Virus record (IMG/VR): IMGVR_UViG_3300045972_000802 | Coordinates: 1 to 42,114 of that record | Reading direction: 5' to 3' (one strand) | From: a virus | DNA length: 42,114 bases | Part shown: in pieces, positions 1 to 42,114 of the stretch | Position numbering within the stretch: the stretch's first letter is position 1 | Layout: the number at the start of each line of letters is the position of its first letter | The notes under the pieces: generated by a model | Told to the model about the DNA's origin: nothing | Seen by the model: the letters and a program-made list of their open reading frames with translations, nothing else | The model's database searches: none | Translations under genes and position numbers: made by a program

Positions 1-174
1 TCAGGATGTACCGTTCTTAATGATGGATAGCTTTGTTAGTTCCTTGATCGCCATAGCAAGGGTGTGGTTGACAATCATTTCTTCGGTCACAGATTTGGCA
101 CCAAAATATCCATAAAGTTCATTTTTTGAGTTTTCTAAAAGTTGTTGTCCTGGTGTTAAGTCTGGTCGGTTCAT
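1..174 (-). CDS. Small hypothetical protein, 57 aa
   Basis: I do not recognise this protein. The start at 174 is chosen because on the minus strand it is preceded by GGAGAACTCAA, a good Shine-Dalgarno with 7-nt spacing; longer readings to 231 lack one. The product is mostly helical and polar, with no cysteine pair, membrane segment or clear DNA-binding helix. Its stop codon is the first base triplet of the window. It is divergent from the zinc-ribbon gene at 211 and may belong to a leftward (lysogeny or integration side) transcript that continues beyond the window. Confidence 0.55.
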   Translation of the reverse strand: MNRPDLTPGQQLLENSKNELYGYFGAKSVTEEMIVNHTLAMAIKELTKLSIIKNGTS

Positions 175-210
175 TTGAGTTCTCCATTTCAAACAGTGAA
201 AGGTGCCGCC

Positions 211-399
211 ATGAATATTGTATGCCCACATTGCAAGCGCGAATTCCGATTAAAGCTCAGGGGAAAACATGATTTAAGAACTTTTTTCAGGGGTGATCTT
301 ATGTCTGTCCGCTGCATTTGTGATAGCTGGATCCTTTACTCTGCATCGGTCACGTTAGTTGTTGAGAACCACCCCGGTCTGGCCGGGCATACATCGTAA
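211..399 (+). CDS. Small zinc-ribbon-like protein, 62 aa
   Basis: The start is ATG 211, preceded by AAGGTG with about 7 nt spacing; the same frame is open to 175 but without a ribosome site. A CPHC knuckle lies at residues 5-8 and a CxC at 35-37, so one zinc ion could be held (three cysteines plus the His or an outside ligand). Small phage proteins of this kind usually bind nucleic acid or protein, but no specific function can be assigned. It is followed after 12 bp by the P-loop-like gene at 412. Confidence 0.5.
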   Translation: MNIVCPHCKREFRLKLRGKHDLRTFFRGDLMSVRCICDSWILYSASVTLVVENHPGLAGHTS

Positions 400-411
400 A
401 AAGGGGCGGTT

Positions 412-687
412 ATGAAAATAATACTTATTAACGGTACCGGAGGTGGCAAAACTTTAATTGGTGCACTGTTGATGGAAGAGTATGCCGACACCCAGGTCAA
501 AGCTGTCATGAAGATTCTTACATATGAAACCCACAAAGAAGCTGCTGAGGCAATTGCGAGTGCTACTGGTGCTGATGTTCTGATCCTGGTCGGCAGGGTG
601 ACCGCTGAATTCATTGGTTGCGACCCTTGGCAAACAATACATGTCTCAGGTGGCCGCCCCATCTTTCAGTCGAAACAGGTGCAGTAA
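412..687 (+). CDS. Small P-loop-like protein, 91 aa
   Basis: The N-terminus is a strand followed by NGTGGGKT at residues 8-15, close to a Walker A loop but with Asn where the first Gly is expected. At 91 residues it is far too short for a full P-loop NTPase; a hydrophobic strand (DVLILVGR) near residue 60 could be the Walker B strand, without an obvious acidic pair. It resembles in plan the 122-residue NTPase at 4871, which has a canonical loop. It could be a decayed or minimal relative of that protein. The start is ATG 412 after AAAAAGGGG. Confidence 0.5.
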   Translation: MKIILINGTGGGKTLIGALLMEEYADTQVKAVMKILTYETHKEAAEAIASATGADVLILVGRVTAEFIGCDPWQTIHVSGGRPIFQSKQVQ

Positions 688-772
688 TGGGTTCGTTACG
701 CAGCATATGGACGGTTAAATTGTTCGGGATCGTAATAGCATCCGGACACACTCTTGATAGCCGAGACATTTG

Positions 773-1099
773 TCATTGCTGCCGTATTTGTCGCAACGCT
801 TCTCCAGCTGACAAAGCAAGCACCGTATCTTCAAACCCGCAAGACCCGCAGGAAAAAACATAGTCTTTAGCACCTGTGTCTCCAAATATCGGGTGCAGGG
901 CACTTGACTTAAGGCTGAAAGCTAATCCTCTGCATGATGGGCATCTCTCAAGAGGTTTTAATTCGTACTGTACCAGTTTTATTTTTAGCTCTTTATTTTC
1001 GGATTCTAGCGTGTTGATCCGTTTTTCGAGTTCTTTGATCTTTTCATCTTGGATGGCAGTAAGCGGCAATCCTTTAATGATGTCGGTGATCAGGCCCAT
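773..1099 (-). CDS. Coiled-coil zinc-ribbon protein, 108 aa
   Basis: Start at 1099 on the minus strand, chosen because GAGAGGAAGAAAGC precedes it; the open frame to 1279 runs into the divergent HTH gene and has no ribosome site. Residues about 15-45 form a leucine/glutamate-rich coiled coil (KIKELEKRINTLE), followed by a zinc ribbon with CPSC near residue 53 and CGSC near residue 83. Similar small coiled-coil plus zinc-ribbon proteins occur in many prophages; their function is unknown. It is transcribed divergently from the Cro-like gene at 1151, so the 51 bp between them should hold a control region. It is not a CI-type repressor. Confidence 0.65.
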   Translation of the reverse strand: MGLITDIIKGLPLTAIQDEKIKELEKRINTLESENKELKIKLVQYELKPLERCPSCRGLAFSLKSSALHPIFGDTGAKDYVFSCGSCGFEDTVLALSAGEALRQIRQQ

Positions 1100-1150
1100 G
1101 CTTTCTTCCTCTCTCTTAAATTTAGTGAATCTTAAACGAAGGTGACCAAA
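1100..1150. promoter_or_regulatory. Divergent intergenic control region
   Basis: Only 51 bp separate the minus-strand gene starting at 1099 and the HTH gene starting at 1151. The stretch is AT-rich (TTAAATTTAGTGAATCTTAAA) and contains the ribosome sites of both genes. A divergent pair with one HTH product is the usual setting for phage operators, so this is a reasonable place for overlapping promoters. I cannot point to a convincing -35/-10 pair or operator palindrome by eye. Confidence 0.3.
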
Positions 1151-1366
1151 ATGGCTATTGATTTTAACAAAACACAGGGACTTTGCAAGATTGTTAATTA
1201 TGCCGCTCTTGCCCGTGAGTTCAGTATCACCCGGACAGCGGTGCATTTGATTGTTACTGGTAAGTATCGGTCGATGCATAGCCCAAATGCTCAGGCGGTG
1301 CTCGGTCGGTTAAGGTCAATGGGTCTGGTCTGTGATGTGTCTGATGATGCCGATCTGGCTGCTTAG
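1151..1366 (+). CDS. Cro/XRE-like helix-turn-helix protein, 71 aa
   Basis: Start ATG 1151, preceded by GAAGGTGACCAAA; a GTG at 1142 is in frame but less well placed. Residues about 18-42 (ALAREFSITRTAVHLIVTG) read as a helix-turn-helix with the conserved Ala, Gly/Ser turn and Val positions of the lambda-repressor-like fold. Its size and place, first in the rightward operon and divergent from another gene, fit a Cro or Nlp-type regulator. It is followed after 64 bp by the CII-like gene. The exact subfamily is uncertain. Confidence 0.65.
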   Translation: MAIDFNKTQGLCKIVNYAALAREFSITRTAVHLIVTGKYRSMHSPNAQAVLGRLRSMGLVCDVSDDADLAA

Positions 1367-1430
1367 TGCCATGGTCTGACAATAGCAGGTTTTTGTACTG
1401 GTTCAATTACGTGTTTATGCGGGGGATGTA

Positions 1431-1898
1431 ATGAGATCACATGAGGCAATAGCAGCGGCAATTAACAGAAATACCCCTGACCATGCCAAGGCGTTGCATT
1501 TGTCTACGTCCCTGGTGAACAAGTGGCAGGAGCCGAATGCTGATTTTTCAGATTCAGGGGCACACAACCCTCTGGATCGGATTGAAACTATTATCGAGAC
1601 CAGCCTGAAGATGGGTAATCCCGTTGATGTAGCTTTGTCTCCAGTTTTCTTCCTTGCCGGTCGTTTTAATTTCGTGCCGCTGATCCTCCCTCCTGTTTCT
1701 CCTTGTTTGGCTGATATTTCCCGCCAGTTAAATCATTTGATTAAAGATTTTGGTTCGTTGATTGAGGCCTCCGCTGATGCATTGGAGGATGGCCGGATTA
1801 CTCCTGATGAGCGGCGCTCATTGGATAAGCATTCTCAGCATCTGTTGTCTGCCCTGGGTGTGTTTATGAATCAGGTGACGGAGGTGTCGGCAAAATGA
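1431..1898 (+). CDS. CII-like phage regulatory protein (CP76 family), 155 aa
   Basis: The N-terminal 65 residues (HEAIAAAINR, then LVNKWQEP and NPLDRIETI) match the pattern of the phage regulatory protein CII/CP76 family of P2-like and lambda-like phages: an HTH-like start in which a cognate-free helix is followed by a conserved NPLDR motif. The C-terminal half contains a helical EDGRITPDE segment typical of the same proteins. These proteins activate or tune the lysis-lysogeny promoters. The start ATG 1431 follows GGGGGATGTA. The stop overlaps the next start at 1895 (ATGA), beginning the coupled early operon. Confidence 0.65.
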   Translation: MRSHEAIAAAINRNTPDHAKALHLSTSLVNKWQEPNADFSDSGAHNPLDRIETIIETSLKMGNPVDVALSPVFFLAGRFNFVPLILPPVSPCLADISRQLNHLIKDFGSLIEASADALEDGRITPDERRSLDKHSQHLLSALGVFMNQVTEVSAK

Positions 1899-2053
1899 AA
1901 CAGCCAAAGTCCAAATCCACGCAGCAAAACTGGCTGACTCCGGAGGCATTCCAGACGTTATGGACACCTCAGCAGCGGGCGGCATTTATGGCGGTTGGGG
2001 AGTTTATCCAGCGGTTGAGGTTATCAGGTCAATTAAAGCGGGGGGCGTTATGA
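1895..2053 (+). CDS. Small hypothetical protein, 52 aa
   Basis: ATG 1895 overlaps the stop of the CII-like gene by 4 nt (ATGA), and its own stop overlaps the start of the gene at 2050 in the same way, which is strong support for translation. The product is basic at both ends with a Trp- and Phe-rich centre (TPEAFQTLWTPQQRAAF). I do not recognise the family. A competing reading beginning at 1960 in another frame is explained by the gene at 2050. Confidence 0.55.
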   Translation: MKQPKSKSTQQNWLTPEAFQTLWTPQQRAAFMAVGEFIQRLRLSGQLKRGAL

Positions 2054-2295
2054 AAAATCAAAAGTTAGTAGATGCTGTTCTATGTCAGATCAGGGATACC
2101 CAAGAACATGCTTTCCTGACTGGTTTCACTACAAGTTTTTATGTGTGCCTGGCATTGCGGAGCACCATCCACATGATGTTCTCGATGGATTCTCCGCAGT
2201 ACCGATTTATTGCGTCATGGTGCCGTTATGATTATTCCAACGATATGTTTGTAGGCCCAATGCGTGATTTAGTCGGGCCTCGTATGGTGTTCTGA
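2050..2295 (+). CDS. Hypothetical protein, 81 aa
   Basis: ATG 2050 overlaps the previous stop (ATGA) and follows AAGCGGGGGGCG. The middle of the protein has a moderately hydrophobic stretch (FYVCLALRSTIHMMF) that may be a buried helix rather than a membrane segment. No motif is recognised. It is one link of the early chain of overlapping small genes. Confidence 0.5.
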   Translation: MKNQKLVDAVLCQIRDTQEHAFLTGFTTSFYVCLALRSTIHMMFSMDSPQYRFIASWCRYDYSNDMFVGPMRDLVGPRMVF

Positions 2296-2297
2296 CC

Positions 2298-2459
2298 ATG
2301 CCTCCGCAACCATGCCACGGCTGCCGGTTTGAAGGTAACTGCACACAGGCCGGTTTGGTTAATCGGTTGGCGATTGAGAAGTGGCTGACTGATCTCGGTT
2401 TTGAGTGTGCTGATTATTCAGAGTTAAATTTTCGCGGTATCGAGGGGGTACGACCATGA
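2298..2459 (+). CDS. Small cysteine-containing protein, 53 aa
   Basis: ATG 2298 lies 2 nt after the previous stop and the TGA overlaps the next start at 2456 (ATGA). The N-terminus has a CHGC motif at residues 6-9 and a further Cys at 15, compatible with a small zinc or iron-sulfur site; a Cys near residue 37 could complete it. The family is not recognised. Evidence for expression is the tight coupling on both sides. Confidence 0.5.
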   Translation: MPPQPCHGCRFEGNCTQAGLVNRLAIEKWLTDLGFECADYSELNFRGIEGVRP

Positions 2460-2578
2460 CAGTTTTTAATAAGGATTTGAAAGATTTTAGTCCGGAGCGC
2501 CCCGTTGCCGCTCTGATCCAGAATGTTATCGGCGCTGGAATTGTGTTGTTTGCCCTGGCTACATTGGTGCTGGCATGA
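2456..2578 (+). CDS. Tiny membrane protein, 40 aa
   Basis: This 40-residue product has a polar N-terminus and one hydrophobic segment covering roughly residues 18-40 (AALIQNVIGAGIVLFALATL), ending right at the stop. It starts inside the previous stop and its own stop overlaps the start at 2575, both as ATGA. A single-span inner-membrane peptide is likely; no function is known. The next gene is also a small membrane protein, so the two may work together. Confidence 0.5.
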   Translation: MTVFNKDLKDFSPERPVAALIQNVIGAGIVLFALATLVLA

Positions 2579-2811
2579 AGTACCGCGAGTCTGATGGTGA
2601 AGCAATGGCGACTGTTGCTGCCATGGTAGTGCTGGCACTCTGTTGGGCAGCGATTACCGTTATTTTGTATGGGCAGTATAAGAAAGCGGTCATCGTCAAG
2701 GGTAAGCGGGTGTGTGAAGAGTGCCATAACCGCACGTTGCATCCATCCCCTGATCTGACAACGTATAAGGCATATCGTCGGTTTCACCATAATAAGGCGT
2801 TTAAGTCGTGA
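2575..2811 (+). CDS. Small single-span membrane protein with CxxC, 78 aa
   Basis: ATG 2575 overlaps the stop of the 40-residue membrane peptide. Residues about 10-34 form one transmembrane helix (VAAMVVLALCWAAITVI), followed by a basic cytoplasmic segment carrying CEEC near residue 46 and several His residues, which could bind a metal. The stop overlaps a GTG start at 2808. The family is not recognised. Confidence 0.5.
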   Translation: MKYRESDGEAMATVAAMVVLALCWAAITVILYGQYKKAVIVKGKRVCEECHNRTLHPSPDLTTYKAYRRFHHNKAFKS

Positions 2812-3518
2812 GTGTTGATGATGATGCAGTCTGTTGGCTGTCTGCCCGTGTCGTGCCGGGTGACGGTAAGTGTATTCAGTACCGTCGGTCCGGTTCGGCC
2901 ACGTGTCGTGAGTGCAGCGCCTGGGTTGGTAAGGAACCGGTTTCTGCAGTTCGTGGAGTCAGCCCGATTGCGGTTGCGGTTGAGACGTTAAATTCTATGG
3001 AGGTTGTCAGTATGGCCGCTAAAAAGTGCAGTGTGCCCGGATGTCCTAAAAATGCGCAGGGTGGATGTGATGGCAAGTGCAAATCTCATTTTAATGGGAC
3101 TCCGGGCAGACAGGCTGTGTATGTCAAAACCGCAGACGCAGTGAAGCCGGTGTCGGTCCATGCAAAGCCGACTGTGATCATGTGTGGTGGCTGCGGCAAG
3201 GATATTGTCAGTTGTGAATGTCCTGTTGGGCCTTGTGATACCTGTGGCACGTTTCCCTGCAGTTGTTTTGACGAGGATGTCACATACAACCCGGTCGAGC
3301 TCGATCTCCGTGAAACTCCAGTTACGGACGATTTTGGAAGAGTTGTGATCGGTGAGAGTATGCCGTTTTGTGTTGATGAGATTCTTTACCTGGCCCTGGA
3401 AGAAGCCTTTATCTCCAAGCGCAACAAGTGGCTTGAAGAGTTATCCGGGTTAAAGCCTGGTAAGGCGATTTGTGTCACTGCCCATATGCTGTCTGCTATC
3501 GACGGGATGGGGCATTAG
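2808..3518 (+). CDS. Cysteine-rich hypothetical protein, 236 aa
   Basis: A GTG start at 2808 overlaps the previous stop (GTGA). The protein has several cysteine clusters: one near residue 30, CSVPGC near 75, and a dense group CGGCGKDIVSCECPVGPCD around residues 125-147, suggesting two or more zinc ribbons. An internal ATG at 3012 directly before the CSVPGC segment could give a shorter form. The C-terminal 60 residues are helical. No family is recognised; multi-zinc early phage proteins often bind DNA or host factors. Confidence 0.5.
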   Translation: MSVDDDAVCWLSARVVPGDGKCIQYRRSGSATCRECSAWVGKEPVSAVRGVSPIAVAVETLNSMEVVSMAAKKCSVPGCPKNAQGGCDGKCKSHFNGTPGRQAVYVKTADAVKPVSVHAKPTVIMCGGCGKDIVSCECPVGPCDTCGTFPCSCFDEDVTYNPVELDLRETPVTDDFGRVVIGESMPFCVDEILYLALEEAFISKRNKWLEELSGLKPGKAICVTAHMLSAIDGMGH

Positions 3519-3520
3519 CC

Positions 3521-3886
3521 GTGGGGCTTTTCGATGCGATACCAGGGCTTTCCGTGTATGGGCCGGTTGAGTCACCTTTGGTGGATGTTGTCGCTTTTGA
3601 TCATGCCGCGGCGTCTGCGTTGGTGAGTACCACCTATGAGGCGGTTGCAGCTGCATATCCCGGTAATGATGTAATGGATTGGCTGGTTGCCAACCGTCCT
3701 GATGTGGTGGCCGAGATACGTAAGGGCAGGGTATCCATCCGTGAAGCTGATCAGGCGCTTGATATGGTTTTATTGCAGCGGGCGTGTGCTCGCTTCATCC
3801 GCTTGCATGACCGGGCATGGGCAGTGTATGCCGAGCGCCCTCCTATTGTTGAAACGCAGTCTGTTTTATTTGGGGCGGGTGAATAA
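3521..3886 (+). CDS. Hypothetical protein, 121 aa
   Basis: The start is taken as GTG 3521, 2 nt after the previous stop, with GGGATGGGGC upstream; an in-frame reading from 3470 would overlap the previous gene by 49 nt. The product has an Ala/Val-rich N-terminal half and a helical C-terminal half (MDWLVANRPDVVAEI, then a segment rich in Arg and Ala). Its TAA overlaps the ATG of the primase gene (TAATG), so it is coupled to replication. The function is unknown. Confidence 0.5.
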   Translation: MGLFDAIPGLSVYGPVESPLVDVVAFDHAAASALVSTTYEAVAAAYPGNDVMDWLVANRPDVVAEIRKGRVSIREADQALDMVLLQRACARFIRLHDRAWAVYAERPPIVETQSVLFGAGE

Positions 3887-4878
3887 TGGGCTGGGCTCTG
3901 GAAAACCTCGGAGCGGCGCGCTGCCGTGAGATCGCGGAAAGCTTCTTTCGGGTCGAGAAGGTATACGGCTCGAAGTTGCACGGGTTTTGCCCGGTGCATG
4001 GTGATCAGAAGACGGCTTCGGCGTTTTATAATTTCGAGCAGGATTCGGGCAAGTGCAATTCCTGTGGTGAAAAGTGGGATCTGGTGCGGTTGTGGTGTTT
4101 GGCCTCTCATCTGGATGGCCAGGACCTGAAGGCATTCCGCGAAGAATTCGATAATGATTATACGGGTGGAGCCCGCAGTTTGCGGACGCCTGCTGCCCCC
4201 CAACCGAAGCCGAAAGCGCCGCCGTTGCCTCCAGAGGTGTTTATCGATGAGGCGGATCTGGCGGCCCTGCCACCCCTCCCCCCGGAGACGGTGGAGGAGC
4301 TGGGGCAGAAGCGCGGATGGACTCCGGCGGTGATCGCCGAGCTGGATTTGCGGGAGTATACGTACCCGAAAAAGAAGAAGCGGATTGCCATGCCGGTACG
4401 TTTGGCGGATGGCAATCTGGCAAATATCCGCCTGTATATGCCGGGTGCTACTGAATACAAGATTATCAGTTGGTACGACCGGGTGTGCAAGGCCTGTGGT
4501 GGTGCCTGGAAGATAGAAAAGGGTAAGTCCAAGGTGTGCAAGGGTTGTGGCACCGCTCCGAATGATTATGGCCGTACCCGATTATATCCGCCGCAATCCA
4601 TGTGGAAGTCGGGAACAATTTGGTTATGCGAGGGGGAAAGCGATATGGCTGCCGCCCGCTCGGCCGGTTTGAATGCGGTTACCCAGACGGCGGGTTGCGG
4701 TACCTGGACGGAAGAGTTCAGCAAGGAGTTTGCCGGCCGCGATGTGATTGTGGCGTATGACGCCGATAAGGCCGGATACACCGGCGCCATGAAAGCTGCA
4801 GAGTCGCTGGCGCTGCATGCCAAAAGTGTCCGGCTAATTATCTGGCCGGAATTAATGGGAGGAGAAAACAATGAATAA
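3886..4878 (+). CDS. Phage DNA primase: zinc-binding plus TOPRIM domains, 330 aa
   Basis: It makes RNA primers for phage DNA replication. The N-terminus (residues about 28-65) is a DnaG-type zinc-binding domain with CPVHGD and CNSCGE knuckles; a second zinc ribbon (CKACGG, then CKGCG) lies near residues 205-223. The C-terminal third is a TOPRIM domain with the acidic motif LCEGESD near residue 248 and the DADKAG motif near residue 290, the metal-binding residues of primases. No helicase is fused; that activity is supplied by the D5/P4-type gene at 6231. The start overlaps the previous stop and the stop overlaps the NTPase gene at 4871 by 8 nt. Confidence 0.85.
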   Translation: MGWALENLGAARCREIAESFFRVEKVYGSKLHGFCPVHGDQKTASAFYNFEQDSGKCNSCGEKWDLVRLWCLASHLDGQDLKAFREEFDNDYTGGARSLRTPAAPQPKPKAPPLPPEVFIDEADLAALPPLPPETVEELGQKRGWTPAVIAELDLREYTYPKKKKRIAMPVRLADGNLANIRLYMPGATEYKIISWYDRVCKACGGAWKIEKGKSKVCKGCGTAPNDYGRTRLYPPQSMWKSGTIWLCEGESDMAAARSAGLNAVTQTAGCGTWTEEFSKEFAGRDVIVAYDADKAGYTGAMKAAESLALHAKSVRLIIWPELMGGENNE

Positions 4879-5239
4879 TAACAAGGTAACGCTGATTTGC
4901 GGTTCTGGTGGCAGCGGCAAGACACGGTTGGCACATACGAAGGCGGCGGAGCTGGGAGAATATTCAATTTTTTACTGGGATGCCATGCCCAAAAATATGG
5001 CGTTTTTTAATCGTCGGACTTCCAATGCTGACGTTGCTATTATTGAGGGTTTGACCTTTTCCGGGATAGCAACCCACACGGAATTTCTGAAAGAGTTAAT
5101 GGATGAAGCTGAGACGTATTTGATTTTTACCATGCTGACTGTTGATCCACTCCACCCGAGTCTGATCTCTGCAGAATGGCGTCGTATTGATCAGGTTATC
5201 GATTTAAGTGTTGCCCCGGAAGGGGTTATCCGGCCATAG
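4871..5239 (+). CDS. Small P-loop NTPase, 122 aa
   Basis: A canonical Walker A, GSGGSGKT, sits at residues 11-18 after a hydrophobic strand. A second strand (DVAIIEG) near residue 56 ends in Glu and may serve as Walker B. At 122 residues this is a minimal ATPase, shorter than most AAA or kinase families. Its position between primase and helicase, overlapping the primase by 8 nt with GGGAGGAGAAAACA as ribosome site, suggests a replication accessory such as a loader-like factor, but this is inference. Confidence 0.6.
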   Translation: MNNNKVTLICGSGGSGKTRLAHTKAAELGEYSIFYWDAMPKNMAFFNRRTSNADVAIIEGLTFSGIATHTEFLKELMDEAETYLIFTMLTVDPLHPSLISAEWRRIDQVIDLSVAPEGVIRP

Positions 5240-5262
5240 GCCATATACAAAAGGAGATTGTG

Positions 5263-5550
5263 ATGATTGGTAAAAAATGCATGGTTCGGACGTATAGCGC
5301 AGGGGTATTCGCTGGTGTTGTCAAGGCTCAGAGCGGTAAAGAGGCGGTTTTAACAGATGCCCGCCGCATATGGTATTGGCGTGGTGCGGCTTCACTTTCT
5401 CAGTTGGCCACGGAAGGGACGTCCAAACCTTCTGAATGCAAATTCCCTGTCGCCGTGCCTGAAGTTTTTTTGTCTGAGGTTATTGAGATTATCCCAATGA
5501 CTGAGCAGGCCATTAAATCTATTGATGAGGTCCCAATATGGAAGAACTGA
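5263..5550 (+). CDS. DUF6948-like phage protein, 95 aa
   Basis: The start is ATG 5263, 6 nt after AAGGAG at 5251; a GTG at 5260 is too close. The pattern VRTYSAGVFAG, then LTDARRIWYW, then a C-terminal ending in VPIW is what I remember from a widespread family of small phage proteins (DUF6948 type) of unknown role. Its end overlaps the Gly-Ser/Asp/Tyr repeat gene by 13 nt. From memory, this family and such repeat tracts are often neighbours or fused, which would make this pair a functional unit. Confidence 0.65.
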   Translation: MIGKKCMVRTYSAGVFAGVVKAQSGKEAVLTDARRIWYWRGAASLSQLATEGTSKPSECKFPVAVPEVFLSEVIEIIPMTEQAIKSIDEVPIWKN

Positions 5551-6116
5551 CCCCCACCCCCCAAGCCGCTGCGCTGGAGGTATCCTCCGGCTACGGCTCC
5601 GGCGACGGCTCCGGCTACGGCGACGGCTCCGGCGACGGCTCCGGCTACGGCGACGGCTCCGGCGACGGCTACGGCTCCGGCGACGGCTCCGGCTACGGCT
5701 CCGGCGACGGCTCCGGCTACGGCGACGGCTCCGGCGACGGCTACGGCTCCGGCGACGGCTCCGGCTACGGCTACGGCGACGGCTCCGGCGACGGCTCCGG
5801 CTACGGCGACGGCTCCGGCGACGGCTCCGGCTCCGGCTACGGCGACGGCTCCGGCTCCGGCGACGGCTCCGGCTACGGCGACGGCTCCGGCTACGGCTAC
5901 GGCGACGGCTCCGGCGACGGCGACGGCTCCGGCGACGGCTCCGGCTCCGGCGACGGCTCCGGCTACGGCTACGGCGACGGCTCCGGCTACGGCGACGGCT
6001 CCGGCTACGGCTACGGCGACGGCTCCGGCGACGGCTCCGGCTCCGGCGACGGCTCCGGCGACGGCTCCGGCTCCGGCGACGGCTACGGCTCCGGCTACGG
6101 CTACGGCGACGGCTAA
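5538..6116 (+). CDS. Low-complexity Gly-Ser/Asp/Tyr repeat protein, 192 aa
   Basis: After a 15-residue leader (MEELTPTPQAAALEV) the rest of the protein is strict alternation of Gly with Ser, Asp or Tyr, as in GSGDGSGYGD, to the stop. Every second codon is GGC and the others are only TCC, GAC or TAC. Start ATG 5538 has GATGAGG upstream and overlaps the DUF6948-like gene. Such a chain should be disordered and acidic, with regularly spaced tyrosines that could drive multivalent contacts. Other frames across the tract are open only because of the repeat. Role unknown. Confidence 0.6.
   Translation: MEELTPTPQAAALEVSSGYGSGDGSGYGDGSGDGSGYGDGSGDGYGSGDGSGYGSGDGSGYGDGSGDGYGSGDGSGYGYGDGSGDGSGYGDGSGDGSGSGYGDGSGSGDGSGYGDGSGYGYGDGSGDGDGSGDGSGSGDGSGYGYGDGSGYGDGSGYGYGDGSGDGSGSGDGSGDGSGSGDGYGSGYGYGDG
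5584..6113 (+). repeat. Hexanucleotide repeat tract of GGC-NNC units
   Basis: About 530 bp consist of consecutive 6-bp units GGCTCC, GGCGAC and GGCTAC in irregular order, in the frame of the repeat protein. Larger duplicated blocks (for example the run encoding GDGSGDGSGYGD) recur, as expected if the tract grows and shrinks by slippage or unequal recombination. Only three non-Gly codons are used, each reachable from another by one or two base changes. The tract is a likely site of length variation between relatives. Confidence 0.85.
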
Positions 6117-6230
6117 AAGAGAAAAGGCGGGCCATAAGTGACCCTTTTGGTCCGCATACAGAGAACAGCCTTCTGATGAGCTGGTGAAAGCCCAGCGAAA
6201 CCCCCTGCCGGTGGTCAAGGCCTGAAGCCA

Positions 6231-7811
6231 TTGAATAAAACCGGAGATACGTTGTCAGCTTCCCCACCCCCCTCATATTATCCGAAAAATCATGGCCAGG
6301 ATCTGACTGATTGGTTTGTCAGGCACGGCCGTACGGTTTCTGATCTGAATGACCTGCTGGTGCATGCCATGGTGGTTGAGCCTCCCCAGGCTCCCGAAGT
6401 GGATGCAAGCGTGCAGCGGTTTTTCAGGGGCCGCAAGTTTATGCCGGCAATGTTGGCACAGGCGATTATGGACGATATCGCAGTGGTGTCTGACCCATTG
6501 ACTGGACTTATTTATCGCTGGGAAGGGCGCTACTGGGAAGAGTACGGCCGTGACCATATCGAGCAAAAGGCGCTGATCATGTTGAAGGATGAAGGTAATA
6601 GCGCCCGCGCTGCGGATGCGGCAAACATGATCTGCAAACTTTCGACCCTGCCCCTGGGCCGGGTAATGAATGATCATCCTGATTTGATATGCCTGCAGTC
6701 GGGTATGCTCAATTTGAATACCGGGGAGCTGTTACAGCATGAAAAGGAGCATTACGCTTCGTATATGCTGCCGGTGCCGTTTGACCCGAAAAAGGTAGCT
6801 GATTGTAAGCGCTGGCAGAAGTTTCTTGAAGAGTCGGTGTGTGACCCGGCGGTAATCCTGGAGATCCAGAAGTTTTTTGGGTATTGCCTCACCCGGGAAA
6901 CAAAGTACGAACGCATGTTAATCATGGTTGGCGATGGTGGTGATGGCAAGTCCACGTTGCTGAAGATCCTCAAGGCGCTGGTCGGTGCCAAAAACTGCAC
7001 TCATATCCCGATGGGGCGCCTCGATGATCAGTTTTATCTCTCCAAGCTGGTAGGCAAGTTGCTCAACACGTTTTCAGAGATTGAGGCCAAGGCGATGCAA
7101 TCCCAGGAGATCAAGGCGCTGGTGTCTGGTGATCCTATTTCTGCTTCATTCAAGAATGAAACTCCCTTCGATTTTGAGCCGTATTGCAAGCTGGCGTATT
7201 CGACCAACAAGCTCCCCAAGATGCTCGACAATTCAGATGGTTTCTTCCGCAAGATCATGATCGTGAAGATGACCCGCCAGTTTGTGAAATCGGGTAGTGC
7301 CGATATTGATCTGATTGGCCAACTGCTGGCCGAGCTGCCCGGAATATTCGCCTGGGCGCTGGCCGGGTTGGCGATCTTGCGCAAAGATGGCGGATTTAAG
7401 GAATCCGAGGCGATGAAGCAAAGTCTTGATGAGTATAAGACGATCAACAATAACGTGCTGTATTTTATCAAGAAGCACGTTGTTTCTGATCCCAAGGGCA
7501 GGGAGTTCAAGACGTCTCAGAAGCCGTTTCAGGGGGCTGCCCAGCCGTCTGTGTATGAACAATACGTTGACCGCTGCCGGACGTGGAACCTCCCTCCTTT
7601 TGGCGAGCCGCATTTTCAAAAGGAATTCGCACGCCTTCTGCGGGAAACCGGGGTGGATGTGCATGACGGGAAGAAGGAAGTTGTCATCGACGCTGTTGGC
7701 AGTACGCGGCGTGCCAATTGTTATACCGGCTTCTCCATCGTAGATGAGAAGCCGGAGGAGGACACAGACGCCCCGCCCCCGCTCCCCCCTTTCGCCGGAG
7801 GCTTCCCATGA
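6231..7811 (+). CDS. D5/P4-family replicative helicase (phage/plasmid primase-helicase C-terminal type), 526 aa
   Basis: It is the DNA-unwinding ATPase of the phage replication module. A D5_N-like region (about residues 70-210, with the PDLICLQSGMLNL segment typical of the family) is followed by a superfamily 3 helicase core: Walker A GDGGDGKS near residues 234-241, a Walker B region ending FSEIEAK near residue 285, and a YSTNKLP sensor-1 motif near 323. No N-terminal primase domain is fused; the separate primase is at 3886. The only start I see is TTG 6231 with a weak AAGG upstream, since a stop lies in frame at 6177. The candidate origin follows directly. Confidence 0.8.
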   Translation: MNKTGDTLSASPPPSYYPKNHGQDLTDWFVRHGRTVSDLNDLLVHAMVVEPPQAPEVDASVQRFFRGRKFMPAMLAQAIMDDIAVVSDPLTGLIYRWEGRYWEEYGRDHIEQKALIMLKDEGNSARAADAANMICKLSTLPLGRVMNDHPDLICLQSGMLNLNTGELLQHEKEHYASYMLPVPFDPKKVADCKRWQKFLEESVCDPAVILEIQKFFGYCLTRETKYERMLIMVGDGGDGKSTLLKILKALVGAKNCTHIPMGRLDDQFYLSKLVGKLLNTFSEIEAKAMQSQEIKALVSGDPISASFKNETPFDFEPYCKLAYSTNKLPKMLDNSDGFFRKIMIVKMTRQFVKSGSADIDLIGQLLAELPGIFAWALAGLAILRKDGGFKESEAMKQSLDEYKTINNNVLYFIKKHVVSDPKGREFKTSQKPFQGAAQPSVYEQYVDRCRTWNLPPFGEPHFQKEFARLLRETGVDVHDGKKEVVIDAVGSTRRANCYTGFSIVDEKPEEDTDAPPPLPPFAGGFP

Positions 7812-7832
7812 GAGGGGTCGTTATCGGGATTC

Positions 7833-8128
7833 TGTCCGGGATGTCCGGGATGTCCGGGCACAATAAAGCGACCCCGGACACGGTAAAGCCCCATAAACAA
7901 AGCGTTGGGGCAGTCTGTCCGGGATGTCCGGGCAGTTTTGAACTCCCAACGTGTGCGCGTATGCGCGTGTGTCTGTAATTGGTATCACTGAGCAAGAGTA
8001 GTTTATCGCCTTGGGAGTTTATTTTTCCCCGGACATCCCGGACAAGAAAGAAAAGTAGTTGATTTTGTTTTAAAAAAGTCTGTCCGGGGTGTGGAAATTT
8101 GACCGGACATCCCGGACAAGCCCGGACA
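7833..8128. repeat. Candidate replication origin: twelve TGTCCGGG boxes in both orientations
   Basis: The 330 bp between the helicase and the next gene hold TGTCCGGG at 7833, 7842, 7851, 7916, 7925 and 8081. The reverse form CCCGGACA is at 7873, 8028, 8037, 8111 and 8121, plus one copy with a single mismatch at 8102. Neighbouring copies are spaced exactly 9 bp. The stretch also has a 9-bp inverted repeat, AACTCCCAA at 7941-7949 and TTGGGAGTT at 8011-8019, and a TGCGCGTATGCGCG motif between its arms. An AT-rich patch (GATTTTGTTTTAAAAAA) follows at 8061. Iteron-like arrays next to a D5/P4 helicase gene are typical of origins; an operator array is the alternative. Confidence 0.6.
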
Positions 8129-8141
8129 AAAGGAGTGAGTG

Positions 8142-8999
8142 ATGATCAATATAGAGTTGAAAGGCTTCTCTGAGTTGACTCAGAAGCTGCAGGCGCTGAA
8201 GGATGAGAAGATTCCATCTGCCGTGCGCAATGCTGTCAACGATACTGCCTGGGGTTTGAGGGCAAAGCTTCAGGAAGAAATGCAGCGGGTATTTCCTACG
8301 GTGCATCCATCGACATTGAAGAACGTATTTGTCTTGGCTGCTGATAAGAAGACCAGGAGTTACAACCGTAAGGGGATCTATGAAGCGGTTGTTGTATTCA
8401 ACCAACTTTACGGCAGCAAGGGTTCTGTTGACGAATACATGATGAAGCTGATCGCGGGCGGCGGTCGATCGATGAAGCCTTCTGAAGATAGATTGGGTAG
8501 GTATTGGGTACCGGCGACAAAGGCAAACCCGGGGCTGCTGAACAAGTGGGGGAACATGCCTGGTGGCAAGGTGCAGCAGATCCTCTCTCGGATGGGGCTG
8601 TTCAACGATGGCGGATATAATTCGAACGCCACAGCCAATTCACGGAAGAAATGGTTCGGTGCCCGGAAAGCGACTGAGTATGTGGTGATCAAGCGCTTCA
8701 CGAATGTTTTGCAACCTGGGGTATATCAGCGAGTCGTTGAGCAGGGCCGTGGACTGCATGGCTCCGTCCAGCGGCAAATCGGGGCGGGAGCATTTCAGAA
8801 AGGCAGACAGGGCGGGGCTCCGATCAACAACATAGTACGTGCCAGAGGCCTGAAGCCGATAATGCTGTTCACCAGGAAGCCACAATACAAACCTTCATTC
8901 CCATTCTTCGGGGTCGGCAACGATTTCGTCAATAGAACATTACCGGTGAAGATCGCAGAACAGATTGCTCTCTACACCCAGAAGGGTTTCGCCCGATGA
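8142..8999 (+). CDS. gpZ-like minor tail protein, 285 aa
   Basis: The N-terminal half (AVRNAVNDTAWGLRAKL, then an acidic EEMQRVF segment and PSTLKNVFV) has the pattern of lambda gpZ-like minor tail proteins, in which an amphipathic helix is followed by a conserved threonine/proline turn. The C-terminal half is basic and contains a KPIMLFTRKPQY segment. gpZ joins the completed tail to the head. Start ATG 8142 follows AAAAGGAG by 7 nt; an in-frame GTG at 8139 is too close. The gene is isolated from the other tail genes by about 22 kb and sits beside a possible packaging site, as I recall for several lambda-like prophages. Confidence 0.6.
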   Translation: MINIELKGFSELTQKLQALKDEKIPSAVRNAVNDTAWGLRAKLQEEMQRVFPTVHPSTLKNVFVLAADKKTRSYNRKGIYEAVVVFNQLYGSKGSVDEYMMKLIAGGGRSMKPSEDRLGRYWVPATKANPGLLNKWGNMPGGKVQQILSRMGLFNDGGYNSNATANSRKKWFGARKATEYVVIKRFTNVLQPGVYQRVVEQGRGLHGSVQRQIGAGAFQKGRQGGAPINNIVRARGLKPIMLFTRKPQYKPSFPFFGVGNDFVNRTLPVKIAEQIALYTQKGFAR

Positions 9000-9147
9000 C
9001 GTCATATTTTATTTTTTCATTAAAATTGGGTCCTTCCCAGGGCCTATGACGTGCGGGTAATTGTGCCCGCCGTGTTCGGCCACGAGTTAATTTTTTCCGA
9101 TTCGGGAATTTTGGAACTATCTAAAAATACAGCAAGTTCGGTGATTT
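9000..9147. other. Intergenic region with possible packaging (cos-like) site
   Basis: No gene is seen in these 148 bp. They contain GGGTCCTTCCC at 9028-9038, a motif I remember from the region just upstream of terminase genes in several lambda-like prophages, and a small inverted repeat GCGGG/CCCGC at 9053-9070. The gpZ-like gene before it is a common left neighbour of such sites. Here the terminase lies 8.9 kb further right, behind the PRTRC-like cassette, so identification as cos is uncertain. Confidence 0.3.
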
Positions 9148-9561
9148 ATGAATATTGAGCACGTACTGGATGTAATTGACCGCCCCACCGCATGGGCATG
9201 GATCTGCAAAACGCACCTGGGTAACATCGTCAAGTGCCCGATCTGCGGAGCGCTGATCACCGGAGCCAGGGCACTGGCCAGCTTCGAATCATGCAAGCGG
9301 ACCTATTGCGCAACTCACGGTGAAGTGTTCCAGGCCCGGGCAGCGGTTGCTCAACTGCGCGGTACCGAATGGACCCCTGAGGGATATGTCAAGTTCCGGC
9401 TGCTGCACCTGTCGGAACTTCCTCCGGCGACGATCGGGCGGATCCTCGGCAAATCCACCGCCTGCGTCCGTGACATGATCGACCGTTGTGCCGAGCTTGA
9501 TCCGTTGTGCCCGAACTGGCCCCAACCTCTGGCGGGCGGTCTTTTAACAGATAAAGGATAA
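9148..9561 (+). CDS. Zinc-ribbon/HTH-like hypothetical protein, 137 aa
   Basis: CPICG at residues 31-35 and the pair of cysteines in ESCKRTYCATHG near residues 50-60 make a zinc-binding domain. Residues about 90-115 (LSELPPATIGRILGKSTACV) read like a helix-turn-helix of the sigma-factor or homeodomain-like kind. A small DNA-binding regulator is plausible. It stands directly before the PRTRC-like cassette in the same direction, so it could control that operon; this is inference. The start ATG 9148 has CGGTGATTT as a modest ribosome site. Confidence 0.55.
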   Translation: MNIEHVLDVIDRPTAWAWICKTHLGNIVKCPICGALITGARALASFESCKRTYCATHGEVFQARAAVAQLRGTEWTPEGYVKFRLLHLSELPPATIGRILGKSTACVRDMIDRCAELDPLCPNWPQPLAGGLLTDKG

Positions 9562-9618
9562 AAAGGGCGCGGCGGCAGGGGGGAGGGATTCCCACCACTA
9601 AAATTGACTGGAGACACC

Positions 9619-11379
9619 ATGGAAAACACATTTAAGATGATCCCGATTAACCGGCTGGAGATGAATGACTACAACATCCGGCGCTTTGAAGACAACATGA
9701 CGCCACAGCGACAGGCCCGCTTCGACGAACTCACCGAATCCATCCGCTCCGTCGGCATCCTGGAGCCGTTGATCGTCCGCCCCAACGGCTTTGATAAATT
9801 CGAAATCATCGCTGGCGAACGGCGGTATCGCTCTGCCAAAACTGTCGCTGCCGATGATGCCGCCTATGAAGTCCCGTGCATGATCCGTGACGTCAATGAA
9901 GTCGACGCCTTCGACCTCATGCTCGTGGAAAACCTGCAGCGTGACGACCTCACACCATTCGAAACCGCCACCGCCTTCAGGGAATACATGACTCGCCACG
10001 CTAACACCACCGGTGCCGTCTCTGACCTTTCCCTCCGGACCGGAATACCTGTGCACGCCATCCGCCGAATGGTGAGACTCCTCGATCTCCCCTCCGAGGT
10101 CCTCAGCGCCTGGCGTGATGGCATACTATCCCAATCCCACGCCGAACTCTTCACCCGGGTTGGTGACTCCGGACAAATCAGCGAACTGTTGGCCCTCTGC
10201 CTGAGGATGAAACTCTCCACCCGCGACCTGGCCGAACGCATTGGCGCCATCGCCTGTGAACTTGACCGCGGATTCTTCGACAAAACCGACTGCCAGACCT
10301 GCCCGGATAACACCTCCGTCCAGTCCGGACTCTTCTCTGACATTGTCCCTGCAGGGAAATGCGGCAACCCGAAATGCTTTGAAGAAAAACAGGCTGCCTT
10401 CCTCACCGCCTACTGGTCCCACAGTAAAGCCGCCAAAATGTTCGGGACCTGCGGATTCCGCTTTGGCCACCGCCTGGAACCTGAACACCGGGAGCTGCGG
10501 GATAACGAACAAGTTGCCGATCGCTGCCTTGATTGTGACGCCTTCATCTCTGTCCTGCGTACCACCGGCGCCGTCGTCTCCGGCTACTCTCGCACCTGCG
10601 TTGGCCCGCGTCCCTGTTTCGATGCCCTCTATCGTGAAGAACCAGCTCCGGAACCGGATACCAAAGAAACAATCGAAGAACCATCAGGCCAGGATCCTCC
10701 TGCAGGAGAAACATCACCGCCTCCGACAGCAGCCGCACCGACAAAAACAGCACCGAAACCGGCAGCAGCCGCGAAATTGGAACCCAAAAAACCCGCAGCT
10801 ACCGACTCGGGCCCTGTCTATGATGCCGCCCGGGGAGAACGTGCCCGCCGTGCCTTCATCAAAGACCGCCTCATGAATACCGGGGCGGAAACAATATCCT
10901 ATCGCCTCGGCCTGCTTGCCCTCACGCTCTACTCTGCCTCGGCCCGCAACTACATGTGTGACCTCCTCGGTCTCGGTAACGGTGCCGTTGCCACCAAAAT
11001 AGCCGAAGCCATCTTCGAAATACCCGGCGATGATCTCTACTCGACTATGCGCTGCGCCGCCACTGCCAGCATCATTGCCGATCCAACGCCAGACGTCTGG
11101 CAATTCGCCGCCGATCGCTTCGGAATTGAACTGGAACACGACTGGGCCTTCACCGAAACCTACTTGTCCGGACTCAATAAAAGTGAAATCGTCCGTATTG
11201 GAGAAGAACCGGGAGTCGGCATCTGGACCGACGGCAAAGCAATCGAATACCGTGAGCAGCACCACCACGGCAAAGCCCTCATGGCCCTCAAGAAAGAAGA
11301 ACTCATCGACATTATCATCAATAGCGGCGCCGAACTGATCGGCCGCGTACCGCAAGAAATCATCGGCAAGCGGGCCTAA
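9619..11379 (+). CDS. PRTRC-type ParB family protein, 586 aa
   Basis: ParB-related founder member of the PRTRC (ParB-Related, ThiF-Related Cassette) system. The ParB/sulfiredoxin-like N-domain has AGERRYRSAK at residues 65-74 (the CTP-binding box in true ParB) and ENLQRDDLTPFE at 104-115. A KorB/ParB helix-turn-helix follows at about 135-155. Downstream come the zinc-type motifs CQTC (225-228), C248, C253 and CLDC near 303-306, which I recall as characteristic of the PRTRC ParB group. Next is a Pro/Ala/Thr-rich linker (about 340-400) and a C-terminal domain of unknown fold. ATG 9619 is chosen over an in-frame TTG at 9604 because GGAG sits 6-7 nt before it. No ParA partner is seen. Confidence 0.8.
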   Translation: MENTFKMIPINRLEMNDYNIRRFEDNMTPQRQARFDELTESIRSVGILEPLIVRPNGFDKFEIIAGERRYRSAKTVAADDAAYEVPCMIRDVNEVDAFDLMLVENLQRDDLTPFETATAFREYMTRHANTTGAVSDLSLRTGIPVHAIRRMVRLLDLPSEVLSAWRDGILSQSHAELFTRVGDSGQISELLALCLRMKLSTRDLAERIGAIACELDRGFFDKTDCQTCPDNTSVQSGLFSDIVPAGKCGNPKCFEEKQAAFLTAYWSHSKAAKMFGTCGFRFGHRLEPEHRELRDNEQVADRCLDCDAFISVLRTTGAVVSGYSRTCVGPRPCFDALYREEPAPEPDTKETIEEPSGQDPPAGETSPPPTAAAPTKTAPKPAAAAKLEPKKPAATDSGPVYDAARGERARRAFIKDRLMNTGAETISYRLGLLALTLYSASARNYMCDLLGLGNGAVATKIAEAIFEIPGDDLYSTMRCAATASIIADPTPDVWQFAADRFGIELEHDWAFTETYLSGLNKSEIVRIGEEPGVGIWTDGKAIEYREQHHHGKALMALKKEELIDIIINSGAELIGRVPQEIIGKRA

Positions 11380-11382
11380 CCC

Positions 11383-12447
11383 ATGTCTGCCTCCCTGCTC
11401 ATAACCCGCATTAGTGATGCATTGGCTGCCGGGTCCCTTAAACAGGTACCCGACAGTGCCGCCTTCGCCACCGTCACCACCATGGCTGATCTGCTGCGCC
11501 CCTGGGAAGAAATGTTCCCCGGTGTCGAGCGCTATGGTGATGATGACGCCCGGGATATTTTCAGCAGGGGTGGCGGACTGCGTGAACCGATACTCACAGC
11601 CCGGTTACGTACCAGCCGCCGGCCGCTGCCGCCACCGCGACCCATTGCCGCATCTCCCAAAACCATAAGCCCCGTACTCTTCGCCTCCATTCAGGCCATC
11701 TGGGACTATTACCAGCTGCACCACCTGGCTGATGCGCTCATCCTGAAGAACGCCTTCACTGAAACCGGTATCTATAAATTTGTTGGACCGCTGGAGCTCC
11801 ACGTATCAGGCTACTGGCCCCTTGGAACCCCGCTGGAAATGATCTGCGATGAATGCGAACCCCGCGAACTCTACGGAATTCACCTGCAATTACCCTTTTA
11901 TACCTACGATTGCGAGGAATCCGGAGTTGTCGAAGCCTTCCTCTCCGATATTGAATCAGTCGCCAGCTGTCTCGACGCTGTCTATGACTCAGCCAACTGC
12001 CTCGATAAAGACAACGAACTCATCACCCAGGTCGGCATCATGCCGCTGGTTAAAAACTACGAACTCTATCGCGGCGCCAAAACCGTCAACTTTGACAAGC
12101 TCCTCTACGGAGGACTTGACGTTATCTTCGGACCGGTCACCGAGCGCTACCCGGTCCACATGAAACACGGCCAGCCGATCATCTCCGGAGACCATGGCCA
12201 GGATTGTGAAATCATCATCACCAGCCGTGAAGACATCGAATTCTGTCTGGACTATGCCAAGGCCTGGTATGAAATGACCTCCTGCCTGCCGGAACCATAC
12301 GACCTGGCCATCAATGCCGGTGGTATGGCTGACGAACTCATCCATGAAATCTGCAACGTCTGGCGCAAAACCAACAACAAGCGCCCCATTAAATGGACCA
12401 GCCCACTCCGTATCCGTGAAAACGTCCAGATAAGGATCCAGTCATGA
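11383..12447 (+). CDS. PRTRC protein F-like, 354 aa
   Basis: It lies 3 bp after the ParB gene and overlaps the E2-like gene by 4 nt (ATGA). Position and length fit PRTRC system protein F, which stands between the ParB and B genes in the plasmid cassettes I remember. The sequence is mixed alpha/beta with no enzyme motif that I recognise; an acidic N-terminus is followed by a PPPRP linker near residue 85. The function of protein F is not known. The assignment rests mainly on context; a remote homology search would decide it. Confidence 0.55.
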   Translation: MSASLLITRISDALAAGSLKQVPDSAAFATVTTMADLLRPWEEMFPGVERYGDDDARDIFSRGGGLREPILTARLRTSRRPLPPPRPIAASPKTISPVLFASIQAIWDYYQLHHLADALILKNAFTETGIYKFVGPLELHVSGYWPLGTPLEMICDECEPRELYGIHLQLPFYTYDCEESGVVEAFLSDIESVASCLDAVYDSANCLDKDNELITQVGIMPLVKNYELYRGAKTVNFDKLLYGGLDVIFGPVTERYPVHMKHGQPIISGDHGQDCEIIITSREDIEFCLDYAKAWYEMTSCLPEPYDLAINAGGMADELIHEICNVWRKTNNKRPIKWTSPLRIRENVQIRIQS

Positions 12448-13079
12448 CAGAAACATTGCAAAAACAACTCTATGGCATCGGTATCTTCGAAGAAGAAATC
12501 GTCCTCAGTGACTTCACCGGCGCTGCTGAAAAGCGCTTTGTTGTCTCTCCAGAACAACTCATGGCCTTCGTCAGCACTGATGTCACCTTCAGACCCTTTC
12601 CCGGACTGATCTGGATGCAGAAAAACCAGCAAGTAGACACCTACCTGCTGCTGCTTTCGGCCGGCAAGCGCACCATCCTCTATCGTAAAGGCAAAAAACT
12701 GGTGGATTACCCCGTCACTCTGCCGCCAATTGCCGTACGGGCTCAAATAAGCGCATCAGAACACAAAATCACCAAAATCGATATGTGGGGCATGGCCGGC
12801 AAACAACTCACCGAAGCAACCATGCTCTATGAACTCCCCCTGCCGAACCTTACTGGATCAAACCTCTGCCTCGGCTCCACCGGCATCATCGCGGGTGATG
12901 ACATCCCTGCAGCCGTGCAAACCGCCATCTTCGACACGCCGTTCAACCATCACAACTATCTGGTCGGCAAAAAAGCCATCCCCTTCCACGACTACGTCAA
13001 AAAATATCGGGGCAGTTGCCCGCTGCGCACCTTAAAACCGATCGAAGCCGCTGCAAAACTTCTGCGAGGTCTCAAATGA
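12444..13079 (+). CDS. PRTRC protein B, prokaryotic E2-like conjugating enzyme, 211 aa
   Basis: The C-terminal half carries the signature of the prokaryotic E2 family D that includes PRTRC protein B: a LYELPLPNL segment at residues 128-136, then NLCLGST with the candidate active-site cysteine C142, then a FDTPFNHHNY segment near residues 163-172. In E2 enzymes this cysteine accepts the ubiquitin-like protein from the E1 as a thioester. The N-terminal half is a strand-rich region with KRTILYRKGKK. The gene is coupled to its neighbours by ATGA overlaps on both sides, so E2 and E1 should be made together. The thiol transfer role is inferred from the family. Confidence 0.75.
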   Translation: MTETLQKQLYGIGIFEEEIVLSDFTGAAEKRFVVSPEQLMAFVSTDVTFRPFPGLIWMQKNQQVDTYLLLLSAGKRTILYRKGKKLVDYPVTLPPIAVRAQISASEHKITKIDMWGMAGKQLTEATMLYELPLPNLTGSNLCLGSTGIIAGDDIPAAVQTAIFDTPFNHHNYLVGKKAIPFHDYVKKYRGSCPLRTLKPIEAAAKLLRGLK

Positions 13080-13825
13080 TGTCACAAAACCGGAAAACCT
13101 ACATCGCACCGCACTTTTCCCGCATCGTCATCATGGGCGTCGGTGGTACCGGCAGCTATCTGGCCCAAGGCCTGGCCAAACTGTTCGCCGGATATCAACT
13201 CGAACTGGACGTAGTTCTGGTGGATCCCGACACCATTGAAGAAAAAAACTGCAGTCGGCAGAACTTCCAGTCCTGGGAGATCGGCCAACCCAAAGCACAC
13301 GCCCTGGCGTACCGACTCAACCAGCAATACGGCACTTCCTTTGCGGGGTTGCATGACTTCGGCGATCGCATCATTTCACCAACTCAACACCATGACCGCC
13401 TGGTGATCAGCTGCGTCGATACCGTCGAGGCCCGCAAACCCCTTCGTGACAGCGGCTATTGGCTGGACCTCGGCAACGGCCAGGAAACCGGACAGGCAAT
13501 CTACGGCTCCACGTCCGAAACCGCCAAACTGAAAACAGAACTGAAAAAATGGGATACCACCCCCACTGTTGGACATCTCCCCAGCCCCTATGTTGTCGCC
13601 GGCATGGCTAAACTGAAAACATCCAAGAAAAAAGCGCCCTCCTGCGCCGATACACCCTTTGCTGAGCAAGGCATATTTGCCAACGAATGGGCCGCTACTG
13701 CCGGACTGGCCATCCTGCACCAGCTGCTCATTAAAGGGCAACTCACCATCCCGGCAATCTACTTCGACACCAGCCGGGGGCGCATGACTCCGGAATACAT
13801 CACCAGGGAATATCTCAACCAATAA
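13076..13825 (+). CDS. PRTRC ThiF/E1-like adenylating enzyme, 249 aa
   Basis: A Rossmann-type ThiF/MoeB/E1 enzyme that should adenylate the C-terminus of the ubiquitin-like partner. Visible motifs are the nucleotide loop GVGGTGS (residues 21-27), VDPDTIEEKN (D50 and D52), SRQNF with R61 and Q62, and the catalytic-region aspartate in ISCVDT (D115). Near the end, PSCADTPFAEQGIFAN (C190) is the PRTRC-type cysteine segment. The zinc-binding CxxC pairs of full-length MoeB are absent, as in other short PRTRC ThiF proteins. ATG 13076 (ATGA overlap, GAGG 6 nt upstream) is preferred to an in-frame non-ATG start at 13016. Confidence 0.85.
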   Translation: MMSQNRKTYIAPHFSRIVIMGVGGTGSYLAQGLAKLFAGYQLELDVVLVDPDTIEEKNCSRQNFQSWEIGQPKAHALAYRLNQQYGTSFAGLHDFGDRIISPTQHHDRLVISCVDTVEARKPLRDSGYWLDLGNGQETGQAIYGSTSETAKLKTELKKWDTTPTVGHLPSPYVVAGMAKLKTSKKKAPSCADTPFAEQGIFANEWAATAGLAILHQLLIKGQLTIPAIYFDTSRGRMTPEYITREYLNQ

Positions 13826-13854
13826 AAAGCCCTCAAAGGCACAAGGAGCAACAC

Positions 13855-14019
13855 ATGGACAACCCAATTCTTGATGACATTATGAAATACGCAGCCAAGC
13901 GACTCACGGACGCATACGGATATTGCGGTGTGGCTTCCGGTCCCGACATGGCCATGCTCAATTGTGACGATAAAAAGGGTCATGACTTCATCATTACCAT
14001 CAAATCCAAACCGGAATAA
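13855..14019 (+). CDS. Small hypothetical protein in the PRTRC-like cassette, 54 aa
   Basis: ATG 13855 is preceded by AAGGAGCAACAC, a strong ribosome site, and the frame runs to TAA 14017. The product is helical at the N-terminus (PILDDIMKYAAKRL) and ends in a strand (HDFIITIKSKPE), with cysteines at 24 and 37. It could be a small alpha/beta adaptor. I know of no family. Its place between the E1-like and ubiquitin-like genes makes it a candidate partner or substrate of the conjugation pathway. Confidence 0.55.
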   Translation: MDNPILDDIMKYAAKRLTDAYGYCGVASGPDMAMLNCDDKKGHDFIITIKSKPE

Positions 14020-14050
14020 CTGGCCCCTGTGGCAGTAAAGGAGCGACACC

Positions 14051-14362
14051 ATGGCAGAAACCCGCGTCCAAATAGCCTATCACTTCAAAACCGACCCGGC
14101 AAAACTCAGCGCCGGCACCAGCATCGATCGGATCCCGCTTCCGGAACAAATCACCCGCACCGTCTCCGTCGGGGCGGAACTGAAAACCGAAAAAGTTTCC
14201 ATCGATACCCTTTCACCCTGGGACCGCACGGCTCTGCGCGAAATGCTCCATGCCCAGGTAAAAGAAGCCACTCGCACGGCACGTCCCGCCGGATCTCCAG
14301 CACCAACCAGCGCCGGGCCGGATGCAGATGACGCCGCCGACGATGAAATCAGCGCTTTTTAG
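14051..14362 (+). CDS. Hypothetical protein in the PRTRC-like cassette (possible E counterpart), 103 aa
   Basis: Start ATG 14051 follows AAAGGAGCGACACC. The first 80 residues look alpha/beta (VQIAYHFKTD, then a helix DRTALREMLHAQVKEA); the C-terminus is a Pro/Ala/Asp-rich acidic tail ending DDAADDEISAF. By position it could fill the slot of PRTRC protein E, but I see no convincing sequence match, so I leave it as a cassette-linked unknown. A second frame across the same DNA is a shadow. Confidence 0.55.
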   Translation: MAETRVQIAYHFKTDPAKLSAGTSIDRIPLPEQITRTVSVGAELKTEKVSIDTLSPWDRTALREMLHAQVKEATRTARPAGSPAPTSAGPDADDAADDEISAF

Positions 14363-14398
14363 CGCCGCAACCGTACAAAACCAGAAACGAGGGAAAGC

Positions 14399-14584
14399 AT
14401 GAGCGAAAAAACAGACATCATCATCAAATTTGAAGGGCGCGAATACAACGTCCCGGTTGGCTTCACCGCAGAAGAATTCGTTGACAGCCTGGCCGCCACC
14501 AACCCGAAGGCCGCCACGGCAAAACTGATCAAGGATAGCGCCGGGGTTTATACCCTCAAACCGCAGTACCAGGACAAGGGGTGA
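14399..14584 (+). CDS. PRTRC protein C-like ubiquitin-fold protein, 61 aa
   Basis: Predicted ubiquitin-like modifier of the cassette. It has the length and pattern of PRTRC protein C (prokaryotic ubiquitin, Prok_Ub type). Two beta strands (IIIKFEGREYNVPV) are followed by the helix AEEFVDSLAA, the conserved NPKAATA turn (NP-x-L/A-x-x-A in the family), and two strands ending in YQDKG. The last residue is Gly61, so the C-terminus is already the glycine an E1 needs and no trimming protease is required. It starts at ATG 14399 after GAGGGAAAGC. Conjugation activity is inferred, not shown. Confidence 0.7.
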   Translation: MSEKTDIIIKFEGREYNVPVGFTAEEFVDSLAATNPKAATAKLIKDSAGVYTLKPQYQDKG

Positions 14585-14586
14585 TT

Positions 14587-14853
14587 ATGGAAGCGATACT
14601 ACGTAAAGGCGACGAAATCTCATTGGCATGTATGGATTGCCCGGTATTCGTTATTCAGGAGCTTGTTGAGTCCCAGGGAGATGAAGAATGCATTTCCTAT
14701 TGGAAAACAACCGAAGGCGCATGGTTTACGGCAGAAGAGGCCGAAGGTTTCGCGAAGTCGATAGGGTACCGTCTTTGGCAGTGGCGCGTCTATGCAATCG
14801 GAGCACGTGGGCAACTGAAAGACCTTCTCAAAGCCCATACACAAGGGGATTAA
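14587..14853 (+). CDS. Hypothetical protein, 88 aa
   Basis: ATG 14587 is preceded by AAGGGGTGATT and lies 2 bp after the ubiquitin-like gene; a GTG at 14581 is in frame but overlaps the ribosome site. The product contains YWKTTEGAWFTAEEAEGF, typical of small phage proteins that read a Trp/Phe-rich strand then a helix, and ends helical. I do not recognise a named family. Close spacing suggests it is still on the cassette transcript. Confidence 0.5.
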   Translation: MEAILRKGDEISLACMDCPVFVIQELVESQGDEECISYWKTTEGAWFTAEEAEGFAKSIGYRLWQWRVYAIGARGQLKDLLKAHTQGD

Positions 14854-14857
14854 GCTG

Positions 14858-15496
14858 ATGGCAGAGCTTGTAAAATGCCCCTTTTGTGGAGCTGATGCCT
14901 ATGTGGTCACCAGTCCTGACAAATCATGCACATCAGAATGGTACATGATCACCTGCGCTGCCTCAGTCTCCGGAGACTTTACCGACAGCTGCCCGGCCTG
15001 GCCGGAAACATCATGGTACCCGGACAAACAGCAGGCGGAATCAGATTGGAATGCCGGGAAATACGACAACGATGACGGAATGGTCACAATCGAAGTTAAA
15101 GGAGCCGACACGATGGCACGACAAAATATAAAATTCAGATCGTGGGATGAATCAGGGAACCGGATGATCTATGACGATTTCATTGTCTACTATGAAGGCG
15201 GCCGCTTGTTCTCTGGCCTGACTAAACCAAACGAAGATTGGACCGAACCGGTGTTACTCCAATCCACCGGATTGAAGGACAAGCACGGCAATGAGATTTT
15301 TGAGGACGACATTGTCAGACTGCGTACAGCCGAGATAACGAACAGCGCCACGCCTTTCAGGTGGAGTGGCACCAGGAAGGCGGACAATGGGTTTTCACTC
15401 CCTTTGAACTCGGTAATGCTGATGCGCCGTTGCTTGGTATCGAAGAATTCTCCCATACCTGGGAGGATCGTATTTCAGACGATGAACCGGAAATAA
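14858..15496 (+). CDS. Lar-like zinc ribbon read in frame into a truncated YopX protein, 212 aa
   Basis: Residues 1-85 resemble the Lar-type (restriction alleviation) zinc-ribbon family: KCPFCG at 6-11, a central cysteine, and SDWNAGKY near the end (SWNRR in typical members). Residues 86-155 are the start of a YopX protein (KFRSWDESGNRMIYDDF, then LLQSTGLKDKHGNEIFEDDI). A strong ribosome site (AAAGGAG, 15098-15104) and ATG 15113 lie at the joint, so YopX may be made separately. After residue 155 the YopX sequence leaves this frame: the last 57 residues here are out-of-frame translation. See the fragment at 15325. Confidence 0.55.
   Translation: MAELVKCPFCGADAYVVTSPDKSCTSEWYMITCAASVSGDFTDSCPAWPETSWYPDKQQAESDWNAGKYDNDDGMVTIEVKGADTMARQNIKFRSWDESGNRMIYDDFIVYYEGGRLFSGLTKPNEDWTEPVLLQSTGLKDKHGNEIFEDDIVRLRTAEITNSATPFRWSGTRKADNGFSLPLNSVMLMRRCLVSKNSPIPGRIVFQTMNRK
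15098..15104 (+). promoter_or_regulatory. Internal ribosome site for YopX start at 15113
   Basis: AAAGGAG lies 8 nt before ATG 15113, in frame with the upstream Lar-like zinc-ribbon reading. Known YopX proteins begin at the equivalent of this methionine, so the site suggests that YopX was originally an independent gene and that the two frames are joined only because no stop codon separates them. Confidence 0.55.
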
Positions 15497-15558
15497 TCGG
15501 CAACATCTACGAAAACCCGCAATTTATGGATACAGGTTGGGTGTATAGCCCTGTTTAG
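15325..15558 (+). pseudogene. C-terminal part of YopX, displaced by a frameshift
   Basis: The C-terminal YopX signature (FQVEWHQEGGQWVF, then DEPEIIGNIYENPQ) continues from 15325 in the frame one base behind that of the N-terminal part. Joining the two at about 15325 gives a normal YopX protein of about 148 residues, so one base seems to be missing near CTGCGTACAG. No slippery heptamer is present there, which argues for a mutation or sequencing error rather than programmed frameshifting. YopX is a common phage protein of unknown function. Confidence 0.6.
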
Positions 15559-15572
15559 GGAGAGGTGGCGGT

Positions 15573-15755
15573 ATGAAAAAACCATATTTCGTAATGATTT
15601 ATGTGAGTAGCAGGGAGAGTGCTTGGCCGATGGAAAATAAGTGGACCGACGTTGCTTTCTTTGGTTCGGAAGAAGCGGCTCGTAAGGCCGCACATGCAAA
15701 TAGCACCGCCGTAAAGTGGGGTTTTGAGATCCTCAAGATGGGGATGATACCATGA
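15573..15755 (+). CDS. Small hypothetical protein, 60 aa
   Basis: ATG 15573 follows AGGGAGAGGTGGCGGT. The product has a strand (YFVMIYVSSRE), a helix (SEEAARKAAHAN) and a final strand (WGFEILKMGMI), an alpha/beta plan common in small phage accessory proteins. No named family is recognised. The TGA at 15753 is followed at once by the next gene. Confidence 0.5.
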   Translation: MKKPYFVMIYVSSRESAWPMENKWTDVAFFGSEEAARKAAHANSTAVKWGFEILKMGMIP

Positions 15756-15756
15756 C

Positions 15757-16146
15757 ATGTTGCGTGTGTATTTGATGCCATTTCTCACACAAAAACGGAT
15801 CAACTGGGCGTGCGACACAATCGGGGATTTACTCCGGGAATGGCAGCGCCTGCACAATGAAAATGAATCCCTGAAAAGGGAAATACAGCAGTTAAAAAGG
15901 AGTAGGACCATGATGAGAGCAAAAATGTTGGTGTCGTCAGTTGAAACAACCACATATGGAGAAACAATCAAAGCAGCCCCGGTTTGCGGGAACAACCCGT
16001 TCGGGCCAAACGGTGAAAGCGAGGACAACACGTTTGCCAGATTCACGCCGTCCGGATCACTGTCTTTAACGGTGAACAATCCTGATCTTCTTGGCAAGAT
16101 CAAGCCAGGCCAGAAGTTGTACGTTGATTTTACTTTGGCAGAGTAA
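15757..16146 (+). CDS. Coiled-coil leader joined in frame to a conserved small phage protein, 129 aa
   Basis: Residues 1-50 contain a coiled coil (REWQRLHNENESLKREIQQL). Residues 52-129, from ATG 15910, match a conserved small phage protein I remember by its pattern RAKMLVSSVE, then DNTFARFTPSGSLSLT, then GQKLYVDFTLAE; it usually starts at this methionine. AAAAAGGAG (15894-15902) stands 7 nt before ATG 15910, so two separate products, or a second shorter product of 79 residues, are likely. The function of the conserved domain is unknown. Confidence 0.55.
   Translation: MLRVYLMPFLTQKRINWACDTIGDLLREWQRLHNENESLKREIQQLKRSRTMMRAKMLVSSVETTTYGETIKAAPVCGNNPFGPNGESEDNTFARFTPSGSLSLTVNNPDLLGKIKPGQKLYVDFTLAE
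15894..15902 (+). promoter_or_regulatory. Internal ribosome site deciding the start at 15910
   Basis: AAAAAGGAG is 7 nt upstream of ATG 15910 (with a second ATG at 15913). The conserved small phage protein begins here, while the reading frame remains open upstream through a coiled-coil sequence starting at 15757. Confidence 0.55.
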
Positions 16147-16159
16147 CAACGGTTTCAGT

Positions 16160-16286
16160 TTGCGGTGTCCTCTGCGAATCCAGTGAGAATGAGCAAGCCA
16201 CTTTTCGGAGTTCAGCAGCCATTGCGGTCTGCATCTCCAGTGTCACGGCTTCTGGTGAAAAGGACTCTATTCGCAAGACACCGCAA
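16160..16286 (+). ncRNA. Candidate structured RNA in the gap 16147-16318
   Basis: The 172-bp gap between two small genes holds nested complementary segments. A 10-bp perfect outer stem pairs TTGCGGTGTC (16160-16169) with GACACCGCAA (16277-16286), and a 7-bp stem pairs TGCGAAT (16173-16179) with ATTCGCA (16269-16275). Inside are AAGCC/GGCTT (16195-16199 with 16247-16251), GGAG/CTCC (16207-16210 with 16235-16238) and GCAGCC/GGTCTGC (16215-16220 with 16226-16232). The strand is unknown, since a hairpin in DNA would look the same; plus is assumed from the flanking genes. It could be an RNA, a recombination site or a palindromic mobile remnant. Confidence 0.4.
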
Positions 16287-16318
16287 TTTTAGATGGAACG
16301 GACCACGGAGGAATGAAG

Positions 16319-16501
16319 ATGACCTATCCAAAATTAAAACCGTGTCCTCGTTGTGGTTCGGAACTGAGCGTTTACACGTATGAAAACGGGGCGAGGCATG
16401 TTGAATGTAATGGTTGCCAATATCTCGGGCCAGCAATGAGCAACATTTTGGCTGCGATTCGCTTCCACAATAAGGAGGTATCCAATGCAGATCACCATTG
16501 A
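16319..16501 (+). CDS. Lar-like zinc-ribbon protein, 60 aa
   Basis: LKPCPRCGSEL near residue 7 and CNGC near residue 32, followed by ILAAIRFHNKE, match the small Lar-type zinc-ribbon family (CPFCG, then a second knuckle, then a W/F-N-x-R segment). Named members alleviate host type I restriction, but most phage copies are uncharacterised. ATG 16319 is chosen because GGAGG at 16307-16311 is 7 nt away; the ATG at 16313 is only 1 nt from it. It overlaps the next gene by 17 nt. Confidence 0.6.
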   Translation: MTYPKLKPCPRCGSELSVYTYENGARHVECNGCQYLGPAMSNILAAIRFHNKEVSNADHH

Positions 16502-16676
16502 ATATCTGGATGGCACAAGCGAAACCTTCCCCGAAACGTCACGCGCTGGCGGGAGCTACTGCACTTCCGGAAAAGCTGAAATGGGGTGGTACATCGTGTC
16601 AGATGCTTACGGCAATCAGACAAAAATACCCGCAGACCGAATCAAGGCGGTGCGAACATCTGGCGGGAGATGGTAA
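16485..16676 (+). CDS. Small hypothetical protein, 63 aa
   Basis: ATG 16485 has an excellent ribosome site, AAGGAGG, with 7-nt spacing. The product begins with strands (QITIEYLDGTSETF), then SYCTSGKAEMGWYIVSDAYG, and ends in KIPADRIKAV, a pattern of a small beta-rich phage domain that I cannot name. It is followed by an imperfect hairpin. Confidence 0.55.
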   Translation: MQITIEYLDGTSETFPETSRAGGSYCTSGKAEMGWYIVSDAYGNQTKIPADRIKAVRTSGGRW

Positions 16677-16682
16677 GCATCA

Positions 16683-16726
16683 TAACGGCTTGAACACAGC
16701 GGCTTGACCGCTGCTGTGTTTGGTTA
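16683..16726 (+). other. Imperfect palindrome after a small gene
   Basis: TAAC (16683-16686) and GTTA (16723-16726) bracket an 8-bp stem AACACAGC/GCTGTGTT extended by GG/CC with a 3-base bulge. It stands just after the stop codon at 16676 and before the next ribosome site. The outer TAAC/GTTAGAT arrangement recalls integron attC ends, but the length (44 bp) and arms fit poorly. There is no T-run typical of a terminator. Confidence 0.35.
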
Positions 16727-16747
16727 GATTACGAAAGGAGTTTCAAC

Positions 16748-16873
16748 ATGGGATTCTTAAACTTCCAACTTACGTGCAATAAATGCGGCAGTGAAAATGT
16801 GGACATAAACTACATCGGCAGTGCTTTTGAGTTGATATGTACGGACTGCAACAATTGGGAGCCAAACGCATGA
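16748..16873 (+). CDS. Tiny zinc-ribbon protein, 41 aa
   Basis: ATG 16748 follows AAAGGAGTTTCAAC. The peptide has two CxxC knuckles, CNKCG (residues 10-14) and CTDCN (31-35), spaced as in a complete zinc ribbon. Its TGA overlaps the next ATG (ATGA). Proteins of this size are usually missed in annotation; the paired cysteines and overlap support it. Confidence 0.6.
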   Translation: MGFLNFQLTCNKCGSENVDINYIGSAFELICTDCNNWEPNA

Positions 16874-17031
16874 TAACTGCAATACTGGTCGTAATTTTCT
16901 ACACCAATGGCTCTGGAATGGCTAAATCAGTCGCATTCCAGGAGTTCAACAACATGCAACAATGTGAGTATGCCAGGACTGTCATACTGAAACGGGCATC
17001 GTTAAATGATGCCTTCTGTCTCCACAAATGA
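16870..17031 (+). CDS. Small exported or membrane-anchored protein, 53 aa
   Basis: ATG 16870 overlaps the previous stop (ATGA). The N-terminus is hydrophobic (ITAILVVIFYTNGSGMA) and resembles a signal peptide or short anchor; the rest carries two cysteines (near residues 32 and 50) that could form a disulfide in the periplasm. This pattern is common among small phage accessory proteins. The family is not recognised. Confidence 0.5.
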   Translation: MITAILVVIFYTNGSGMAKSVAFQEFNNMQQCEYARTVILKRASLNDAFCLHK

Positions 17032-17317
17032 TCAGCGTGATCCACCAGTGAATCAAATCCAACAAAACCACCTGATCACCCTGGTTGCCGCCACTGGCAT
17101 CTGCACGCTGATGGAACTGGAAAAACTGGTGCATCCCCGCAGCCGTATCGCCGGACAGATCACCCGGATCCACGAAGCAATCACCAACATCGCCGGATTG
17201 ATCGGCAACAAACTCGACGAAGATTGGATCATGGTCGGAGTCGAAGCCAGCAACGCCGGAATGAACGTAATCAACACAGCCGTACAGGCCTTAGAACCCA
17301 ATGAGGAGACCCCATGA
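17006..17317 (+). CDS. Hypothetical protein, 103 aa
   Basis: The start is uncertain: ATG 17006 or 17009 overlaps the previous gene by 26 nt without a clear ribosome site, and GTG 17051 is another choice. The product is helical (ATGICTLMELEKLV, then ARSRIAG-like and ITNIAGLIGNKL segments). The stop overlaps the next ATG, so it belongs to the operon that leads into packaging. No family is recognised. Confidence 0.5.
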   Translation: MMPSVSTNDQRDPPVNQIQQNHLITLVAATGICTLMELEKLVHPRSRIAGQITRIHEAITNIAGLIGNKLDEDWIMVGVEASNAGMNVINTAVQALEPNEETP

Positions 17318-17889
17318 CATCAGCAGCAAGTGCAGACCAAGTCGCCGGGCAACATTACAAAAATATGCCTATTCAGCCTGCCGAATTCTGCCAAAAAAAT
17401 AACCTTAATTTTTGTGAATCAGCGGTCATCAAATATGTATGCCGCCACGAGAGTAAAAACGGTTCTGAAGACATCCTCAAGGCAATTCACTTTCTCCATC
17501 TGCTTCTGGAGTGGGAATACCGTGAATCAGTTCCATCTGCTCTGATGCTCGAACTGGACATGTACCAGCGTGCCGCCGCTGAAACTGCCATCTATCCGAC
17601 TCTTGGCCACCAGATAGTCTATCCGGCCCTGGGCCTGGCTGGTGAAGCTGGAGAAGTCGCCGAGAAAGTTAAAAAAATGTGCCGTGACGACTCATGTATT
17701 TTGACTGAAGACCGCCGCCAAGCCATCAAGAAAGAACTCGGAGATGTTCTCTGGTATGTATCAGAAACCGCCCGTTGTGCCGGACTCGATCTCTCTGATG
17801 TAGCGTGGACAAATATCAAAAAACTTGAACTTAAGCAAAAGCAGGGCCAGTTGCAAGGCTCCGGAGATGATCGGGGACTTAATCCATGA
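17314..17889 (+). CDS. DUF3310-MazG fusion, predicted nucleotide pyrophosphohydrolase, 191 aa
   Basis: Residues about 10-75 match the DUF3310 (SaV-type) phage domain: QHYKNMPIQPAEF, then a helix with VIKYVCRHE and DILKAIHFLHLLL. Residues about 85-185 are a MazG-like domain with the metal-binding pairs in AGEAGEVAEKVKK and KELGDVLWYV and the C-terminal NIKKLE/GSGDDR segment. MazG enzymes hydrolyse (d)NTPs and may alter nucleotide or ppGpp pools during infection. DUF3310 alone is frequent in phages; here both are one chain. Start ATG 17314 follows GAGGAGACCCC and overlaps the previous stop. Confidence 0.8.
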   Translation: MTSAASADQVAGQHYKNMPIQPAEFCQKNNLNFCESAVIKYVCRHESKNGSEDILKAIHFLHLLLEWEYRESVPSALMLELDMYQRAAAETAIYPTLGHQIVYPALGLAGEAGEVAEKVKKMCRDDSCILTEDRRQAIKKELGDVLWYVSETARCAGLDLSDVAWTNIKKLELKQKQGQLQGSGDDRGLNP

Positions 17890-18671
17890 CCACCCCCGAA
17901 ACAACCACACAACAGCGACTCGACGCGGAAAAGATCGCCATAGATGCCATGACCGACACCACGGAACAGGCCTTGGCATATGCCGTCTATCGCCTCAAAA
18001 TCTCCGCCATGAACGGAGATAAAGGCGCATCGTCCGAGCTCACCAAAGCCAGCCGCGAACTGTCCGCCTATTGTCGAGCCCGTGATGATGGCGACTCCGG
18101 AGCGGATGAATACTTTGCCAAGCCGTCACTGGCGCTGCCCTATCTGCAAAAGGGCTTCATCGTCAACAAAAGCAAATTCTACAAAGATATCTCCGACGGT
18201 AAAGTCCCGCGTAAAAACGGTGTCTTCAAAGCCGCTGATCTGCTCTACTACGCCCGGGCTGCCGGGCTCAAACCAACCACCACCCCGGATGCAGCCGATG
18301 AACCGTCCATCGCCAACTACCGTGAAGATGTCCAGCGGGAAAACGCCCGCAAACTCCGCCTGCAGAACGATGAACGGGAAGGATCGCTCATTCAGCGCTC
18401 ACTGGTGGAGCAGGAACTCTCCGCCCGACTGGCCTTCCTCAAGCGGGACCTCTTTAACCTCGGCCCTCGTGCCATCGATACCATGATGGAAAAATTCAGC
18501 ATGCTGGCAAAAGAGCAAGGCGTGGATATGGACAGCTTCAACCTGCTTTCCCTGACGTCAGATCTGGAAGAATTCTGGGACAAAAACATGTCGGCCTATC
18601 TCGACAGCTACGCCCGACCGCGTGACTTTCTGCCGTTTAAACTTGACCTTGAAACACCCGGGGAAGAATGA
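17886..18671 (+). CDS. Terminase small subunit (Nu1-like), 261 aa
   Basis: It lies directly before the GpA-type large subunit with ATGA overlaps on both sides. A winged-helix-like DNA-binding segment around residues 95-125 (VNKSKFYKDISDGKVP, then KAADLLYYARAAG) is followed by a charged coiled coil (ENARKLRLQNDEREGSL) typical of gpNu1-like proteins. It is longer than lambda gpNu1 (181 residues), with an extra N-terminal helical part. The small subunit recognises the packaging site and recruits the large subunit. Confidence 0.75.
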   Translation: MTTPETTTQQRLDAEKIAIDAMTDTTEQALAYAVYRLKISAMNGDKGASSELTKASRELSAYCRARDDGDSGADEYFAKPSLALPYLQKGFIVNKSKFYKDISDGKVPRKNGVFKAADLLYYARAAGLKPTTTPDAADEPSIANYREDVQRENARKLRLQNDEREGSLIQRSLVEQELSARLAFLKRDLFNLGPRAIDTMMEKFSMLAKEQGVDMDSFNLLSLTSDLEEFWDKNMSAYLDSYARPRDFLPFKLDLETPGEE

Positions 18672-20671
18672 CCGCCGCACTTTGGCACATAAGCGATGAA
18701 CTCCCCTTTGACCTCTGGCCCGGAGAAGAAGAAATTGTCACGGCCCTGCCGGATATCTCCACCTCCCAGTTTGCCGCCACCTATCGCGTCGTCACCATCG
18801 GCGCCCACCAGGGCAAATGGGATAACGATATCACCCCCTATCTGACCGAAATCATGGACACCGCCGATCTCCCCTATGTCCATAAACTGGTTATCTGCGG
18901 CCCGGAGCAAAGCGGCAAAACCAACGCCTGCATCAATATCCACCTTAAAGACGTCGTCTACTCCGGCGGTAACGCTAAATACATCATGTTCCCCTCGGAA
19001 GTGCTGGCCAAAAACTTCGCCACCACCCGGTTGATCCCGATCTATAAAAGCTGCGAACCGATCAGCAAAAAAATATCATCATCACCAGATGACACCGCCG
19101 CCGGAAAAATCGCCCTGCGTGACGGCACCGTCATCTTCCCGGCGTGGGGTACCTCAGCCAGTCGCATCTCCTCATTCCCTGCCGACTTCACCTGGGGTGA
19201 CGAAGTAGATAAAAACCCGGACCTCACCGGTAAAGAATCCGACCCGCTCAAACTGCTGGAAAAGCGCACCAGAACCTTCCGGCGCTTCCTTAACCTGATC
19301 GGCTCCACAGCCACGGAGTTTACCGGACACATCTGGCGTGAATTGCAATCCTGCGATGTCATCATGCACTTCAAAGTGGTCTGCCCCCACTGTGGCGAAG
19401 TCCAGGAGATGGTTGAAGAGCGTCTTACCTGGCCGGGGCAATTGACATTGACCCCCGGCAAACCCTCCGGCAGCATCGGCCAACCAGAAGCTGATCCAAA
19501 AATAGTAAAATCAGCCCGTTCAGCCCGCTATGTCTGCTCCGGATGCGCCTCCCTCTGGGATGATATCGACCGCAACCGGGCCGTTAAGCTGGCCATTGCT
19601 GCAAAACTGAACGGAGAAGCCGCCGCCTGGCAGCCGGAAACAATCATCATCCGGCCGGAATCAGTCGGCTTTCATATCACCGGCTTTATCTGCCCCGATA
19701 TTTCCCTGTCAGAAATCGCCGCCGCCATCATCCGTGCCCGCGGCGGCGATGAATCGGCAGAAAGAGAGCGTGATAACTCGTTTATCGGCATACCGCATCG
19801 CCGCAAACGGGGTGGAGAACGCAAGGAAGAATACATCCTCCGCCTCTGTGATGAACGTATCGAGGGCCAGCTCCCCGCCGCTCCGATCGCCGCCATCACC
19901 GCCGTCGCCGATATGCAGAAACGTGGCTTCTGGTACAAGATCACCGCCTGGGGATTCGGAATCGAGCAGGAAAGCTGGTTGCTGCGTCACGGCTACGTCG
20001 ACAGCTGGGAAGCGCTGGAGCGCGTCTTCTTCCGTTCCGAATTTCGAGACGCTGCCGGCAAAACCTATCTACCCAACCTCTGGTCCATCGACTCCGGAGG
20101 TGGTGAATCCGAAGAATACGCCGATCTTTCCCGTACAGCAGAATGCTACCTCTTCTGCCTGCGCAACCCCGGCGTCATTCCCTTCAAAGGGACGTCACGC
20201 ATGCAGCAGATTTACACAAAAACCATACTCGACAAACTTCCCGGTACTGGTCGCCCCATGCCTGGCACCGTGGCGCTGCATAACGTCAACGCCCGCATCT
20301 TCAAAAACCGGCTCGCCTCAAAACTGATGGTAGAACCGGGTGATCCTGGTGCCTGGCATCTCCATTCCGGACTCCGTGAAGAAGACGTCAAAATGGGACA
20401 TCCCTTCAGTCTCGGCAAAGAACACCTGCGCCCCTTGGCAACGCAGATGTGCTCCGAAGTCCTCAACGGCATCAACTGGGAAAACCCCACCAAGCGGGCC
20501 AACCACCTGTGGGACTGTTCCTATTACGAAATGGCCCTCTGCGAAATCGCCCAGGTTAAATACTGGCCCGCCCCGAAAGAAGTGGCCGAAGTCCGGGCCC
20601 AACAACAGCAGCAACATGAGCAGACCCGCACCACACAACGCCCCGGATGGTTCAGCAAAAGGAGACGCTAG
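18668..20671 (+). CDS. Terminase large subunit, GpA family, 667 aa
   Basis: Packaging motor and endonuclease that cuts concatemers and drives DNA into the prohead. The Walker A CGPEQSGKT lies near residues 77-85, a Walker B region TWGDEVDK near 175-182, a zinc-type pair CPHCGE/CSGC near 240 and 290, and an RNase-H-like nuclease strand WSIDSGG near residue 473. The length is close to lambda gpA (641). GpA-type terminases normally cut at cos sites, so cohesive ends are expected. Long open frames on other strands in this region are shadows. Confidence 0.93.
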   Translation: MTAALWHISDELPFDLWPGEEEIVTALPDISTSQFAATYRVVTIGAHQGKWDNDITPYLTEIMDTADLPYVHKLVICGPEQSGKTNACINIHLKDVVYSGGNAKYIMFPSEVLAKNFATTRLIPIYKSCEPISKKISSSPDDTAAGKIALRDGTVIFPAWGTSASRISSFPADFTWGDEVDKNPDLTGKESDPLKLLEKRTRTFRRFLNLIGSTATEFTGHIWRELQSCDVIMHFKVVCPHCGEVQEMVEERLTWPGQLTLTPGKPSGSIGQPEADPKIVKSARSARYVCSGCASLWDDIDRNRAVKLAIAAKLNGEAAAWQPETIIIRPESVGFHITGFICPDISLSEIAAAIIRARGGDESAERERDNSFIGIPHRRKRGGERKEEYILRLCDERIEGQLPAAPIAAITAVADMQKRGFWYKITAWGFGIEQESWLLRHGYVDSWEALERVFFRSEFRDAAGKTYLPNLWSIDSGGGESEEYADLSRTAECYLFCLRNPGVIPFKGTSRMQQIYTKTILDKLPGTGRPMPGTVALHNVNARIFKNRLASKLMVEPGDPGAWHLHSGLREEDVKMGHPFSLGKEHLRPLATQMCSEVLNGINWENPTKRANHLWDCSYYEMALCEIAQVKYWPAPKEVAEVRAQQQQQHEQTRTTQRPGWFSKRRR

Positions 20672-20875
20672 ATGCACAAACAGGAACCGCGTATGTACAA
20701 AAGAAGTGAAATGCTCCAGGTCGGTCAGGTTGCGCGGATGTGGGGGTGCTCACGGCAGCATATTATCAATCTGATTGAGGAAGGGAAATTGAAAGCGTTC
20801 CGCTTCGGTTTCTCCCGTAGTTGGTTTGTATCCAAAGATTCCGTAGAGCAACTTTCTTCTGGAACGGAAATCTAA
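20672..20875 (+). CDS. Excisionase/MerR-like helix-turn-helix protein, 67 aa
   Basis: Residues about 17-55 match the small winged-helix (HTH_17, excisionase-like) domain: VGQVARMWGCSRQHIINLI, then GKLKAFRFG and a Trp-containing wing. Such proteins bind DNA as architectural or regulatory factors. It starts at the base after the terminase stop with AAAGGAG 9 nt upstream. A DNA-binding gene inside the late packaging operon, next to an array of 9-bp repeats at 20922, suggests local control; the binding site is not known. Confidence 0.7.
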   Translation: MHKQEPRMYKRSEMLQVGQVARMWGCSRQHIINLIEEGKLKAFRFGFSRSWFVSKDSVEQLSSGTEI

Positions 20876-20890
20876 AACGGAAATATCAAC

Positions 20891-20980
20891 ATGACCCATA
20901 ACGATAAATCAATATGTTACCTGTCCAAATTGTCCAAATCGTCAAAGTTGTCCAAATTGTCCAAACTGTCCAAACCGTAA
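20891..20980 (+). CDS. Possible 29-residue peptide made of LSK repeats
   Basis: An ATG at 20891 opens a 29-codon frame ending at TAA 20978 in which the 9-bp repeats are read as Leu-Ser-Lys units (SKLSKSSKLSKLSK). The ribosome site is weak (ACGGAAAT). The frame may be a by-product of a 9-bp repeat having no stop, so translation is doubtful; it could also be a leader peptide for the connector gene downstream. Confidence 0.25.
   Translation: MTHNDKSICYLSKLSKSSKLSKLSKLSKP
20922..20974 (+). repeat. Tandem 9-bp repeats, TGTCCAAA type
   Basis: TGTCCAAA occurs at 20922, 20931, 20949, 20958 and 20967, with a degenerate unit at 20940, all in exact 9-bp register. The core TGTCC and the 9-bp period are the same as in the array at 7833-8128 (TGTCCGGG). 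The array lies in the only non-coding gap of the head operon, after the HTH gene and before the connector gene. Confidence 0.75.
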
Positions 20981-21015
20981 AGTAACTTTCCTCCTGGGTG
21001 GGCTATGCTCACCCC

Positions 21016-21258
21016 ATGTTAATCACGCCCCTCTTTACAACCGCCGAACTCGACTCCCAGATAGCCGCCTTTAAAGCGGCTCTTATGGCTATCTCCATGG
21101 GGCAGGCCTATCGCCTGACCACTGGCGGCAGTGAACGACAGGTCACCAAAGCCGATCTGCCGGAAATACGCAAAACACTGGAATGGCTTCAGGGTGAGCG
21201 GGTCAAGCTTTCCATCGGCGGCGGTCCGCAGATCTTCACCGGGAGGCCCCGGAGATGA
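21016..21258 (+). CDS. gpW-like head-tail connector protein, 80 aa
   Basis: The pattern LFTTAELDSQIAAFKAAL, then YRLTTGGSERQVTKADLPEI and LEWLQGERVKL matches the small gpW-type head-joining protein that sits between terminase and portal in lambda-like phages and stabilises packaged DNA. ATG 21016 is taken; GTG 20998 is in frame but neither has a clear ribosome site. A small hairpin (GGGTG-GGCTATGCT-CACCC) lies directly before ATG 21016. The stop overlaps the portal start. Confidence 0.75.
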   Translation: MLITPLFTTAELDSQIAAFKAALMAISMGQAYRLTTGGSERQVTKADLPEIRKTLEWLQGERVKLSIGGGPQIFTGRPRR

Positions 21259-22769
21259 TCGGTAAAATCGGTAAATCATACCCGTCACCATACGCCGGCG
21301 GTTATCACAATGCCGCCTCCGGCAGTACCGGCACGCTTTCCAACTGGCAGGCCCGTCGTCTCTCCTGGTTCGAAGAAGGATTCGAGCGGGAAACCATTGC
21401 CGAACGTGCCAACGAACTCTCCATTAATAACGCCCATGCTGCCAGCCTGGTTGACTCCATGGCAATCAACACCGTTGGCTCCGGACTCTGGCCGCAAGCA
21501 AAACCCAACTGGAAGCGCCTCGGCATTACCGAAGAACAGGCCACCGAAGTTGCCGAACAGGCAGAATTCGCCTTTGAAACCTGGAACCTCGAAGCTGATG
21601 CCTCGGCTGATCCGGTTGCCGGCGGCTCTGACTTCTACGGCATCCAGTTTCAGAACATCTACTCCATGCTGGTCAATGGTGAATTCGTCAATATCCCGGT
21701 GTTTTTGGATGAGCCGGGCCGTACCTTTGGTCTGGCACTGCAGACAATTGATCCTATCCGTCTCCGTACTCCCTTTGCCCTGCGCCTTACTCCCAACATT
21801 CGTGACGGCATTCGTCTTGGTGACAATGGCCGCCCCTGTGGCTACTTCCTCGCTGATCCGGATGACGGCCGTCTCTTCGGCTCTCTCGATCTGCGCCACT
21901 ACCGCGAACTGCCGCCATCCATCGGCAGTCGCCCGACATTGCTGCACCGCTTTCATAAAAAGCGTCCGGAAGATGTACGCGGCATGTCGATCCTGGCTCC
22001 GGCTATGAAGTTTTTCCGGGATATGAATGACTATCTCGATTTCGAACTGGTTGGTGCAATTGTCGCCGCCTCGTTCCCGGTCTGGATCGGCAAACAGCAG
22101 GGCGTTGATATGTCCGGCCTCGGCATTCCCGGCCGTACTCCTGATGACGCAAAAGCGCGGTACCAGGAAGTCACCCCCGGCCAGATTCTCTACGGCGAAG
22201 CGGGAGAAGAACCGAAGATCCTCTCCAATACCCGCCCCAATGATTCCTTTGCCCCGTTTATTGAAACCATACTTCGTGCCGTCGGTGCCGCCGCCGGTAT
22301 GCCCTATGAAGTCATCAGCAAAGACTTCAGCAAAACAAACTACAGCTCCGCCCGTGCCGCACTCGAAGAAGCATGGCGGGTTTTCGGCATGTATCAGGAA
22401 TGGATGATTGACCACTTCTGCCGGATCATATGGGAGATGGTCTTTGAAGAGGCCTGGCTGCGCGGCATGATCAAGCTGCCGCAAGGCTCCCCTGATTTCT
22501 ACACTGCCAAGCGTGAATGGACTCAGGCCGGCTGGATCGTACCGAGTCGCACCAACATCGACCCGGTCAAGGAAATCGTCGCTGCTGTTATGGCGAAGAA
22601 CAACAACATCCTCACCGACGCCGATATTGCCGCCCGCAATGGCAAAGATTGGGAAGCACAATATCACCAGCGCAGTCGTGAAATCACCAAGCAAAAAGAA
22701 CTCGGCCTGCCGGACGGCAGCGCCAAAAAAGAAACTGTCAGTAAAGCACCACCCACGGAGCAACCATGA
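21255..22769 (+). CDS. Portal protein, lambda gpB family, 504 aa
   Basis: The dodecameric portal through which DNA enters and leaves the head. Family features seen are the N-terminal ARRLSWFEEGFERETIAER segment, MAINTVGSGLWPQ near residue 70, DPIRLRTPFA-like text near residue 165, and the C-terminal GMPYEVISKDFSKTNYSSA typical of gpB-like portals. Length is near lambda gpB (533). It overlaps the connector and the protease gene by 4 nt each. A long open frame on the opposite strand is a GC-driven shadow. Confidence 0.92.
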   Translation: MIGKIGKSYPSPYAGGYHNAASGSTGTLSNWQARRLSWFEEGFERETIAERANELSINNAHAASLVDSMAINTVGSGLWPQAKPNWKRLGITEEQATEVAEQAEFAFETWNLEADASADPVAGGSDFYGIQFQNIYSMLVNGEFVNIPVFLDEPGRTFGLALQTIDPIRLRTPFALRLTPNIRDGIRLGDNGRPCGYFLADPDDGRLFGSLDLRHYRELPPSIGSRPTLLHRFHKKRPEDVRGMSILAPAMKFFRDMNDYLDFELVGAIVAASFPVWIGKQQGVDMSGLGIPGRTPDDAKARYQEVTPGQILYGEAGEEPKILSNTRPNDSFAPFIETILRAVGAAAGMPYEVISKDFSKTNYSSARAALEEAWRVFGMYQEWMIDHFCRIIWEMVFEEAWLRGMIKLPQGSPDFYTAKREWTQAGWIVPSRTNIDPVKEIVAAVMAKNNNILTDADIAARNGKDWEAQYHQRSREITKQKELGLPDGSAKKETVSKAPPTEQP

Positions 22770-24082
22770 AACTAGCCGATGTCGTCAACGGACCCTGGGC
22801 CATCGTCCCGGACATGCTTCTTGAAATTCAGGGCATCTACGCCACTCACCTGCGCGGCGATAAAATCAATATCCCCCAGGTGGAGGCCTCAATTGGGCGA
22901 CCCCTCAACAACAGTCGTCAAGGCTCCACCATTACCGACGGTATCGCCGTTATCCCCATTCAGGGAGTCATGGCGAAAAAAATGAACATGTTTATGGATA
23001 TCAGCGGTGGAGTCTCCACCCAGTATGCCGCTGCCGATCTGCGCACCGCTCTGGGTGATCCGGCGGTGCATTCCATCATCCTCAACATCGATTCCCCCGG
23101 CGGTACCGTGGATGGTACCCAGGAGCTGGCGGACGTTATCTATGGTGCCCGTGGTCAAAAACAGATCGTCGCCTACAGTGATGGTCAGGTATGCAGCGCC
23201 GCCTATTGGGCCGCTTCCGCCGCCACGGAAATATACATCAGTGGCGATACCAACGCGGTTGGTTCCATCGGTGTCGTCTTCACCCATCGGGATATCTCCG
23301 GAGCTGAAGCCAAAGCGGGTATCAAGACGACCGAAGTGACCGCCGGTAAATACAAGCGGGTCAGCTCACAGTATGAACCGCTCAACGCAGCCGGTCTGGC
23401 TGATATGCAGGACAAAGCCGACTACCTCTATTCCGTTTTTGTCGATGCCGTCGCCCGCAACCGCGGCGTCAGCAGCGACACTGTTGTCAAGCAAATGGCC
23501 GATGGCCGAATCTTCATGGGTAAACAGGCGGTTGATGCGGGTCTGGTGGACGGTGTTGCCACCCTTGATGCGCTCATTACCATGCTCTGTGATCCCGCGA
23601 AGAAAAAAACAACCAGCCGGGCCGGTGGCGCCCAGGCACACATTGAAAGTGAGGAAACCATGGATATCGCAACACTCAAAGAAAAACACCCGGATCTGGT
23701 AACCGCCATATCCGCCGAAGCCACCCAGGGCATGGTTACCAGCGAAGCTGCAACCAAACTGGCCACCGATGCAACCGCCGCCGAACAGGCTCGCGTCATC
23801 GGTCTGGTCTCCGCTGCCATGGGTACCGAAACCGGCGAAAAACTGACTGCACTCGCCACAACCGGCATTAGTGCCGAACAGGCCACCGCCCTTAACATCC
23901 GTATTGAAACGCCCGGTGCGGCGACGGATGAAGCCAAAGCGGATGAAGCCAGCCGTGCTGCCATTCTTTCCGCTCTCAAATCCGCGTCTCCTGACGGCCT
24001 CAAGCAGACCAAGGCTGACGGCGACAATAAAGAATCCGAAGAGGCCCGCAGCAACATCCTGGCCGGTGCCGGTCTTAACTAA
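22766..24082 (+). CDS. Head maturation protease (S49/gpC-like) with C-terminal scaffold, 438 aa
   Basis: Residues about 45-290 form a SppA/S49-type serine protease: NIDSPGG near residue 112, the nucleophile in QVCSAAYWAAS (Ser144), and the lysine in AGKYKR (about residue 195). Residues 299-438 are a charged, Ala-rich scaffold-like region. In lambda, gpC and the scaffold Nu3 share the same layout, with Nu3 started inside the C gene. The protein cleaves the scaffold and portal in the prohead. The gene overlaps the portal gene by 4 nt. Confidence 0.9.
   Translation: MKLADVVNGPWAIVPDMLLEIQGIYATHLRGDKINIPQVEASIGRPLNNSRQGSTITDGIAVIPIQGVMAKKMNMFMDISGGVSTQYAAADLRTALGDPAVHSIILNIDSPGGTVDGTQELADVIYGARGQKQIVAYSDGQVCSAAYWAASAATEIYISGDTNAVGSIGVVFTHRDISGAEAKAGIKTTEVTAGKYKRVSSQYEPLNAAGLADMQDKADYLYSVFVDAVARNRGVSSDTVVKQMADGRIFMGKQAVDAGLVDGVATLDALITMLCDPAKKKTTSRAGGAQAHIESEETMDIATLKEKHPDLVTAISAEATQGMVTSEAATKLATDATAAEQARVIGLVSAAMGTETGEKLTALATTGISAEQATALNIRIETPGAATDEAKADEASRAAILSALKSASPDGLKQTKADGDNKESEEARSNILAGAGLN
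23660..24082 (+). CDS. Nested scaffold protein (Nu3-like), 140 aa
   Basis: ATG 23660 lies in frame inside the protease gene and is preceded by GTGAGG with 5-nt spacing. The product would be the Ala-rich, helical C-terminal part only (from MDIATLKEKHPDLV to the shared stop), the equivalent of lambda Nu3, which is made from an in-frame start within gene C. Separate synthesis is inferred from this ribosome site and the lambda precedent. It guides capsid assembly and is later degraded. Confidence 0.55.
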   Translation: MDIATLKEKHPDLVTAISAEATQGMVTSEAATKLATDATAAEQARVIGLVSAAMGTETGEKLTALATTGISAEQATALNIRIETPGAATDEAKADEASRAAILSALKSASPDGLKQTKADGDNKESEEARSNILAGAGLN

Positions 24083-24113
24083 TTATCAACCTATCACGTA
24101 AAGGAGTCTCGTT

Positions 24114-24488
24114 ATGAGCATTGAAACTTTCACATCCTACAACAACAACCTGGATAACCTGATCGCTGGTGATTTCGACATCGTTACCGATGAAGTCACC
24201 GTCGTATCCGGCGCTGGAGTTCTCGCCCGCGGTACCGTACTCGGCAAAATCACCGCATCCGGTAAATACAAAATCGTCAACAGCGCCAATGTCGACGGCA
24301 GTCAGACCCCGGTCTGTGTGCTGGCCCAGGCAGTTGATGCCACCGCCGCCGATGTCGTCACCTCGGTCTATCTGACTGGTGAATACAGCAGCAACGCACT
24401 CGTTTTCGGCGGTACCGATACGGCCACCACCCACAAAGCGGCCCTGCGTCTGCTCAACATTTTCATCAAATCCACCGTCGCTGCCTAA
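24114..24488 (+). CDS. Head decoration protein, lambda gpD family, 124 aa
   Basis: The sequence pattern FDIVTDEVTVVSGAGVLARGTVLG, then CVLAQAVDATAAD and YLTGEYSSNALVF is that of the gpD-like capsid-stabilising protein. It forms trimers on the expanded shell. Length (124) is near lambda gpD (110). AAGGAG is the ribosome site. It stands between protease/scaffold and major capsid as in lambda. Confidence 0.88.
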   Translation: MSIETFTSYNNNLDNLIAGDFDIVTDEVTVVSGAGVLARGTVLGKITASGKYKIVNSANVDGSQTPVCVLAQAVDATAADVVTSVYLTGEYSSNALVFGGTDTATTHKAALRLLNIFIKSTVAA

Positions 24489-24537
24489 ACCATTTATCCC
24501 CCCTGACGGGGTCACTATTACGTAAGGAGTATTACCC

Positions 24538-25584
24538 ATGGCACTCAACCTTTTTGATACCCGTTTCCTGATCGATATGGTCATCGAAATCGACAAAAGC
24601 AGCCGCACCTTCCTGCGCGATACCTTTTTCAAAGGTTCCCAGCAGTTCGACACCAAGTATATCGAGTTCGACAAAATCACCGGCAAGCGCCGCGTGGCCG
24701 CCTTCGTCAATACGTTGGTTGAAGGCAAAGTCGTCGACCGTCCCGGATCCAGCCGCAAGGTTATGGAACCGGCCCACATCAATGAAAAAATTGCCACTAC
24801 GGCCGATGATTTCCTACAGGCTCAGGCTGGTACCACCATGTACCCCGGCGGTCAGACTCCGGCTGCCCGTGCTGCGCTGCAGCTCGGCAAGGACCTGAAA
24901 AACCTCAATGACATGTGTACCCGCAACGAGGAACTGCAGTGCAGCCAGATCCTCCACACCGGAGTACTCACCATTCGTGGCGACGGTGTCGACAATCAGG
25001 TCACCTACGGCGTTCCGGCCAACCAGACCATCACCCTGACCGGTATCGCTCTCTGGACTGACAAAGTGAACTCCACCCCGCGCACCGACCTGATCGGCTG
25101 GGTCAACCGTGTTTCCCAGTCCAGCGGCGTCGTTCCCAACACCATGGTTCTTGGTCTTGATGCTGGTGTTGCCTTCACCGAACACCCAACGATCAAAGAC
25201 AAGTTCAACATGCTCAAGGTTGATCAGGGCATCATCAAACCGGAACTGCTCCCCAATGGCGTAACCTATCTTGGCCAGTACCGGGATATCGGCATCCAGC
25301 TCGATATGTTCACCTATTCAGAGTGGTACATCGATCCGGCAGACGGCGTAGAGAAGCCAATGGTCGCCCTCGACAAGATCATCCTCGGTAACTCCAACAG
25401 CACTGAATCCGGCCTGAAGCTGTACGGAGCCATCAGCGATATGAAGGCTCTCACCTGGGCAACTCCCCGTTTTTCGAAATCGTGGGAAGAAGAAGACCCT
25501 TCCGTGCGCTGGCTCAACATCAAGTCCAGCCCACTGATGGCGCTGGCGCTGCCGGAGTCGATCCTCTGCGCCAAGGTAAAGTAA
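24538..25584 (+). CDS. Major capsid protein, lambda gpE family, 348 aa
   Basis: The main shell subunit. Position after the decoration gene, length close to lambda gpE (341), and segments such as TFLRDTFFKGSQQFDTKYIEFDK near residues 22-42 and PAHINEKIATTADD near 80 fit the gpE-like HK97-fold family. TAAGGAG gives strong translation. A 20-bp perfect palindrome follows the stop. Confidence 0.92.
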   Translation: MALNLFDTRFLIDMVIEIDKSSRTFLRDTFFKGSQQFDTKYIEFDKITGKRRVAAFVNTLVEGKVVDRPGSSRKVMEPAHINEKIATTADDFLQAQAGTTMYPGGQTPAARAALQLGKDLKNLNDMCTRNEELQCSQILHTGVLTIRGDGVDNQVTYGVPANQTITLTGIALWTDKVNSTPRTDLIGWVNRVSQSSGVVPNTMVLGLDAGVAFTEHPTIKDKFNMLKVDQGIIKPELLPNGVTYLGQYRDIGIQLDMFTYSEWYIDPADGVEKPMVALDKIILGNSNSTESGLKLYGAISDMKALTWATPRFSKSWEEEDPSVRWLNIKSSPLMALALPESILCAKVK

Positions 25585-25594
25585 CCAACCCGTA

Positions 25595-25614
25595 GGGGCG
25601 GCAGCTGCCGCCCC
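25595..25614 (+). terminator. Perfect 20-bp palindrome after the capsid gene
   Basis: GGGGCGGCAGCTGCCGCCCC is a perfect palindrome 11 bp after the capsid stop. No T-run follows (next bases ATACTT), so it is not a standard intrinsic terminator. It may slow transcription or protect the 3' end of the highly needed capsid mRNA. Confidence 0.4.
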
Positions 25615-25633
25615 ATACTTCGAGGAGAATAGT

Positions 25634-25924
25634 ATGCAACTGAGAGCACTCAACAGTATTAAAGGCTTGAAACCGGAAGGTGTCGAAACGGAAGCGGGGG
25701 AGATCTTCGAGGCTGATCATGATGAGGCACTGGAATTGATCGGCGCCGGCGCTGCCGAGGCCGTAACCGTCCACGCCATCACGATAGATACCGATGCCGA
25801 GCTGCTGATCGCCATTGCGGCAGCCGCCACCGTAGAGGCCCTGGAGGCATTGTTGCCGGAACATGAGCCATCAGAAGGGGTCAGGTCAGCATTTGAAGCA
25901 AAGTTTGCCGCGTTCGAGAAATAA
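25634..25924 (+). CDS. Hypothetical head protein (gpFI-like position), 96 aa
   Basis: It has an N-terminal strand-rich part (GLKPEGVETEAGEIFEADH) and an acidic Ala-rich helical part. By position between major capsid and gpFII-like gene it corresponds to the small lambda gpFI-like slot, which is variable; no sequence match is claimed. GAGGAG is the ribosome site. Confidence 0.55.
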   Translation: MQLRALNSIKGLKPEGVETEAGEIFEADHDEALELIGAGAAEAVTVHAITIDTDAELLIAIAAAATVEALEALLPEHEPSEGVRSAFEAKFAAFEK

Positions 25925-25927
25925 ATC

Positions 25928-26227
25928 GTGGACTTCGATTCAATGGTAGCTGCAGACAGCGCGGGGATGCTTGAAACCTTCGGCATCCCCGCCACGCTCA
26001 CCAGCGGTGCATTGCCGGTCAAACAGATCACGGTGGTCTTCGACGACAACGGCATCAGCAACATGGGAGTGATCACCGATGACCCGCAGGTCACCATGAT
26101 CAGTTCCGATCTGGACGGAATCGATCTCAAAAACGCCGTGCTGAATGTCAAAGGCCATGCCTACCGCATCAAAAAGCCGTTTCCTGATGGTCACGGGCTT
26201 TCGCTGGTAACGCTGGCAACAATTTGA
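25928..26227 (+). CDS. Head-tail joining protein, gpFII-like, 99 aa
   Basis: The start is GTG 25928. The C-terminal pattern LKNAVLNVKGHAYRIKKPFPDGHGL matches the phage head-tail joining family (lambda gpFII-like) that closes the portal and docks the tail. The length (lambda gpFII is 117) and location at the end of the head genes agree. Confidence 0.7.
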   Translation: MDFDSMVAADSAGMLETFGIPATLTSGALPVKQITVVFDDNGISNMGVITDDPQVTMISSDLDGIDLKNAVLNVKGHAYRIKKPFPDGHGLSLVTLATI

Positions 26228-26231
26228 AAAG

Positions 26232-26295
26232 CAATTTTGAATTTTGAATTATGGATCTTGAATTCAATTCAACATCCATAATCCAGCATTCAACA
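26232..26295 (-). repeat. AT-rich dispersed repeat, copy 1 (inverted)
   Basis: This 88-bp gap contains TTTTGAATTTTGAATT and then, at 26266-26295, a 30-bp sequence whose reverse complement matches 32557-32586 at 29 of 30 positions. The middle forms a palindrome, TGGATCTTGAATT with AATTCAACATCCA. The element has no coding content and looks like a small non-autonomous or REP-like unit. Confidence 0.65.
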
Positions 26296-26315
26296 TTTAT
26301 ACAAGGGGCGCTCTG

Positions 26316-26666
26316 ATGGAAGATGCAATGAGCATAGATCTGGATGCTCTCAACGACATTATGAAGATGCTGCCGGATACTCCGGAAACATCGGAAAAGC
26401 GCAAAAACGCCCTTACCCGTGACGACGTGATGATCATCGCCAAAGTTGTCCAGGCAATGGGGCATAAAACCTGCGCCATGGGGTTCGAGCCGGAAGAAAT
26501 AGACAAGCTCAAAACGATTCTCAACATTGTCAACCGCGGCATCCTCGGCATCGGCTGGCTGATCGTCGCAACGGTCACCGTAGCCTGCCTCACCGGAATC
26601 GGTTGGGCAATGAAGCACGGCATCGTTGAAGTAGTCGAAACCGCTAAAAAGGGAGCCGGCAAATGA
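26316..26666 (+). CDS. Predicted single-span membrane protein, holin candidate, 116 aa
   Basis: Residues about 75-97 are one transmembrane helix (LGIGWLIVATVTVACLTGIG) after a charged cytoplasmic N-terminus, with a basic C-terminal tail (VVETAKKGAGK). It sits just before the amidase and overlaps it by 4 nt (ATGA), the usual place for a holin. A second holin candidate is at 30472, so which one triggers lysis is unclear. AAGGGG is the ribosome site. Confidence 0.5.
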   Translation: MEDAMSIDLDALNDIMKMLPDTPETSEKRKNALTRDDVMIIAKVVQAMGHKTCAMGFEPEEIDKLKTILNIVNRGILGIGWLIVATVTVACLTGIGWAMKHGIVEVVETAKKGAGK

Positions 26667-27133
26667 GAACCATCGAAAACATCATCATCCATTGTGCTGA
26701 CACCCCGACCGGCAAACCCTTGACCGTTGCCGATATCGACAGCTGGCATGTCGAGCGTGGCTTTCACCGTGCCGAACAAAACCGCACCCGCTTCAACCCC
26801 GGCCTGAAGGCGATCGGTTATCACTTTGTCATCTATCTGGATGGCAGCGTCCACACCGGACGGGCGGTTGAAGAGATCGGCGCTCATGTCCAGGGAATGA
26901 ACGCCACCAGCATCGGCATCTGCATGATCGGCAGCGGTAAGTATAACCGGGAGCAGTGGTCGGCTCTCAATATGTTGACCACAAAACTGCTCGGTGCCTA
27001 TCCAAAGGCCCACGTCATAGGTCATTGCCAGACCCCCAGCGGAGCAGCACAAGGGAAGCTCTGCCCGGAGTTTGATGTCACCAGCTGGCTCAAAAACAGC
27101 ATGGTCCCGGAAACGGCGCACGTGATTGTATGA
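26663..27133 (+). CDS. Endolysin: zinc N-acetylmuramoyl-L-alanine amidase, 156 aa
   Basis: It cleaves the amide between muramic acid and the stem peptide to lyse the cell. Amidase_2/PGRP family features are all seen: the zinc ligands H10 (IIIHCAD), H121 (GHCQ) and C134 (LCPEFD), plus K132 and the tyrosine of GYHFVI (Y53) that take part in catalysis in T7 lysozyme. The size (156) equals T7 lysozyme (151). No signal peptide is present, so a holin must release it. It overlaps its neighbours on both sides. Confidence 0.92.
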   Translation: MRTIENIIIHCADTPTGKPLTVADIDSWHVERGFHRAEQNRTRFNPGLKAIGYHFVIYLDGSVHTGRAVEEIGAHVQGMNATSIGICMIGSGKYNREQWSALNMLTTKLLGAYPKAHVIGHCQTPSGAAQGKLCPEFDVTSWLKNSMVPETAHVIV

Positions 27134-27360
27134 AATTGCCAGACCGTGGCAGACGCAGGGGGTATTTTATAAATATCCTGCTCGGCTGGGATCAGCAGAT
27201 CGGGACGTATTTCGGAATAGATGCCGATGAATCCATATCCTCCTACGTCGGTCGTAACTATCACGGCAAATGGCAGGAGCGCGTTATTGATTGGATTTTT
27301 TTGCACGTAGCAAACGAGAGCGGGCATTGCGCAAATAACATCGAGAAAGAATTTTTATGA
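27130..27360 (+). CDS. Small conserved phage protein of the lysis region, 76 aa
   Basis: ATG 27130 overlaps the amidase stop. The pattern FINILLGWDQQIGTYFGIDADESISS, then WIFLHVANESGHC matches a family of short proteins that I recall next to lambda-like phage lysis genes; their function is unknown. The N-terminal part is amphipathic rather than a clear membrane helix. The stop overlaps the next start. Confidence 0.6.
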   Translation: MKLPDRGRRRGYFINILLGWDQQIGTYFGIDADESISSYVGRNYHGKWQERVIDWIFLHVANESGHCANNIEKEFL

Positions 27361-27602
27361 AACACCTGGTCGTCATAGGCTGGATATGGTTGACGTGGCA
27401 AGCGGGTGAAGGCCCACACCATCGGCTTTATGTCAGGCCATCGACAGAGAAGCTGTTCAAGCTCTACACAACCAGCGGGCCGGAGAATGCCATACATCAC
27501 AAAATGGATGCCCGGCGTAACTGGTACTTTTTTGTGACATCAGTTAGCGGCAACCTAGAGTCAAGACCAAGCAATATTTTGTATATTCCAAGAGGACTTT
27601 AA
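27357..27602 (+). CDS. Small fibronectin-III-like protein, 81 aa
   Basis: The N-terminus is hydrophobic (LVVIGWIWLTW), and the rest reads as a short beta sandwich ending in YFFVTSVSGNLESRPSNILYI, the F/G strand pattern of a fibronectin type III domain. A secreted or virion-associated protein is possible. It overlaps the previous gene by 4 nt and precedes the virion genes at 27615 and 28002. Confidence 0.5.
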   Translation: MKHLVVIGWIWLTWQAGEGPHHRLYVRPSTEKLFKLYTTSGPENAIHHKMDARRNWYFFVTSVSGNLESRPSNILYIPRGL

Positions 27603-27614
27603 AGGAGATTTGAC

Positions 27615-27998
27615 ATGTCAGTAACGTATCGATCATCGCTGAGAACGACAAGAATGAACGCAGTATTAACCGATATCGGGGCCTCCGGGAAACTGGTGAT
27701 AGGCACTTCCGGATTATCGGGCGCAACTGGTGTGCTGGCCACATTGCCGCTGGCGGCAACAGCGGGGACTGTCTCTGGTGATGTATTAACGCTAAATGCA
27801 GTTACTGCATCTACGGTCACCGGTGCGGGGACACAAACTGCGGCGTTAGCGGAAATAAGAAATAGTGCAGATGCCACAATAATATCAGGTCTTACGGTTG
27901 GTGTTTCTGGAGCCAATATTAATCTGACTACTGTGTCTCTCGCAAACGGAGCGGCAATAAGCATCACCTCCGGGACTATCACTCACGCAACGGTATAA
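27615..27998 (+). CDS. Hypothetical virion-associated protein, 127 aa
   Basis: It is rich in Ala, Gly, Ser, Thr and Val with alternating strand pattern (LAATAGTVSGDVL, then INLTTVSLANG), no cysteines, and no signal peptide. Start ATG 27615 follows AAAGGAGATTTGAC. The composition and the position before a tailspike gene suggest a surface or adaptor protein. The family is seen in lambda-like prophages, as far as I remember, but is not named. Confidence 0.55.
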   Translation: MSVTYRSSLRTTRMNAVLTDIGASGKLVIGTSGLSGATGVLATLPLAATAGTVSGDVLTLNAVTASTVTGAGTQTAALAEIRNSADATIISGLTVGVSGANINLTTVSLANGAAISITSGTITHATV

Positions 27999-28001
27999 CC
28001 A

Positions 28002-29945
28002 ATGGCAACGTATTTTGTACGCGCAGATGGTACATCTACAAAATCCGGAGCTACCGACCCTACCTCTGCGTCTACTTCCATGTCGGGCGCGACATTTAAC
28101 GCAAGTACCTTTTCTCCTGGAGATGTTGTCATATTTTCTGGGCGCGGCGGTACTTTCTCCACTGCATCAATAAATATTCCTTCTTCTGGTGACGGGGATC
28201 TCTCTAGAATCATCTATAAAGGTGAGCCGGGATATCTCCCGGAGATACAAGCCGCAACATGCGCCAGTAAAAACTATGTAGATATTGATGATATCACACA
28301 CGGGAATGAATTTACATTTAGTGGCACCTCTTTAGGAGTCAGGACACACAATATCAGGTCGGTTATTGCAGCGGGTGGTGCCCACGGTTTCCAGCATACA
28401 GATACCGCGCAGGTGGATCACTATAACCATTATGCCACCGGCATGGGTGACCAGGGCCTCTCGATGCACGACAGTACAACTGTCAAGGTTTTCGGTTTTT
28501 TGTACGAGAATATGGGAGCTTCAGGAGCAAGCAACGGGATTGGTTTTAATGCCACTGGATTTAAAAACGGGGAGTTTTATGATGGTGTAATCCGGCAAAA
28601 TTTGGCGGGTAAATTTTCTATTGGCATGAACTCAGCCCCTGGTAATTGGAAATTTCACCGCCTCAGAGTAGAAGAGAACGGCCTCACTGTAAGGAACAAT
28701 TTCGATATAACCAACACAGTAGGCTCAATAGATATCGCAAACTGTATTTTCACCGGTTTGACCACCGGGGATTATTACATGTTGTTCCGGGCAGGAGTTA
28801 ATGCAAAAATATTTAACACAATTTTTGCGTCTGGAAGCCCTACAACAGGAGTAATCGCATGTTTGACGGCCCTTGGAATTTATAAAAATAATATTTTTTA
28901 TAATACTAATGCAAAAAGTTACTCTGCCGCCACCGGGACAATATCAAATAGCGTATTTTTCAATGCGGGTTCCGGACAAGGCACGAACAAAATTTTATTA
29001 GATCCGCTGTTTGTTGATGCCCCCTCTAAAAATTTCCAACTGCAGTCCAGCTCTCCTTGTATTGGTGCTGGATTAGACCTATCTACCGCTTTTACCACTG
29101 ATATAACCGGTAGTACCCGCACAATCCCATGGGATATCGGCCCATACAAGCAAACATTATCGGATAACTCTGGGATTTTAACCGTCACAGAACCATCCGA
29201 TATATCAGGTTTTAACGGTGTCATAACGATCTACGGTACTGCATCAGCGGCAGAAGGCCCGGACACCGTACTATTTAATGGTTCAATTGTTATTAACGGA
29301 TTGCTATCCGCTGATGAGTCATCGGACTCTGCTGCAATATCCGGCAATATTTCAGGAGTGGGTGTATCCGGCACTTTGGCAATCCAGGAAACGGGAGACA
29401 CCTCCACTATTTCTGGGAAACTAACTGTCTCCGGTAGTCTTATCGCTACAGAGCCGCCAGATATATCGTTAGTTTCTGGCATAGTCGGCAGTGGCATAGC
29501 CGGAGATCTGACAGTTGTGGAACAGGGCGACGTTGCCAACATATACGGCACTGTCGATGTTTTTATAACTGGATCAATGACGGCTGCAGAGTCTGGTGAT
29601 CTCTCAGATCTTAATGGGACAGTTACAGCAACCCTGACTCTGGAGTCATTGCAGTCAAGAATAGTAGTGCTGGAGGCAGAAATGGCAGCAATGGACGCGG
29701 CAGTCTTTGCAGAGGCGGTATGGGCCAAAGTGCTGGGCACTGATACTGCTGAATCAACGATCATAGCTACACTAAACGCGGTCTATGGGGTTGATTCCCA
29801 GGCGACCAAATCGCGGAAAATGCAGACTAACAAAGCTGTTGTCAGCCCAGACGGTTTGTCAGTGACAATTTATGACGATGATGGGGTTACTGTGCTGCAC
29901 TCGTTTGTAGTCTCCCCGGATAAGAATACTCGGACTCCGGCATAA
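28002..29945 (+). CDS. Beta-helix tailspike/tail fibre with C-terminal repeats, 647 aa
   Basis: Residues 1-385 look like a right-handed parallel beta-helix: an opening YFVRADGTSTKSG, many short turns of small and polar residues, and a late CIGAGLD turn followed by TIPWDIGPY, the typical end of such domains. Residues about 391-545 consist of seven tandem units of the form G-x-L-x4-E-x2-D-x4-G. The rest contains a coiled-coil-like helix (SLQSRIVVLEAEM) that could trimerise the protein. It probably binds or degrades surface polysaccharide; no catalytic residues are identified. The DNA is clearly more AT-rich than the head genes. Confidence 0.65.
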   Translation: MATYFVRADGTSTKSGATDPTSASTSMSGATFNASTFSPGDVVIFSGRGGTFSTASINIPSSGDGDLSRIIYKGEPGYLPEIQAATCASKNYVDIDDITHGNEFTFSGTSLGVRTHNIRSVIAAGGAHGFQHTDTAQVDHYNHYATGMGDQGLSMHDSTTVKVFGFLYENMGASGASNGIGFNATGFKNGEFYDGVIRQNLAGKFSIGMNSAPGNWKFHRLRVEENGLTVRNNFDITNTVGSIDIANCIFTGLTTGDYYMLFRAGVNAKIFNTIFASGSPTTGVIACLTALGIYKNNIFYNTNAKSYSAATGTISNSVFFNAGSGQGTNKILLDPLFVDAPSKNFQLQSSSPCIGAGLDLSTAFTTDITGSTRTIPWDIGPYKQTLSDNSGILTVTEPSDISGFNGVITIYGTASAAEGPDTVLFNGSIVINGLLSADESSDSAAISGNISGVGVSGTLAIQETGDTSTISGKLTVSGSLIATEPPDISLVSGIVGSGIAGDLTVVEQGDVANIYGTVDVFITGSMTAAESGDLSDLNGTVTATLTLESLQSRIVVLEAEMAAMDAAVFAEAVWAKVLGTDTAESTIIATLNAVYGVDSQATKSRKMQTNKAVVSPDGLSVTIYDDDGVTVLHSFVVSPDKNTRTPA

Positions 29946-30160
29946 TGTATCCGGACTGGCTGAAAAATATCGGAATATACCCATCCTGGCTCGGGACTAT
30001 CTCCCTGGTAATTGCTATTGATCTCTGCCGGATCCGTAGCTTCAGCAATACAGCCACCGGGCGTAACTTTTATAATAAAACCATGCGCCGCATATACATG
30101 AATATTTCTATTCCCAGACGATACACCGACTATGGCCGCAGAATCAGGAGACCGGCATGA
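29945..30160 (+). CDS. Hypothetical protein, 71 aa
   Basis: ATG 29945 overlaps the tailspike stop (TAATG) and its own stop overlaps the next start (ATGA). The first 30 residues hold a weakly hydrophobic segment (WLGTISLVIAIDL), and the rest is strongly basic with many Arg and Tyr. It could be a small membrane or DNA-associated protein; no family is recognised. Confidence 0.5.
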   Translation: MYPDWLKNIGIYPSWLGTISLVIAIDLCRIRSFSNTATGRNFYNKTMRRIYMNISIPRRYTDYGRRIRRPA

Positions 30161-30462
30161 ACCGCATCCAGAAACCTAAATACAACGAAGAATACCGGAT
30201 ATTCGAGTTCCGCAGACCGGATGGTCATGGCCAGCTGGCAACCGGTGAAACCATCGTCAGTAGTCAGGTACTCTGCGCCAACTCGGAAACCGGAGCAGAT
30301 GCAACGGCAGAAATGATCGACCAGGTCACCACATCCAACGGCACGGCCCTCCGCTATCTGCTGCGCGGAGGCACCGTCGGCTCAACATATTGCATCGAAT
30401 TTCGCATCGTCACATCAAACAACCAGCACCTGTCCGACATCCTTGTCGTGACGGTGTACTAG
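30157..30462 (+). CDS. Hypothetical beta-rich virion protein, 101 aa
   Basis: ATG 30157 overlaps the previous stop. The product reads as a single beta-sandwich domain (EYRIFEFRRPDG, then IVSSQVLCANSETGADATAEMI and YCIEFRIVTSNNQHL), a pattern seen in phage proteins that sit near tail fibres in the phages I remember. It may be a fibre or baseplate accessory. The family name is not known to me. Confidence 0.55.
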   Translation: MNRIQKPKYNEEYRIFEFRRPDGHGQLATGETIVSSQVLCANSETGADATAEMIDQVTTSNGTALRYLLRGGTVGSTYCIEFRIVTSNNQHLSDILVVTVY

Positions 30463-30471
30463 GGGGGCATC

Positions 30472-30960
30472 ATGGCATTTTGGGACAGCATCATATCTGG
30501 CGGGATAAAGGGCATGGCCGAAGGGGTCGGCACGCTGGCAAAAGACCTGCGTACCGCCATCACCGGAGAAGCCCCGCTCACCAGTGAACAGAAAGCACAA
30601 ATCCAATTGCAGTTGACCGCAATGGAAGCGGTCGCTCAAAAAGCGGCGGCTGATTACGACACTGTGCAGATGTCCGGCCAGATCGAGCTTAACAAGATCG
30701 AAGCGGGATCTGACAGCCTCTATAAATCGGGCTGGCGTCCGGCTGTTGGCTGGGTCTGTGTCTGCGGGTTGGCGTTCACGTTCGTTGTCAAACCGTTGCT
30801 CCCCTGGACTATGCAGGTATCGCTGCTGCCGTTCGGCTATGTATCGGAACTGCCGCCGCTGCCGAACATCCCCATGGAAGATCTGTCGATTCTTCTGGCC
30901 GGAATGCTCGGGCTGGGCGGTATGCGGACATTTGAAAAATTCAAAGGAGTGGCGAAGTAA
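30472..30960 (+). CDS. Holin of the 3TM/GTA type, 162 aa
   Basis: The N-terminal half is helical and charged (LTSEQKAQIQLQLTAME, with acidic coiled coil). The C-terminal half holds WRPAVGWVCVCGLAFTFVV near residue 90 and a final hydrophobic segment SILLAGMLGLGGMRTFEKFKG, the signature of the 3TM-type phage holin family (GTA holin). It would form the inner-membrane hole that releases the amidase. It lies 4 kb from the amidase, next to tail genes. GGGGGG precedes the start. Confidence 0.8.
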   Translation: MAFWDSIISGGIKGMAEGVGTLAKDLRTAITGEAPLTSEQKAQIQLQLTAMEAVAQKAAADYDTVQMSGQIELNKIEAGSDSLYKSGWRPAVGWVCVCGLAFTFVVKPLLPWTMQVSLLPFGYVSELPPLPNIPMEDLSILLAGMLGLGGMRTFEKFKGVAK

Positions 30961-31385
30961 TGGCCAGCAAGCGGGATACCATCATCGCGGCATTGACCGC
31001 ACTGCTGCAGACCCTGCCGGACACGGTGCAGTTCTCTGTTCATAACTGGCGGGATGAAGAAGAAGAGCCATTTGACAAAAGTGAACTCCCTGCCATTTCC
31101 CACTTTGACACTGAGGATACCATCACCGAACTGAACAGTTTCGATGATCATGAAGTGAAGCTGGAAATCCACTGTCTCGCAAGTGGCGTTATCACCGCCG
31201 AAGCGGCCCGCAGCACTGCTAATGCCGTCTGTACGTTGCTGGCCAATAACCGCACCATTTCCGGTACCGCCACCGATCTGCGCCGCCACGGCATCAATAT
31301 CAAGTGTGGTCAGTTCGGAGATGCCGTTGTCTCGGCAGTTTTGCAGTACACCATTATCTATCGCACTCCCCCTGGGGAAGTCTGA
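30960..31385 (+). CDS. Tail terminator protein (gpU-like), 141 aa
   Basis: The pattern ITELNSFDDHEVKLEIHCLA, preceded by a helix (RDTIIAALTALLQTL), matches the alpha/beta tail terminator/minor tail protein U type found just before the tail tube gene. It caps the growing tail tube at the length set by the tape measure. It overlaps the holin stop by one base (TAATG). Confidence 0.65.
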   Translation: MASKRDTIIAALTALLQTLPDTVQFSVHNWRDEEEEPFDKSELPAISHFDTEDTITELNSFDDHEVKLEIHCLASGVITAEAARSTANAVCTLLANNRTISGTATDLRRHGINIKCGQFGDAVVSAVLQYTIIYRTPPGEV

Positions 31386-31396
31386 AAGGAGCAGCC

Positions 31397-31552
31397 ATGA
31401 CTGAGACGCCCACACATATTGCTATCACCATCCTTGACGCTTCTGCTCCGCAGCAGTTCGAGGCTGAACCGTCACTTAAAGAACCAGAAACCGACATACA
31501 ACCGGTTGTTGAAAATACACCACAAAAACCAACAGGAGGTAACACCCCATGA
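31397..31552 (+). CDS. Small acidic hypothetical protein, 51 aa
   Basis: ATG 31397 follows AAAGGAGCAGCC; the same frame is open upstream but without a ribosome site. The product is short, acidic and proline-rich (SLKEPETDIQPVVEN), probably unstructured. Its stop overlaps the tail tube start (ATGA), so it may act only in coupling translation. Confidence 0.5.
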   Translation: MTETPTHIAITILDASAPQQFEAEPSLKEPETDIQPVVENTPQKPTGGNTP

Positions 31553-32484
31553 TCACCAGAAGAACCGTAATGGCAATCAAGCAGGAAACAACCGCCGGCA
31601 CTGATGCGGTACCCGCAGCAGTCAACGCGAACATGGTCGTATTCGATCTCAAGTTTAACCCGGACGTGAAATCGTACGATCGCCAGGCAATGACCTCGAC
31701 TCTCAGCAATATGGCGCCCATCATGGGGGCCCGTTCGGCACAGGTAACATTCAGCGCCGAACTGAAAGGTTCGGGCGCATCCTACGTCACCACACCCCCG
31801 GCGATTGATGCCGCTCTCAAGACCTGCGGTTTCGCCGTGTCCGGCACAACAGCAGCGGCATCCATCATCTACAAACCAGCTTCAACCGGTGTGCTCCCCT
31901 CAACCGTCTATTTCTATCATGACGGCGTGCTCCACAAAATTGTCGGTGCCGCGGGCAACGTCAGTTTCTCCGGTAAAATTGGTGAACCGATCATTGCCAA
32001 CTTCACCCTGACTGGTGTCTACACCGGCACTACCGATGTCACCATGATCGTACCATCGGCACTGGAAAGTACCGTCCCTCCGGCAAGTTTCGGCACGGTA
32101 ATTACCCTGGGGGCATACACCCCGGTAATCTCCAGTTTCAGCATCGACATGGGCAACACCGTGGCGCTGCGTGACAGCATGGCCGCCACCAACGGCTATG
32201 TTTCCGCCAACATCACCGGCCGCAAACCAACTGGCAAGCTGGACCCGGAAATGACTCTGGTTGCAACGAACCCCTGGTACTCCAACTGGCTTGCGGGAAC
32301 TCCGGCTGCGCTCACCATCGGCCCGATCGGCGGCACGACCAACAACAAAGTACAGTTGACCGCTCCGGTCTGTGTGACCAACGGCATCGGCACCAGCGAC
32401 CGCAACGGCACCAGTACTCTGGATTATGGATTCTCCCTGGTCATGAACACTGGTGATGACGAATTGGCAATCAACTTCACCTGA
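31549..32484 (+). CDS. Major tail tube protein, 311 aa
   Basis: The N-terminal KQETTAGTDAVP motif near residue 12, the strand pairs such as QVTFSAELKGSG around residue 67, and the C-terminal long beta-rich region ending in SLVMNTGDDELAINF match a family of siphophage tail tube proteins. Hexameric rings of it stack into the tail around the tape measure. The strong site AGGAGG precedes the start. The location between terminator and chaperone genes agrees. Confidence 0.8.
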   Translation: MITRRTVMAIKQETTAGTDAVPAAVNANMVVFDLKFNPDVKSYDRQAMTSTLSNMAPIMGARSAQVTFSAELKGSGASYVTTPPAIDAALKTCGFAVSGTTAAASIIYKPASTGVLPSTVYFYHDGVLHKIVGAAGNVSFSGKIGEPIIANFTLTGVYTGTTDVTMIVPSALESTVPPASFGTVITLGAYTPVISSFSIDMGNTVALRDSMAATNGYVSANITGRKPTGKLDPEMTLVATNPWYSNWLAGTPAALTIGPIGGTTNNKVQLTAPVCVTNGIGTSDRNGTSTLDYGFSLVMNTGDDELAINFT

Positions 32485-32517
32485 TCATTTGGCGGGGCTC
32501 CTCTCCTCCTTGGAGTC

Positions 32518-32552
32518 GGGGAGTCCCATCGCTCCCCTTACCGCTCTTTTTT
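32518..32552 (+). terminator. Hairpin with downstream T-run after the tail tube gene
   Basis: GGGGAG (32518-32523) pairs with CTCCCC (32532-32537), and TTTTTT follows at 32547-32552, 9 nt after the stem. The T-run is not directly adjacent, so termination would be partial. Reducing read-through after the very abundant tail tube message is a sensible role. Confidence 0.4.
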
Positions 32553-32556
32553 AAAA

Positions 32557-32625
32557 TGTTGAATGCTGGATTTTGGATGTTGAATTAAATCCAAAATTCA
32601 AAATTCTAAATCCAAAATTATATTA
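32557..32625 (+). repeat. AT-rich dispersed repeat, copy 2
   Basis: The stretch TGTTGAATGCTGGATTTTGG and following bases to 32586 matches the reverse complement of 26266-26295 at 29 of 30 positions. Downstream is AATCCAAAATTCAAAATTC, like the flank of copy 1. The palindromic TGGAT/ATCCA core and lack of coding potential are shared. The two copies point in opposite directions and flank 6.3 kb of lysis, tailspike and tail tube genes. Confidence 0.65.
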
Positions 32626-32653
32626 AGCACTCATCGTGCAGAGGAGAAACATC

Positions 32654-33058
32654 ATGGCATTAACAGATTTTACCCCATCAGAAACGGCAGAAATTAACAT
32701 TCTTCATCCCCGCACCAATGCACCATTGGGATTGTCCGTTGTTATCTTCGGCAGAGATTCCGGGAGATTCAAGGAGATCCAGCGCAAACAGCTTAATCGA
32801 AGGCTGGAACGATCCAATAAATCCCGTACGAAACAACAAGCACCAACCGCTGAGGAAATGGAATCTGAAGCCTTGGATCTGCTGGTGGCCTGTACCCAGT
32901 CATGGAGCACCGGAGACCGTAATCAGTTGGAGCTGTCATCTGACGAGTGGCTGGATTGTACCCCGGACAATGTCCGTCTGGCATATACCCGTTTCCCCTG
33001 GTTGCGTGAACAGGTTGACCAGGAAATAGGTGACCGTGCCAATTTTTTGCAGGGATAG
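32654..33058 (+). CDS. Tail assembly chaperone, upstream frame (gpG-like), 134 aa
   Basis: It starts at ATG 32654 with AGGAGAAACATC. The N-terminal NILHPRTNAPLGLSVVIFGRDS and the long charged helix fit the tail assembly chaperone that precedes the tape measure in siphophages. It ends in GCC AAT TTT TTG CAG GGA TAG. The slippery T TTT TTG lies 7 nt before the stop, so a fraction of ribosomes should continue into the frame that ends at 33474. The chaperone wraps the tape measure before tube assembly. Confidence 0.8.
   Translation: MALTDFTPSETAEINILHPRTNAPLGLSVVIFGRDSGRFKEIQRKQLNRRLERSNKSRTKQQAPTAEEMESEALDLLVACTQSWSTGDRNQLELSSDEWLDCTPDNVRLAYTRFPWLREQVDQEIGDRANFLQG
33043..33049 (+). promoter_or_regulatory. 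-1 ribosomal frameshift site T TTT TTG
   Basis: The heptamer T TTT TTG fits X XXY YYZ in the frame of the chaperone gene (codons AAT TTT TTG). Slipping back one base makes ribosomes read TTT TTT GCA and continue in the frame of the downstream part to 33474. The event would give a fused product of about 273 residues, like lambda gpGT. Confidence 0.75.
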
Positions 33059-33474
33059 CAGACGCGTTGGTAGAGTGGTCGAGCGGGTTGGCAGCACATA
33101 ATGCCTACCCGCCGGTCCCTATGATTGCGCAGCCTGCATCTCATTTACTGGAATGGTTTATTGATCTATGCGGAATCCGGACACACGGCATTATTTCAGG
33201 TATGGGCGGAGGTTCGGTTATTTACAACCCGATCCCCCCCACAGAACTGGAAGCATGGGGACGTATTAGCGGCAACCGCCCAACAATTTGGGAATCATCT
33301 GTACTGCTAAAAATGGATACAGCCTTTGTTGCCGGCAAATCGAAGAAGGAAAGTAACAGCAGGGAAAACCAGTATCAAGGGATCGGTGATTATTGCCACG
33401 GTGAAGAAGTTGACAAGTGCCGTGCAATGTTTGGGGAAGGTCTGGAGCAGATTTGTAGGACCTGCCCGAATTAA
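33049..33474 (+). CDS. Frameshift extension of the tail assembly chaperone (gpT-like), 141 codons
   Basis: This frame has no start codon with a ribosome site; the first possible one, TTG 33067, has none. It is reached by the -1 slip at 33043-33049 and adds 141 residues (starting AGIADALVEW) to the first 132 of the chaperone. The region includes MIAQPASHLLEWFIDL and a C-terminal Cys-rich end (DYCHGEEVDKCR, CRTCPN). The fused form is expected to bridge the tape measure and tail tube subunits during assembly, as in lambda. Confidence 0.7.
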   Translation, partial: AGIADALVEWSSGLAAHNAYPPVPMIAQPASHLLEWFIDLCGIRTHGIISGMGGGSVIYNPIPPTELEAWGRISGNRPTIWESSVLLKMDTAFVAGKSKKESNSRENQYQGIGDYCHGEEVDKCRAMFGEGLEQICRTCPN

Positions 33475-33503
33475 ATTTTGAAATGTGACCGAGGTAAACA
33501 AAA

Positions 33504-36500
33504 ATGGCCCCTTTATCTGAAGTACGCATAGGCTTTGGTGTTGATGGAGATGATAAAGTTAATTCTGCTTTGGAGGCAATATCACGTTCGGTTAAAGGGA
33601 TCGGCGAAGATACTGGCCAGCTTGCAGCAAAAACTCAATCCGCGACTGAAATAATGGCCAGCTCCTTCGAAAAAGCCACGGGTTATATCAAGACAGGAGC
33701 TGCAGCATTAGCAGCGTGGCAAATCAGCAAGTACATGCAGGAAGCGACCATGTTGGCCGCCCGTGTAGAAACATTAAATGTTGTGATGAAAGTTGTTGGT
33801 AACAATGCCGGATACACTGGGTCGCAGATGGAGGCGTATGCTTCGGGGGTAAAAAAAGTAGGTATTACCACGCAAGAATCAATGAACGCATTGGTAAAAA
33901 TGGCTGGTGCCCAGATGGATTTATCGAAGGCTTCTGCATTAGCTCGTGTAGCCCAAAATGCTGCAGTTATTGGGGCTACCAACTCAAGCGAAGCATTTGG
34001 ACGTATGATACAGGGGATCCAGTCCGGAGAAGTTGAAATTTTAAAAACTCTTGGTCTCAATGTCCAGTTCGAGCAGGGATACAAAAAAACAGCGGGTGCA
34101 CTTGGAAAAACATCAGCGGAATTATCCAGTGCTGAAAAGACCGCATCAAGAATGAATGAGGTTTTAGAGTATGGTGTAAACATAGCAGGTGCCTATGAAG
34201 CGTCAATGACCACAGCAGGCAAGGCAATAGCTTCACTTGCTAGGCCAGCAGAAGAAATAAAACTGGCGCTGGGCACAATGTTAACCCCTGCTCTTAATGA
34301 CGGCGTAAGCGATCTAACCCGCTCTTTAAATGCGCTTGCTGATGCGTTGGTATCCAATAAAGACTTGCTCCAAGATATGGGTTTTTGGTTCAAGTATGCT
34401 TATTTCATAGGTAAAACTGCCGTGCTTGAGGTGGCAAATGCCTTTTTAATCGCAGAAAATGCCGCAAACAGTCTGGGTGGGGCAGTTGCATCAGCTATGT
34501 ATCTCTTGCAAGGCGGTTCAATGAACAGCAGGAACCCTTTTGCAGGTTGGGTTGACTGGTTCACTGCAAACGCCGCAAATATAAAAAGTGACATTGATGG
34601 AATTAATAAAGAAATATCTGATTCCTACAATAAGTTGAGTTCTTTTGGGGTGGGAGGAAGAACTGATGAACAGGAAGCATCAACCATAGCTGCCGGTAAT
34701 GCCAGGAGGGCTAAACAGCGCGCAGAAGAACTGGCGGCTCAAGCCCAAAAAGCCGCCGAGGCTGAAATAAATTCTTACAACCAATTCACGGTGGCCTTCA
34801 ATAAAAAGATCGAAGCAATTGATGCCTCTGACCCATCTCTAACAAAATATGAACAAACGATGCAGAAGCTTAAAAACGAAGAAGATGAGATGGCGGCAGC
34901 GTATCCGAAACAGGCGGTAGAAATCGCCAAATTGTTCCGATGGGTAAAGCAGGTTACAGATGAAAGAGAGCGACTTGCTGCAATCATTGCCGCTGAATCC
35001 GGTATTGACAGTGCTGAATCGTTCGGCAAAGGGTTCAAAGCTGTAGGGAAAGAAATGGTAGCCGCCATGAAATCCTACAACGCCGCTCGATCATTACAGA
35101 TCGAACTGGACCTGTCGGCCATCAATACACAGGAAAAGTTTTATCAGTTATCTGCCGGAGATGCTGCAACAGAACGCATTGCCAAGCTGAATGAATCATT
35201 GGTTCTTGAACAGGAAGCGTTTGCCGCAATTGAAGATTCTACAACCGCTGAGGAAACCCGCCTGCAGATCCGGACAAAAATATCTTCAATCAATGACAAG
35301 ATTCTGGAGCAGCAGAAAGCACTCTACGACGCTACGCCGATCGGCGGCATGACCAACGCCATTCAGTCATATGCAAAAACGGCTGAAGATATTGGAGCAC
35401 AGGTCAACTCTGCATTTACTAACGCCTTCAAAGGTATGGAAGATGCCCTGATGAACTTTGTCACAACCGGGGCCGTCAACTTCAAATCACTGGCCAACAG
35501 CATCATCTCTGACATTATCCGCATCACAACCATCAAGCCCTTGGTAAATTCTCTGGCCGGTACCCTCGGGTCTCTGCTCATGCCCAGCCTATCCTCAGCC
35601 GGTTCGCTTCAGGAAGCGGGTCTCAATACTGCTATTCCTGCCGTGCTACAACCAGGAGCAGAATTTTCCCTTACCGCAGAATCAACCGCCTCTCTTACCT
35701 CCGGACTCGGGTCGACCATCTCCGCCGCGCTGCCCTATGTCGCAGCAGCAGCTGCAGTATATGCCGGGATCAAGGCATACACCCCGGTATATAACAATAG
35801 CACTGATGTCGGAAAAGGCACCAGTTTGGCATTGGCTTCAAACCCGTTAGGGTGGGGTGCCCTGGCGCTGAACTGGGCAACGGGCGGGGGTTTGTTGGGT
35901 ACCAAGTGGAACAATACTGCAGGCGGCGTTTCCCTGGGTGTTGAAAACGGCACCGTCTCCGGGCAATCATACGTAGACTCAGAGCGTAAAAAAGCATGGT
36001 TCGGCGGTACCGACCACCGGACGGATTATGGCGCTCTGGATTCCAAGTGGTCGGACATGCTCAATCAGCAGTTCAGTGCGGTCAAAGATTCCATCTACAC
36101 CAAATCCGCCGCCCTGGGGATCACCATTTCTCAATCTGCCATGGACGGCTACAACTCTGCCGCAACCAAAATAAACCTGTCCGGCCTCGACAGCGAAGGT
36201 CAGCAGAAAGCGGTATCTGAATACTTCCGTAAGATCTCCAACGAGGCCATCAAACTGCTGGTTCCTGATATTGAACGCCTGACCCACCTGGGTGAAGACT
36301 ACACCGCTGCATATGAGCGGATGAATGCCCTGAAACTCACCAATAATAATCTGCTGATGGAAGAACTCAAATTGATCGGGCAGGAAGGCTCTGCATCATA
36401 TCTGTCCCTGTTGAATACCCAGAGACAAGCGGAATTGTTGGGGATGGATGACAGCACCAAGGCAATCAAGGAGCGAATCTGGGCGTTACAGGATGAAAAA

Positions 36501-37490
36501 GACTCACTCAAAAAAGTTGCCGATGCCATGGGCAAAGTCGTTGACAACGCCCTCTCTGCTGCCAATGCCATCCGGGATATTCAGGGAGGTACGCTCTCGA
36601 CTGATTCCTTGGAAGTAAAGTATCGACGTGCCATGCAGGCATTCAGTACCAACAGCGATTCCAGCCAGTCCGGGGCTCTGGGTAAAAACCTGTTGTCCTT
36701 ATCTCAGCAGTACAACGCCTCCGGAGCGGGATATCAGACTGATTACGCCACGGTCATGTCAAAGCTTAACCAGTTGACCGGGCTCACCAACACAACCCAG
36801 CCGATCGATCAGCAGATCTCGTTGTTGCAGGATATCAAAGACGCCTTGACACTGGATGGTGCCAAGCTGATCACGACGGTTAAGGACATCAATGGGGCAA
36901 CGACGGTATTTATCAGCAATACTTCTACGGGAGGTACTTCATCTGGCGGAGTTACTGATGTTTTGAGCGGTCTGCCTACCACTGCCACCGCGCAATCCGA
37001 CGCAGCTATGCGGGCAAAGGCCGGGTCAATTGCTCAGGATGTTATGCTGATGGGGGCCGGGTTGTTGTCTCAAAATCTGCAATACGACCTATCCGGAAAA
37101 ACGGTAAACGGGAATAACGCTCCAGACGGCACTGTAGGCACTGGAGACGCCATTACATGGATGAGGCTGGCCAACGGCTCATTGAAGTGGAGCGATCTCG
37201 GCCTCCCCGCTTTTGCCCAGGGCGGCATTACTTCTGGATTGTCATTCGCTGGTGAATCAGGACCGGAGGCAGTTGTACCGTTGCCGGATGGTCGTCGAAT
37301 TCCGGTTCAGATGGTTGGATCAGCAGATAATAAGGAATCGCTGGAAGAGCTGAGAGAACAGAACCGCCTACTGCGGGCGCTGTTGAATGTATCCCAGGCA
37401 GGATTTGTACGGGTTGTTGATGCCACCGAGAAAACCGCCAACTCAACCAAAGGGCTGGAAAAACAGACCAGATTACAGGCGGCAGCATGA
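33504..37490 (+). CDS. Tail tape measure protein, 1328 aa
   Basis: It sets tail length and is ejected with DNA. Features are the length, long Ala-rich helical regions (for example residues 45-200 and 400-620), a hydrophobic segment near residues 735-765 (ALPYVAAAAAVYAGIKAY) that may insert in the membrane, and the C-terminal GLSFAGESGPEAVVPLPDGR typical of tape measures. The known ruler relation of about 0.15 nm per residue predicts a tail near 200 nm, longer than lambda. The start has GAGGTAA. It overlaps the tail-tip gene by 4 nt. Confidence 0.92.
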   Translation: MAPLSEVRIGFGVDGDDKVNSALEAISRSVKGIGEDTGQLAAKTQSATEIMASSFEKATGYIKTGAAALAAWQISKYMQEATMLAARVETLNVVMKVVGNNAGYTGSQMEAYASGVKKVGITTQESMNALVKMAGAQMDLSKASALARVAQNAAVIGATNSSEAFGRMIQGIQSGEVEILKTLGLNVQFEQGYKKTAGALGKTSAELSSAEKTASRMNEVLEYGVNIAGAYEASMTTAGKAIASLARPAEEIKLALGTMLTPALNDGVSDLTRSLNALADALVSNKDLLQDMGFWFKYAYFIGKTAVLEVANAFLIAENAANSLGGAVASAMYLLQGGSMNSRNPFAGWVDWFTANAANIKSDIDGINKEISDSYNKLSSFGVGGRTDEQEASTIAAGNARRAKQRAEELAAQAQKAAEAEINSYNQFTVAFNKKIEAIDASDPSLTKYEQTMQKLKNEEDEMAAAYPKQAVEIAKLFRWVKQVTDERERLAAIIAAESGIDSAESFGKGFKAVGKEMVAAMKSYNAARSLQIELDLSAINTQEKFYQLSAGDAATERIAKLNESLVLEQEAFAAIEDSTTAEETRLQIRTKISSINDKILEQQKALYDATPIGGMTNAIQSYAKTAEDIGAQVNSAFTNAFKGMEDALMNFVTTGAVNFKSLANSIISDIIRITTIKPLVNSLAGTLGSLLMPSLSSAGSLQEAGLNTAIPAVLQPGAEFSLTAESTASLTSGLGSTISAALPYVAAAAAVYAGIKAYTPVYNNSTDVGKGTSLALASNPLGWGALALNWATGGGLLGTKWNNTAGGVSLGVENGTVSGQSYVDSERKKAWFGGTDHRTDYGALDSKWSDMLNQQFSAVKDSIYTKSAALGITISQSAMDGYNSAATKINLSGLDSEGQQKAVSEYFRKISNEAIKLLVPDIERLTHLGEDYTAAYERMNALKLTNNNLLMEELKLIGQEGSASYLSLLNTQRQAELLGMDDSTKAIKERIWALQDEKDSLKKVADAMGKVVDNALSAANAIRDIQGGTLSTDSLEVKYRRAMQAFSTNSDSSQSGALGKNLLSLSQQYNASGAGYQTDYATVMSKLNQLTGLTNTTQPIDQQISLLQDIKDALTLDGAKLITTVKDINGATTVFISNTSTGGTSSGGVTDVLSGLPTTATAQSDAAMRAKAGSIAQDVMLMGAGLLSQNLQYDLSGKTVNGNNAPDGTVGTGDAITWMRLANGSLKWSDLGLPAFAQGGITSGLSFAGESGPEAVVPLPDGRRIPVQMVGSADNKESLEELREQNRLLRALLNVSQAGFVRVVDATEKTANSTKGLEKQTRLQAAA

Positions 37491-40400
37491 GCGAGTACCT
37501 GGCTGAAATAGATGCATTCGATCCGCAGGGGTGGAATTTGTATTCTTCGTCAACATCTGTGGCCCCTGTTGTTAATAGCTCTAAATCAGCACAAACAGCA
37601 GATGGCTTTATCATCTCAGGTATCGCGGCGAATACCGGTGTTATCCGCCTCGCCAATTTGTTACCTAGTAACGGCACATTTACCGTTAGTTTTGATGCGC
37701 AAACTGATTCTAGTGCCGCAAATACCTTTGCCCTCGATTTTTGCGATTCACCGCTTGTCGGTTTTTCTTTGACTACTTCATTTCAGCATTTCAGTTTCAC
37801 ATTTACTATCTCAAATTGGACGCTGGCTGTTTACAATTTTATTGATATTAATGGGCTAGGTGCCCAGAACCATATTTTTACCAACTTCATTGTTGAATAC
37901 GGCTCGATTGAAACGGTGTGGAGTACGCAGATGCTGGGGCGGAATCTTCTGCCAAATTCAATGCGTATGGAACATTCAACCGCCTATGGATTTGCAGGGA
38001 CATCGACCCCCATACCTTTAAAAAAAGGTAAAACATATACATTCACAGCCAATGGTAGATCAACAGCCTTGGCCAATTCGCAAGGACATTGGTTAGAACC
38101 TATCATCTATGATGGCTCTTGGCTGGTTCTGAATAACGCAATTGTAATCAATGAATTAGTTGACACAACCAAATCTATTACATTCATTGCCCCTTCCGAT
38201 GTCATTGTTATTGTATCTTCTTACCTATTTCCTGCTGGAGGAACTAGAACAGGGGAGGTTTTCTTAAACTGGTACAAACTCGAAGAGGGGGCAACATCAA
38301 CAGCCTGGAGTCCCGCACCAGAGGACAACATCAACAAGGGCTTTACCCGCAAATTATGTTTCTCCGCTTCCGGCTGCATTGCCGTCGGTCGCTACTACGA
38401 ACCCCGCCTTCTTAATCCCGGTAGTCTCAAAATGATGATGTTCTCCGATGGTACAACCATGGGCGCCTCTACGCTCGGCTACGGGGAGCTGTCACTGGTC
38501 AATACCGATGGCGGGCTGGATTATTTACTTGATGCTGGGATCAGCGGGAGGAGTGCCGTGATAAAGGAATTGATAGCTGGTGCGGCTGTGCTGTTGATGA
38601 GTTGCAGTTCCGAGCAGGTGACACTGGACAGCAGCACTGTGAACATCAGAATAAAAGACCCACAGCAGGCGTTCACGGTACCGGTGCAGCCAAATAAGTA
38701 CGCGGGGAATAATGCCCTTCCTGACGGTGTCGAAGGTGTCGCCGATATTGCCGGTAAACCGAAACCGATCCTGCTTGGTGAAGTATCCAACGCCACGCCG
38801 ATCTGCGTCAACACCTCCAGGTTGATCTACCAGCTGCGCGATGGTGCATTGTTCTCAATCCCAAATGTGTACGACAGTGGCGTTTCCCTGACAGCCGGGT
38901 CTCCATACACGAGCTTCGCTGATATGCAGGCTAATCCACCAAATGCGGGTGAGTACCGGGCATATCTGGCGGGCGGCATGTTCCGGTTGGGATCGTCTCC
39001 TTTTGGGGCAGTCACAGCTGATGGGATACAGGGCGCAACTGCAGCTGACCGTACCGCGGCAAAGGTTGCTCTTGCTATCTTGTCAAAGGCATCTTTCACC
39101 AGTTACGATTCGGCTTCGTTTGCGGCCCTTGATACGCTTAATAACTCAGTAATCGGCATTTACATCACTGATGAAACCACCGTCGCGGTTGCACTTGATG
39201 AGGTGGTTAACAGCATTGGAGCATATTACGGATTTGATGCCGCGAATACGCTCCATGTCGGGCGACTGGATGCCCCGGTAGCCGCACCTATTGTCACTCT
39301 CACCGATTCTGAAATCCGCTCGATTGATCGTCTGGCAACGCAGGATGAGGGAAGAGGTGTACCAACCTGGAAAACGACCATTAACTATGACAAAAACTAC
39401 ACGGTGCAGGGGGCCAGCAACTTAGCCGGCGGGGTCTTTGCCAACCCTGCGTGGAACACAGCTTCTCTCCTGGCGAAACGCTCCTGGTCGGGAATGTGCT
39501 ACGGCAACGGTACTTTTGTGATGATGGACAGTGCCAATGCGACAACGGTGTGTATCACCTCCACCGACGGTTATAACTGGGTTGAACGGACGGTGCCCAC
39601 TACCGGTTATGGTGGATATACAGATGTTGCCTATGGCAACGGTGTCTTCGTAGCTGTTGGTTCAGACGGTAAGGCCCTTACTTCAACAAATGGGATTAGC
39701 TGGACCCAGCGTACCATCTTTGCGGGATCCAATTTCTCTCCGATCAGATTGGTTTTCGGGAATGGTGTTTTTGTCGCTGTCGGTATTTGGTCATCTACTC
39801 AGCAGAACATAGCGGTATCGACTAACGGCATTACCTGGGTAGACAAGACATTTACCGCCGATCTGATCTCCTCGCTTGCTTTTGGCAATGGAAGATTCGT
39901 GGCAATCGGTGGTCAACCAGGCATCAGCAATTCTGTTTTGACTTCTCCAGATGGCTACACATGGTCTACCGTTGTCACAACAGGCGAGGGCGGCAATAAT
40001 TGGTCAGATATCACGTATGGCAACGGTATCTTTGTTGCGGTCGAGGGGTCAAGTGCTGCATCCAGCCGTTCAAGGACATCGACGGACGGCGTCACCTGGA
40101 CGATGACCCAGATGCCGACTTCCGATTATTGGTGCGGTATATCGTATGGTAACGGGGTCTTTGTCGCTATTGAAAACCGGCGGGGGATGTCGGTCGTGAG
40201 CACTGATGGTGTGACCTGGCAGCCGGTCAACATGCCATCCACATACTTTTGGTATCGTCTGTTCTTTGGGAAGGGTTTGTTTATCACACCAGCCCCGACT
40301 GTATCAATTGCGGCAGTATATAAAATCACCTCTGGGCAATTGTTGAGAGCGTATGCATCAAAACAGTATCGAACTGTATTGGCCCTAGATCCCGCAATAA

Positions 40401-40684
40401 AAACAACCTATCTGAACGCCTCAGAAATCACCATCAATACTCTGGTTAAGTCACCAGCGGCGGCTCAGGCCGAAGCGACACGTCAGCTGAACCTGCGCAA
40501 AGTACGCCGGGATTATATTTCGATAAAAGTAAAACGGAATGCTCTTGCGATAATCCCAAATCTTGGTGATGTGGTCTCAATTCAATATCCGCGCTACGGG
40601 TACGATGCCGGCAAAAAGTTTGTGGTGATTGGCTTTACCATGCTTCTCGATTCTAATGACATCATCATTCAGTTGTGGGGTTAA
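37487..40684 (+). CDS. Tail-tip protein with carbohydrate-binding-like and propeller-like domains, 1065 aa
   Basis: Residues about 15-285 form two jelly-roll-like modules, each ending in the FIVEYGSIETVW or KLEEGATSTAWSPAPE type of motif common in phage adsorption proteins. Residues 285-660 are the tail structural part (FTRKLCFSASGCIAVGRYY, then VPVQPNKY). Residues about 665-945 hold seven repeats built around YGNGVFVAVG with interspersed SxDGxTWT, consistent with a seven-bladed propeller. The end (ALDPAIKTTYLNASE, then PRYGYDAGKKFVVIG) returns to tail-core sequence. It probably binds the receptor. The first third is AT-rich, the middle GC-rich, so the gene looks mosaic. Confidence 0.7.
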   Translation: MSEYLAEIDAFDPQGWNLYSSSTSVAPVVNSSKSAQTADGFIISGIAANTGVIRLANLLPSNGTFTVSFDAQTDSSAANTFALDFCDSPLVGFSLTTSFQHFSFTFTISNWTLAVYNFIDINGLGAQNHIFTNFIVEYGSIETVWSTQMLGRNLLPNSMRMEHSTAYGFAGTSTPIPLKKGKTYTFTANGRSTALANSQGHWLEPIIYDGSWLVLNNAIVINELVDTTKSITFIAPSDVIVIVSSYLFPAGGTRTGEVFLNWYKLEEGATSTAWSPAPEDNINKGFTRKLCFSASGCIAVGRYYEPRLLNPGSLKMMMFSDGTTMGASTLGYGELSLVNTDGGLDYLLDAGISGRSAVIKELIAGAAVLLMSCSSEQVTLDSSTVNIRIKDPQQAFTVPVQPNKYAGNNALPDGVEGVADIAGKPKPILLGEVSNATPICVNTSRLIYQLRDGALFSIPNVYDSGVSLTAGSPYTSFADMQANPPNAGEYRAYLAGGMFRLGSSPFGAVTADGIQGATAADRTAAKVALAILSKASFTSYDSASFAALDTLNNSVIGIYITDETTVAVALDEVVNSIGAYYGFDAANTLHVGRLDAPVAAPIVTLTDSEIRSIDRLATQDEGRGVPTWKTTINYDKNYTVQGASNLAGGVFANPAWNTASLLAKRSWSGMCYGNGTFVMMDSANATTVCITSTDGYNWVERTVPTTGYGGYTDVAYGNGVFVAVGSDGKALTSTNGISWTQRTIFAGSNFSPIRLVFGNGVFVAVGIWSSTQQNIAVSTNGITWVDKTFTADLISSLAFGNGRFVAIGGQPGISNSVLTSPDGYTWSTVVTTGEGGNNWSDITYGNGIFVAVEGSSAASSRSRTSTDGVTWTMTQMPTSDYWCGISYGNGVFVAIENRRGMSVVSTDGVTWQPVNMPSTYFWYRLFFGKGLFITPAPTVSIAAVYKITSGQLLRAYASKQYRTVLALDPAIKTTYLNASEITINTLVKSPAAAQAEATRQLNLRKVRRDYISIKVKRNALAIIPNLGDVVSIQYPRYGYDAGKKFVVIGFTMLLDSNDIIIQLWG

Positions 40685-40687
40685 TTT

Positions 40688-41494
40688 ATGAGCAATGTAA
40701 TTATTTCACATCAGGATTATACGTTGGGTGCAACCATCTCTGGCGGCATATGGCAAGGCGCATTACCGTTATCAAATATTCAAAACCCCCTACTGAGTAA
40801 AAAATCCAGATCAACAAATGTTGCCACTGTTGAATTCTATGTTGATCTTGGCTCAGCAAAGGCGATACGGATCATTTCTTTGTGCGCACACAACCTTTCT
40901 CCAACAGGGATTTTGCGTATCAGGGGTTATTCTGATGCCACCTACACCACCCAGGTATTTGGTGCTGGGTTTGATGCCAGTGTTTGGCCTGCGGGGTTTA
41001 CAGCAACACAGGTGCAACAGTACCCTAAGAATTATACACTTGTTCTACCTAGCGTCCTAACGGCCCGTTGGTGGTATTTTAACCTGATGGATGCATCAAA
41101 TCCGGATGGGTATATGGAAATGGGTCGCCTATGGCTAGGATCAGCTGACTTTGAGCCAGCAACCGGCATATCATACGGTCTGAAACTTGGTTACGAATCG
41201 CGGGATATTATCGAAGAGAGCCTGGGCGGAGTGCCCTGGGGATCTAAAAAGACTCCCCGGCGGGTTTTGTCCGGGGAGTTCAATACACTAACTATAACAG
41301 AAAAACGCCAGGCATTAATCCAGCAGAAAAAACTAACAACCACCGAGGAGGCCTTCTGGATCTCCGACAGTGCTGCTACCGCTGATGATATGCTGCTCGA
41401 AGCTTTCCCTTGTTTTATCCGGCAACCATCTCCACTCAGTTATCCCTATTATACTAACTACAACATGGCGATTGAGGTGGTAGAGCGGGTATAA
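40688..41494 (+). CDS. Distal tail protein with galactose-binding-like fold, 268 aa
   Basis: The pattern NVATVEFYVDLGSAKAIRIISL followed by LRIRGYSDATYTT resembles the F5/8-type C (galactose-binding-like) beta sandwich seen in tail and baseplate proteins. The second half (RRVLSGEFNTLTITEKR, then EAFWISDSA) is typical of lambda-like phage tail proteins next to the tip gene. It begins 3 bp after the tip stop. It is probably the last virion gene. Confidence 0.6.
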   Translation: MSNVIISHQDYTLGATISGGIWQGALPLSNIQNPLLSKKSRSTNVATVEFYVDLGSAKAIRIISLCAHNLSPTGILRIRGYSDATYTTQVFGAGFDASVWPAGFTATQVQQYPKNYTLVLPSVLTARWWYFNLMDASNPDGYMEMGRLWLGSADFEPATGISYGLKLGYESRDIIEESLGGVPWGSKKTPRRVLSGEFNTLTITEKRQALIQQKKLTTTEEAFWISDSAATADDMLLEAFPCFIRQPSPLSYPYYTNYNMAIEVVERV

Positions 41495-41506
41495 AACGTG
41501 TTCTTC

Positions 41507-41536
41507 TTGACAATTATCGGCAATTCGGGGTATTGA
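41507..41536 (+). promoter_or_regulatory. Candidate sigma-70 promoter upstream of the tRNA
   Basis: TTGACA (41507-41512) is a perfect -35, followed after 18 bp by TATTGA (41531-41536), a fair -10. Transcription would begin about 85 bp before the tRNA gene at 41629. No ORF of note lies between 41495 and 41628. Confidence 0.4.
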
Positions 41537-41628
41537 ATACAAAGATTTTAGGGCATTTTTAAGGGGTTTTTGTAGCGGTAAACAGTTCTCGATGCCTTTA
41601 AACAAGCGCCTTACGGTAAAAAATCATT

Positions 41629-41704
41629 GCCATTTTAGCTCAGTTGGTAGAGCACATCACTCGTAATGATGAGGTCGTCGGTTCGATTCCGACAAATGGC
41701 TCCA
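41629..41704 (+). tRNA. tRNA-Thr(CGT)
   Basis: A 76-nt cloverleaf: acceptor GCCATTT with AAATGGC, D stem GCTC/GAGC with loop AGTTGGTA, anticodon stem CATCA/TGATG with loop CTCGTAA (anticodon CGT, reads ACG), variable loop AGGTC, T stem GTCGG/CCGAC with TTCGATT, then T and an encoded CCA. All stems pair without mismatch. It lies 134 bp after the last tail gene and may be a host integration target or a phage-borne tRNA. Confidence 0.95.
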
Positions 41705-41711
41705 GAAAATC

Positions 41712-41746
41712 AAGAGGTTACTGCATTTGCGGTAACCTCTTTTTTG
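41712..41746 (+). terminator. Rho-independent terminator after the tRNA
   Basis: AAGAGGTTAC (41712-41721) pairs perfectly with GTAACCTCTT (41732-41741), with a 10-nt loop, and the T-run continues to 41745. This is a textbook intrinsic terminator 7 nt after the tRNA CCA end. Confidence 0.9.
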
Positions 41747-41817
41747 TTGTAAGGTTTGCTTCAACCTGGCTATCATCTTGTAGAACAACACAAAAATATG
41801 GTTACAGGAGGGAGAAT

Positions 41818-42114
41818 ATGAGTTCATATATGGCTGTGTGGTTTGTTGTTGTGGTTACTGCGTTTCAGCTTTCAGGAAATGCGACATGGTACATCGGTGA
41901 TGCGCGGTGCCCACCGCCACCGGATGATGGCAGATATTCGGCTCCGTATGATGTGCAGGAGCATCGCCAGGAGTTTCCAACATTTTTCGGTGCAGACAGA
42001 CCGGGGTGGTCATGTTCATATATGCGGGACGATGGCGTCATTGTTCAGTACGGTGATAGCCGGACTCCGCAACAGCAATGGATGGATGTGTGGGGCAACT
42101 CTCAGGATAATTGA
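41818..42114 (+). CDS. Small exported or membrane-anchored protein, 98 aa
   Basis: ATG 41818 follows AGGAGGGAGAAT; an in-frame reading from 41644 would run across the tRNA. Residues about 4-20 are a hydrophobic signal-type segment (YMAVWFVVVVTAFQL), followed by a polar domain with two cysteines near residues 31 and 66 and a CPPPPDDG motif. A disulfide-bonded periplasmic or outer-surface protein is likely. It could be a phage moron or a host gene beyond the prophage end. Its stop is the last base of the window. Confidence 0.6.
   Translation: MSSYMAVWFVVVVTAFQLSGNATWYIGDARCPPPPDDGRYSAPYDVQEHRQEFPTFFGADRPGWSCSYMRDDGVIVQYGDSRTPQQQWMDVWGNSQDN

Follow-up and report, generated by a model that had tools for sequence, protein, structure and literature searches.

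A phage-borne relative of the PRTRC system encodes E1-like, E2-like and ubiquitin-like proteins and lacks a JAB peptidase

In the PRTRC system (TIGR03734-TIGR03738 and related families), as found on plasmid 1 of Aromatoleum aromaticum EbN1, the genes run ParB-E-C-F-B-A-ThiF in one co-directional operon, B being E2-like, ThiF E1-like, C ubiquitin-like (Ubl) and A a JAB peptidase. A literature search retrieved no paper on PRTRC function and no biochemistry for any PRTRC system. The type 6d operons of Iyer, Burroughs and Aravind (2006, PMC1779556) combine a stand-alone Ubl ending in Gly with an E1 and an E2 that has a conserved Cys, and a JAB, when not fused, is always adjacent. A similar E1-E2-Ubl or E1-E2 logic is seen in Bil (bacterial ISG15-like) and in type II CBASS Cap2/Cap3, which serve host defence.

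The DNA studied here, referred to as the window, is a stretch of 42,114 nucleotides (positions 1 to 42,114 of IMG/VR record IMGVR_UViG_3300045972_000802) from a temperate lambda-like phage. Its cassette shares with EbN1 plasmid 1 homologues of ParB, B, ThiF and C in a single co-directional operon, but the order is ParB-X-B-ThiF-Y-C, protein A is missing, and E and F are not recognisable. Thus, although the initial annotation rightly described a phage-borne PRTRC-like set in which E1, E2 and Ubl each carry the residues needed for conjugation, the set is not complete in the PRTRC sense. Judged by its sequence, the cassette is a divergent relative of plasmid PRTRC. With type 6d it has in common the stand-alone Ubl ending in Gly, the E1 and the E2 with its conserved Cys, together with a further helical protein; the His downstream of the E2 Cys in type 6d has a possible counterpart here, and the adjacent JAB is missing. 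Bil and Cap2/Cap3 have a JAB, E2 and Ubl proteins of other families, and only weak E1 similarity.

Seven co-directional ORFs, several of them overlapping, are tightly packed at 9619-14584 (Table 1), as had been described, and the order ParB-X-E2-E1-Y-Ubl recurs in the clade relatives. The 54-aa ORF is missing from every relative but the near-identical L002, so the conserved set comprises six genes and this ORF probably lies outside the system. The cassette is situated between primase/D5 helicase genes and terminase genes, and helicase and/or terminase homologues flank it in most other records. Promoter and terminator predictions in the window were no better than those in shuffled sequence. The TGTCCGGG repeats at 7826-8128 were considered as a ParB site and rejected, because a similar cluster was seen elsewhere only in L004, the record whose D5 helicase is most similar to that of the window (4e-92); they are likely to be the phage origin.

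Table 1. Features of the cassette, in window coordinates
Feature	Coordinates	Strand	Basis or remark
ParB, 586 aa, PRTRC-type	9619..11379	+	PF02195 4.9e-19; HTH_ParB 8.5e-12; TIGR03734
GERRYR box of ParB, residues 66-71	9814..9831	+	read from sequence
354-aa protein (X)	11383..12447	+	kept in all clade cassettes, confined to clade; PRTRC F position
E2-like protein (PRTRC B / Prok-E2_D), 211 aa	12444..13079	+	PF14460 6e-07
E2 candidate catalytic Cys142 in P-N-L-T-G-S-N-L-C-L-G	12867..12869	+	invariant in 43 sequences
E1, ThiF family, PRTRC type, 248 aa	13079..13825	+	TIGR03736 7.5e-37; PF00899 5.7e-12
E1 nucleotide-binding loop G20-V-G-G-T-G25	13136..13153	+	all positions but residue 21 invariant
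E1 candidate thioester Cys189 (APSCADTPFAEQGIFANEW)	13643..13645	+	invariant in alignment
54-aa ORF	13855..14019	+	only in window and near-identical L002; not conserved in clade
103-aa protein (Y)	14051..14362	+	conserved in 9 clade members; adjoins Ubl, in the place of PRTRC E
C-terminal tip EISAF of 103-aa protein	14345..14359	+	final Phe in 9/9 clade members
Ubiquitin-like protein, 61 aa, ends ...QYQDKG	14399..14584	+	hhalign to PRTRC C; AlphaFold2; Foldseek
Terminal Gly61 codon of Ubl	14579..14581	+	sequence; directly 5' of stop, no C-terminal extension

The E1 groups with PRTRC E1s of plasmids and phages. It scores 127 bits against TIGR03736, under the curated cut-off of 144.75, while its profile matches other PRTRC ThiFs with P 5e-52 and, among PDB profiles, those of the NEDD8 E1 UBA3, UBA6, UBA5, MoeB and Cap2. 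In the alignment the GxGGTG loop, R60-Q61 and D114 are invariant; the nucleotide loop, RQ motif and conserved aspartate noted earlier are therefore present, but the aspartate given as D115 was off by one. Cys189, a conserved catalytic-type residue that the initial annotation had overlooked, belongs to a motif, C[SAGT]x(5-12)Qx(3-5)N, found in 113/117 relatives.

For the E2-like protein, the match to PF14460 (29.8 bits) exceeds the cut-off of 25, which places the 211-residue product in the E2 family, and the same family is matched by 43/43 of its relatives. Its profile matches other PRTRC B proteins with P 1.1e-14, and its score against TIGR03737 (17.6 bits) is far under the cut-off of 131.45. 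The candidate catalytic Cys142 proposed earlier is invariant; a second cysteine of the protein is not conserved. N135 and G144 are each more than 90% conserved, and the Cys is followed in the window by FNHHN, with a His whose position moves by one or two among relatives. The Cys142 segment is similar to the active-site segment of classical E2s. A Foldseek search of the predicted structure (pLDDT 86) against the PDB gave no E2 among the listed matches, all with E >0.2.

The Ubl had no match in Pfam or NCBIfam even at E 1, including PF14454 and TIGR03738, and since direct library searches fail we used profile-profile comparison with shuffled controls. Against a PRTRC C reference set from which clade members had been left out, hhalign gave 96.4% over the length of the protein (P 1.1e-9, score 45; 300 shuffles scored at most 19). 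The AlphaFold2 model (pLDDT 80) has strands and a helix in beta-grasp order, and its best Foldseek matches are ubiquitin-fold domains, with probability up to 0.93 and individually weak E-values of 0.08 and above. The protein thus appears to be a distant homologue of Prok_Ub/PRTRC C and is predicted to adopt a ubiquitin fold, in agreement with the earlier description of a beta-grasp-like Ubl ending in Gly. It ends in Lys-Gly, and the terminal Gly is invariant in 43 sequences. Identity across the clade is 79-87% for the Ubl and about 61-65% for the E1, and conservation of this kind marks the Ubl as a protein under purifying selection and strong constraint.

The ParB was correctly recognised as PRTRC-type: besides PF02195 it matches TIGR03734 with 1.6e-52, at a bit score (178.8) below the curated cut-off of 278.6, and its profile matches other PRTRC ParBs with P 2.5e-36. 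Its GERRYR segment we take to be the arginine box of the CTP-binding fold of ParB CTPases. The 354-aa protein had been called protein-F-like; however, hhalign to PRTRC F gave a probability of 0.19%, family libraries and PDB profiles gave no match (best PDB E 0.08 or worse), and we do not retain the name. The 103-aa protein was likewise rejected as PRTRC E (hhalign 0.16%, no sequence similarity), and nothing better than E 0.08 was found for it among PDB profiles. It consists of a small domain, a disordered linker and an acidic C-terminal tip with a final Phe. PRTRC E proteins often end in a sliding-clamp-like tip, which as an exploratory motif was seen out of sample in 21/35 versus 0/119 controls, and the tip of the 103-aa protein may be analogous to it.

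Absence of a JAB peptidase from the cassette had been overlooked in the initial annotation. The same rearranged cassette was found in six more viral records, one bacterial genome contig and one plasmid, all without a JAB (PRTRC A). A search for PRTRC A (TIGR03735) detected four positive controls and gave nothing in the window, in five viral records of the clade, on the complete plasmid pGSUB1 or in the genome that contains L092. In every JAB-less cassette surveyed the Ubl stops exactly at the terminal Gly (40/40 non-redundant, 56/56 in all), whereas in JAB-bearing cassettes it extends past the Gly in 16/22. Fisher's test of this association gives 2.7e-10; phylogenetic pairing leaves 3 independent pairs with support and none in the opposite direction, and is not significant alone (median p 0.5). 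L119 was left out of the table because its apparent Ubl match is the JAB ORF itself. An apparent counterexample, the JAB-less L227 with 7 extra residues, was an alignment-end artefact, the Ubl ending ...GDRG-stop; apparent JAB matches in G007 and G006 were a lambda gpK-like tail protein (a JAB motif and then an NlpC/P60-like part, as read from sequence) and a RadC-like protein, respectively. In Vibrio phage D69 the Ubl is repeated three times, each copy with TGTKG at its end, next to a JAB. Since JAB-less Ubls end at the Gly and JAB-bearing ones are mostly extended, these patterns suggest a role for the JAB in maturing a pro-Ubl, the Ubl of the phage being encoded pre-matured.

A close plasmid counterpart is pGSUB1 of Geoalkalibacter subterraneus, a 242-kb plasmid that, like the window, lacks any JAB and shares all conserved parts and their order, with a ThiF 54% identical; it differs in its plasmid context, in an additional gene that separates ParB from X, and in further small inserts. 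Most of its cassette is annotated as hypothetical. The sequenced Burkholderia phage BgVeeders33 has almost all of the PRTRC set, in a cassette C, F, B, A, ThiF with E, but it has a JAB, its Ubl extends 62 residues beyond the KG, and ParB was not found in the stretch. Phage carriage of a PRTRC-like set is not unique to the window: E1 relatives occur in 141 and 103 IMG/VR contigs (two scans), and the E2 profile is present at 111/116 E1 loci. A ThiF match was found in 381 plasmid records.

One may consider other explanations for these genes. The E1-like protein is of the same superfamily as the E1 relatives ThiF and MoeB, and a sulfur relay, in which it and the Ubl act like ThiF-ThiS or MoeB-MoaD to make a thiocarboxylate that modifies a nucleic acid or cofactor, with the E2-like protein as an accessory, would agree with the lack of an E2 among the Foldseek matches listed and with the PAPS-reductase-family genes near PRTRC cassettes on several plasmids. 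The invariant thioester-type E1 cysteine and the invariant E2 cysteine, the almost obligate E1-E2 pairing and an Ubl end of Lys-Gly rather than Gly-Gly make this improbable, and no sulfur gene was recognised among the window genes examined. Comparable doubt attaches to the idea of a partition or maintenance cassette, with ParB as the core that retains the phage or plasmid and the conjugation genes doing no more than tune ParB. PRTRC occurs chiefly on plasmids, PMC7466150 lists it as a partition system, and ParB heads the operon and is retained throughout the clade. Yet ParB is missing from some of the PRTRC cassettes in phages, and since the clade phage records lack a ParA of family PF13614 and at least three have a tyrosine integrase, these phages would need no plasmid partition as lysogens.

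The initial annotation had raised the possibility of a phage copying, blocking or redirecting Bil-type conjugation, which found no support here. According to the passage of PMC13373217 that cites Hor et al. 2024, Bil conjugates its Ubl to phage tail proteins, so a phage Ubl or E2 might mislead host Ubl defence (Bil, type II CBASS) as a decoy or compete with it. In the PADLOC defence libraries the best matches of the E1 are generic E1-E2 models and the BilD match is weak (4e-5); the E1 belongs with PRTRC E1s, no other part of the cassette matches a Bil-type E2 or Ubl, and cassettes of this type are common both on plasmids and in genomes. Counter-defence is therefore very unlikely. That the cassette is a degenerate remnant of a plasmid cassette, functionless in the phage, might be supposed from the absence of the JAB and of recognisable E and F, but it is scarcely credible when every conserved ORF is intact in the clade cassettes, no catalytic residue varies and the Ubl is strongly constrained.

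The explanation that we favour, and regard as probable, is that this phage carries a JAB-less variant of the PRTRC / Iyer type 6d system of Ubl conjugation. Conjugation chemistry is likely: the E1 would adenylate Gly61 of the Ubl and receive it as a thioester on Cys189, from which it would pass to Cys142 of the E2, and the E2 would join it to an amino group on a target. No maturation step would be needed, because the Ubl is encoded ending at Gly and a JAB is absent, and the cassette would have no evident means of reversing the modification. By homology, ParB may be a CTP-type clamp that probably places the reaction on DNA, and the exploratory tip motif raises the conjecture that the 103-aa protein docks, probably, on a replication or repair partner. 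By conjecture, the targets are likely to be proteins bound to the DNA of the phage or plasmid, such as those of replication or partition and perhaps ParB, and the role could lie in the early DNA-replication phase.

A bolder generalisation, which is possible though doubtful, is that PRTRC as a whole is replisome-docked protein tagging: the tip of E or its analogue would sit on the sliding clamp or a similar partner, ParB would load the machinery on the element's DNA, E1 and E2 would tag proteins bound to the clamp or to DNA with the Ubl, and the JAB would be a maturation protease that the phage clade has dispensed with. The analysis as a whole leads to three concrete predictions, of which two are that PRTRC E docks through its C-terminal tip and that the Ubl is matured by the JAB at the KG. 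The third is that trypsin leaves one Gly of the Ubl on the target, a mass shift (+57.02 Da) that carbamidomethylation also produces, and conjugates could therefore have gone unnoticed in routine proteomics. As the phage clade system comprises ParB, E1, E2, Ubl and two clade proteins, it would be a convenient minimal version for reconstitution. PRTRC cassettes are found on hundreds of plasmids and in many phages, and replisome-docked tagging, if true, would parallel in bacteria the ubiquitination of PCNA or chromatin in eukaryotes.

The ParB, E2 and E1 of the window cassette have clear family matches, and the 61-residue protein that ends it was recognised by none of Pfam, NCBIfam and PHROGs. 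Thirty-five of its 43 aligned relatives match Prok_Ub and PRTRC C, the ubiquitin-like protein (Ubl) of PRTRC cassettes, the other eight being a group of the same size as the window clade in that alignment. Comparison of its profile with that of a PRTRC C reference set from which the window clade was left out aligned 56 columns (96.4%, P 1.1e-9) with a score of 45.3, versus a best score of 18.9 among 300 column shuffles, and the match was little altered when the last five columns were dropped. The AlphaFold2 model (pLDDT 80) runs strand-strand-helix-strand-strand and then into a flexible tail; its best PDB matches by Foldseek are ubiquitin-like domains.

Profile comparison with PRTRC proteins from other loci gave P values of 5e-52 for E1, 2.5e-36 for ParB and 1.1e-14 for E2. 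In alignments, E1 retains GxGGTG, R60-Q61 and D114, its Cys189 is invariant in a PSC(A/S) context, and a Cys...Gln...Asn motif like the one around this residue occurs in 113 of 117 relatives; the catalytic subunit of the NEDD8 E1 is among the PDB matches of its profile, as is Cap2. Cys142 of the E2 is likewise invariant among aligned relatives (P94, N135 and G144 each at least 90% conserved), and the segment PN-x(4)-N-L-C-L-G appears to resemble the HPN...ICL segment of classical E2s. The predicted E2 model is confident (pLDDT 86); the structural matches that reach significance are all uncharacterised proteins of the viral library, and at least two come from phages. Since no E2 is among the PDB matches listed for it (every E above 0.2), the protein is put forward as an E2 on the strength of its family membership and conserved active site, not of a solved fold.

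The order ParB-X-E2-E1-Y-Ubl, in which X (354 residues) and Y (103 residues) are conserved within the clade, is common to all clade cassettes. Scanning viral sequences with E1 and Ubl as queries yielded six more records with the full cassette and a partial one (L091), in addition to the near-identical L002; a plasmid search added pGSUB1, and a genome scan added a deltaproteobacterial contig (L092) that also bears terminase and portal homologues. Profile comparison revealed no sequence relationship between X and PRTRC F, to which the initial annotation had likened it, or between Y and PRTRC E. Three clade phages have a tyrosine integrase, and ParA of family PF13614 is absent from every clade phage searched. 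By NCBI's cut-offs the window cassette falls outside formal PRTRC membership, and it lacks the JAB feature; we therefore regard it as a variant.

The virus record (42,114 bases) encodes a CII-type regulator, Toprim primase, D5-like primase-helicase, MazG, GpA terminase, lambda-family portal, head protease, capsid protein E, tape measure and amidase, which marks the element as a temperate tailed phage of the lambda-like type. Replication genes lie on one side of the cassette and packaging genes on the other; all its ORFs point the same way, with overlaps of 1-4 bases at the X/E2 and E2/E1 junctions and Shine-Dalgarno-like stretches preceding the others. The repeat region beside the helicase gene, with 13 TGTCC/GGACA sites in 400 bp versus 0.8 expected, is probably a replication origin; a comparable cluster was seen only in L004, the locus whose helicase is most similar to that of the window.

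Features of the window and of compared loci, with their positions
Locus	Positions	Feature
Window	5538-6116	192-aa ORF, nearly all Gly-Ser-Gly-Asp/Tyr repeats; DNA units of 12 and 18 bases
Window	7826-8128	Repeats TGTCCGGG, both orientations, between D5 helicase and next gene
Window	14858-15496	212-aa ORF, Ogr/Lar-like zinc-finger N-terminus fused to YopX domain
L122, Vibrio phage D69	2394-3185	One protein with three Ubl repeats
L123, crAss001	3274-5672	gp77-gp76, JAB and ThiF-like genes
L124, Salmonella phage Arash	1519-4539	JAB and ThiF-like genes; E2-like gene too
L006	9190-10989	PAPS-reductase-family gene adjoining plasmid PRTRC cassette
L118	11692-12705	As for L006
L121	6800-7723	As for L006
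L226	7609-9342	As for L006
L119	875-2035	Annotated dnaN (sliding clamp), no more than ~6 kb from a PRTRC-like E1 gene; the three dnaN plasmids are unrelated
L120	4696-6036	As for L119
L227	10497-11606	As for L119

Operons of this type (6d) were described with an adjoining JAB peptidase (Iyer et al. 2006, PMC1779556), whereas the window cassette has none: PRTRC A was not found in the window, five clade viral records, pGSUB1 or the L092 genome, and four positive controls were detected. In a non-redundant set of 62 cassettes drawn from phage, plasmid and genome sequences, the Ubl stops exactly at the conserved Gly in all 40 without JAB, and runs 2 to 100 residues past it in 16 of the 22 with JAB (Fisher 2.7e-10). 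The same pattern was seen in new genomes picked by E1 alone. Another set of viruses and plasmids contained one apparent exception, which proved to be an artefact. In Vibrio phage D69 each of the Ubl repeats ends in TGTKG, and the gene adjoins JAB, E2-like and E1 genes. Given this pattern and these repeats, the natural reading is that JAB frees the Ubl from a precursor. JAB changed about seven times on the tree, with only three well-supported independent pairs, and the paired phylogenetic test is not significant, with zero pairs in the opposite direction. Since the tree neighbours of the window clade are JAB-bearing, mostly extended phage cassettes (union support 100/100), it is plausible, on an unrooted tree with a long-branch warning, that the clade lost JAB and encodes its Ubl pre-matured.

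In PRTRC E proteins a small domain is joined to a disordered linker, which is acidic or rich in proline, and the C-terminus often forms a hydrophobic-aromatic tip (e.g. TLDLF, QTSLF, VDMY, NLFA). With the tip pattern fixed before a fresh sample was drawn, it occurred in 21 of 35 non-redundant E proteins versus none of 119 PRTRC proteins of other kinds. Some E tips match QL[SD]LF, the consensus for binding the bacterial sliding clamp. In Y and its relatives the C-terminus is acidic and closes with Phe (ELSAF-like), a feature that resembles both an SSB-type tip and a weak clamp motif. A docking role for these tips is exploratory.

The best supported course of events is that Gly61 of the Ubl would be activated by E1, passed as a thioester to E2 and conjugated to a target. 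Because JAB is absent, the Ubl would need no maturation, and the cassette would encode no reversal. We infer that ParB and Y may bring the reaction onto DNA, where the targets, conjecturally, would be bound replication or partition proteins. For the earlier proposal that the phage copies, blocks or redirects Bil-type conjugation, we found no support beyond general analogy.

Public data already hold phage-borne PRTRC-like cassettes, and no paper discussing them was found among open-licence papers. PAPS-reductase-family genes are recurrent neighbours of plasmid PRTRC cassettes, a possible link to sulfur chemistry. B-A-E1 operons are numerous, up to three per genome, in the phylum of Silvibacterium (L199-L211, L213, L217-L220), and no PRTRC C was recognisable with them in these genomes. 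The JAB and ThiF-like genes of crAss001 and Arash suggest that phage-borne Ubl systems extend beyond the window clade.
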